NCBI GenBank assembly: GCA_017613085.1
Contig: JAGAEL010000021.1
Span: 1-35,620, forward strand
DNA length: 35,620 nt
Reading direction: 5' to 3'
Origin: Kiritimatiellia bacterium
GTDB lineage: Bacteria; Verrucomicrobiota; Kiritimatiellia; RFP12; UBA1067
Below the pieces are notes generated by a model, which was not told where the DNA came from, made no database searches, and worked only from the letters and a program-made list of their open reading frames with translations. Position 1 is the stretch's first letter. Every line of letters starts with the position of its first letter. Both the position numbers and the translations under genes were made by a program. This document shows, in pieces, positions 1 to 35,620 of this stretch.

Positions 1-678
1 GAAGGAGGGATTCAAGACCGCCAGCAACGCGGGCGGCGCGGCTGCACCCCCCGGCCTGTCCGCAACCCTGCGGAAAGAATCGAGAAGCCCGCCGATCGGA
101 TAGACGCCAGGACCGCGGTCAAGCAGCCGGAGGGAGGTCGCGACGACACCGTTGAAGACCGGTTCGCAGTCGAAACCGAAAAGCTCCGTATCGGGGAGCG
201 CCGCGCCCTCCTCCGCCGCGACCGGGGCCGCGCAGGGGCGGGAGGAACGGTCGAACACCAGTTGAATCCCGTGCGCCTCTTTGTGGAGCGCGACGTAGAG
301 GCTGCGGCCGTCCGACAGCTGAACCGTGCGGATGCCGGATACGGAGAGGACGACGGAGGGTTCGTATCCCAGCAGATAGAGGGGGCGGGGCGAACGCACC
401 GTTTCCGCCTCCACAACAAGGCGCAGGGTCAGGTTCGTCGCTGTCCCGGAGAGCGGGACGCGGAAACTGTCGTCTGGACAACCGCTGGGAAGGACACCGT
501 TCGCGCCGGAGGAATCCGACCATTCCAACCTCATCCCGGAGAGCATCCAGCCTTCGGCGGAGAAAGGCTTCGCGGAGAGGAAATACTGCCGCCAGCCGCC
601 CCGCGCATCGACGGGGAGGGTTACCTCGTAGACGATGTGTAAAGTGGAAAATGTAAAATGTAAAGTGGACTTGCTCAT
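1..678 (-). CDS. Hypothetical protein, partial (runs off the left edge)
   Basis: An open frame of 226 codons on the minus strand runs from ATG 678 to the window edge without a stop. I do not recognise the family. The start codon overlaps the stop of the upstream four-helix gene by one base (TAATG), with AAGGAG 12 bases upstream, so translation is probably coupled. The first 13 or so residues (SKSTLHFTFSTLHI) are encoded by an inverted repeat of the neighbouring cassette and look foreign. The rest, from IVYEVTLPVDARGG onward, has a beta-rich extracytoplasmic composition but no signal peptide. This suggests it is the C-terminal part of a protein whose membrane anchor is now encoded by the 1040-1288 gene. 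An independent short protein is the alternative. Confidence 0.7.
   Translation of the reverse strand, partial: MSKSTLHFTFSTLHIVYEVTLPVDARGGWRQYFLSAKPFSAEGWMLSGMRLEWSDSSGANGVLPSGCPDDSFRVPLSGTATNLTLRLVVEAETVRSPRPLYLLGYEPSVVLSVSGIRTVQLSDGRSLYVALHKEAHGIQLVFDRSSRPCAAPVAAEEGAALPDTELFGFDCEPVFNGVVATSLRLLDRGPGVYPIGGLLDSFRRVADRPGGAAAPPALLAVLNPSF
637..671. repeat. Left arm of inverted repeat flanking the four-helix cassette
   Basis: The arm starts GTGTAAAGTGGAAAATGTAA and matches, in inverted orientation, the arm ending at 1086. About 30 of 34 positions agree, with one single-base indel. It is AT-rich in a GC-rich neighbourhood and is translated as the first codons of the gene at 1-678. Confidence 0.8.
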
Positions 679-1043
679 TATGAAGGAGAACTCCTTGCCG
701 ACTTGAGAATCGCAGTCAATACGGCGAAAATTTCACGACAATCTGCCTCAATCGCGTTATACTCATCCTCCGAAAGAAATTCAGTCTTGACGAGCAATTC
801 AAGCCAATATCCGGTTTCGTCGCATTCCTTAAGTGCTATTGACATTTTTGCGATGAAATCTGGTTTACTCTGCGCAGAGTTCGCTTCCCTAACATTTGCA
901 CCAATGGAAGTTCCCGCGCGCAATACTTGCTTGGACAACACATACTCTCTTTTAGTTTCAACAAGATGCTTATATAAATTCACGATTCGCACTGCAAACG
1001 CCATGCTCTTTTCTGCTATCAAATTGTCTTTACTCGTCATCAT
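678..1043 (-). CDS. Four-helix bundle protein (S23 ribosomal / 23S rRNA intervening-sequence protein family)
   Basis: A 121-residue protein with the family's hallmark order: an N-terminal KSMAFAVRIVNLYKHL helix, the LSKQVLRAGTSIGANVREA core, AQSKPDFIAKMSIALKE, and YWLELL near the third helix. The family (TIGR02436 type) is a small basic four-helix bundle. It was first found in 23S rRNA intervening sequences, is related to the Avd accessory protein of diversity-generating retroelements, and has no settled function outside that setting. Length is typical. Start ATG 1043 overlaps the upstream stop (ATGATGA), and its stop overlaps the next start (TAATG). The gene is AT-richer than its surroundings and lies between 34-base inverted repeats, so it looks like an inserted cassette. 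Identity is secure; mobility is inference. Confidence 0.93.
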   Translation of the reverse strand: MMTSKDNLIAEKSMAFAVRIVNLYKHLVETKREYVLSKQVLRAGTSIGANVREANSAQSKPDFIAKMSIALKECDETGYWLELLVKTEFLSEDEYNAIEADCREIFAVLTAILKSARSSPS

Positions 1044-1288
1044 GTTATCACCTCAACTTTACACTTTGACATTTTACACTTTACACTCTCACTCGTGCTG
1101 CCATACTGAATCAGCGGCGCCGCCCAGAGCGCGAGTGCGCAAAGTCCGAGCAGGGAGAGACTGCGCGACGCCCGTTTGAACGCTTTGATCGGACATACGC
1201 CGTGTTCATGTAACCACAGGCACAGTCCGGCGATACCGAAGCCGGACGCAAGAATGAGCAGTGCCTTTGTCAAGAACGTTGAAATCAC
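1040..1288 (-). CDS. Small membrane protein, probably the N-terminal half of a split gene
   Basis: An 82-residue product from GTG 1288, four bases after the preceding stop. It has two hydrophobic segments: about residues 6-24 (TKALLILASGFGIAGLCLW) and about 43-58 (LLGLCALALWAAPLIQ), separated by a basic linker. The last 15 residues (SVKCKMSKCKVEVIT) are encoded by the inverted repeat and entry into the four-helix cassette, so the natural C-terminus has probably been replaced. The stop TGA overlaps the ATG of the four-helix gene. Excising 451 bases (637-1087) would fuse YGSTSE directly to IVYEVTLP of the gene at 1-678 in one frame. Function unknown; it may be a membrane-anchored envelope protein. 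Confidence 0.6.
   Translation of the reverse strand: MISTFLTKALLILASGFGIAGLCLWLHEHGVCPIKAFKRASRSLSLLGLCALALWAAPLIQYGSTSESVKCKMSKCKVEVIT
1053..1086. repeat. Right arm of inverted repeat flanking the four-helix cassette
   Basis: Read on the minus strand it begins GTGTAAAGTGTAAAATGTCA, matching the arm at 637-671. It is translated as the final codons of the gene at 1040-1288. No convincing target-site duplication is visible beyond a single T on each side. Confidence 0.8.
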
Positions 1289-1292
1289 GGCG

Positions 1293-1943
1293 TCACTTCA
1301 ATTTCAGGATAAACGGATTGTTGTCGGTTTCACAGTGAATCCACTCGTCCGCCGCGCCAACGCCGCGCCGGGTGGCGCGGACCATGTCCCACCGGGCGTT
1401 GTACAGCCAGGACGGGGGCGGTGTCGTTGCCAAGTCCGCGAATGCGGCGGGAATACCGCAATTGGACGAAAAATACGCCGGGACCATCCCGCCGCTGTTT
1501 TTCAACTCGATGTCGAAGACGCAGGGGGAGGCACCCACAACGGTATCCGTCTCGATCCTATTCCACTCCCGGACATTCTCGATGAAGTACCGTCCGCACC
1601 TCCAGCCATAGACCACATCGATCTCCGCAACATCGAGGACACCGTTCGTGTTCGCATCGCAGCCGAAGGCCAGTTCAAGGTTATTCGTCGGCGTCCCGTC
1701 CAGCTGAATATGGAGGGAGAGCTTACGGACGTTAACGCCCTCCGCGCGCAGGACGACGTTCGTGGAGACCTCCGTGTCGGCATACGGCGAAACCGGCATC
1801 GCCGAGATGTCGATCCGCCGGGCGAGAAGGGCTGTCGGGAACGCAACGGCCGCCAGCAAAAGCCGCCAGCCCCCCGCGATACGGGGAAACCTTCCCGCTG
1901 CCGGGATACCGACCGCCCCTGTACTTGAATAACGTCCTTTCAT
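1293..1943 (-). CDS. Secreted hypothetical protein with an EF-hand-like calcium loop
   Basis: A 216-residue protein of unrecognised family. ATG 1943 is supported by AAAGGA five bases upstream. A long N-region precedes the hydrophobic stretch WRLLLAAVAFPTALLA (about residues 26-41), consistent with a signal peptide. The mature part contains DANTNGVLDVAEID (about residues 95-108), which fits a DxNxNGxLxxxE calcium loop as in dockerin or thrombospondin type 3 modules. The following region is rich in aromatic residues and ends IHCETDNNPFILKLK. It is the first gene of the minus-strand set that continues with 1040-1288, so all may act at the envelope. A cohesin-dockerin role is not supported because only one loop is seen. 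Confidence 0.65.
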   Translation of the reverse strand: MKGRYSSTGAVGIPAAGRFPRIAGGWRLLLAAVAFPTALLARRIDISAMPVSPYADTEVSTNVVLRAEGVNVRKLSLHIQLDGTPTNNLELAFGCDANTNGVLDVAEIDVVYGWRCGRYFIENVREWNRIETDTVVGASPCVFDIELKNSGGMVPAYFSSNCGIPAAFADLATTPPPSWLYNARWDMVRATRRGVGAADEWIHCETDNNPFILKLK

Positions 1944-1976
1944 GTCGATCCTTTCGGTACGAAGAAAATCAGATGT

Positions 1977-2006
1977 AGTCTAGCACACGCCGCCACAATT
2001 TCATAA
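1977..2006 (-). promoter_or_regulatory. Possible promoter for the 1293-1943 gene
   Basis: On the minus strand TTATGA, an 18-base spacer and TAGACT, with TGC just before the -10 (extended -10). The -35 match is weak. It lies in the 90-base gap between the two minus-strand genes. Confidence 0.35.
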
Positions 2007-2033
2007 TGAAAATTTCGCGGACGCACCCTTCAC

Positions 2034-4031
2034 TCACCGGCGCGGCGTCACGGCGAGAAACTTGCCGCCTATCCCGTGATGGAAGGTCGCCGCCTTCGCG
2101 TCATGGTTCGCGCTCAACCTGAAATGCGTCAGGTCTTTGGGAAGCTCTTCCATACACAGGAACTTCTGATAACGGTCGCGTTTGAGCGCGCCTCCCGGCT
2201 TGAGCACAACGGTACCCTCCCCTACGACGGAAATCGACTTCACAAACGCTTTCTCCGGATCTGCGGGAAGACGGAGGAAACTCCCCTCCTTCATCTCCAG
2301 GTTTCCCTTAATCTTCATTTCTTCCACGACCGCGAGCGAGCCGTCGAGCCGGACACGGTCGGCGGACAAGGTGTTGACGGCAATCCCGTGGCCGCGTGTG
2401 ATGATGCGGGCGTTGTCCTCGATGTTGACGAGTCCCGCGCCGCGCAGGTCGATGTTCGCTTCTTCCGCGACCGCCCATCCGCCGATCGTGAACGATTTGC
2501 AGACGAATTTCGCGCCCGGCGGAATCGAGGGCAGCGCCCTCCCGGAAACCGTAACCTCCGTCTCTTTCGTAGGCAACACGAAGACCCTTTCCCCCAGGGA
2601 ATTGACACAGAACCAGTTGACCATTTCACCGATGTCGGCGGAGCCAGGTTCTCCGCACCACGAGGCGGTAACGGCGACCGCCCCGCGATAGTTTGCGTTG
2701 AACGTGGCCGCGTAGTTCTTCGATTCGCGCGCCCGGAACGTCCGCGTGAACACGCGCACATCGTCAAGGCAAACGCCATCCGCCCCGCTCGATTCCGTTA
2801 TGCCGTATATGCCGCTGATTCCGCCCGCCATTCCTCCCAACGCGAACACAGGCGCGAACGTGCAATCCGCGCATTTCGACTTCATGTCGATCTTCGCAAC
2901 CGGCCTTCCATCCAGTATAACCATTGCCGTGTCACCGCCACTCGTCGTCAAAATGACGGAATGAGACTTCGACGCCAGATCCGACAAGGGGATTGCCATC
3001 GTCGAAACGGTCGTACACACCTTGCCCCTGCCCGGAAGCGACGCGATGACGTGCGCCGCGAGAACATCCTTCTTGGGTGTCGTCGCGAGAAGCACCGCTT
3101 TCCCGGAACCTTCCTTGGCCGTGCCGAGCGAGGCGATCGCGACATTGCTTTTTTTCGGTAACCGTCCGTGCAACGCAAGTGTCATGTTGCCGTCCGTAAT
3201 CTTGTTCACCCGCCCGTCGGTGATCCCGCGAAGCCACACACCGGACTTGTCCGCCGTATCCTCCGCGATGAGCGGGCCGAGGTTGCAGAACGCATTATCG
3301 TGGCGCAGAACCCCGGACACGGTGCCGTTGTACGTCCACTGGTATACCGGATCGTAGATCGTCTCCATCTGCCGCCACTCCGCGAGGAGTCCGTCGAAGT
3401 CCTTGTCGAACAATTTCTGCCAGGGATTCTTGCCGTACTCCCTGTAGCCCTTCAGGATCTTGTAGATCGTCCCTTCGCCGTAGTTCTGCGTCATGAAGTC
3501 GATGAAGTGGGCACCTTTCACGTATTTGCCGTAGTGCCGTCCGCCGCGCAACGCCCTGTAGCGGAGGTCGAGGGCGTAGGGGGGATTGGAACACCGATGG
3601 TAGTTCACCTTGTAGTTGCGCACCCAGTCCGCCATCGCCTCGGTGAACACGCGGTCGGACCCCATGTCGAGGACGTGCGTCATCTCGTGGCAGAGCAACC
3701 CCATGCCGCCTGTCCCGTCGCCGCCGGGATGCGCCCCCACTTTCCACGTAATCCGCCGCCCCGCCGCGAACGCCGGGTTGCCGCCCTTGGAGGGCGAGAG
3801 GTAGAGGATGATTGTGACATTTTCGTGGGAACGCGAGCGTTCGCTGTCGCCGTAGAGCGCCTTGCAGATCTTCGGGGCCAGGACTTCCATCTGTTCGCGA
3901 ATGTAGCTCTTCTCTCCCCACGTGCGGCACTCCTCCGGTGTGCGGTTGTCCCAGACCACATTCAGTGCCGACGCGCCCGCCGCCATCAAAACGATGGCCG
4001 GCAGAAGAAGTTTATATCGCATCCTTTTCAC
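2034..4031 (-). CDS. Secreted basic-secretory-protein-family metallopeptidase with LamG-like and repeat regions
   Basis: A 665-residue exported protein. Signal peptide at about residues 5-22 (YKLLLPAIVLMAAGASA). The N-terminal domain (about 23-240) has the zincin motif HEMTH at 115-119, followed by FTEAMADWVR near 129-138, as in the basic secretory protein family (PF04450). Residues about 245-460 resemble a LamG/concanavalin-type domain (a DGRPVAKIDMK strand and DDVRVFTRTF). Residues about 520-665 are beta-strand repeats. The GTG start at 4031 overlaps the preceding stop (GTGA). ATG 4022 is the alternative and would remove three residues. It is coupled to the peptidase-GH92 fusion, so both probably act on extracellular glycoprotein. 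Substrate specificity is unknown. Confidence 0.8.
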   Translation of the reverse strand: MKRMRYKLLLPAIVLMAAGASALNVVWDNRTPEECRTWGEKSYIREQMEVLAPKICKALYGDSERSRSHENVTIILYLSPSKGGNPAFAAGRRITWKVGAHPGGDGTGGMGLLCHEMTHVLDMGSDRVFTEAMADWVRNYKVNYHRCSNPPYALDLRYRALRGGRHYGKYVKGAHFIDFMTQNYGEGTIYKILKGYREYGKNPWQKLFDKDFDGLLAEWRQMETIYDPVYQWTYNGTVSGVLRHDNAFCNLGPLIAEDTADKSGVWLRGITDGRVNKITDGNMTLALHGRLPKKSNVAIASLGTAKEGSGKAVLLATTPKKDVLAAHVIASLPGRGKVCTTVSTMAIPLSDLASKSHSVILTTSGGDTAMVILDGRPVAKIDMKSKCADCTFAPVFALGGMAGGISGIYGITESSGADGVCLDDVRVFTRTFRARESKNYAATFNANYRGAVAVTASWCGEPGSADIGEMVNWFCVNSLGERVFVLPTKETEVTVSGRALPSIPPGAKFVCKSFTIGGWAVAEEANIDLRGAGLVNIEDNARIITRGHGIAVNTLSADRVRLDGSLAVVEEMKIKGNLEMKEGSFLRLPADPEKAFVKSISVVGEGTVVLKPGGALKRDRYQKFLCMEELPKDLTHFRLSANHDAKAATFHHGIGGKFLAVTPRR

Positions 4032-6877
4032 GGTTCCGCCTTGAACACGAGTTTACCGCCCTTCATCACGTCCCCGTGGCGGATCCACACGCCGCTGAGC
4101 GCGCGGCCGTCGAAAGCAACAGACTTTGAAACTCCGCCGGGGCACTCCGAAACGACACGGAACATCCGTCCATTGCCGACTTTGAATGAGACCTCCGGCA
4201 TCTGCGCCTCGCCCAGCACGTAGCCCGCGCCGCACGGATCGAACGGATAGAAGCCGAGACACGCGAAGATGTACCACGCGCTCATCTGCCCGCAGTCGTC
4301 GTTTCCGCAGAGTCCGTCCGGCGTGGTGCCGTACTGCGTCTCCATCACCTCGCGGATGTACTTCGCCGCAAGGTCGCGGCGGCCGAGAAGCGAGAAGAAG
4401 TAGATGACGTGGTGGCTCGGCTCGTTGCCGTGGCAGTACTGCCCAATCAGCCCCGTCACGTCGGGCAGCTTGTCCTCGCTCTTGGACGAGTCCTCGTTGA
4501 ACAGCCCCTCAAGGCGCTTCAGGGCTGCGTCCTTCCCGCCGAGCAGCCGGACAAGCAGTTCCGGCGACTGCATGACGTGCCAGTTCCAGTGGAAGGCGTT
4601 GCCCTCCGTGTAGTCGCAGTGGTTGATGTGGCTGATCTTGTACGGGTCGAACGGCTCGCGCCACGCGCCCTTCTTGTTTCTGGCCCGGATGAACCCTGTC
4701 GCCGCGTCGAAGCAGTTCGTCCACGAGAGCGAACGGTCGCGGAAGAACTTCGAGGAACGCTCCTTACCGAGCGCCTCCGCGAAGCGCGCCGCGCAGGCGT
4801 CGTCGTAACAGCTTTCCAGCTGACGCGACACGCTCTCGTCCTTCACCACGTCGCAGGGGTAGTACCCGTACTTGTCGAGAAGGTCGTACCGCGCCTTATG
4901 GCGCCGGCGGTTCTTCGTGAGCGTCGTCCTCACGCATCTCCACGCACGTTCCCAATCCACCCCCTTGAAGCCCTTCAGGTACGCATCGACAATCATCGGC
5001 ACGGAATGTACGCCGATCATGCACTGGTTGTCCCCGCCCCAGAGCGTCCACACGGGCAGGAAGCCGTTCTGGTCGAAGTGCCAGAGCATGGAGTTGATGA
5101 AGTCCGGCACACGTTCCGGCGTGAGGAGCGTGTAGAGCGGACCGGCGGCGCGGTAGGTGTCCCAGCACGAGAACGTTGAATAGACGTTCGGCTCGCCGGC
5201 ATCGGAGATCAGGTTCGGCTGGAAACAGAGATGGTAGATGGCGGTGTAAAGCCCCTTCATCTGCTCGTCCGTACCCTTCGCCTCGACGCGGGAGAGGATC
5301 GCGCGCCACTTCGCCTGGGTCTGCGCGAGGACGCCGTCGAAGTCCCATCCCGGAATCTCCGCTTCGATGTTGTGGCGCGCGCCCTCCGCCGATGAGCGGG
5401 AGAGCGAGACCTTCAGGTACAGGACATCCCCGGCCTTCGTGTCGAAGGTGTATGCGGTCTTCTCGATCCGGTCGCCCCCGACGCGCTGCACGACGCGCGA
5501 GGTGGCCGGCTCCTTCGACACCTCCCACGCGAACCAGTAGTCGTGGTCCGGCCAGCCGTCGCGGAACACGTGCCCCGCCACCTTCCTGTCCTTCATCGGC
5601 GCGAAATCGACGGACTGGACCGCCCCGAACGCCCACGACGGATCGAACAGCAGATGCGCCGGCGCCTTGAGGTACGTGATCCTGTAGAGCGCGACGCGCT
5701 CCGTGCAGGTCATCTCCACCCTCACGCCCGTGCCGAGCGTGACGGCGTAGTAGCCCGGCGACGCCTTTTCGGTATTCTTGTCGATCTTCTGGAAGCAGTC
5801 GCGCCGCCACGCCGCGTTGAAGTCCCCCGCGAACGGCATGAAGCCGACGTCCGTGAACTCGCTGCACCCCGTCCCGCTCAGGTGGTTCTGCGAGAAACGT
5901 TCGATGCGTTCGTCCCCGTACTGGTAGGCGGAACAATGTTCCCATCCGGCGTGGCTCGTGTCGGGGCCGGGCTGCACCATGCCGAAGGGACACGCCGCCG
6001 CCGGCGTCGTGTGCCCCGTTCCCTGCGTACCGATGAACGGATCCACCCACTTGAGGATGTCTCCTGCGGAGGCGGAGGTCACAACCTTCTCCGCCGCACC
6101 GCCGCGCAGGAACCTCTTCCACTCCGCCGCGAGCGACTGGCGCGACTTGCCCGTGAACTTCCGCCAGACATACTCGCCGTATTTCCCCTCGCGGCATATT
6201 TTGTTGAGTTTCATCACGAAGTCGCGGTCATACTTGCAGACCACGTAATCGAGAAACGCGGCGGTGATCCTGTATGAATCGTCGTGCCTGGGATTCTCCC
6301 GCGCCATGTCGTAAACGCCCTTGCGTCCCTCCGCGCCCTCGTAATTGCACCAGCGCACCCAATCGACAATGCCTTCTAGGAGCCAGCCCGGAGGCCACTT
6401 GTACGGATCGGCACGTCCTGGCGCGGGACGATAGTCCTGGACGACGTGCGCGAATTCGTGGACGCACGCGCCCTTGACCTCATGCGGAATCTCCGCCGCG
6501 AACTTCATACTGAGCGTGATGTGCTTCTCCTCCGTGCAAGCCTCCGCCGCGCCATCGTAGTTGGGATCCAGCGTCAGTACGACCTCGCCGCGAGTCCACT
6601 TCGCCCCCTTGCCGTCAAGAAGTTCCACAACCTTGCCCGCATACGCCTCAAGGGCGGGCTTCAGCTCCTTCTCCGCCCACTCCGCCTTTTCCGGCGCTTT
6701 GGACGAGTCGATCCTGAATATCCCCGGCTGCGAGGGCGAAGACGTACCCCGCGTTGCGGCGTCTGCGGCGTTCGCTTCGCACAGGGGATATGCCACTGCG
6801 CACATCGCGGCAACCGCCGCGCACATCAACGTCAACGTATGCATCATCTTGTTCTTTCTCGTGCCTTGCCCTTCCAT
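4028..6877 (-). CDS. Secreted fusion: basic-secretory-protein peptidase plus GH92 alpha-mannosidase
   Basis: A 949-residue protein. ATG 6877 has AAGGAGG six bases upstream; the frame is open further upstream but without a ribosome site. A signal peptide spans about residues 11-38 (MMHTLTLMCAAVAAMCAVAY core). Residues 50-260 form a PF04450-type peptidase domain with HEFAH at 140-144 and EGIVDWVRW near 168-176. From about residue 272 to the end is a complete GH92 domain: WVDPFIGTQGTGHT, GDNQCMIGVHSVP, the NEPSHH motif carrying the presumed general-acid Glu, and GNDDCGQMSAW with the acidic pair. GH92 enzymes are calcium-dependent exo-alpha-mannosidases. The fusion suggests coupled proteolysis and demannosylation of glycoprotein. 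Both domains look catalytically intact. Confidence 0.9.
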   Translation of the reverse strand: MEGQGTRKNKMMHTLTLMCAAVAAMCAVAYPLCEANAADAATRGTSSPSQPGIFRIDSSKAPEKAEWAEKELKPALEAYAGKVVELLDGKGAKWTRGEVVLTLDPNYDGAAEACTEEKHITLSMKFAAEIPHEVKGACVHEFAHVVQDYRPAPGRADPYKWPPGWLLEGIVDWVRWCNYEGAEGRKGVYDMARENPRHDDSYRITAAFLDYVVCKYDRDFVMKLNKICREGKYGEYVWRKFTGKSRQSLAAEWKRFLRGGAAEKVVTSASAGDILKWVDPFIGTQGTGHTTPAAACPFGMVQPGPDTSHAGWEHCSAYQYGDERIERFSQNHLSGTGCSEFTDVGFMPFAGDFNAAWRRDCFQKIDKNTEKASPGYYAVTLGTGVRVEMTCTERVALYRITYLKAPAHLLFDPSWAFGAVQSVDFAPMKDRKVAGHVFRDGWPDHDYWFAWEVSKEPATSRVVQRVGGDRIEKTAYTFDTKAGDVLYLKVSLSRSSAEGARHNIEAEIPGWDFDGVLAQTQAKWRAILSRVEAKGTDEQMKGLYTAIYHLCFQPNLISDAGEPNVYSTFSCWDTYRAAGPLYTLLTPERVPDFINSMLWHFDQNGFLPVWTLWGGDNQCMIGVHSVPMIVDAYLKGFKGVDWERAWRCVRTTLTKNRRRHKARYDLLDKYGYYPCDVVKDESVSRQLESCYDDACAARFAEALGKERSSKFFRDRSLSWTNCFDAATGFIRARNKKGAWREPFDPYKISHINHCDYTEGNAFHWNWHVMQSPELLVRLLGGKDAALKRLEGLFNEDSSKSEDKLPDVTGLIGQYCHGNEPSHHVIYFFSLLGRRDLAAKYIREVMETQYGTTPDGLCGNDDCGQMSAWYIFACLGFYPFDPCGAGYVLGEAQMPEVSFKVGNGRMFRVVSECPGGVSKSVAFDGRALSGVWIRHGDVMKGGKLVFKAEP

Positions 6878-6905
6878 ATCACGCCTCCTTGCGTTTGACA
6901 CGGGA

Positions 6906-6935
6906 ATGATACCAAAGCCCCCCGCCTCCGCGCAA
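6906..6935 (-). promoter_or_regulatory. Probable promoter of the peptidase-GH92 operon
   Basis: Minus strand: TTGCGC, an 18-base spacer, then TATCAT preceded by TGG (extended -10). It lies 29 bases upstream of ATG 6877. Confidence 0.5.
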
Positions 6936-6970
6936 CCGGGAATTGTCACGCGCCAGAGATTCCAAATAAA

Positions 6971-7250
6971 GGGAGGGTCGCGCCCCGTCGCGACCGAGTG
7001 GCGGTTGTCGGGTGTCGGATGTCGTGCGGAAGGGCGCGTCCACTCAGCGAAAAGGGACGAACAAGACAACCGAGACAAACAAGACAACTGGGACAAACAA
7101 GACAATCTTTGTGTTGTCCTTGTTGTCGCGACCGTGAGCGGCCGTCGGATGTCGGGTGTCGAGTGTCGTGCGGGAGGGCGCGTGTCCTCACGCGCCGCAT
7201 GGGAACGGACGCGACGGAGCGCGTCCCTCCCCCCTGTTCTCCGTGGTTAC
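6971..7250 (+). repeat. Mosaic palindromic intergenic repeat, copy 1
   Basis: This fills most of the 377-base gap between two minus-strand genes. Modules in order: A (GGGAGGGTCGCGCCCCGTCG, a GGTCGCG/CGCGACC hairpin); B (short TGTCGGGTGTCGGATGTCG repeats); a GACAA array; B again; C (hairpins GGCGCGTGTCCTCACGCGCC and GGACGCGACGGAGCGCGTCC joined by GCATGGGAAC); and D (CCCTGTTCTCCGTGG). Related copies lie at 15826-16080, 18897-19130 and 19213-19297. The end of module D runs toward the last codons of the downstream GH92 gene. No gene is seen here. Confidence 0.85.
7065..7127. repeat. GACAA 9-bp-period array with inverted arm
   Basis: GACAA starts at 7065, 7074, 7083, 7092 and 7101, exactly nine bases apart. 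It is then inverted as GTTGTC at 7113 and 7122, also nine apart. The RNA or DNA can fold as an imperfect hairpin. It sits inside mosaic repeat copy 1. Confidence 0.8.
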
Positions 7251-7254
7251 GCGT

Positions 7255-9462
7255 TTACTCGATTCGCGGAGGTGTTCCCGTCATCTCGAACACGAGTTCG
7301 CCGCCCTCCAGAATGTCCTCGTGGCGGATCGTAAACCCTTCAAGCGGCACACCGTTGCGCGCAACCGACTTGACGTACTTATTCTCGGCGGAAAGGTTCT
7401 TTGCGAGGACGGTGAACGTTTTCCCGGTGTACGTCGGAAGGTGGAGAACGATCTTCGGCAGTTGCGGTGCGCCGAGTACATACTCGCCGCTCGCGGGATT
7501 CATCGGATAGAAGCCCATCGCGGAGAAAAGATACCACGCGCTCATCTGCCCGCAGTCGTCGTTGCCGCAAAGTCCGTCCGGTTTGTTCACGTAGAATTTC
7601 TCGAACACGTCCCTCACAAGTTCCGCCTGGCGCGCCTCGCGTCCGGCATACCGCAAGAGATAGACGACGTGGTGGCTCGGTTCGTTGCCGTGGCAGTACT
7701 GCCCCATCAGGCCGGTGACGTCGTCGCACGTGCCGGTCTCGGATTCGTCGGCTTCGAGCGTGAAAAGGCGGCAGAGCCTTTCGCCGGCGATCTCCTTTCC
7801 GCCGACGGCTTCGATCAGCGCCTCCGGCTCGTGCAGGACATGCCACGTCCATTGCCAGGCGTTTCCCTCCGTAAAGTCGCTCCCCGTCCCGGCATTGCGC
7901 CCGAGGGCGAGCGGATTGAACGGCGTCGTCCAGTTTCCCCCTGTGTCGCGTCCGCGCACGAAATGCGTCTCCGGATCCACCACGTTCCGCCAGTTACGGG
8001 AACGCTTCAGGAAGAACGCCGCGTCTTCCGTAAGACCGAGGCGATCCGCCATCCTTGCCGCGCACCAGTCGTCATAACAACATTCAAGGAGACGCGAGAC
8101 GGACTCGCTTGTCACGATGTCGTTCGGATAGTACCCGTACCGGTCGAGCGCCGGCCAGTCTTCAAGGATGCGCCCCTTGTGGAGCGTGGTCAGCGAATCC
8201 TTGATGCCCGCGAACGCCGCCTCCCAGAAGGCCCGGTCGTGCGAATGGCGCGAAAAAGCGTCCGCCCCGCCGGGCGCGGCGGGACGCGAAACCGCCTCCG
8301 TCTTCAGGAACCAATCGACGATGACCGGGACGGAATGTGTGCCAATCATACACTGGTTATCGCGCCCCATGAGCGTCCAGATGGGTAGAAAGCCTGCCGC
8401 CTTCCGGTGCTCCAGCATGGTCTCGATGAAGCCGTCGCCCATTTCTGCGGAAATCAATGTGTGGAGCGGATGCGCCGCACGGAACGTGTCCCAAAGCGAC
8501 AACGTCGAATAGTAACGCCCCCCGGGGGCGACGTGTACCTCGCCGTCCGCGCCGCGATAGCGTCCGTCCACGTCCGCGATGTTCGCCGGCTGGATCAGCA
8601 GCCTGTAGAGCGCGGAATAGAAGTTCGTCTTCTCGTCGTCCGTCCCTTCGGCATCCATCCGTGAAAGTTGGCGTTCCCATTCGGTCTCCGCCGCCGTGCG
8701 CACAGCGTCGAAATCGAACCCTGGACACTCCGCGTCCATGTTACGCCGCGCCCCTTCTTCGTCCACCAGCGAATACCCGACCTTGATCACCAGCGGTTCA
8801 TCCCCGCCCGCTCCAAGCGGCAACACGAATCGCGGCGCCTTCTCGTCCGGGGAAAGCGGATCGAGGGAGACCGGCGCGAGGAACTCGCGGTTGAATTCGA
8901 TGACGAACGAATACCGGCGCTCCACCCAGTGCTTTCGCACGTTGGTTCCGGTCACGAACCGCTTTCCATGCACCCGTGCCGTGCTGGAAAGGATCGTCTT
9001 GGCGAGAACCTTCCCGCCGATCCCCCACTGGCAGTCCACGAGCAGGTTCATCGACGCGGCGCCCGCGCCCGTGAAGCGATAGACGGCGGTATGCGCGGCG
9101 GTTGTGGCCTCCACGCGCACGTCGCAGTCGTCGAGCGTGACGGCATAGTAACCGGGCGTACAGACCTGTGTCTCCTTTCGGAAGGCGGACGAGACGCCGG
9201 GCGAAGGTTCACCCGCGAACGGCATGATCCGGATGTCGCCGAGATCGCCGCATCCCGTACCGCTCAAGTGCGTTTGGGAGAAACCGAGAATCCTGTCGTC
9301 CTCGTACCGGTATCCGGCGCAGTAGCGGTATCCTTCGCGGCCCGTGTCCGGCGAAGGCTGTACAAGCCCGAACGGATACGTCGCGCCCGGAAACGTATGC
9401 CCGTCGCCGCCCGATCCGATCTCCGGCCTAACCCATTTTATGCGTCCACATTCTCCGTTCAT
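7255..9462 (-). CDS. GH92 family alpha-mannosidase without signal peptide
   Basis: A 735-residue GH92 glycoside hydrolase. It is close to the usual single-domain length and covers the family from GHTFPGATYPFGLVQPSPDT near the start to the C-terminal beta-sandwich. Key motifs: GRDNQCMIGTHSVPVIVDW, NEPSHH (E about 594) and GNDDCGQMSAW (about 633-643). I chose ATG 9462 because GGAGG lies six bases upstream. A TTG at 9468 is also in frame but abuts that site. The N-terminus has no hydrophobic segment, so the enzyme is predicted to be cytoplasmic, unlike the secreted paralogue at 4028-6877. The last residues (TPPRIE) are encoded at the edge of a repeat. It probably removes alpha-mannose from imported oligosaccharides; linkage is unknown. 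Confidence 0.92.
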   Translation of the reverse strand: MNGECGRIKWVRPEIGSGGDGHTFPGATYPFGLVQPSPDTGREGYRYCAGYRYEDDRILGFSQTHLSGTGCGDLGDIRIMPFAGEPSPGVSSAFRKETQVCTPGYYAVTLDDCDVRVEATTAAHTAVYRFTGAGAASMNLLVDCQWGIGGKVLAKTILSSTARVHGKRFVTGTNVRKHWVERRYSFVIEFNREFLAPVSLDPLSPDEKAPRFVLPLGAGGDEPLVIKVGYSLVDEEGARRNMDAECPGFDFDAVRTAAETEWERQLSRMDAEGTDDEKTNFYSALYRLLIQPANIADVDGRYRGADGEVHVAPGGRYYSTLSLWDTFRAAHPLHTLISAEMGDGFIETMLEHRKAAGFLPIWTLMGRDNQCMIGTHSVPVIVDWFLKTEAVSRPAAPGGADAFSRHSHDRAFWEAAFAGIKDSLTTLHKGRILEDWPALDRYGYYPNDIVTSESVSRLLECCYDDWCAARMADRLGLTEDAAFFLKRSRNWRNVVDPETHFVRGRDTGGNWTTPFNPLALGRNAGTGSDFTEGNAWQWTWHVLHEPEALIEAVGGKEIAGERLCRLFTLEADESETGTCDDVTGLMGQYCHGNEPSHHVVYLLRYAGREARQAELVRDVFEKFYVNKPDGLCGNDDCGQMSAWYLFSAMGFYPMNPASGEYVLGAPQLPKIVLHLPTYTGKTFTVLAKNLSAENKYVKSVARNGVPLEGFTIRHEDILEGGELVFEMTGTPPRIE

Positions 9463-9506
9463 CGTCAACCTCCAGCGTCCCTTGACGCTTCTCCGCCCTT
9501 CGGAGT

Positions 9507-9629
9507 CAGTTGCAAAACCCTCGCGATTGCGGACGGGACAAAGCCCGTCCCTCCCGAATCGACTGTTTCACACAACATTTGCACAGCCATGGGAGGGCCG
9601 CGCTTCGTCGCGGCCGGGTTTTGCAACTG
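9507..9629. repeat. MITE-like palindromic element with perfect 14-bp terminal inverted repeats
   Basis: CAGTTGCAAAACCC at 9507-9520 is exactly inverted at 9616-9629. Inside are two hairpins: GGACGGG/CCCGTCC near 9532-9551, and GGCCGCG/CGCGGCC near 9596-9615, each bordered by GGGAGGG or its complement. Most of the 279-base gap between genes is this element. No target-site duplication is obvious. Confidence 0.8.
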
Positions 9630-9673
9630 CCTCATTCGGAAAGGACATCCACACTTCCTTGCTGATGAAAACT

Positions 9674-9702
9674 AGGTTAGCACATTCTGAATGGAGGTAC
9701 AA
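9674..9702 (-). promoter_or_regulatory. Probable promoter upstream of the cytoplasmic GH92 gene
   Basis: Minus strand TTGTAC, 17-base spacer, TAACCT, followed about 210 bases later by ATG 9462. The MITE-like element lies within the resulting leader. Confidence 0.5.
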
Positions 9703-9741
9703 GGAGGGATTTCAATCCGGGTTCGTGGGGGGGGACGCGAA

Positions 9742-10593
9742 TCAACAATTTCCGATAAGCACGTGTTTCAGTTTACAGCGGGCGAGGTCGGCAAGACGAT
9801 GGATGGTCGCGACCGGCGTAGGCTGTGCGTCCTGCATTCGGAAACGAGGGAAGAAGCGCGTGACATGGAACGGGATTCCCGGCGAGACGGAGGCTATGAA
9901 CGAAGCGACGGCGTCGATGTCGTCTTCCTTGTCATTGCGTCCCGGCACGACGAGCGTCGTGACTTCGACATGGCACCCGGCTTCGTGAAACGTACGGATC
10001 GTCCGGCACACGGCGGAAAAGTCGCCCCCTACCCAATCGTAGTATTCCTGCGAGGGGCCCTTCAAATCGATATTCGCCGCGTCGATAAGCGGTGCAAGTT
10101 CTTCGACAACCGACGTCTCGGCGCATCCGTTCGAGACAAGCACGTTGAGCATCCCACGGGCATGGATTTCACGTGCGCAGTCGCGCACAAACTCCCAGCC
10201 GACCAACGGTTCGTTGTAGGTGTAGGCAAGACCGATGTTCCCGCGCCCGTTCCGGATCTTGAACGCGAGATCGGCGAGTTCTCCCGGCGTCGTCAGGTAT
10301 GCGACCGGCGCCTCCTCGCCGCCACATTGCGAAATCGAATCGTTCTGGCAGAACGGGCACCGGAGGTTGCAGCCGAAACTGCCGACGGAAAGCACGTTCG
10401 CGCCGGGATGGAAAAAGGCGAGCGGTTTCTTCTCGACCGGATCGACCGCGACCGATGTCAGCTTCCCATAGTTCGCCGCGACGACACGTCCGCCCTCCGC
10501 CTTGCGCGCCCGGCAGAAACCGGTCGCGCCTTCCCGGAGGCGGCAACGGCGGGGGCACGTCCCGCAGACCGTTTCTTCCGTCCGGTCATTCAT
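9742..10593 (-). CDS. amrS: AmmeMemoRadiSam system radical SAM enzyme AmrS
   Basis: A 283-residue radical SAM protein. An N-terminal CGTCPRRCRL...GFCRAR cysteine cluster (residues 10-29) is followed by the SAM iron-sulfur motif C75-x3-C79-x2-C82 (FGCNLRCPFCQN). Further family features are TYNEPLVGWEF, NIDLKG and RFFPRFRMQDAQPTP near the C-terminus. It resembles pyruvate-formate-lyase-activating enzymes but matches the AmrS subgroup, which occurs with MEMO1 and AMMECR1. Here it overlaps the gene for a MEMO1-AMMECR1 fusion by eight bases, which confirms the system. The start is ATG 10593, with GAGGT upstream. The biochemical role of the system is not settled; radical modification of a metabolite or protein is usually proposed. 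Confidence 0.93.
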   Translation of the reverse strand: MNDRTEETVCGTCPRRCRLREGATGFCRARKAEGGRVVAANYGKLTSVAVDPVEKKPLAFFHPGANVLSVGSFGCNLRCPFCQNDSISQCGGEEAPVAYLTTPGELADLAFKIRNGRGNIGLAYTYNEPLVGWEFVRDCAREIHARGMLNVLVSNGCAETSVVEELAPLIDAANIDLKGPSQEYYDWVGGDFSAVCRTIRTFHEAGCHVEVTTLVVPGRNDKEDDIDAVASFIASVSPGIPFHVTRFFPRFRMQDAQPTPVATIHRLADLARCKLKHVLIGNC

Positions 10594-12022
10594 GGAAGAC
10601 CTCTGCGCGGAACGTCGCGAATTTCGCGCCGTCGCGCCAGGCATCCGCCGGAAGACCGGCCTTGCGGGCGAGATGGGAAAGCGTTGACGGCAAGTCCCAC
10701 CTCTGTTCCGGCGCGACCTGCGGCAGAAACACCGCGAACCGGCCGTTCTTCTCGAAGGTCATGCCGTCCCGTCCGAGCACGATCTCCCGCCAGGACGCGA
10801 CCGGCGTCGGCGGCGTAAGCGCGGAAATCTCGATCCGGAGGCTGGCGAGTTCGTTCCCCGTCACAGGCAGGAAGCGGGGATCGTGGAGCGCGGCATCGAC
10901 CGCCCGGCCGACGACGGCCTCCACCAAGGAACGCCTGGGAAGGATCTCACCGATACAACCGCGCAACGCATCCGTCCTGCGATCCTTCAGCGTCACGAAC
11001 ACCCCCATCTTGTGAAGCGCGGCAGGGGGGATGTGTTTCGACGCGGTCGGCTGCGCGAAACGGCGCGTCCCGCCCCCGCAAACGGCGTTTTCAATCGTTT
11101 CGCGGGCGACGCGCAGGAGAAACGCCCTGACTTCGGCGTTCAACACCGCCTCGGGTTCCCCGCTCCATTCGGCGCGCCCCGCCGCCGCGACGTAGCACAC
11201 GAACCGCGAAAAGTCCCGTCCCTTGTCCGACGAAGTGGTATAGGCAAGCCGCGTAAACGGGGCCTTCCATTGGAACGCCCGCAACGCAAGCTCGATCGGG
11301 ATGCGTCCGCAGATTGTCGCCCCCGTCCGTTGCATCAACGCGGCGAAGCCATCCGCGTCGCCCTTGGAAATGAGCGTGAACGCCTCGTCATCGACGACTG
11401 CGACCTTGGCGCGGACCGCCTCGCCGCCGTCCGTCCCGTAAGGCGTGTAGGAAAAATCGTCGCCGTAGTGGGTGAAATCGGAGGAGATCACCAGCAGCGT
11501 TTCCGCATCCATCAAACGCGACAACGCTCGAACGCACATCGCCATCTGGTCCGCGCCGAACGTCCCCACCACAATCGGCGCGATGGCGAAGCCGCCGCCA
11601 AGGGCAAACTGGAGAAGCGGGTATTCAATCTGCACGGCGTGTTCCACCGCGTGAACCCGGTCTTTCCGGGAAACGGGGGCGATAAGCGCGAGGCGGTCGA
11701 TCCATTCCCTGTCGATCTTGATTTCGCCAAGGGGCGTGGAGACCGCGCCCGACTCCGGCACGACAAGGCGGTTCTCGACCCAGGCGTGATGGCTCGGGGC
11801 GAGCAGGACGACGCGCTTGAACCCCGCGCCGCGCACGAGCCGCACGGCCCGCCAGGCCGTTTCGCCGGAATACGCCCATCCCGCGTGGGGAAGGAGCAGG
11901 ACGTTCGGCTTCTCCACCTTGCCGTCGGGAGGGGTATGCGATTCCCACGACTCGGCAAGCGCGCGAATCTCCTGGGCGTCAGCCGGGTACCAGGTTCCGG
12001 CGATTGTGCTTTCCAGTGCCAT
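10586..12022 (-). CDS. AmmeMemoRadiSam fusion protein (MEMO1/AmrB plus AMMECR1/AmrA)
   Basis: A 478-residue two-domain protein. Residues 1-285 are MEMO1-like: STIAGTWYPAD at the start, LLLPHAGWAYSG (H46), APSHHAW (H78-H79), and SSDFTHYGDDFSYTPYG later. These supply the conserved metal-binding His/Asp set of the dioxygenase-like fold. Residues 293-478 are AMMECR1-like, with the signature LRGCIGEI at about 353-360 and the conserved GxxVFLPQVAPEQ segment. ATG 12022 has AAGGAG six bases upstream. The stop overlaps amrS, giving the full three-component system in two genes. It is transcribed with a secreted GH123-like hydrolase and surface-repeat genes, an unusual context that does not by itself reveal function. 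Confidence 0.95.
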   Translation of the reverse strand: MALESTIAGTWYPADAQEIRALAESWESHTPPDGKVEKPNVLLLPHAGWAYSGETAWRAVRLVRGAGFKRVVLLAPSHHAWVENRLVVPESGAVSTPLGEIKIDREWIDRLALIAPVSRKDRVHAVEHAVQIEYPLLQFALGGGFAIAPIVVGTFGADQMAMCVRALSRLMDAETLLVISSDFTHYGDDFSYTPYGTDGGEAVRAKVAVVDDEAFTLISKGDADGFAALMQRTGATICGRIPIELALRAFQWKAPFTRLAYTTSSDKGRDFSRFVCYVAAAGRAEWSGEPEAVLNAEVRAFLLRVARETIENAVCGGGTRRFAQPTASKHIPPAALHKMGVFVTLKDRRTDALRGCIGEILPRRSLVEAVVGRAVDAALHDPRFLPVTGNELASLRIEISALTPPTPVASWREIVLGRDGMTFEKNGRFAVFLPQVAPEQRWDLPSTLSHLARKAGLPADAWRDGAKFATFRAEVFHE

Positions 12023-12042
12023 ACGAATCTCCTTAAAACGCT

Positions 12043-14346
12043 TCAGGGAATTTCCAGAAGGTCTGCCATTGCATCGCGCCAGCGGTAAACCGCATCCGGG
12101 GCATCGGTGTACTTGGTCATCGTCTCCATCACGTCTTGCGGGACGGCAAGCAATTCCTTCGCCTTGCGGCTCCAGTCGTCGGCTCCCGTGCGGGCGGCGA
12201 GTTTCGCCTCCAACAGCTTTGCGTAGGCGAAGTCCTCCAAGCCGTCGCGGAAGTTCTCAAGCCGGATCGTGGGGACGGGCGTCCCGTCCGGTCCCACGCA
12301 CGTCCAGGCACCGTCGCCGTGGTAGATCGTCCAGCTGCGGGGATCCCAGTCCGTGAACGGCCCAGACGCGATGCACCGCTCGGAGTTCCAGATCGAAATC
12401 TGGTAGTAGAGGAATCCGTCCGGACGCATCCGCACGCTCTGCGCGCCCATCAGGAGCCGCCCCTCTATCGCGGGACACTCGATGAACATATTCGCGTAGG
12501 GCGCATGCGGACCGCAACAGATGTACCACCAGACCTGGTGGCCCGCCTTTCTGGACGCGGCCGCCTTCTCCACGTTGAACTTCGGCGTGAGCGGCGTGAA
12601 CCAGTCCATCACATCCAGCGGCGTGTTCACGCCGAACTCGTGGTCGTAGGCGGTGGTGGAGACGGGAACGCCCGGCAACGCCTTCTTGAGTTCTCCGACC
12701 GCCGCACGGATGGCGGGGAAATACTCCTTGCGTACCTCGTCGCACCCGTACACGTAGGCGTAATCCTGCACACCGATCTTCTTCGCGCCCTCGTAGAATT
12801 TCACGAGGCGGGGAATCGTTCTCTCGCGCCACGTCGCCATGTCCGCCGCGTTCGTGGAGGCGGGATACGACCAGTAGCCAAGGTTGAACCAGCCCGTACG
12901 CCCTTCCTCCTTCAGCTGGCGGATGGCGTCCAGTCGGTTGGTGTCGCTGTTGTGGTAAAGACTGTCGCAGGGGATGAGATAGTCCGCAAGGAAGGACACC
13001 CACCCGCGCCGATGTCTCTTCCATGCGTTTATCGGCGCAAGCGGATCCGCCCTCAGAGCCGCCGCGTAGGCGATGGCCTCCGGGGATTCATGCTGTATAT
13101 TTGCAGACGGACTGAACGTGACGGCGAGGGGAAGCGCGGAAGTACGTCCAAGTGTAAAGTTGTTCACGCGCACGGCGAAGGGGACGCGCACCGTCTCCGC
13201 GTCCTTCGCCGAAACGAGCAACGCGCCGCGATAGACACCCGCCCGCTGGCCGGCGGGGCAATGGACGCGAATCCAGAAACTCTGCACGTCCTGCCCCTTT
13301 ATCTCGACGCCGTCCAGAAAACCGAGGATCGGGACCGGCCACCAGCCGAGGGCGGGCGTACGCTTGTCGCGACCGACCTTGTACGGCGGCTTACGGGTTG
13401 TCTTCACGTACCCCGTCACATGGCATTGCACGTTCGACGCGGCGAACGTCGCACCGTTCCCGCGCAGATCGCCGTCCACACGCACCTTCACGTCCGCGAG
13501 ATCCGCGCCGTTCGGCGCGACGAGCAGCTGCACACTCTCGTATTCGTTCCCCGCCAGACGCACGGCAAGCCCCTCCTTCGGCACGGGGTTGGCGGAGAAC
13601 CGTCCTCGCGGCAGAATCTTCTCCATTGATGACGCCGTTCCGAGAAGCATCGCCGACGAAACGCTGCCGGCTGCATAACACGCCTTGAGGAAGCGGATGT
13701 AGTCGGTAGCATGGGACTGCCAGTCTTCGAGTTCGCCGATACGCCGCTCCATGGCCTTGCGACCGTCCGACACGAGCGGCAGGAGGTCGCGCCCCACGTG
13801 CGGGCCATCGGGAGCGGGCGGCGTCTCACCCTTCTTCAAGAGCGTCAGGCGGTCGAGCGCCACGGCGAAGTTCTGCGGCTCGGAAGTGAAGAAGTGGATG
13901 CGGGCGATGTTGTCGGGCGGCGTCGCCTTCGGCCATTTCTTCAGCGGCACGACCCACTGCACGTGTCCCTTACCGGGCAGCCGCATGGACGCATTGAGCC
14001 CGTTTTGTATCCGCCCTTCCGGCCCCGCGATGAAAACGCTGAACGGATCGCCTGCTTCGCCCGCGCTCACCACGTCCACCACAAGCCGGTCGTAACCGCT
14101 CCAGTCTTTGACGGGCGACTTCAGCGTGAAGGACGGCCATTGGGGCATACCGCTCTTCCACGGCTGGCAGGTGAAACCGAGCGCGAACCCTCCCGATGTC
14201 GCGAATTTGTTCGTGACGCAGACGCAGAACGCCTTCTCCGCGTAGCACGGCACGGCCTTCCGCTCGGATTCGGTCTCGAAATCATAGAGAACCGTCGCGG
14301 CTTGGACGGAAAAGGCGACACACGCTACGCTGAGGCGGATTAACAT
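12043..14346 (-). CDS. Secreted DUF4091 / GH123-like glycoside hydrolase
   Basis: A 767-residue exported protein. A short signal peptide (LIRLSVACVAFSVQA) precedes a carbohydrate-binding-like N-terminal domain (VLYDFETE..., about 19-175). A linker and beta-sandwich (about 240-400) follow, then a TIM-barrel-type C-terminal region (about 400-767). This contains YVYGCDEV with adjacent D536-E537, in the place of the catalytic Asp-Glu pair of GH123 beta-N-acetylgalactosaminidases, plus GHQVWWYICCGP and the terminal LENFRDGLEDFAYAKLLEA typical of DUF4091. It probably releases N-acetylhexosamine from an extracellular glycan, but many DUF4091 proteins are uncharacterised. ATG 14346 directly follows the upstream stop (TAAATG) with no clear ribosome site, so expression is likely coupled. 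Confidence 0.85.
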   Translation of the reverse strand: MLIRLSVACVAFSVQAATVLYDFETESERKAVPCYAEKAFCVCVTNKFATSGGFALGFTCQPWKSGMPQWPSFTLKSPVKDWSGYDRLVVDVVSAGEAGDPFSVFIAGPEGRIQNGLNASMRLPGKGHVQWVVPLKKWPKATPPDNIARIHFFTSEPQNFAVALDRLTLLKKGETPPAPDGPHVGRDLLPLVSDGRKAMERRIGELEDWQSHATDYIRFLKACYAAGSVSSAMLLGTASSMEKILPRGRFSANPVPKEGLAVRLAGNEYESVQLLVAPNGADLADVKVRVDGDLRGNGATFAASNVQCHVTGYVKTTRKPPYKVGRDKRTPALGWWPVPILGFLDGVEIKGQDVQSFWIRVHCPAGQRAGVYRGALLVSAKDAETVRVPFAVRVNNFTLGRTSALPLAVTFSPSANIQHESPEAIAYAAALRADPLAPINAWKRHRRGWVSFLADYLIPCDSLYHNSDTNRLDAIRQLKEEGRTGWFNLGYWSYPASTNAADMATWRERTIPRLVKFYEGAKKIGVQDYAYVYGCDEVRKEYFPAIRAAVGELKKALPGVPVSTTAYDHEFGVNTPLDVMDWFTPLTPKFNVEKAAASRKAGHQVWWYICCGPHAPYANMFIECPAIEGRLLMGAQSVRMRPDGFLYYQISIWNSERCIASGPFTDWDPRSWTIYHGDGAWTCVGPDGTPVPTIRLENFRDGLEDFAYAKLLEAKLAARTGADDWSRKAKELLAVPQDVMETMTKYTDAPDAVYRWRDAMADLLEIP

Positions 14347-14910
14347 TTAGCGCGTCTTGACCGGGGCACGGCGGGAAGAGGACGGCCAGCTCAGATTGAA
14401 GAACGGGCACCACCAGCCGTGGCGGTTCCGGTTCAGGAGGCCGATCTGGAGCATGTGGCTGTCGTTGTAGGCGGTGTCGTCGTCGATGATGTTCACCAAC
14501 CCGATCTGGAATCCGTTGCCTCGATCCGTGCGGTTGCCCAGCACGGCGATCTGGACGCCGGACATGGTGTCGCTCCCGTTGATCAGCCCGGAAAGCTGGA
14601 GCCCGTTCATCTCGCGTGAACGCGCCCAGAGGCCGTCCAGCTGAACACCGTTCATCACCAGCGTCTCGGAACCGAACAGTCCGAATCCGAACCCGTTCAA
14701 CTCCGGCTGGGCGCGCTCATAGTTTTCGTACTTATCGCCCGCGAACGGGAACAAATGGGCCGCCTGAAGCATAACCCCGTCAATCCGGCAGTCCGAGTTG
14801 ATCCCGTCGTTCAGGAACCAGAAGGCGAACGCGGCATCGTCGGCGCGCACATTCGTCGAGGACATCAACACGGCGCCGAGGAGGACGCCCAACATCTTCG
14901 TAATACGCAT
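14347..14910 (-). CDS. Secreted surface-repeat protein (GVQL/GLxN repeats)
   Basis: A 187-residue exported protein. ATG 14910 is preceded by AAAGG; an in-frame ATG at 14931 lacks a ribosome site. The signal peptide is at about residues 1-22 (ITKMLGVLLGAVLMSS). The body is built from short beta-type repeats, for example MNGVQLDGLWARSREMNGLQ, then LSGLINGSDTMSGVQIAVLG, as in the LA_2272-like surface-repeat proteins known from Leptospira and others. The C-terminus is LQIGLLNRNRHGWWCPFFNL. It is a paralogue of the gene immediately upstream (14947-15717), sharing the repeats and the HGWWCP ending. The repeats probably form a beta-solenoid exposed at the cell surface. No enzymatic motif is visible. 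Confidence 0.75.
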   Translation of the reverse strand: MRITKMLGVLLGAVLMSSTNVRADDAAFAFWFLNDGINSDCRIDGVMLQAAHLFPFAGDKYENYERAQPELNGFGFGLFGSETLVMNGVQLDGLWARSREMNGLQLSGLINGSDTMSGVQIAVLGNRTDRGNGFQIGLVNIIDDDTAYNDSHMLQIGLLNRNRHGWWCPFFNLSWPSSSRRAPVKTR

Positions 14911-14946
14911 GGTAAACAACCTTTCTTTCATCAGCGTGAAAACACG

Positions 14947-15717
14947 TTACTTGGACATTTCGACCGCATGGCGTTTGGAGGGCCAGCTGAGGTTGATGAC
15001 CGGGCACCACCAGCCGTGGTGGTTCCGGTTCAACAAACCGATCTGCAGGAGTTTGCTCGGATAAGCGGCATCCAGCCCCGTGTCGTCGCTTCCGCCGCAC
15101 AGGTTCACCAGCCCGATCTGGACGCCGCGCCCGGTTTTGACCCGGTTCACCGCGCCGGCGGCCTGAAGCCCCGCCATGTCCTCGCTCGAATTGACCAGCC
15201 CCGCGAGCTGGACGCCGCGCATCCGGGAGGTGACGCCGTTCGCGACACCCGCGAGCTGGACGCCGCGCATCCGGTCGCCGCACCCGTTGGCGAAACCGGA
15301 AAGTTGCAAGCCGTCGAGTTCGCGGCTGCGGCTCCAGAGGCCGCCGATCTGGACGCCGTCGAAATCCAGCGTTTCGGAACCCCACAGCCCGATACCGAGT
15401 CCGGCGACGCCCGGCTGCGCGAACTCCTCGTCCGCATAATTCCCCCCGGCAATCGGGATCGGGCGGAAAAGTTTCAGCATCAGGCCGTTCACCTTGACAT
15501 CCGGACAGAACCCGTCGTAGGCGAGCCAGAGGGAAAAGACGGATGTTTCCTCGCCCGGCTCGGCAAAGGTTTTCTCCGCCGGAGTCGATTGCACCGCCGG
15601 CGGCGGTGTCGCCGGCTCCTGAATGACAACGGGCTTCTCCCCTTCAACCCCGCAAGCCGACATGGCCGACAAAGCGACCGTAGCGGCGAGACTCGTAAGC
15701 ATCATGGATAGACGCAT
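14947..15717 (-). CDS. Surface-repeat lipoprotein, paralogue of the downstream gene
   Basis: A 256-residue protein starting at ATG 15717 (AAGGAG ten bases upstream). The N-terminus ends in a lipobox-like AMSAC with C22 as the lipid-attachment residue, followed by a proline- and glutamate-rich linker (to about residue 60). Successive repeats such as RMRGVQLAGVANGVTS and RMRGVQLAGLVNSSED follow, ending LQIGLLNRNHHGWWCPVINL. It has two to three more repeat units than its neighbour at 14347-14910, consistent with tandem duplication and repeat-number change. It is the first gene of the five-gene operon running to amrS. Likely an outer-membrane-anchored surface structure; partner unknown. Confidence 0.78.
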   Translation of the reverse strand: MRLSMMLTSLAATVALSAMSACGVEGEKPVVIQEPATPPPAVQSTPAEKTFAEPGEETSVFSLWLAYDGFCPDVKVNGLMLKLFRPIPIAGGNYADEEFAQPGVAGLGIGLWGSETLDFDGVQIGGLWSRSRELDGLQLSGFANGCGDRMRGVQLAGVANGVTSRMRGVQLAGLVNSSEDMAGLQAAGAVNRVKTGRGVQIGLVNLCGGSDDTGLDAAYPSKLLQIGLLNRNHHGWWCPVINLSWPSKRHAVEMSK

Positions 15718-15768
15718 AAAGCACACACTCCTTACTGGATGAACACGTAACGTACAAAAACAGAAACT

Positions 15769-15797
15769 AGTATGCACGAAAAAGCCCCCCGCGTCAA
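15769..15797 (-). promoter_or_regulatory. Promoter of the surface-repeat / AmmeMemoRadiSam operon
   Basis: Minus strand TTGACG, 17-base spacer, CATACT, 52 bases upstream of ATG 15717. It is the best sigma-70-like site for the run of five closely spaced genes down to 9742. A 22-bp element shared with the 18838 promoter lies about 28 bases further upstream (15826-15847). Confidence 0.6.
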
Positions 15798-15825
15798 TTC
15801 AAATGAAGCGACAAAAATCTTCCTT

Positions 15826-16080
15826 GGCGCATCCGCGAATCGTGCAATCCGTCCTTTATCTCACGCGGAGGAACGGGCGGGAGGGTCGCGCCCCGTCGCG
15901 ACCGAGTGTCGGATGTCGGGTGTCGGGTGTCGCCTGTCGTGCGGGAGGGCGCGTGTCCCCACGCGCCGCATGGGAACGGACGCGACAAAGCGCGTCCCTC
16001 CCCTTCCTTGCTCCTTGTAAAGGAGACAACTAAGACAACCGAAGACAACCTTTTTGTTGTCCCTTGTTGTCCTTGTTGTC
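15826..16080 (+). repeat. Mosaic palindromic intergenic repeat, copy 3
   Basis: The 421-base gap between 15718 and 16138 holds a 22-bp element (15826-15847, identical at 18897-18918). After it come module A (GGGAGGGTCGCGCCCC...), module B (four TGTCGG-type repeats), module C (two hairpins, ending CGCGTCCCTCCCC) and a GACAAC/GTTGTC array. A CGCGGAG-rich tail follows to about 16125. The promoter of the 15717 gene occupies the left part of the gap. No coding region is supported. Confidence 0.85.
16025..16080. repeat. Symmetrical GACAAC / GTTGTC triple-stem hairpin
   Basis: GACAAC at 16025, 16034 and 16044 faces GTTGTC at 16056, 16066 and 16075. All three pairs share the same centre, giving three 6-bp stems separated by small symmetrical internal loops around CTTTTT. 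It is related to the array at 7065-7127. Confidence 0.85.
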
Positions 16081-16138
16081 GTTTTATCTTTCGCGGAGAG
16101 GCAGAGAGCGCGGAGCGAGAAGATAGGGAGGTAATCTG

Positions 16139-16309
16139 TCAAGGACCATGGATAAACCAAGCAGCGAGTCCGTATTCCCTTCTCCCCGACCGCCCGTACG
16201 CGCATCCGCTGTAACCCCGCGTTCCTCCGTGACAAGACGGCAAACAACGCCACGCCGATGCACAGCCTGTCACAATGCACAGCCAAAGTTTTTTTCCGGA
16301 AAATGTCAT
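16139..16309 (-). pseudogene. Decayed N-terminal copy of the 16383-17957 membrane protein
   Basis: Read from ATG 16309 the product begins MTFSGKKLWLCIVTGCA, nearly identical to residues 9-22 of the gene at 16383-17957 (SKKLWLCMVTGCAL). A net four-base loss then shifts the frame, giving unrelated residues and a TGA at 16139-16141. Nucleotide identity continues through the shift: about 64 bases at 16240-16303 match 17863-17930, including the segment encoding LFAVL. Everything after the membrane anchor is gone. A 13-codon ORF (16310-16351, AGGTGG upstream) ends directly at the start codon. It is probably the remnant of a tandem paralogue; a functional 56-residue peptide is unlikely. Confidence 0.75.
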
Positions 16310-16382
16310 TTATTCATCCCCGCGGTCCCCGACATATCGTCTGCAAACCATTTATTGTCACCACCTATATTCACGAAAGTTT

Positions 16383-17957
16383 TCATCGCATTGCACTCAA
16401 CTTAAGGCAATCGAACAGCCGCCAGGCGGCGACGTCCATTTCATGGTCAATCAAGTACAGTACGCCGTTCGTGTAGACACATCCGCATCCGCCTCCTGGC
16501 GGCATCAGCCCCGATAATCGATCAAAGGGGAGTCTGGAGATGGCGTCACTAGGAACGGGAACGCTACCCATTCTAATTCCATTGCGCCAAACCTCCGGAG
16601 GGGCCGTAAAGAAATATACGGTCCCCCCTCGTTCTGTAACTTTCCATGTCGAGTTATCTGTCGTTGCTGGAATCGCCTTGAATGCCTGTGAAAGCGTTCG
16701 AACGGGATGATTACCACGTTTGCGGGATGATGGCGTAACCCTAGCCTCCGTTCCATACCGTTCAAACTTGTACCTTACTATGCCGTCGTCGCCAAATACG
16801 CGGCTGAGTTCCCAAAACCGGAATGTCTTACCTTTCCAGAAAGAGCGGCATCTCTGCGCAATCGCCTCGATCGCCGCCCTCCTTGAAAGGCCGGACAAGT
16901 CGATCTCACCGAAATCCGATGTCACAAGGTCTTTTCCCGACTCTTCAAGGAGACAACATTCGGTGGTAAATGTCCTTCGGTAGGCAGGATCTATTCTTCC
17001 CGCAACACAATTGGCGATATAGGATTCAAAGCGGATTGATTCAGACCGGTCTTCGGGGCGGTCTGGCAAATGCCAAAGATGCGGCATCCCTGTTTCGATC
17101 TCCCTGTCGAAGAATGTTTCCTTGTCAGACACAATCAATTTCGCCAGTTGAAAGGCGGGCGACTCCGTTAATGCGACCAAATAGAGGAATCGATTCGAGT
17201 ATATGCAAACATCCGCGCCATCGGTAAGGCGCCCCGCGAGTCTGCCGAGCGCGAAAAATTCCCCTGCGTTCGGAGAGACTGCGGAAGCCAGTACGTGATA
17301 CTCGTTGAAAACTTCGGGCGGAGCCGCGATGACGCAGACATTCGTCCCGCAAGGCACGACACGCGGTAGGAGGGGTTCTTCGTCATGCAAAACGGAAGAA
17401 CAGACCGCGGACCAAAGGTCGGCGGTCTGGAAAAGATCGCGGGACGGGACGGCAAAGCCGCGTTCGGCGGCCAGGAAATCCCCGTTCCTTCGGACGTCGT
17501 ACCCGAATCCCCCGCCGGGAAGGATCCGCCTTGACAACCTGAAGAAATGAAAAGCAATATTCGGCCATTCAACCCGGCATCGGCGCAACAGACGACCAAG
17601 GCAGACATCCACCGGGGCTTTTTCACGGGGAAGTGAAAAAGCCTTGCGGAAACGCCAGTTCATCGAAATATCGGAATCATTGTTTTCGCTGAACAGCGCC
17701 TTCCTGAAAACCGTATCGATCCTCCCCTCCGCGCTTTCCTCCAAATACCGGCGGATGGAATCGAAACCGGGATTGGAGGTAGACGTACAGAGAACCGTGT
17801 CGACAGCCGGGACGGGAGGGGCCGACGGATGCGGCTTCGCCGCCCGGTCCACGTTCCACCGGAACAAGACGGCAAACAAGGCCACACCAAACAATGCACA
17901 GCCTGTCACCATGCACAGCCAAAGTTTTTTACTATCAATCGTCACTTCTTCTGCCAT
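16383..17957 (-). CDS. Membrane-anchored protein with an internal tandem duplication, unknown family
   Basis: A 524-residue protein. It has a short cytoplasmic N-terminus, one membrane segment at about 11-32 (KLWLCMVTGCALFGVALFAV), then a large extracytoplasmic part made of two homologous modules. Module 1 (about 65-300) and module 2 (about 325-520) share RRYLEESAEGRIDTVFRKA versus ESYIANCVAGRIDPAYRRT, an RxFW/FRLSR stretch, APPEV followed about 30 residues later by a GRLAG or DRLSG turn, and CIYSNRFLYLV versus CVYTNGVLYLI. I do not recognise the family. ATG 17957 lies inside the end of the preceding gene (16-base overlap), so translation is coupled. GC content is lower than in flanking operons. 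A remnant paralogue lies directly downstream. Confidence 0.75.
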   Translation of the reverse strand: MAEEVTIDSKKLWLCMVTGCALFGVALFAVLFRWNVDRAAKPHPSAPPVPAVDTVLCTSTSNPGFDSIRRYLEESAEGRIDTVFRKALFSENNDSDISMNWRFRKAFSLPREKAPVDVCLGRLLRRCRVEWPNIAFHFFRLSRRILPGGGFGYDVRRNGDFLAAERGFAVPSRDLFQTADLWSAVCSSVLHDEEPLLPRVVPCGTNVCVIAAPPEVFNEYHVLASAVSPNAGEFFALGRLAGRLTDGADVCIYSNRFLYLVALTESPAFQLAKLIVSDKETFFDREIETGMPHLWHLPDRPEDRSESIRFESYIANCVAGRIDPAYRRTFTTECCLLEESGKDLVTSDFGEIDLSGLSRRAAIEAIAQRCRSFWKGKTFRFWELSRVFGDDGIVRYKFERYGTEARVTPSSRKRGNHPVRTLSQAFKAIPATTDNSTWKVTERGGTVYFFTAPPEVWRNGIRMGSVPVPSDAISRLPFDRLSGLMPPGGGCGCVYTNGVLYLIDHEMDVAAWRLFDCLKLSAMR

Positions 17958-18838
17958 ACATCGAACTCGAACAATTCTTTCCCCTTCGGCGAGATACGGA
18001 ACCGGTTCCTCCCGGTCCACGAGTCCTTCACGAGGATTTCATGGCGGCAGCGTATTTCGCGGGCTTTCGCCTGAAGGTCGCGGACAAACTCCCGGGCCTC
18101 GGCCACGGTCAACGTCTCCACGCCGCGCCTCGCCGCCTCCGGGTTGTCCTCGATCCGCAGATACCACTGATACCGGCCTTTTTTCAAGGCAAGCGACCTC
18201 CCCGTCGCGAGAATGCAGGTTTCGGGCTCTAACCGCTCGACTTGAACTTTCCCGAAAATTGCCGGCAGGAATCTGCACGGGTAACCATAGCAATTTAAGT
18301 TTTCGAAATAATGCCGCCAGCGGCCGGAATGGCAAACTTCGCCCAAGATATGCAGCTGGCGGGCCACTTCAGACTGACGAGGATGTTCTTTCCGCAAATC
18401 ATCTTCAGACAGAAGACAACATGACCCACAAGCCTCTTTTGCCTTTTTATGATTGGCATTTTTGACAAGGTCGACAACATCGCTTTCGACTTGGACGACA
18501 ACCGCAATTTCCTTGAAACCTTCCTTCCGCAGCCGTTCGACAAGACGCCCCGTTTCCGTGGCGCCCACGCCTTCGGGAAGGAAAACCGTCACGGGACGTT
18601 CAAATTCAACCGCGCTCGGAATAAGAAACCCCCTGCGCAAAATTTCCCATTTTTCCTCGTTACTGATTAACTCGTAAGGAATGACATCCGATTCGCGGAT
18701 ACCCTTGTCCCCCGAATACCGAAAGGTGTAACGACAAATTGCCAATACAAGCAAGACAAGAAACGACAGGGAACATCCTAGGAACAAAACGAAACATAGA
18801 CGCCGCCTCGTTATTTTTTTGAAAAATTCAAATCGCAT
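17942..18838 (-). CDS. Membrane-anchored hypothetical protein
   Basis: A 298-residue protein of unknown family. Basic N-terminus (FFKKITRRR), one membrane helix at about residues 13-34 (RLCFVLFLGCSLSFLVLLVL), then a soluble domain. The domain includes SAVEFERPVTVFLPEGVGAT (about 75-94), a GFKEIAVVVQVESDVVDLV segment, a cluster of cysteines (KEACGSCCLL) and a C-terminal region with WYLRIEDNPEAARRGVETL. It is coupled to the duplicated membrane protein that follows and shares its lower GC, so the two may form an inner-membrane complex. ATG 18838 has no ribosome site and lies where transcription should start from the promoter at 18845-18873, suggesting a leaderless mRNA. Confidence 0.7.
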   Translation of the reverse strand: MRFEFFKKITRRRLCFVLFLGCSLSFLVLLVLAICRYTFRYSGDKGIRESDVIPYELISNEEKWEILRRGFLIPSAVEFERPVTVFLPEGVGATETGRLVERLRKEGFKEIAVVVQVESDVVDLVKNANHKKAKEACGSCCLLSEDDLRKEHPRQSEVARQLHILGEVCHSGRWRHYFENLNCYGYPCRFLPAIFGKVQVERLEPETCILATGRSLALKKGRYQWYLRIEDNPEAARRGVETLTVAEAREFVRDLQAKAREIRCRHEILVKDSWTGRNRFRISPKGKELFEFDVWQKK

Positions 18839-18844
18839 GGGGGT

Positions 18845-18873
18845 AGTTTAACACCGCCTTCTTGTTCAGACAA
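18845..18873 (-). promoter_or_regulatory. Promoter predicted to give a leaderless transcript
   Basis: Minus strand TTGTCT, 17-base spacer, TAAACT. Only six bases (ACCCCC) separate the -10 from ATG 18838, placing the expected start of transcription at the start codon. Confidence 0.55.
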
Positions 18874-18896
18874 GTTGGAAATTGGATGAATGCACG

Positions 18897-19130
18897 GGCG
18901 CATCCGCGAATCGTGCAAACAAGTGCCACGGAGAACAGGGGGTGATCGGGAGGGACGCGCTTTGTCGCGTCCGTTCCCATGCGGCGCGTGAGGACACGCG
19001 CCCTCCCGCACGACAGGCGACATTCGACATTCGGTCGCGACGGGGCGCGACCCTCCCGATTGTTCCTCCGCCTCTCCGGATGAAACAAAAGACGGACGGG
19101 ACGAAGCCCGTCCCTCCCGGAACGAAAAAT
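18897..19130 (-). repeat. Mosaic palindromic intergenic repeat, copy 4
   Basis: Part of the 473-base gap 18839-19311. It begins with the 22-bp element at 18897-18918, then (inverted relative to copy 1) modules D (CCACGGAGAACAGGG), C, B and A, ending CCCTCCC at 19057. Next comes a GGACGGG/CCCGTCC hairpin at about 19094-19113. On the minus strand this hairpin is followed by GTCTTTTG and could weakly terminate transcription. A CTCTGCG/CTCCGCG-rich stretch (19165-19208) precedes copy 5. No coding region is supported in the gap. Confidence 0.85.
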
Positions 19131-19212
19131 TAGCCGTGTAGAGCGGGTAGAACGTGTAGGGCGTTGCACGCTCTGCGCCCTCCGCGTCTCTGCGCCTCTG
19201 CGTGAGATAATA

Positions 19213-19297
19213 GACGCGCTTTGTCGCGTCCGTTCCCATGCGGCGCGTGGGGACACGCGACCCTCCCGCACGACAGGCGACACCCGACATCCGATCC
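19213..19297 (-). repeat. Mosaic palindromic intergenic repeat, copy 5 (modules C and B)
   Basis: Starts GACGCGCTTTGTCGCGTCCG and continues through the second hairpin of module C and module B. It matches copy 4 closely but lacks modules D and A. It ends 15 bases before the cutC stop. Confidence 0.8.
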
Positions 19298-19311
19298 ATG
19301 GAACGGGGATT

Positions 19312-20040
19312 TCAGCTGACGGCGGCGCGGGCGGAACGAATACGGGCGGCATCCGTGCGCCAAAGGGAATACTCGTTCAAACCGGGAAATCCCATCGGGA
19401 CACCGTCGCGCCGGAACGTCATTCCGCTGTCGAGTGTGATCTTGCCCGACATGTGGAAACTCGTGCAGCCGGTAGAGACCCGCATTTCCCGGATCGCGTC
19501 GGCATCGACACCCGCGCCGACCAGGATCTCGATCCGTCCCGCAGCCCGTCGCCGGAGTTCGGCGATCAATGCCGCGCCTAGCCGGCAGGACGCCTGCTGT
19601 CCAGAGGTGAGGATGGTGTCAAAACCGAGCGAGACGGCCTCTTCAAGCGCGGCGAAGGGATCGGAACAGAGATCGAATGCCCGGTGGAGCGTACAACGCA
19701 TCTCCCCGGCCGTCTCCACCATCTGTTTCAAAAACGGGAGGTCGAGTCGCCCGTCAGGCAGCAACGCGCCGGTCACGATGCCTTCCGCACCGTGCCCGCG
19801 CCAGTGCCGCGCCTCTGCCAGCATCATTTCTTTTTCAGGCTGCGTGTAGAGGAAGTCGCCGAATCGCGGGCGGACCATGACGCGCATCGGGAGCGCGACG
19901 CGGCGCCTGACCGCCTCGAACAGCGCGGGCGTCGGCGAGAGTCCGCCGATGACGAGCGCGGAACAAAGTTCCAACCGCTCCGCCCCACCCTCCTGCGCGG
20001 CGACGGCAGATTCCACGGAATCGATGCATACTTCCAGCAT
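19312..20040 (-). CDS. cutC: CutC family protein
   Basis: A 242-residue TIM-barrel protein covering the whole CutC family. Motifs: the N-terminal LEVCIDSVESAVAAQEGGAERLEL, GGLSPTP, MVRPRFGDFLY, GAEGIVTGALLPDGRLD, HRAFDL, ILTSGQQASC and the C-terminal FHMSGK. CutC was first linked to copper homeostasis in Escherichia coli; that role is disputed and its reaction remains uncertain. Start ATG 20040 lies three bases after the stop of the transglutaminase-like lipoprotein gene, so the two are probably co-transcribed. No copper-related neighbour is present. Length is standard and no residue looks unusual. Confidence 0.95.
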   Translation of the reverse strand: MLEVCIDSVESAVAAQEGGAERLELCSALVIGGLSPTPALFEAVRRRVALPMRVMVRPRFGDFLYTQPEKEMMLAEARHWRGHGAEGIVTGALLPDGRLDLPFLKQMVETAGEMRCTLHRAFDLCSDPFAALEEAVSLGFDTILTSGQQASCRLGAALIAELRRRAAGRIEILVGAGVDADAIREMRVSTGCTSFHMSGKITLDSGMTFRRDGVPMGFPGLNEYSLWRTDAARIRSARAAVS

Positions 20041-20043
20041 GAC

Positions 20044-21171
20044 CTATTTCTCCTTCCGGCGGTCCGTCCAGTTCAACACCACCAGTTTCTGTCCCGCGCC
20101 GAACTCCGCTTCCCCCGCCGGTCTGAACAAACCATCCGCGACCTTGACCTCGATACGGACCTTGGTGCGTTCCGGGAGCGCCACCGCGAAGTGGTCGTTC
20201 ATGTCGTGCGACTCGTCGTAGGTGACGCCCTCGGCAAGCACACTCCCCGTTCCGGGCGCCGTCAAACGGAACGCCACGGGGACGCGCCGCCCGTCTGCGT
20301 CGCGCGCGACGAACGCGAGCCGCGATTTGGAAAGCCCGTCGTAAAAACGGCGGTAACTCGCCGTCACGTCGTCGGCGGGAACGGACGCGAAGGCGCCGCC
20401 CTTGCGCCAAGGCAGACGGAAGGAAGCCGGTCCGGGACTCCAGCGGGCGGCGTAGATGCGCGTCCTCGGGTTTGAAGCGTCCGCCATCGCCGCATAGGGA
20501 ACGAACCACGCCTTGTCCGGCGGCGCGAGCTTGCCGTCTTCGGGATCGTTGAAGAAGTGCCACGTCCCGTTGTCGTAGTATTCCGCCCACGAATGGTTGC
20601 CCGGTATCGTCGTCCAGTTGCACCCCGTGAAACGGGCGGGGATGCCGCAGGCGCGGTAGACATCGACCTGGAGGATGGTGAGGCCGGTACACGAAGCCAT
20701 GTGGATGCGCATGGAGTGGAAGGGGGACTGGTCGGGTTTGTCGCGCTTCGTGTTGTAGTAGACGCCGAGCGTGCGACCGATTTCCGCGTTGATCTTCTGA
20801 ACGGCCTCGCCGGTCGTCTTGCAGTCTTTCACAAGCGGCCAGAACATTTTCCGGAAAAGCGGGCGCCAGTCGTCCACCTCTTCGTCGATCGACGAATACG
20901 GGAGGACGTACTCGCGGAAAATCCCTTCCGTGATGGTTTCACGCCACGGCGCGACACGGAGGGCTTCGCGGGCCAGCGCGACATTGGCACGGAGGTATTC
21001 CTCGCCCACGCTGCCCCGGTCTTTCTCCGGCATGTATTTCACAAGGAACGTGTAATCATCCATCGGCGCGGATTCGCATTTCTGCGTCTCCGCCCGCAAG
21101 GAATCACAGCCAACAATCCCAACGAGAACGGGCAAGAACACCGCCCTTCCCCACACGCTGTTTCTACGCAT
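20044..21171 (-). CDS. Transglutaminase-like lipoprotein
   Basis: A 375-residue exported protein starting at ATG 21171, with AAGGAG six bases upstream; an in-frame ATG at 21186 lacks a ribosome site. A lipobox, GIVGC with C22, predicts a lipoprotein. The papain-like transglutaminase core has Cys161 in MASCTGLT, His193 in PGNHSWAEYY and Asp209 in FFNDPEDG, the expected catalytic triad in order and spacing. The C-terminal third (about 260-375) is beta-rich with a carboxypeptidase-regulatory-like look. Such proteins act as periplasmic or surface proteases, peptidases or cross-linking enzymes; which applies here is unknown. It is the first gene of a two-gene unit with cutC. Confidence 0.85.
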   Translation of the reverse strand: MRRNSVWGRAVFLPVLVGIVGCDSLRAETQKCESAPMDDYTFLVKYMPEKDRGSVGEEYLRANVALAREALRVAPWRETITEGIFREYVLPYSSIDEEVDDWRPLFRKMFWPLVKDCKTTGEAVQKINAEIGRTLGVYYNTKRDKPDQSPFHSMRIHMASCTGLTILQVDVYRACGIPARFTGCNWTTIPGNHSWAEYYDNGTWHFFNDPEDGKLAPPDKAWFVPYAAMADASNPRTRIYAARWSPGPASFRLPWRKGGAFASVPADDVTASYRRFYDGLSKSRLAFVARDADGRRVPVAFRLTAPGTGSVLAEGVTYDESHDMNDHFAVALPERTKVRIEVKVADGLFRPAGEAEFGAGQKLVVLNWTDRRKEK

Positions 21172-21200
21172 ATCCGGCTCCTTCAAACTGACAGGCGGTC

Positions 21201-21230
21201 AGTATACATGGGCAAGCAGAAAATAGGAAC
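21201..21230 (-). promoter_or_regulatory. Probable promoter of the transglutaminase-cutC unit
   Basis: Minus strand -10 TATACT (21201-21206) with only a weak -35 (TTCCTA) 17 bases upstream. A CTGAC/GTCAG inverted repeat (21189-21203) overlaps the -10 and may be an operator or a leader hairpin. Confidence 0.4.
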
Positions 21231-21270
21231 AGATAAATTATCAACAGACGACCCCCGTAAACTTTTCATA

Positions 21271-21298
21271 GTCACACGCACCGCTTTTGTGGTATTAT
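21271..21298 (+). promoter_or_regulatory. Possible promoter of the TPR-YdbH-MMPL operon
   Basis: Extended -10 TGGTATTAT at 21290-21298, about 26 bases upstream of ATG 21325; the -35 (GTCACA, 16-base spacer) is weak. It faces the transglutaminase promoter in a 153-base divergent gap. Confidence 0.4.
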
Positions 21299-21324
21299 AC
21301 AGGCCTTTTCGGGAGAAACCAGTC

Positions 21325-22407
21325 ATGAAAAAGCAACGTATCATACCTGCCGTCTTGACCGTGCTTTGCGCGGCGTTCGTGTTTTCGTCGTATGCGAAGG
21401 AGGATGCCGCGCCGAAAGATGCCGCCGTGAAGGACGGGAAGGCCGAAGCCCCCGCCCAACCGGCGGAGAAGAAGGACACGAAAAAAGGCAAACCGAAGAA
21501 GGTTTCGGAACTGCTTGCCAAGGCGAACGACCTGATGGCCGACGCCCAGTCCGCGTATATGGACGGCGAGTCGAAGAAGGCGATCGAGCTGTACCGCGAC
21601 GCGTTGAAGGAGATCGACCGCGTGGAAGAGGAGAACGCCGACCGCGTCGATTCCGCCGAGTTCGCCCCCGTCCGTTTCCGCCGCGCCCTGTGCGAGACGG
21701 AAATCGACCGCATCATGCTGGAAGATGTTTCGGCGACTTCCCGCACCATCGCCGTGACCGATACGTCCGCGCTGGAAAAGAAACGGGCGGAACGGAAACG
21801 GGCGGCGGAGTCCAACCATGTCGAAGACGCAACCATCAAGCTCTCTGCGCGTAAATCGGCGAACGAGGCCCTGATCGCGGAAAAGAAGGCCGAGGCGGAT
21901 GCGAGAAAAAAAGAAAAGGAGAAGGAGAAGCAGGCCGTGGCGGCCATCTCCCCCCTCGCGGAACTGGAGTTCGCGAAGGATATGTTTTCCATGGACCGGC
22001 TGAAGGATGCCGAGAATTCCCTGATAAAGGTGTTGCGGATCGACCCCGAAAACCGTCAGGCGCGTTTCCTCCTGGCCCTGGTCCAGCTGCGCGACGGGAG
22101 GGCGGGCGACGCGACGGTGATCCTCGACGACCTTCTTGCCGACAATCCGAAGGATGAAGCCGTCCTGCTGCTCGCGGCGGCGGCCTGTTCGGCATCGGCG
22201 AACTACCCCAAGGCGATGGAACACCTGGACGCCGCGATGAAGAGCAACCCGACCCGCCCGGACGGGTATTACAACATGGCGTGGCTCCTGCTGGAACTGA
22301 AACCGGGCGAGACGAAGGACGCCGCCGCCTACTACCGGCAGTCCGTCAAGCTGGGCGGACGCCGCGACGCCGAACTGGAACGGCGGCTGGGCATGAAAAC
22401 CGAATAG
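21325..22407 (+). CDS. Exported tetratricopeptide-repeat protein
   Basis: A 360-residue protein. ATG 21325 has GGGAG nine bases upstream. A signal peptide covers about residues 1-24 (QRIIPAVLTVLCAAFVFSS). A low-complexity Lys/Ala/Pro/Glu segment (about 25-58) follows, then a first helical repeat (SELLAKANDLMADAQSAYMD... YRDALKEI), and a highly charged predicted coiled coil (about 150-210, with KKAEADARKKEKEKEKQ). Three or more canonical TPRs come at about 215-345, such as FAKDMFSMDRLKDAENSLIK and YPKAMEHLDAAMKSNPTRPD. TPR proteins are scaffolds, so no reaction is implied. It leads an envelope operon with the YdbH-like and MMPL genes (27 bases to the next), suggesting a periplasmic assembly role. 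Confidence 0.85.
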   Translation: MKKQRIIPAVLTVLCAAFVFSSYAKEDAAPKDAAVKDGKAEAPAQPAEKKDTKKGKPKKVSELLAKANDLMADAQSAYMDGESKKAIELYRDALKEIDRVEEENADRVDSAEFAPVRFRRALCETEIDRIMLEDVSATSRTIAVTDTSALEKKRAERKRAAESNHVEDATIKLSARKSANEALIAEKKAEADARKKEKEKEKQAVAAISPLAELEFAKDMFSMDRLKDAENSLIKVLRIDPENRQARFLLALVQLRDGRAGDATVILDDLLADNPKDEAVLLLAAAACSASANYPKAMEHLDAAMKSNPTRPDGYYNMAWLLLELKPGETKDAAAYYRQSVKLGGRRDAELERRLGMKTE

Positions 22408-22434
22408 ACGGCGGTTTCCCCGCCGGATGGTGCC

Positions 22435-25296
22435 ATGAGCAGACGGAAAAAGATTTTTCTCGGAACGGGTCTCTGCCTGTTTGCGGCGTTCGCCGCCCTC
22501 TGGTGCTTCCGCATCCCGCTGGTTTCGACCGCCGCCCGCCGCGTCTTGCGGCGCAACGGTTTTCCCGACGCCTCGTTCACGCTCGCCCGTCTCTCGACGG
22601 GAGGTGTGCGCGTCCGCGACGTCTCGCTCGGCGCCGACGCCTCGCTCGCCGACGCGGAGATCCGCTTCAACCTCTCCGACCTCCTCCGTCTGCACCGTCT
22701 CGAACACATCGCGATTTCCGGACTCTGCGTCCGCGCCGTCGCGACGGCGGAGGGGAGAATCCTCCTGCCGCTCGTCGAACGGTTCCCGCGTGGCGGCGGC
22801 AAAGAAACGAAGCCTTCCCCGGAAAAACCTTCCGCGCATCCGACCGTGGTTTCGTGCGTCGTCAAAGACTGCACGTTCGCGCTCCAGAACGAAGCGGGGG
22901 GCGACCTCCTCGCCGTAAACGCCTTCGCCGAGCTGCTGCAGAACCAGGACACGAAGTACCATGTGCAGACGTTCGTCTCCTGCGGCAACCTCTGTTCGGT
23001 CTCGCTCTCCGGGCAAGTCGATTCGCAGAAACGGGACGGCGAAATCTTCCCCCGCGTCTCCGTCCCGGATGTCCAGCTCGCGTTGGATCGCCTCGCCGCG
23101 ATCCCCGCCGCGAAGATTCCGCCGCTACCGGTTTCCGTGAGCAACCTCGCCGTGGACGTCCAGGGGCGCATCCGTTTCGACGCGGGGAACGCGGAAGAAC
23201 CGCTCCACGCGAGCCTTCAGGCGACCCTTCAGAACCTCTGCGAAATCTTCCTTCCCGCGCAGAACGCCTCCTTCCGGCTCCAGAGCGCGAAAGTGGAAGT
23301 AGACGGAACGCCCTCGCTTCTCCGCGCCTCGTTCCAGACGGGACTCGCCGGCGTCCGTTGGAACAACGTGCTGGACGCGAGCGACGTGCAGCGGATGCTG
23401 ACCCTGCGCGGTTCGCTCGACTGGGCGTGGACGGCCGAGTCGCAACAGCTTCACGCGGCCGTCTCCTCATCGCTTCCCGGCCGGGCCGCCGCGAAAATCC
23501 TCCCCCGCGTCGTCCCGTTCGTCCCGCGTTTCTTCTCCGACGGCGGAACCCTGCACGGCGAGGTCTCCCTTTCGCAGCCGAAATCGACCGGACGCTGGAA
23601 CGGCAAGGTCGATGTGAAGACGGCGGTCAACCGTTCCTCCCTGCCGCTCAAGCAGGGGATGCTGGGGGCGCAGGCCGTCTCGATCGAAGGCTCGCTCTCG
23701 CTGGCGGACTCCCGTCTGGAATCGCTGGACACGCGCATCCTGCTCAACGGCATCACCTTCTTCGGGAAGAACCTCGCCGTGCACGCGACCGCCGACGCGA
23801 CGCTGCACAGCCTCCCCCCGTTCACGACGGCGGAAGGCCGCTTCACCGGTTCGTTCAAGGAAGCCCACACGGCGCCGCTGGCACCGTTCGGATTCCCGGA
23901 CGGCGCGTTGCCGTTCAACGGGCAACTCTGCATGGAGACCGGCGGGGTCTGGAAGCTACAGGCGGATATGCCGGAAACCGCCCTCGCCTTCACCAACGGA
24001 TCCGTCCGCGCGCACGGCGTGGCGGGGGCTTCGGTCCGGGCGACGTACAGCGCGGAACAGCCGGAGACCACGCGCGCCGCCGCCGAGTTCCATGTGACGA
24101 ACGTTTTCGCGAGGGTTGACGCCCCCGCCGGTCCGCCCACGGCGGTCCTCTCCAACCTCTGTTTTTCCCTCCCGGTCAACTGGAACACGGCGGAGGGCCT
24201 TTCGGTCGCCGACGACCATTCCCTCCGCTGGGACGCGCTCGCCGTCAACGGGCTGTCCGTCGTACCGGATGCCTTCCGGCTTGCGAACACGTCGAACGAG
24301 CTTTCACTGGTGAGCCGTCTCCGTGTGGAAGGGAGCACACTCGCGGCGGAGACGTCTGCCCGCATACCGTTGACCGATCCGATGTCTGCGACCGTCCATG
24401 TCGCGGTGGCGGAGTCTGAACTCGCCAACGACGACCCGGTGATGCGCTTCGCCCTCGCGAAACTGCCGAAGGCGGAAGCGTCGATCCGCCTCGCCACCGA
24501 TGTCGATCTCACGTTCTACGGGAAACATCCCATCGTCCGGGGAAAGATCCGGCTTCTGGACGGTTCCTTCGCGCAGGAGGAGATGCGCGTGGAGGGCATC
24601 ACGGCCGACATCCCGTTCCTGAAGGGCGTCTCGTTCCGTACCCTTGGAAGACCTTTCCTCGCGTTCACGAACGCCGTCGCGGGGAAGATCCAGTTCCAGA
24701 ACGGGCGCGCCGAGTTCCAGGTCACGCCGGAAGAGTTCTTCCTGGAAAAGGCGGAGATCGGCTGGTGCGACGGCACGCTGGCGAGCACCTGTTTCCATTT
24801 CAACTTCCGCGATCCCGCCGGGAAAGTCACCTTCTTCGCCGATAAGGTCAACCTCGGTCAACTGATGTCCTCCTGTATGCCGATCCACGGCAAGATGGAC
24901 GGTGCGTTGTACGGGCGGATTCCCATCGGAATCGAAAAGGGGAAACTGCGCCTCTACGACGGTTTCCTGTATTCCACACCGGGCAAGGGGGGGAGCCTCA
25001 AGATTACCGATCCCGACGACATGGGGATTCTGCTCAGTTCGGCGGGTATCGCGGGCGACGTCAAAGGCCCACTTTCCAAGGCGCTCAGCGACATGGACTT
25101 CTCCGTCTTGAAGCTCGACCTGCTGCCCGCCCATTCTTTCTCGGGGGACAGCACCCTGCGGATCACCATCACCGGGAAATCGAACTACGCCGACTGGCCC
25201 GCCCCCGTGAACCTCCAGCTCAACATCAACGGACCGTTGGAGGCGATGTTGAACATGGGGTTGCAGCTCGGCGGGAAAGGCGGGGCGCATGATTGA
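22435..25296 (+). CDS. YdbH/AsmA-like intermembrane transport protein
   Basis: A 953-residue protein with one N-terminal membrane anchor (about 6-24, IFLGTGLCLFAAFAALWCF) followed by a very long beta-rich periplasmic region. The N-terminal part (RVLRRNGFPDASFTLARLST, then VRVRDVSLGADASLADAEIR) and C-terminal part (KMDGALYGRIPIGIEKGKLR, then STLRITITGKSNYADWPAPV) match the YdbH branch of AsmA-like repeating beta-groove proteins. These are thought to conduct phospholipids between the inner and outer membranes of diderms. It ends overlapping the exporter gene by eight bases, so the two are translated together. Lipid cargo is inferred from the family only. The sequence implies a diderm envelope. 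Confidence 0.75.
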   Translation: MSRRKKIFLGTGLCLFAAFAALWCFRIPLVSTAARRVLRRNGFPDASFTLARLSTGGVRVRDVSLGADASLADAEIRFNLSDLLRLHRLEHIAISGLCVRAVATAEGRILLPLVERFPRGGGKETKPSPEKPSAHPTVVSCVVKDCTFALQNEAGGDLLAVNAFAELLQNQDTKYHVQTFVSCGNLCSVSLSGQVDSQKRDGEIFPRVSVPDVQLALDRLAAIPAAKIPPLPVSVSNLAVDVQGRIRFDAGNAEEPLHASLQATLQNLCEIFLPAQNASFRLQSAKVEVDGTPSLLRASFQTGLAGVRWNNVLDASDVQRMLTLRGSLDWAWTAESQQLHAAVSSSLPGRAAAKILPRVVPFVPRFFSDGGTLHGEVSLSQPKSTGRWNGKVDVKTAVNRSSLPLKQGMLGAQAVSIEGSLSLADSRLESLDTRILLNGITFFGKNLAVHATADATLHSLPPFTTAEGRFTGSFKEAHTAPLAPFGFPDGALPFNGQLCMETGGVWKLQADMPETALAFTNGSVRAHGVAGASVRATYSAEQPETTRAAAEFHVTNVFARVDAPAGPPTAVLSNLCFSLPVNWNTAEGLSVADDHSLRWDALAVNGLSVVPDAFRLANTSNELSLVSRLRVEGSTLAAETSARIPLTDPMSATVHVAVAESELANDDPVMRFALAKLPKAEASIRLATDVDLTFYGKHPIVRGKIRLLDGSFAQEEMRVEGITADIPFLKGVSFRTLGRPFLAFTNAVAGKIQFQNGRAEFQVTPEEFFLEKAEIGWCDGTLASTCFHFNFRDPAGKVTFFADKVNLGQLMSSCMPIHGKMDGALYGRIPIGIEKGKLRLYDGFLYSTPGKGGSLKITDPDDMGILLSSAGIAGDVKGPLSKALSDMDFSVLKLDLLPAHSFSGDSTLRITITGKSNYADWPAPVNLQLNINGPLEAMLNMGLQLGGKGGAHD

Positions 25297-28171
25297 TCCC
25301 TGGATCGCGAAAGTCCGTTCGCATCGACGCACGATCCTGGGCGCGGCCCTGCTCCTGTTGGCGGCGGGACTCCTCGCCGCGCCCTTCGTCGCCTTCGACC
25401 CCTCCCTGACGCGGCTCTTCCCGAAGGATAACGGCGCGGGACGTTCCCTCGCCCTGCTGGCGCGTTCGAGCCTTGCCGGCAAAATCCTCTTTTCCTTCTC
25501 CTCCCCGGTACCGTTCGAGGATACGGCGCACCGCGAAATCGACCGCTTCATGCAACAGGTCGAAGCCCTGCCGCACCTTTCCCGGACCGCCGGAGAAGGC
25601 GCGGTCTCCGGACGCCCGGAGGATCTCGCCCGCCTCGCCGCCGATCTGCCGGCGCTGCTTCCGCCAACGGTCTTGAACAAGGCGGACCTCTCCGACGCGG
25701 GCATCCGCGCCGCCCTACACAAAAACTACCTACGCCTGTTAAAACCGGAGGGGACGTTCTTCGCCCCGCTCATCGCGTCCGACCCGCTCGGGCTTCTGGA
25801 CGGCTACCTCGCGTCGTTCCGCCGCCTTTCCGAATGGACGTCGGCGGGAATCCGCCTGGACGCGGCGGGACGGCTCGTCAGCGAGGACGGCAAGAACCGG
25901 CTTGAAGTGGTCGAAACGGACATCCCCCCTTCCGACCGCGTGGGGAGCGCCGGACTCGTCGCCTCTCTCCGGCAGTTGCCGAAGGAACTTCCGGGCGGGA
26001 TCACCCTGCGTCTCGCCGCCGCGCACTTCCACACGGTCTCCAACGAACAGATCACGAAACGCGACCTCACCCGTTTGACCGTCCTTTCGACCGTCGCGCT
26101 GCTCGCCGTCTTCTTCCTCTTTTTCCGCGACCTCCGCGTGCTGGTCGTGCCGCTTGTCCCCGCCGTCGCCGTCGGCCTCGCCATTCCGGCGACCGCCGCT
26201 TTCACCGGCAGCCTCTCGTTTCTCGTCCCGGCGTTCGCGCCGATCCTCGTGGGGCTTTCGGTCGATTACGGGATGCACCTCTACCTGGCCCTGCGCAAAG
26301 GCCGTCCGGTGTCGCCCCTCCTTTTCCCCGTTTTCGCGGGACTTGCGACGACGCTTGCGGTCTTTTCCGCGTTCGCGTTCGGTTGCGTCCCGGGATTCCG
26401 CCAGCTCGCCCTCTTCGCGGGTGTCTCGCTGGTTTTCGCCTTTCTCGGCGCGTTGTTCCTGCTTCCGTTGCTTGTGGCGGGGGGAGTGGCGGGGGGCAGT
26501 GCCCCCGCCCTACGAGATTGCCACCAGCACCAGACCGCCCTACGAGATTACCGGCCGTCGTCACTCGCCGTCTGGGTTTCGTTTGTCCTGCTTCTGGGGG
26601 GGGAGTTCGCGGTCCTCCGGCATTTGCCCGTCCGTCTCGCGCTTGCCGATCTGGACGGGACGGAGGCGGAGGTGCGCCGCGACGAGAACGCCGTCCGGGC
26701 GTGTTGGCAGGGGGCGCGTCCCTCGACACCGATGCTCGCCGTCGAAGCGTCGGATCTCGATGCCGCCGTCGCACGGGAAGTGCGCGTGAAAGCGGCGCTT
26801 CCGCAGGACGTGCGCGACGCCGCGACCGGCTATTCCGACCTTTTCCCGACACCCGCGCAACGGCGTACACGCCAGAGTGCCTGGACTTCCTTCTGGCGCG
26901 TCCGTGCGGAAGACTTGCAACGTTCCCTCTCCGCCGCGTCCGCCGCCTATGGATTCGACAAGGCGGCGTTCGCCCCGTTCCTTGCGCTCGTTTCGACAAA
27001 CGCCTTCGCCGACACGCTACCGCCGTTGTTGCAACGTGTGGAACCGTTTTTCCGACAAACGACAGAGACGGGCGGTGTCGCCACGCTGCTGCACTTGTCC
27101 CGCGAACTCACGCCGGAAGAACGCCGCGACGCGGAACGCGACACGCACGTCCAGTATTTTTCCCCGGACGGGATGGAAAAGGAACTCCGCGAATTCTTTA
27201 CGGACGAGGCGCGGCGGATCGGGCTTGCCGCGCTCTGCCTGTTGGTCGTCGTCTCGCTGGCGTTGCTACGCGGCTTGACGCGCACGCTTTTCGTCCTGCG
27301 CCCCGCCTTGGCGGGATTGTTCGGCATCCTGTTCGGCGCGTTTGTCTGCGGCATCACGTTGAACCTGATCCACCTCATCGTCTCCCTGCTCGTGCTGGGC
27401 ATCTGTTTCGACTACGGGGTTTTCGCGGACACGGCGGTCCGCCGGGGCGCGGACCGGGAAGCCTCCCGGTCGATCACGCTCTGCTGGCTCACGACCACCG
27501 CCGGCACCGCCCCCCTTCTCGCGGGAAACCATCCCGTCATCCGCGCCATCGGATTCACGCTCGTCGTCGGCACGACGGCGGGCTGGCTCGCCGCCGTCTA
27601 CCCGCTGTTCCACCGACGCATCCTCGCCCGTCTGCGCGGAGCGCGGTATGCGGCCGTGGTCGCGCTCGCCTGTGCGTTGCTGACCGGATGCCGGGCGCCG
27701 GCGCCGGAAATCCGGTTGCCGCTCGACGCCGCCCGAATCGTCGCGCCGTACGGGAAGTCGACGCCGAACGGGCGTGTCGGTTATTCCAGCGTAGTGTCGT
27801 TCGCCATCCGGGGACACCGTTTCCTCTCGCTTTGCGAAACCGAAGTGACGGGGAAACGTTTTGTTTCCGTCGGCATGACACCGACGGGAATCACCCTCTT
27901 CCGGATTCGCGGCGATGAAACGGGGGCCGTGTGCGAATTCCTCGCCGAACCGTTGGCGAAGCTCCACTCCAAACTGGGCGCGTGGATCGCGGAAGACCTC
28001 GCCACGCTCTTTCTGCGCCCGGTTTCCAAGGGACCGAAACAGGTAACGGCCACCACCTTCACCACCGTGGACGGAACGTTGTACCCGCTCTCCCTCCGTC
28101 TGGAAAACCGCCGGATCGGCTACACGATCGACGTGGAAAACAAGCGGATCGAACAAGCGAAAAATCGATAG
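25289..28171 (+). CDS. MMPL/RND-type exporter fused to a DUF3261-like lipoprotein domain
   Basis: A 960-residue protein. A first membrane helix (about 15-32) is followed by a periplasmic domain, a membrane bundle (about 258-415) with GLSVDYGMHL, a second periplasmic domain, and a second bundle (about 645-785) with ICFDYGVFADTAVRRG. This is the duplicated MMPL/RND layout. From residue 786 a new hydrophobic stretch ends in a lipobox-like LLTGC (C801) and leads to a 160-residue beta-rich domain (VSVGMTPTGITLFRIRGDE). It resembles the separate DUF3261 lipoprotein found beside MMPL exporters in aryl-polyene clusters. The fusion and the resemblance are my reading. An in-frame palindromic insert lies at 26489-26549. 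It is probably a lipid or lipid-like cargo exporter working with the YdbH-like protein. Confidence 0.82.
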   Translation: MIDPWIAKVRSHRRTILGAALLLLAAGLLAAPFVAFDPSLTRLFPKDNGAGRSLALLARSSLAGKILFSFSSPVPFEDTAHREIDRFMQQVEALPHLSRTAGEGAVSGRPEDLARLAADLPALLPPTVLNKADLSDAGIRAALHKNYLRLLKPEGTFFAPLIASDPLGLLDGYLASFRRLSEWTSAGIRLDAAGRLVSEDGKNRLEVVETDIPPSDRVGSAGLVASLRQLPKELPGGITLRLAAAHFHTVSNEQITKRDLTRLTVLSTVALLAVFFLFFRDLRVLVVPLVPAVAVGLAIPATAAFTGSLSFLVPAFAPILVGLSVDYGMHLYLALRKGRPVSPLLFPVFAGLATTLAVFSAFAFGCVPGFRQLALFAGVSLVFAFLGALFLLPLLVAGGVAGGSAPALRDCHQHQTALRDYRPSSLAVWVSFVLLLGGEFAVLRHLPVRLALADLDGTEAEVRRDENAVRACWQGARPSTPMLAVEASDLDAAVAREVRVKAALPQDVRDAATGYSDLFPTPAQRRTRQSAWTSFWRVRAEDLQRSLSAASAAYGFDKAAFAPFLALVSTNAFADTLPPLLQRVEPFFRQTTETGGVATLLHLSRELTPEERRDAERDTHVQYFSPDGMEKELREFFTDEARRIGLAALCLLVVVSLALLRGLTRTLFVLRPALAGLFGILFGAFVCGITLNLIHLIVSLLVLGICFDYGVFADTAVRRGADREASRSITLCWLTTTAGTAPLLAGNHPVIRAIGFTLVVGTTAGWLAAVYPLFHRRILARLRGARYAAVVALACALLTGCRAPAPEIRLPLDAARIVAPYGKSTPNGRVGYSSVVSFAIRGHRFLSLCETEVTGKRFVSVGMTPTGITLFRIRGDETGAVCEFLAEPLAKLHSKLGAWIAEDLATLFLRPVSKGPKQVTATTFTTVDGTLYPLSLRLENRRIGYTIDVENKRIEQAKNR
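26489..26549 (+). repeat. In-frame palindromic insert with 15-bp direct repeats inside the exporter gene
   Basis: A GGGGGC/GCCCCC palindrome (26492-26506) is followed by two identical 15-mers, CCGCCCTACGAGATT, at 26505-26519 and 26535-26549, 30 bases apart. In the reading frame they encode GGSAPALRDCHQHQTALRDY between the first membrane bundle and the next helix. Confidence 0.8.
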
Positions 28172-28212
28172 TCCTCGACAGCGATTGCGAGCCGCCGATT
28201 TTCGCGGAAAGC

Positions 28213-30033
28213 TTATTTCTCGTCCTTCTTGCCGCCGCGCAGAACCGCGATGAAGGCTTCCTGCGGGACGTGGACTTGCCCGAATTCCTTCATCCGCTTC
28301 TTGCCTTCCTTCTGCTTCTTCAACAGTTTCTGCTTGCGCGTGACGTCGCCGCCGTAGAGTTTCGCCAACACGTCTTTCCGGAACGGGCGGATGTCCTCGC
28401 GCGCGATAATCGTGCGCCCGATCGCCGCCTGCACGGGGATTTTGAACATGTGCGGCGGGATGGTCTCGGAAAGCGCCTTGCAGATTTCAAGGCCGCGCGC
28501 GCGGGCCTTGTCGCGGTGTACCATGCAGGAGAAGGCGTCGACGACCTCCCCGTTGAGCAGGATGTCCATCTTCACGATGTCGCTCTTCTGGTAACCCGCC
28601 GGGGTGTAGTCCATCGAGGCGTACCCGTGGCTCACACTCTTCAACATGTCATTGAAATCGATCAGAATCTCGTTGAGCGGGATCGTGCAGGTGAGGATCA
28701 CGCGCGTCTTGTCCAGCGTCTCCGTGCTGCTGACGAAACCGCGCCGGTCCATCGCGATCCGCATCACATCGCCCATACATTCGCTCGGCGTGATGATGGT
28801 CGCCGCGATCAACGGTTCCTCGATCTGCTGGATGTTCGTGACATCGGGCAGGCGCGTCGGGTTGTCGATCTCCTCGACCGTGCCGTCGTTCATCGTGACG
28901 CGGTAGACGACGGCGGGATGGGTGCTGATCAAGTCCAGATCGAATTCGCGGCGCAGCCGTTCCTGCACGATCTCCATGTGCAGGAGGCCGAGGAACCCGC
29001 AACGGAACCCGAAGCCCAGCGCGACCGAACTCTCCGCCTTGAAGGTGAACGCCGCGTCGTTCAGATGGAGTTTTTCCAAACCGGCGTGGACTTTCTCGTA
29101 CTCGTCCGTGCTGGACGGGTAGATGCCGCAGAAGACCATCGGGCGCACTTCCTTGAAACCGGGAAGGTTCTCCTTCGCGCCGTCCTTCACGGTCGTCACG
29201 GTGTCGCCGATCTTGATCTCCTCCGGATTGCGGATCGTCCCGACGATGTACCCGACCTGTCCGGCCTCCAGCGAGGCGACGGGCTTCTGGTCGGGCGAGA
29301 AGATGCCGACCTCCTTGACCTGGGTCGTGTAGCCGTTGTTCATAAAGCGGATCATGTCGCCCGCCTTGACCGTCCCGTCCACCACGCGGACGTAGACGAT
29401 GACACCCCGGTAGGCGTCGAAAACGGAATCGAAAACGAGGCAGCGCAACGGCGCGTCCGCGCCCGCCGTCGTCGGCGGCGGGATCTCGCTGACAATCGCC
29501 TCCAGCACGTCCGGCACCCCCGTCCCCGTCTTCGCGCTGATGCGCAGCGGGAGTTTCACGGGAATGCCGAGCACGTCCTCGATTTCGTGTTCGACCTCCT
29601 CCACCCTCGCGGAGGGAAGGTCCACCTTGTTCAGCACGGGGACGATTTCCAGGTTGCTGTCGATCGCGAGGTAGGAGTTCGCCACCGTCTGCGCCTCGAC
29701 CCCCTGCGCGGCATCGACCACCAGTACCGCGCCCTCGCACGCCTTCATACTGCGCGAAACCTCATAGGAGAAATCGACGTGTCCCGGCGTGTCGATGAGG
29801 TTGAAGAGGTAGGTTTCCCCGTTCTTCGCCTGATACGCCATCGACACGGGATGCGACTTGATGGTGATGCCGCGTTCGCGCTCCAGATCCATCGCGTCCA
29901 GCGTCTGCTCGCGCAGATTGCGCGGATCGATCGCGTGGGTCAGTTCAAGGATACGGTCGGAGAGCGTCGTCTTACCGTGGTCGATATGGGCGATAATGCT
30001 GAAGTTCCGGATGTGGTCGATCGATTGTTCCAT
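28213..30033 (-). CDS. lepA: Elongation factor 4 (LepA), ribosome back-translocating GTPase
   Basis: A 606-residue translational GTPase of standard length. G1 is HIDHGKTTLSDR, with the preceding FSIIAHIDHGK typical of LepA; G2/G3 are RERGITIKSHPV and DTPGHVDFSYEVSRS; G4 is NKVDLPSA. The family-specific C-terminal region (VLAKLYGGDVTRKQKLLKKQKEGKKRMK) is present. LepA is membrane- and ribosome-associated and helps translation initiation and ribosome biogenesis under stress. I chose ATG 30033; an in-frame TTG at 30039 is possible. The ribosome site is weak. A good sigma-70 promoter lies at 30079-30107. The gene converges with the exporter gene, leaving only 41 bases, in which I see no clear terminator. 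Confidence 0.98.
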   Translation of the reverse strand: MEQSIDHIRNFSIIAHIDHGKTTLSDRILELTHAIDPRNLREQTLDAMDLERERGITIKSHPVSMAYQAKNGETYLFNLIDTPGHVDFSYEVSRSMKACEGAVLVVDAAQGVEAQTVANSYLAIDSNLEIVPVLNKVDLPSARVEEVEHEIEDVLGIPVKLPLRISAKTGTGVPDVLEAIVSEIPPPTTAGADAPLRCLVFDSVFDAYRGVIVYVRVVDGTVKAGDMIRFMNNGYTTQVKEVGIFSPDQKPVASLEAGQVGYIVGTIRNPEEIKIGDTVTTVKDGAKENLPGFKEVRPMVFCGIYPSSTDEYEKVHAGLEKLHLNDAAFTFKAESSVALGFGFRCGFLGLLHMEIVQERLRREFDLDLISTHPAVVYRVTMNDGTVEEIDNPTRLPDVTNIQQIEEPLIAATIITPSECMGDVMRIAMDRRGFVSSTETLDKTRVILTCTIPLNEILIDFNDMLKSVSHGYASMDYTPAGYQKSDIVKMDILLNGEVVDAFSCMVHRDKARARGLEICKALSETIPPHMFKIPVQAAIGRTIIAREDIRPFRKDVLAKLYGGDVTRKQKLLKKQKEGKKRMKEFGQVHVPQEAFIAVLRGGKKDEK

Positions 30034-30078
30034 GTGCAAACCGATGGGTTAAGGGTGATACGTGGTCAAATCGCAACC

Positions 30079-30107
30079 AGTTTACCCGAAAAACCGCCCG
30101 ATTGCAA
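30079..30107 (-). promoter_or_regulatory. Promoter of lepA
   Basis: Minus strand TTGCAA, 17-base spacer, TAAACT, 45 bases upstream of ATG 30033. Confidence 0.65.
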
Positions 30108-30145
30108 TACCGGGATACCCGAATACCGACGAGCCTTTCCGCCCG

Positions 30146-30556
30146 TTACGGTTCAAGAACGGGCACGTTCGGGAAATACGTCCGGAAGAAATCGCCGCAC
30201 CGCGTGAGAATCCCGTCCAGGTTCTTGGTCACCGCAAAGTACCCGATGTAGAACAGATGCCCCGTCCCGAACAAACCAGCCGGTTCAGGATACCGTTTGT
30301 AGGACGCGTACAGGGTCTGTTTGAGCTGGAGCGACGGCTTATCCAGAAAGGCGAGCCCGAGGTTCATCAAGAAATAGTCCTGCCTCTCCATGTCCCCGCC
30401 GAACTGCTCGGCCAAGCCAAGGTACGAGCAAGGGGCGATCAAAAGCCGGTCTTTCCGATGGGCATCGAGCAGGGCCGCCGAACGGACACCCCAGACGGGG
30501 TCACCTTCCAGCACATCCGTGACGATACGCGGTTCCACAAGATAACTACCGTGCAT
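30146..30556 (-). CDS. PIN-domain (VapC-like) protein with degenerate catalytic site
   Basis: A 136-residue protein with the layout of VapC ribonuclease toxins: SYLVEPRIVTDVLEGDPVWG at the start, LLIAPCSYLGLAEQF in the middle and ILTRCGDFFRTYFPNVPV at the end. By memory of the family, the acid positions in these motifs (usually YLVDTN, YAELxxxF, PDFFIGAHA and LTRD) read here as Glu, Gly, His-Leu and Cys. All four canonical acids appear to be replaced, so nuclease activity is doubtful although the fold seems kept. It lies eight bases after an AbrB-type antitoxin gene, with GAGGT before ATG 30556. It could be an inactivated toxin or a repurposed partner. This rests on eye alignment only. Confidence 0.75.
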   Translation of the reverse strand: MHGSYLVEPRIVTDVLEGDPVWGVRSAALLDAHRKDRLLIAPCSYLGLAEQFGGDMERQDYFLMNLGLAFLDKPSLQLKQTLYASYKRYPEPAGLFGTGHLFYIGYFAVTKNLDGILTRCGDFFRTYFPNVPVLEP

Positions 30557-30564
30557 GGTCTACC

Positions 30565-30831
30565 TCATTTACTTTCTTTTTTCCTTGTTGGACATTCCGG
30601 ATACCAGCTGTCGGAAGGACGCTGTTCCCGGAATGAACCCGCATAACCCAACAGCGCTTTTGCCCCGCCCGGATGGGGGGGCTGGACGCGGGTGACTTGG
30701 GCCATCGCCCCGCCGGGCGCGATACTCCAACTCAGGAGATCGCCCGGATTGACGCCGAGCGCCCGGCAGATGTCCACGGGGACAGAAACCTGCCCGCGGA
30801 CCGAGATTTTGGAATGCATGGTCTTTTTCAC
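30565..30831 (-). CDS. AbrB/SpoVT-type antitoxin
   Basis: An 88-residue protein. Residues 1-48 form a swapped-hairpin AbrB DNA-binding domain (MHSKISVRGQVSVPVDICRA, followed by LGVNPGD). The tail (GAKALLGYAGSFREQRPSDS) is suited to wrapping a PIN partner. I chose GTG 30831, which has AAAGG nine bases upstream and gives the family's MKKTMHSK-type N-terminus; ATG 30819 would drop four residues. The GTG overlaps the stop of a 34-codon ORF (GTGA), so translation is coupled. Such antitoxins usually repress their own operon by binding the promoter, here probably near 31070. The toxin partner follows after eight bases. Confidence 0.85.
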   Translation of the reverse strand: MKKTMHSKISVRGQVSVPVDICRALGVNPGDLLSWSIAPGGAMAQVTRVQPPHPGGAKALLGYAGSFREQRPSDSWYPECPTRKKESK

Positions 30832-30932
30832 GGTTGTGTACCTTTCGTTTGTTCTCTCTGTTCCGTCATCACCTTCGCCTCTTCTTCTTCCAGCTTCTCC
30901 TTCGCCCATCCGGCGGCAATCCGCCGTTTCAC
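30828..30932 (-). CDS. Small charged peptide ORF (34 residues), predicted
   Basis: GTG 30932 to TGA 30828. The product is lysine/glutamate rich and probably helical (RIAAGWAKEKLEEEEAKVMT). Its start overlaps the stop of a 25-codon ORF (GTGA) and its stop overlaps the antitoxin start (GTGA). It may be a separate peptide, or the second half of one gene with the upstream ORF after a frameshift. The family is not recognised; this is a prediction only. Confidence 0.4.
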   Translation of the reverse strand: MKRRIAAGWAKEKLEEEEAKVMTEQREQTKGTQP

Positions 30933-31006
30933 AATGGTAAAACGATGAAACGTGCAAAGACCGCCAGAATCGCAGTCAAAATCCTCAATTTCATCATTTT
31001 GCACAT
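30929..31006 (-). CDS. Small hydrophobic peptide ORF (25 residues), predicted
   Basis: ATG 31006 has a strong AAGGAG nine bases upstream. The product MCKMMKLRILTAILAVFARF continues IVLPL and is one membrane-spanning length. Its TGA overlaps the next GTG. Joined to the following ORF it would make a membrane helix plus charged tail of about 58 residues. It could be a leader peptide, a small membrane toxin or a frameshifted small membrane protein. Confidence 0.45.
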   Translation of the reverse strand: MCKMMKLRILTAILAVFARFIVLPL

Positions 31007-31069
31007 ACACAAAAGCTCCTTCACGCCCACATCCACCCAAGAGGGGTGTACGCTGATGTGATTTTTATC

Positions 31070-31080
31070 ATCTTACCACA
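31070..31080 (-). promoter_or_regulatory. Extended -10 promoter of the small-ORF/antitoxin/PIN operon
   Basis: Minus strand TGTGGTAAGAT in an AT-rich region; the -35 is weak. It would start a transcript about 55 bases upstream of ATG 31006. Confidence 0.45.
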
Positions 31081-31189
31081 CTTTTGTTCTTTGGAAATAT
31101 ACTTACTTTAAATTTTCAAATTTCTCGCAGATACCTCCAAGGGTATCCCCTGAAAGGTGGACGGACTACCCCTCATTTTCGACCACAAC

Positions 31190-31233
31190 AAAACAAAATG
31201 CGGGAGGGGCGCGCTTCCCGCACGACCCTCCCG
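31190..31233 (-). terminator. Possible intrinsic terminator after the GH127 gene
   Basis: Minus strand CGGGAGGG (31226-31233) and CCCTCCCG (31201-31208) form an 8-bp stem, followed by CATTTTGTTTTGTTG. The stem sequence belongs to the GGGAGGG repeat family. The 245 bases between 31007 and 31251 otherwise hold the antitoxin operon promoter and an AT-rich stretch without a gene. Confidence 0.5.
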
Positions 31234-31251
31234 TTATGGATGTTACACAAA

Positions 31252-33678
31252 CTAAGGCGTGACCAGCCACAGTCCGAAGAGGCCTCCGGCGGTGTTGCCG
31301 GGCTTCGGGACGAAGCGCACTTCGACGCTCTTCTTCCCCGCCAGAAGTTCGGCGGGGACGGGCGTCTCCACGTACACGAAGGCGGGTTTGTTGTGATCGA
31401 CCAGTTTTTCGGTGTGTACCGTCTTGCCGTCCACCAGCACGTCGAAGGCACGCGCCCCCCGCTCGCGGGCGCAGTATTTGGCCACAAGGACACGCCCGCC
31501 GGGCGCGTCGCCGACGGCAAGGCGGTAGGCGAAGAAGCCGCCGCTTACGGCATGGCGCCAGCGGTATTCGTGGTGTTCGCCGTAAAGGCCGGTGCCGGAA
31601 TCGCTCTTCGCATCCGTGAACCCGTGCGCCTTCTCGCTCGCGGCGTCGCCGATCGCCACAGCGTCAACCGCCCTCTTCGCAAGCTCCGCCGCCTTCGCCG
31701 CCGCCTCGGCGAACGCCTTTTCCACTTCCGGGTCGGCAAGCCGCCAATACATCGTGTAGCGGCTGAAGTGCAGATCGTACATTGGCTTGAGGAGAATGTC
31801 ACTCCCCTTCAGACGGAACGCAATCGCACCGCCCGTTGTGCGCTCGAGGCAGCTTGCGGGATCGGTCGCGGCCGACGCGGGGACGGTTGGCATCGCAAGC
31901 GGCTTGCCAAGCTTCCAGCTTGATGTGCTGGACGCCGGCGGATGGGCAATGTAGTCACTCTGTTTCAACCCTTCGCTTCCAAGGTCGCCCACGAGCAACG
32001 TGGGACCGTAGAAGAACGCGACGTACTTCTTCGAACCGGGCAGATATTCGGCGCGGAGCGTCATCGGGAACTCAATATCAATCCTATCCCCCACCTTCCA
32101 TTCGCGCTCAATGCAAACATCGGCGCTGCCATCTGGAATCATGTGCCAGATTACGCGCGCGCCGTTCACGTACACCGCAAAATCTTCACCAGACCAAAAT
32201 GGATGGCGCACCTTCACCGTGAACTTCGGGTTCTTGCCGACAGCTTCTACCTTTACGCACGACGTCTCTCCGTAGGGAAACGCCGTCTCCTGACGGAGCT
32301 TCACGCCGCGCGCCTTCCAGTCGAGCATCGCCGGCGCGAAGAGCTGTACTGTCACAGCACTCTCGTCCGGCGTATGGGTGAACACCATCTGGCCGTATTT
32401 ACCGGGCGCCTCGAACCCGGTGCCAGTGCAGCACCACATGGAGTCGAACTCGTCCGAGTACGTGCGCGACGCGCCGGGCTTCGGCGGCGTGTAGTAGATG
32501 GTACGGCCAAGGATCGGATCGTGCGTGGAAAGGAGGTGGTCGAAGAGGACGCGCTCGTAGAAGTCCATTTTCCCGGACGGTTCCGTCTCGAACAGCGCCT
32601 CGGTCTGGCGCAGCATATTCACGGAGTTGCACGACTCCGGCCCGCCGTCCATGAAGAGCTTCTTCTCGAAGTCGCCCTTCGGGAAAAGATGCTCGCGGTG
32701 GGAGTTTCCGCCGTTCGCCCAGGCATGGTCACAGGCAAACGCATTCCATGCGTTGATGATCGAGCGATGCAGACGCTTCTCGCCCGTAATGCGGTAAACG
32801 CGCTCGAATCCGGTGAACTTGGGAATCTCGTTGTTCGCGTGGTGGAAGCAAAGGTGATCCACATTGCCGTCCGCGAGCGGCGCGAGCATCCTCTCGTGGC
32901 AGAGGCGACGCGCCCAGCGGCGGTATTTCTCGTCGCCCGTCATCTGGAACGCATAGGCGAACGTCTCCGGCAGCGAACCGTGTTCGCAGTCGAGCACCTT
33001 CTGCAACTGCGCGTCGTCCAGCTTCTCGATGACGGCATTGCCGAACCAGTCGGAGAGGCGCAGAAACACGCGCTTCGCCTTTTCGCTGTCCGTCGCGAGA
33101 TAGATGCGCCAGAGGCCGAGAAGGATCTTGTTCATCGTGTAGATCGGCTCGAAGCGCCCGTTGATGAACGCGCCGTATTCGGTCTTCGGGTTGATCTTGA
33201 CGTCGATCTTCCCCGAAGCGATCTCGGCGAACACCTTGCGTCCGTCCCTGACGGCGAGCGCGTAGCCGTCGCCGTGCGCGTTCTGCACGGCGTCCAGTTC
33301 ATCGACGATGTAGAGGAGCCGCCGCTTCAGTTCCTCGTCGCCGGTCGCCTCCACGGTCATCGCCGCGCCGGCCATGTAGAAGCCGAGAATGTGGCCCGCA
33401 AGGTCGAGCCTGAGCTTCGGCGACTCCCATCCGTTGTACGGCTCGGCCTTCGGCTTCAACCCGGCCTCGCTGCGGAAGCGGCTCAGGAGACGGTCTGGTT
33501 CGAGGCGCAACAGGTACTTCCTGTTCTGTTCCTGCTGCGCCTGGAGGGGACCGCCCGTGAGCCGTATGGCCGAAAGCGGGAACAGCGATTCGCGCGCCTC
33601 CGGCAGTTCCGCGCCAGACGCGCCTTGAAAGGCCGCACAAGCGGCGACCGCCAACATCACACTCGTTTTCGTCATCAT
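31252..33678 (-). CDS. Secreted GH127-family beta-L-arabinofuranosidase (DUF1680)
   Basis: An 808-residue exported enzyme. ATG 33678 (a second ATG follows at once) has AAGAGG six bases upstream; the frame is open to 33900, but that extension crosses the promoter. The signal peptide is at about 1-22 (SVMLAVAACAAFQGASG). The alpha/alpha barrel carries the zinc-thiolate site of GH127: E348 and C350 in GGPESCNS, then C416 and C417 in MWCCTGTG, one Cys being the nucleophile. A C-terminal beta-sandwich and an extra alpha-helical plus beta domain extend to 808. GH127/GH146 enzymes remove L-arabinofuranose from plant glycans. It is transcribed divergently from kduI, fitting pectin side-chain breakdown. 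The exact linkage cannot be read from sequence. Confidence 0.9.
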   Translation of the reverse strand: MMTKTSVMLAVAACAAFQGASGAELPEARESLFPLSAIRLTGGPLQAQQEQNRKYLLRLEPDRLLSRFRSEAGLKPKAEPYNGWESPKLRLDLAGHILGFYMAGAAMTVEATGDEELKRRLLYIVDELDAVQNAHGDGYALAVRDGRKVFAEIASGKIDVKINPKTEYGAFINGRFEPIYTMNKILLGLWRIYLATDSEKAKRVFLRLSDWFGNAVIEKLDDAQLQKVLDCEHGSLPETFAYAFQMTGDEKYRRWARRLCHERMLAPLADGNVDHLCFHHANNEIPKFTGFERVYRITGEKRLHRSIINAWNAFACDHAWANGGNSHREHLFPKGDFEKKLFMDGGPESCNSVNMLRQTEALFETEPSGKMDFYERVLFDHLLSTHDPILGRTIYYTPPKPGASRTYSDEFDSMWCCTGTGFEAPGKYGQMVFTHTPDESAVTVQLFAPAMLDWKARGVKLRQETAFPYGETSCVKVEAVGKNPKFTVKVRHPFWSGEDFAVYVNGARVIWHMIPDGSADVCIEREWKVGDRIDIEFPMTLRAEYLPGSKKYVAFFYGPTLLVGDLGSEGLKQSDYIAHPPASSTSSWKLGKPLAMPTVPASAATDPASCLERTTGGAIAFRLKGSDILLKPMYDLHFSRYTMYWRLADPEVEKAFAEAAAKAAELAKRAVDAVAIGDAASEKAHGFTDAKSDSGTGLYGEHHEYRWRHAVSGGFFAYRLAVGDAPGGRVLVAKYCARERGARAFDVLVDGKTVHTEKLVDHNKPAFVYVETPVPAELLAGKKSVEVRFVPKPGNTAGGLFGLWLVTP

Positions 33679-33737
33679 AAAAAACCTCTTGTTTCCACGC
33701 CGTACGGAACCCGGCGTTCGTTCACCGTCTGCCGGGG

Positions 33738-33766
33738 AGTATAACAACCGGCGGAACGCTTTGCAA
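33738..33766 (-). promoter_or_regulatory. Promoter of the GH127 gene
   Basis: Minus strand TTGCAA, 17-base spacer, TATACT, 59 bases upstream of ATG 33678. This is one of the best promoter matches in the window. Confidence 0.7.
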
Positions 33767-33772
33767 GAATCG

Positions 33773-33790
33773 AAATCCCTGTCAGGATTT
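33773..33790. promoter_or_regulatory. Candidate operator between divergent promoters
   Basis: AAATCC (33773-33778), six-base centre, GGATTT (33785-33790): a perfect 6+6 inverted repeat. It lies six bases behind the GH127 -35 and 19 bases behind the kduI -35. Confidence 0.45.
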
Positions 33791-33809
33791 GCCGTTATAC
33801 ATTTTCCAC

Positions 33810-33838
33810 TTGTTCCGGCAGGGGACGGCTGGTACACT
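33810..33838 (+). promoter_or_regulatory. Promoter of kduI
   Basis: TTGTTC, 17-base spacer, TACACT preceded by TGG, 33 bases upstream of ATG 33872. Confidence 0.65.
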
Positions 33839-33871
33839 ATCTGTTGTTTTTTGAAACATGGAGGATTTTTC

Positions 33872-34702
33872 ATGCGTACGATTGAGGCACCTGACCGCAC
33901 GAGTTACCGGAGAATGACCACGGACGAGCTTCGCAAAGGGTTCGTCATCGACGATTTGTTCGTCCCCGGCGAATTGAACCTGTGTTACACGAATGTCGAT
34001 CGCGGGATTGTCGGGGCGGCCGTCCCGACCACGAAAGCGCTCACCCTGAAAGGCGGCCGCGAGATGGCCTGCAAGGAGTTCTGCGAGCGACGGGAAGTCG
34101 GCGTGATCAACCTCGGGCAGACGGGGACGGTCACGGTTGACGGCACGAAGTATACGCTTGAAAACCGCGAGTGCCTGTACATCGCGCGCGGGTCGAAAAA
34201 GGTCGCGTTCGCCAGCGCGCGCGTGAAGTCGCCCGCCGCGTTCTACCTGGTCTCCTACCCCGCGCATGCCGTCTACCCCACGGTCAAAATGCAGCTGAAG
34301 GACGCGAACAACCGCGACCTCGGTTCGCCGGAACAGTCGAACGTCCGGACGATCCACCAGTACATCCGTCCCGGTTTCACCGCCAGCTGCCAGCTGGTGA
34401 TGGGTTTCACGGAGTTGAAGGGCGGGAGCGTCTGGAACTCCTTCCCCCCGCACACGCACGACCGCCGGACGGAGATCTACTGCTATTTCGACCTCCCGAA
34501 AGACGGACTTGTCTTTCACTATCTGGGCGAACCCGACGAGACGCGGCACGTCACCCTGCGGGAAAAAGGCATCGTGCTTTCGCCGCCCTGGTCGATCCAC
34601 TGCGGCGTCGGGACGGGTTCCTACACCTTCGTCTGGGCGATGGGCGGGGAGAACCAGGAATTCGACGACATGGATGCGTGCGACTTGAAAAAGTTCAGGT
34701 AA
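33872..34702 (+). CDS. kduI: 5-dehydro-4-deoxy-D-glucuronate isomerase (KduI)
   Basis: A 276-residue bicupin of standard length. KduI converts 5-keto-4-deoxyuronate to 2,5-diketo-3-deoxygluconate in the breakdown of unsaturated uronates released from pectin or glycosaminoglycans. The zinc ligands are visible: H194, H196 and E201 in PPHTHDRRTE, and H243 in WSIHCGVGTG. Other family segments are TRPGF-like IRPGFTASCQLVMGFT and the terminal WAMGGENQEFDDMD. ATG 33872 has GGAGG eight bases upstream. It is divergent from the GH127 gene and followed after 18 bases by an ATPase gene. The rest of the uronate pathway (KduD, KdgK, KdgA) is not in this window. Confidence 0.97.
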   Translation: MRTIEAPDRTSYRRMTTDELRKGFVIDDLFVPGELNLCYTNVDRGIVGAAVPTTKALTLKGGREMACKEFCERREVGVINLGQTGTVTVDGTKYTLENRECLYIARGSKKVAFASARVKSPAAFYLVSYPAHAVYPTVKMQLKDANNRDLGSPEQSNVRTIHQYIRPGFTASCQLVMGFTELKGGSVWNSFPPHTHDRRTEIYCYFDLPKDGLVFHYLGEPDETRHVTLREKGIVLSPPWSIHCGVGTGSYTFVWAMGGENQEFDDMDACDLKKFR

Positions 34703-34720
34703 CGACAGGATTAGGACACG

Positions 34721-35620
34721 ATGAGCAAGACCGTCACACATTCCGCAAAATCGAAGAAAAGGCTTCCGCTTCCCGTCGGGAACAGCGACTGGGCGGCGGT
34801 CAGGGACGGCTATTGGTCGGCCGACAAGACCCAGCTCATATCCGGGCTTCTCGACAAGAAGACCACGGTCGCGCTCTTCACACGCCCTCGCCGGTTTGGC
34901 AAGACGTTCGCGCTGGAGATGCTTCACACGTTCTTCGAGAAGACGGAGACGTCGAATGCCGGACTCTTCAAGGGCCTGAAGGTCTGGAAGGATGCCGCGT
35001 ACCGCGCCGAGCAGGGAAAGTATCCGGTCATACACGTCACGCTCAAGGACGCGAAAGGGACGGACTGGGCGGAGACCCGCGAGATGATCGCGGACGCCGT
35101 GCGCGATGAATATGACCGCCACCAAGCGGTGTTTGCCTCCCAGAAGTGTATTGAGACCGTTCGGGCGTTCCATCGTGAGCTGTGTCTTGAACAGGTCACC
35201 CCGGGAAACTTCCAGAGGGCACTCGGCATCCTCGCCTCCGCGCTCCATGCGTACTACGGCGAGAAGCCCGTGATTCTGATCGACGAGTACGATTCGCCGA
35301 TCAACTACGCCGCGACGCACGGATTCGGAGAGGAGGCGCTCCAGTTTTTCCGGAACGTCCTCTCGTCCGCGCTCAAGGACGGCAAGTACTGCCGGCTCGG
35401 CGTGATGACCGGGATTCTGCGTGTCGCGAAGGAGGGCGTCCTCTCCGGGCTGAACAACCCGAAGGTCTATTCGGTGTTCGACGCCGACTTCTCCGACTGC
35501 TTCGGCTTCACCGAGGACGAGGTGCGCGATCTCCTTACGGTCTACGGCCACCCCGAGAAGATGGACGAGGCGAAGGCGTGGTACGACGGTTACCTTTTCG
35601 GCGGTCGCGAGATGTACAAC
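34721..35620 (+). CDS. AAA-ATPase-like protein (PF09820 / DUF1703 type), partial
   Basis: Open from ATG 34721 to the right edge (300 codons) without a stop. After a short basic N-terminus (KTVTHSAKSKKRLPLPVGNS) come WAAVRDGYWSADKTQLISGL, the P-loop TRPRRFGKTFAL (about residues 54-65) and the Walker B segment VILIDEYDSPIN (about 184-195). LGVMTGILRVAKEGVLSGLN and CFGFTEDEVRDLL follow, as in the AAA-ATPase-like domain. This domain normally precedes a PD-(D/E)XK nuclease-like domain (DUF1703), which would lie beyond the window. Members are numerous in gut Bacteroidetes and PVC genomes; their function is unknown, and mobile or defence roles have been suggested. It is probably co-transcribed with kduI by position only. 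Confidence 0.9.
   Translation, partial: MSKTVTHSAKSKKRLPLPVGNSDWAAVRDGYWSADKTQLISGLLDKKTTVALFTRPRRFGKTFALEMLHTFFEKTETSNAGLFKGLKVWKDAAYRAEQGKYPVIHVTLKDAKGTDWAETREMIADAVRDEYDRHQAVFASQKCIETVRAFHRELCLEQVTPGNFQRALGILASALHAYYGEKPVILIDEYDSPINYAATHGFGEEALQFFRNVLSSALKDGKYCRLGVMTGILRVAKEGVLSGLNNPKVYSVFDADFSDCFGFTEDEVRDLLTVYGHPEKMDEAKAWYDGYLFGGREMYN

What the first reader, a model, noticed from the sequence alone, without database searches (positions are those of the whole stretch)
15826..18918. Unknown two-protein membrane module bounded by 22-bp direct repeats, with a decayed third copy
Two coupled, single-helix membrane proteins of unrecognised families sit between identical 22-mers at 15826-15847 and 18897-18918. 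Their lower GC differs from both neighbouring operons. One contains two homologous halves, and a frameshifted N-terminal copy of it follows downstream. Repeated duplication plus boundary repeats suggest an acquired, fast-evolving module.
Basis: partly seen in the sequence, partly recalled or inferred. Interest (0 to 1): 0.55.

Follow-up and report, generated by a model that had tools for sequence, protein, structure and literature searches.

The report
Orphan membrane gene pair, transposon-end repeats
Two rare membrane-protein genes in an uncultured bacterium, whose only close copy sits behind a toxin-type gene, lie between two unrelated scraps of a small, genome-wide jumping element, so the matching repeats around them are not their borders.

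Summary
The sequence observation holds: identical 22-mers at 15826-15847 and 18897-18918, two coupled low-GC genes (B 17942-18838, A 16383-17957, minus strand), A built of two homologous halves, and an A-like N-terminal remnant downstream. The boundary reading fails. The repeat occurs 87 times (<=3 mismatches) in the 2.43 Mb assembly; close neighbours are convergent in 15 of 16 cases, and 16 convergent pairs together show a 9-bp target duplication well above chance. It is the terminal inverted repeat of a miniature transposable element (MITE) family. The window's two copies are different kinds of end, from two separate, oppositely oriented, degraded elements. The only paralog of the pair has no such repeat on its 5.5 kb contig.

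That paralog (C199) starts 9 bp behind an Rhs-core ORF with a Peptidase_M76 tip, one of only two Rhs cores found in the assembly. I therefore read A/B as an orphan of an Rhs effector locus, most likely immunity-type envelope proteins; this is inferred and untested. Outside the own genome A was found in one congener only and B credibly nowhere, in 345 class genomes. The downstream remnant is not a decayed copy of A itself: its tail matches the C199 variant.

The parts
17942..18838 (-). gene B, 298 aa, one N-terminal hydrophobic helix, no family match
   Evidence: paralog B' on C199
16383..17957 (-). gene A from the likely ATG, 524 aa (ORF as listed runs to a GTG at 18020 inside B); one N-terminal helix, two homologous halves
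   Evidence: homolog in G001
17121..17789 (-). first repeated half of A (approximate limits)
16386..17057 (-). second repeated half of A (approximate limits); model mean pLDDT 69, weak secretin N0/N1-like resemblance
17945..18259 (-). codons 194-298 of B, nearly identical to C199, with a sharp border: recent recombination or gene conversion
   Evidence: residues 194-298: 302 of 315 nt identical; residues 1-193: 254 of 504 aligned nt
16217..16320 (-). broken N-terminal remnant of an A-type gene
16168..16226 (-). tail of that remnant, shared with C199 (52 nt at 96%), absent from A
15825..15847 (+). terminal inverted repeat, end type a, of MITE island 1
15825..16130 (.). MITE island 1 (approximate right limit; no right-hand end found), made of repeats found at many other loci
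18896..18918 (+). terminal inverted repeat, end type b, of MITE island 2
18896..19296 (.). MITE island 2, opposite orientation to island 1; type-a inner sequence at 19195-19216 but no terminal repeat after it
7255..7275 (-). further, weak (5 mismatches) type-b end overlapping the 3' end of the second GH92 gene

Best explanation
Two unrelated things lie side by side. (1) The 22-mers are the terminal inverted repeats of a MITE family: non-autonomous elements, inserted between genes with a 9-bp target duplication by a transposase acting in trans that I did not find. The window holds degraded parts of two oppositely oriented copies, one behind the module and one in front of it. (2) B and A are an orphan gene pair of an Rhs polymorphic-toxin locus. 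By position in the C199 paralog (Rhs core, Peptidase_M76 tip, 9 bp, B', A') they are most likely membrane-anchored proteins that protect the cell against, or work with, an Rhs tip, displaced here from the Rhs gene. Recombination through the near-identical 3' end of B reshuffles them, and the broken A-type 5' end left downstream is what displacement of an earlier A variant would leave. Shown: repeat family, target duplications, Rhs linkage of the paralog, mosaic B, shared tail. Inferred: immunity-type function, displacement history.
For: MITE: 87 copies at <=3 mismatches, 0 for the reversed control; of 16 neighbour pairs under 600 bp apart, 15 convergent, 1 direct, 0 divergent; 9-bp duplication in 16 convergent pairs (15 own genome, 1 in G036): 77 of 144 positions identical, largest of 20000 permutations 68, 3 pairs perfect; outer GG in 63 of 82 sites, inner-end types a 21, b 29, c 22, unassigned 10; 71 of 75 sites outside predicted coding DNA although 72% of that DNA is called coding. 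The window's ends are type a and type b in the same direction, i.e. two elements. Rhs link: B' starts 9 bp after an ORF with Rhs_assc_core (59.8 bits, cut-off 32.5) and Peptidase_M76 (37.7 bits, cut-off 25.2); only 2 Rhs cores were found in the assembly, both on C199, and the only B/A paralog is there. GC3 of A and B (0.59) is nearer to the four C199 genes measured (0.62-0.73) than to the 13 window genes (0.73-0.87). Mosaic B with dN 0.62, dS 3.27 in residues 1-193 and dN 0.04, dS 0.06 in 194-298. Shared tail.
Against: No Rhs sequence was found in the window (tblastn of three C199 proteins). The only other A homolog (G001, 33%) has no B in its genome, and I saw no Rhs gene among the ORFs listed for 12.0 of its contig's 12.3 kb (by eye; no Rhs search was run on G001). 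A single linkage (one contig, cut through A', in an assembly 67% complete) carries the Rhs argument. A is large for an immunity protein (recalled). No immunity family matched in Pfam, NCBIfam, PHROGs or PADLOC. Nine of the 16 pairs in the duplication test match at 5 of 9 or fewer. No transposase was found near the repeats in what was looked at.
Confidence: 0.5

Rival explanations
1. A and B are a small envelope complex unrelated to toxins. A would be a bitopic protein with two secretin-N0/N1-like periplasmic units (as in secretin or TonB-signalling proteins), B its partner; the place behind an Rhs gene on C199 would be chance or shared island life.
For: Foldseek's top rows for the A half model are secretin N-terminal domains (GspD 3ezj E 0.085, XcpQ, EscC), and GspD rows also appear in the second look (3oss_D Z 6.3, 62 residues, rmsd 3.4). 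No Rhs gene was seen beside the G001 homolog (by eye).
Against: None of these matches is significant: 0 at E <= 0.001, and ribosome-biogenesis chains score as high (9n78 Z 6.4, 64 residues, rmsd 3.3), with KH-domain rows not far below. The profile search of PDB sequences gave no secretin among its 8 rows up to E 10. Pfam gave no secretin or STN match (one member matched Pro_Al_protease at E 0.055).
Confidence: 0.3
2. One reading: an acquired module carried or bounded by the 22-mers, for example a composite element mobilised by its outer terminal repeats.
For: Islands of the same MITE family do flank the module on both sides, and its composition is foreign.
Against: Island 1 lies inside and island 2 outside the 22-mer interval; no right-hand terminal repeat was found for either island even at 8 mismatches; none of the 87 copies is on C199, and none of G001's three at <=2 mismatches is on its contig C77.
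Confidence: 0.08
3. The 22-mer is a selected regulatory site (operator or terminator), not a transposon end.
For: 71 of 75 sites outside predicted coding DNA; the outer neighbour shows its 5' end in 43 of 65 cases. The bare palindrome in L094 folds well (z -9.6).
Against: 9-bp target duplications, convergent pairing, and copy number of 71 against 0-7 in the 59 other genomes at <=2 mismatches. The two bare palindromes come from loci that are 94-98% identical anyway.
Confidence: 0.07

Closest known systems
Bacterial MITEs (Correia elements, ERIC, RUP, Chunjie)
   Same: Short non-coding elements with terminal inverted repeats, target duplications that fade with age, dozens of copies, mostly intergenic, sometimes nested (review PMC10969869, passages seen)
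   Different: 22-23 bp terminal repeat with 9-bp duplication, three inner-end types in this genome, GC-rich interiors sharing repeats with many other loci (the review calls MITEs typically AT-rich); no parent insertion sequence found
Rhs polymorphic-toxin loci with orphan tips and immunity genes (recalled)
   Same: On C199: Rhs gene, membrane protein, a second Rhs-core fragment with another tip, then B' and A'; mosaic genes with conserved and variable parts
   Different: No immunity family matched; two downstream genes, both with an N-terminal hydrophobic segment; the window copy has no Rhs gene
Secretin N0/N1 (GspD, XcpQ) periplasmic domains
   Same: Top Foldseek rows for the A half
   Different: Not significant, no sequence match, no barrel domain

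Membership tests
MITE | terminal inverted repeats at both ends | tested here: met
   15 of 16 close neighbour pairs convergent in the own genome; the window's own two copies keep one end each
MITE | target-site duplication | tested here: met
   9 bp, 77 of 144 positions against a permutation maximum of 68 in 20000; clear (7 of 9 or more) in 7 of 16 pairs
MITE | short, many copies, no room for a transposase gene inside | tested here: met
   outer spans of the 15 convergent pairs 52-403 bp; 87 end sites
MITE | derived from or moved by a parent insertion sequence | tested here: inconclusive
   no transposase among 10 flanking proteins scanned; three wider convergent pairs seen in own-genome loci, the ORFs of only one of them listed and none searched
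Rhs-associated immunity protein | gene directly behind an Rhs toxin tip | tested here: met
   met for the C199 paralog; no Rhs found beside the window pair
Rhs-associated immunity protein | neutralises the tip | not testable with these tools
   needs a co-expression assay
Rhs-associated immunity protein | match to a known immunity family (helpful, not required) | tested here: inconclusive
   no match in Pfam, NCBIfam or PADLOC; one non-significant unnamed PHROG (E 0.33) for B'
Secretin N0/N1-like domain | fold match | tested here: inconclusive
   top rows but E 0.085 and Z 6.3, tied with unrelated rows
Composite transposon bounded by the 22-mers | matching inward-facing ends outside both sides of the module | tested here: not met
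   the second 22-mer has the same direction as the first and lies at the module's edge, with its island outside

The most novel reading that the evidence does not exclude
The same end sequence (GGGCGCATCCGCGAATCGTGCA and near variants) serves, with quite different inner parts, in six genera of one uncultured family and is about tenfold or more amplified in this species. This may reflect a host-encoded transposase acting in trans on any DNA with these ends, a DDE counterpart of the RAYT/REPIN system (recalled), with the islands as its intergenic clients. The B/A pair would then be a new class of two-gene Rhs immunity with tandem secretin-like domains.
Probability: 0.08. Interest if true: 0.6.

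Novelty: new member of a known kind. Interest (0 to 1): 0.3.

Why it matters
It separates a false module border from a real mobile-element family that shapes intergenic DNA in an uncultured lineage, and it gives a testable place (behind an Rhs tip) for two protein families that the profile libraries searched do not recognise. The general lesson is that identical direct repeats around a gene pair can be ends of two different elements.

Tried and rejected
Module border by 22-mers: rejected. Empty-site test: CutC found in 2 of 4 genus genomes, own and G003; in the 18 kb around it in G003 the other 15 window proteins tested gave no match, so no empty site. Scan of genome contigs with A: no relative. 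Viral contigs with A and B profiles: none; B in phages and A in plasmids: none; A in phages and B in plasmids were not run. Terminal repeat, exact 20 bases, in viral contigs: none. Weak hits rejected as chance: G164 and G341 for A (E 0.008 and 0.005, stops inside, N-terminal region only), G167 for B (E 0.0014, inside a large ORF that looks like a glycosidase by eye), G084 for B (E 0.004, two stops). Structure of B: mean pLDDT 39.7, not used. A half model: best of five 69, others 36-61, so fold rows are hints only; BFVD gave none at E <= 0.001. Rfam on 14500-20000: no match up to E 1. Promoter and terminator scan: 3 and 8 found against 1.5 and 5.5 in shuffles, not informative. The bare 40-bp palindrome shared by L094 and L099 seemed to show selection, but the loci are 94-98% identical over their matching stretches. 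Exact conservation of the end sequence in named genomes is partly an artefact of searching for exact matches. Literature, listings only, papers not opened: 'miniature inverted-repeat transposable' with 'verrucomicrobiota' 2 papers, 'kiritimatiell' with 'inverted repeat' 0, with 'insertion sequence' 4; no title is about such elements in this group. This does not prove absence in print. The 9-bp length and offset were the best of a grid, so the permutation figure is somewhat optimistic; slid by 1 to 3 bases the total is 29-43.
Full report
What is there. On the minus strand two genes overlap: B (18838 to 17942, 298 aa) and A (stop at 16383). The listed A start (GTG, 18020) lies inside B; the ATG at 17957 gives 524 aa and a 16-base overlap, as in translationally coupled genes. 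Each has one N-terminal hydrophobic segment. A's two halves are homologous (26% identity), and the same two-half layout is kept in the G001 homolog. GC3 is 0.59 for both, against 0.73-0.87 for the 13 other window genes measured.

The 22-mers. In the assembly that holds the window (2,426,471 bases, 206 contigs, 67% complete) the 21-base core occurs 87 times at up to 3 mismatches, 46 forward and 41 reverse; the reversed control gives 0. Seventy-five of these 87 sites are in the loci I fetched; 12 were not fetched. Those loci hold 82 sites at up to 5 mismatches, of which the 7 with 4-5 mismatches include doubtful ones, such as two inside window genes. Sixteen neighbour pairs lie under 600 bp apart: 15 convergent, 1 direct, 0 divergent. 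The outer dinucleotide is GG in 63 of 82. With GG counted as part of the end, the 9 bases outside both ends agree at 77 of 144 positions in 16 convergent pairs (15 from the own genome, 1 from G036), more than in any of 20000 permutations (maximum 68). By pair: 9 of 9 three times, 8 once, 7 three times, 5 or fewer nine times. Loss of the duplication with age is what a MITE review describes (PMC10969869, passages). Of the 75 sites at up to 3 mismatches, 71 lie outside coding DNA called with a simple codon model trained on 13 window genes, in DNA that is 72% coding by the same model; that model does not call A or B, so it misses atypical genes.

Three inner sequences follow the terminal repeat: a (21 sites), b (29), c (22), unassigned 10. 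In 12 of the 15 convergent pairs both ends could be typed, and in all 12 they differ. The window's 15825-15847 is a type-a end and 18896-18918 a type-b end, both pointing right. They are thus left ends of two elements in opposite orientation. This also explains the inverted 82-nt match between 15921-16002 and 18948-19029 (96%) and the type-a inner sequence at 19195-19216 (I9). Neither has a recognisable opposite end up to 8 mismatches between 14500 and 20000. In 60 genomes searched at up to 2 mismatches (own included) 11 had the repeat, all among 37 of the same family, none among 23 of other families; own 71 copies, the other ten 1 to 7 each. An exact 20-base search of named genomes gave 16 loci in records labelled Kiritimatiellae (sheep and yak rumen), Verrucomicrobia, Lentisphaerae or just uncultured bacterium.

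Origin of the pair. The own genome holds one more copy, at the end of contig C199: B' (226-1071) and the first part of A'. Nine bases before B' ends an ORF with the Rhs-associated core (TIGR03696, 59.8 bits) and a Peptidase_M76 tip (37.7 bits). Before that come a 237-aa protein with a hydrophobic stretch by eye and a longer Rhs ORF. These two ORFs carry the only Rhs cores found in the assembly. None of the 87 repeat copies is on C199. B and B' agree at 254 of 504 aligned nt in residues 1-193 and 302 of 315 in residues 194-298, a sharp change that points to recent recombination. The broken A-type 5' end at 16217-16320 continues into a tail found only on C199 among the roughly 219 kb examined; those loci were mostly chosen for carrying the 22-mer, so this is no genome-wide count.

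Spread. A profile of A found in 345 class genomes the own genome and G001 (33% identity; no B; between an AI-2E-like transporter and a threonine-synthase-like gene by eye), plus two chance-level rows; a profile of B found the own genome and one chance-level row. No match in the viral, phage or plasmid searches that were run. So the module is not conserved in place, and no known phage or plasmid carrier was seen.

How it works. For the repeat: transposition in trans, strongly supported in its traces, with the enzyme unknown. For B and A: position behind an Rhs tip, membrane anchoring, foreign composition and mosaic structure fit displaced immunity-type genes; this rests on one contig and is inference. 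A's weak likeness to secretin N0/N1 domains is the main pointer to a rival envelope role. I put the combined reading at 0.5, the envelope reading near 0.3.

Noticed in passing
L028 (G000 C199) 1081-2481 and 3323-5503, minus strand: Rhs locus with a longer Rhs ORF, a 237-aa protein with a hydrophobic stretch, and a second Rhs-core fragment with a Peptidase_M76 tip bearing HELVH
   Followed up: partly
window 9742-12022: Radical SAM gene next to a Memo-AMMECR1 fusion, an AmmeMemoRadiSam-like pair (name recalled)
   Followed up: no
window 14347-15777: Two neighbouring genes sharing repeats; the second matches LA_2272 surface repeats (NF047436, 43 bits, cut-off 25); the first was not scanned against NCBIfam
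   Followed up: partly
window 15865-16002, 18945-19119, 19213-19296: GC-rich inverted intergenic repeats shared by many loci and apparently nested in the MITE islands
   Followed up: partly
window 7255-7275: Weak type-b MITE end overlapping the 3' end of the second GH92 gene
   Followed up: no
G019, G020 and G032: GGGCATCCGCAAATCGTGCAA recurs in identical form in three genomes of two other genera; L078 showed no transposase by eye
   Followed up: partly
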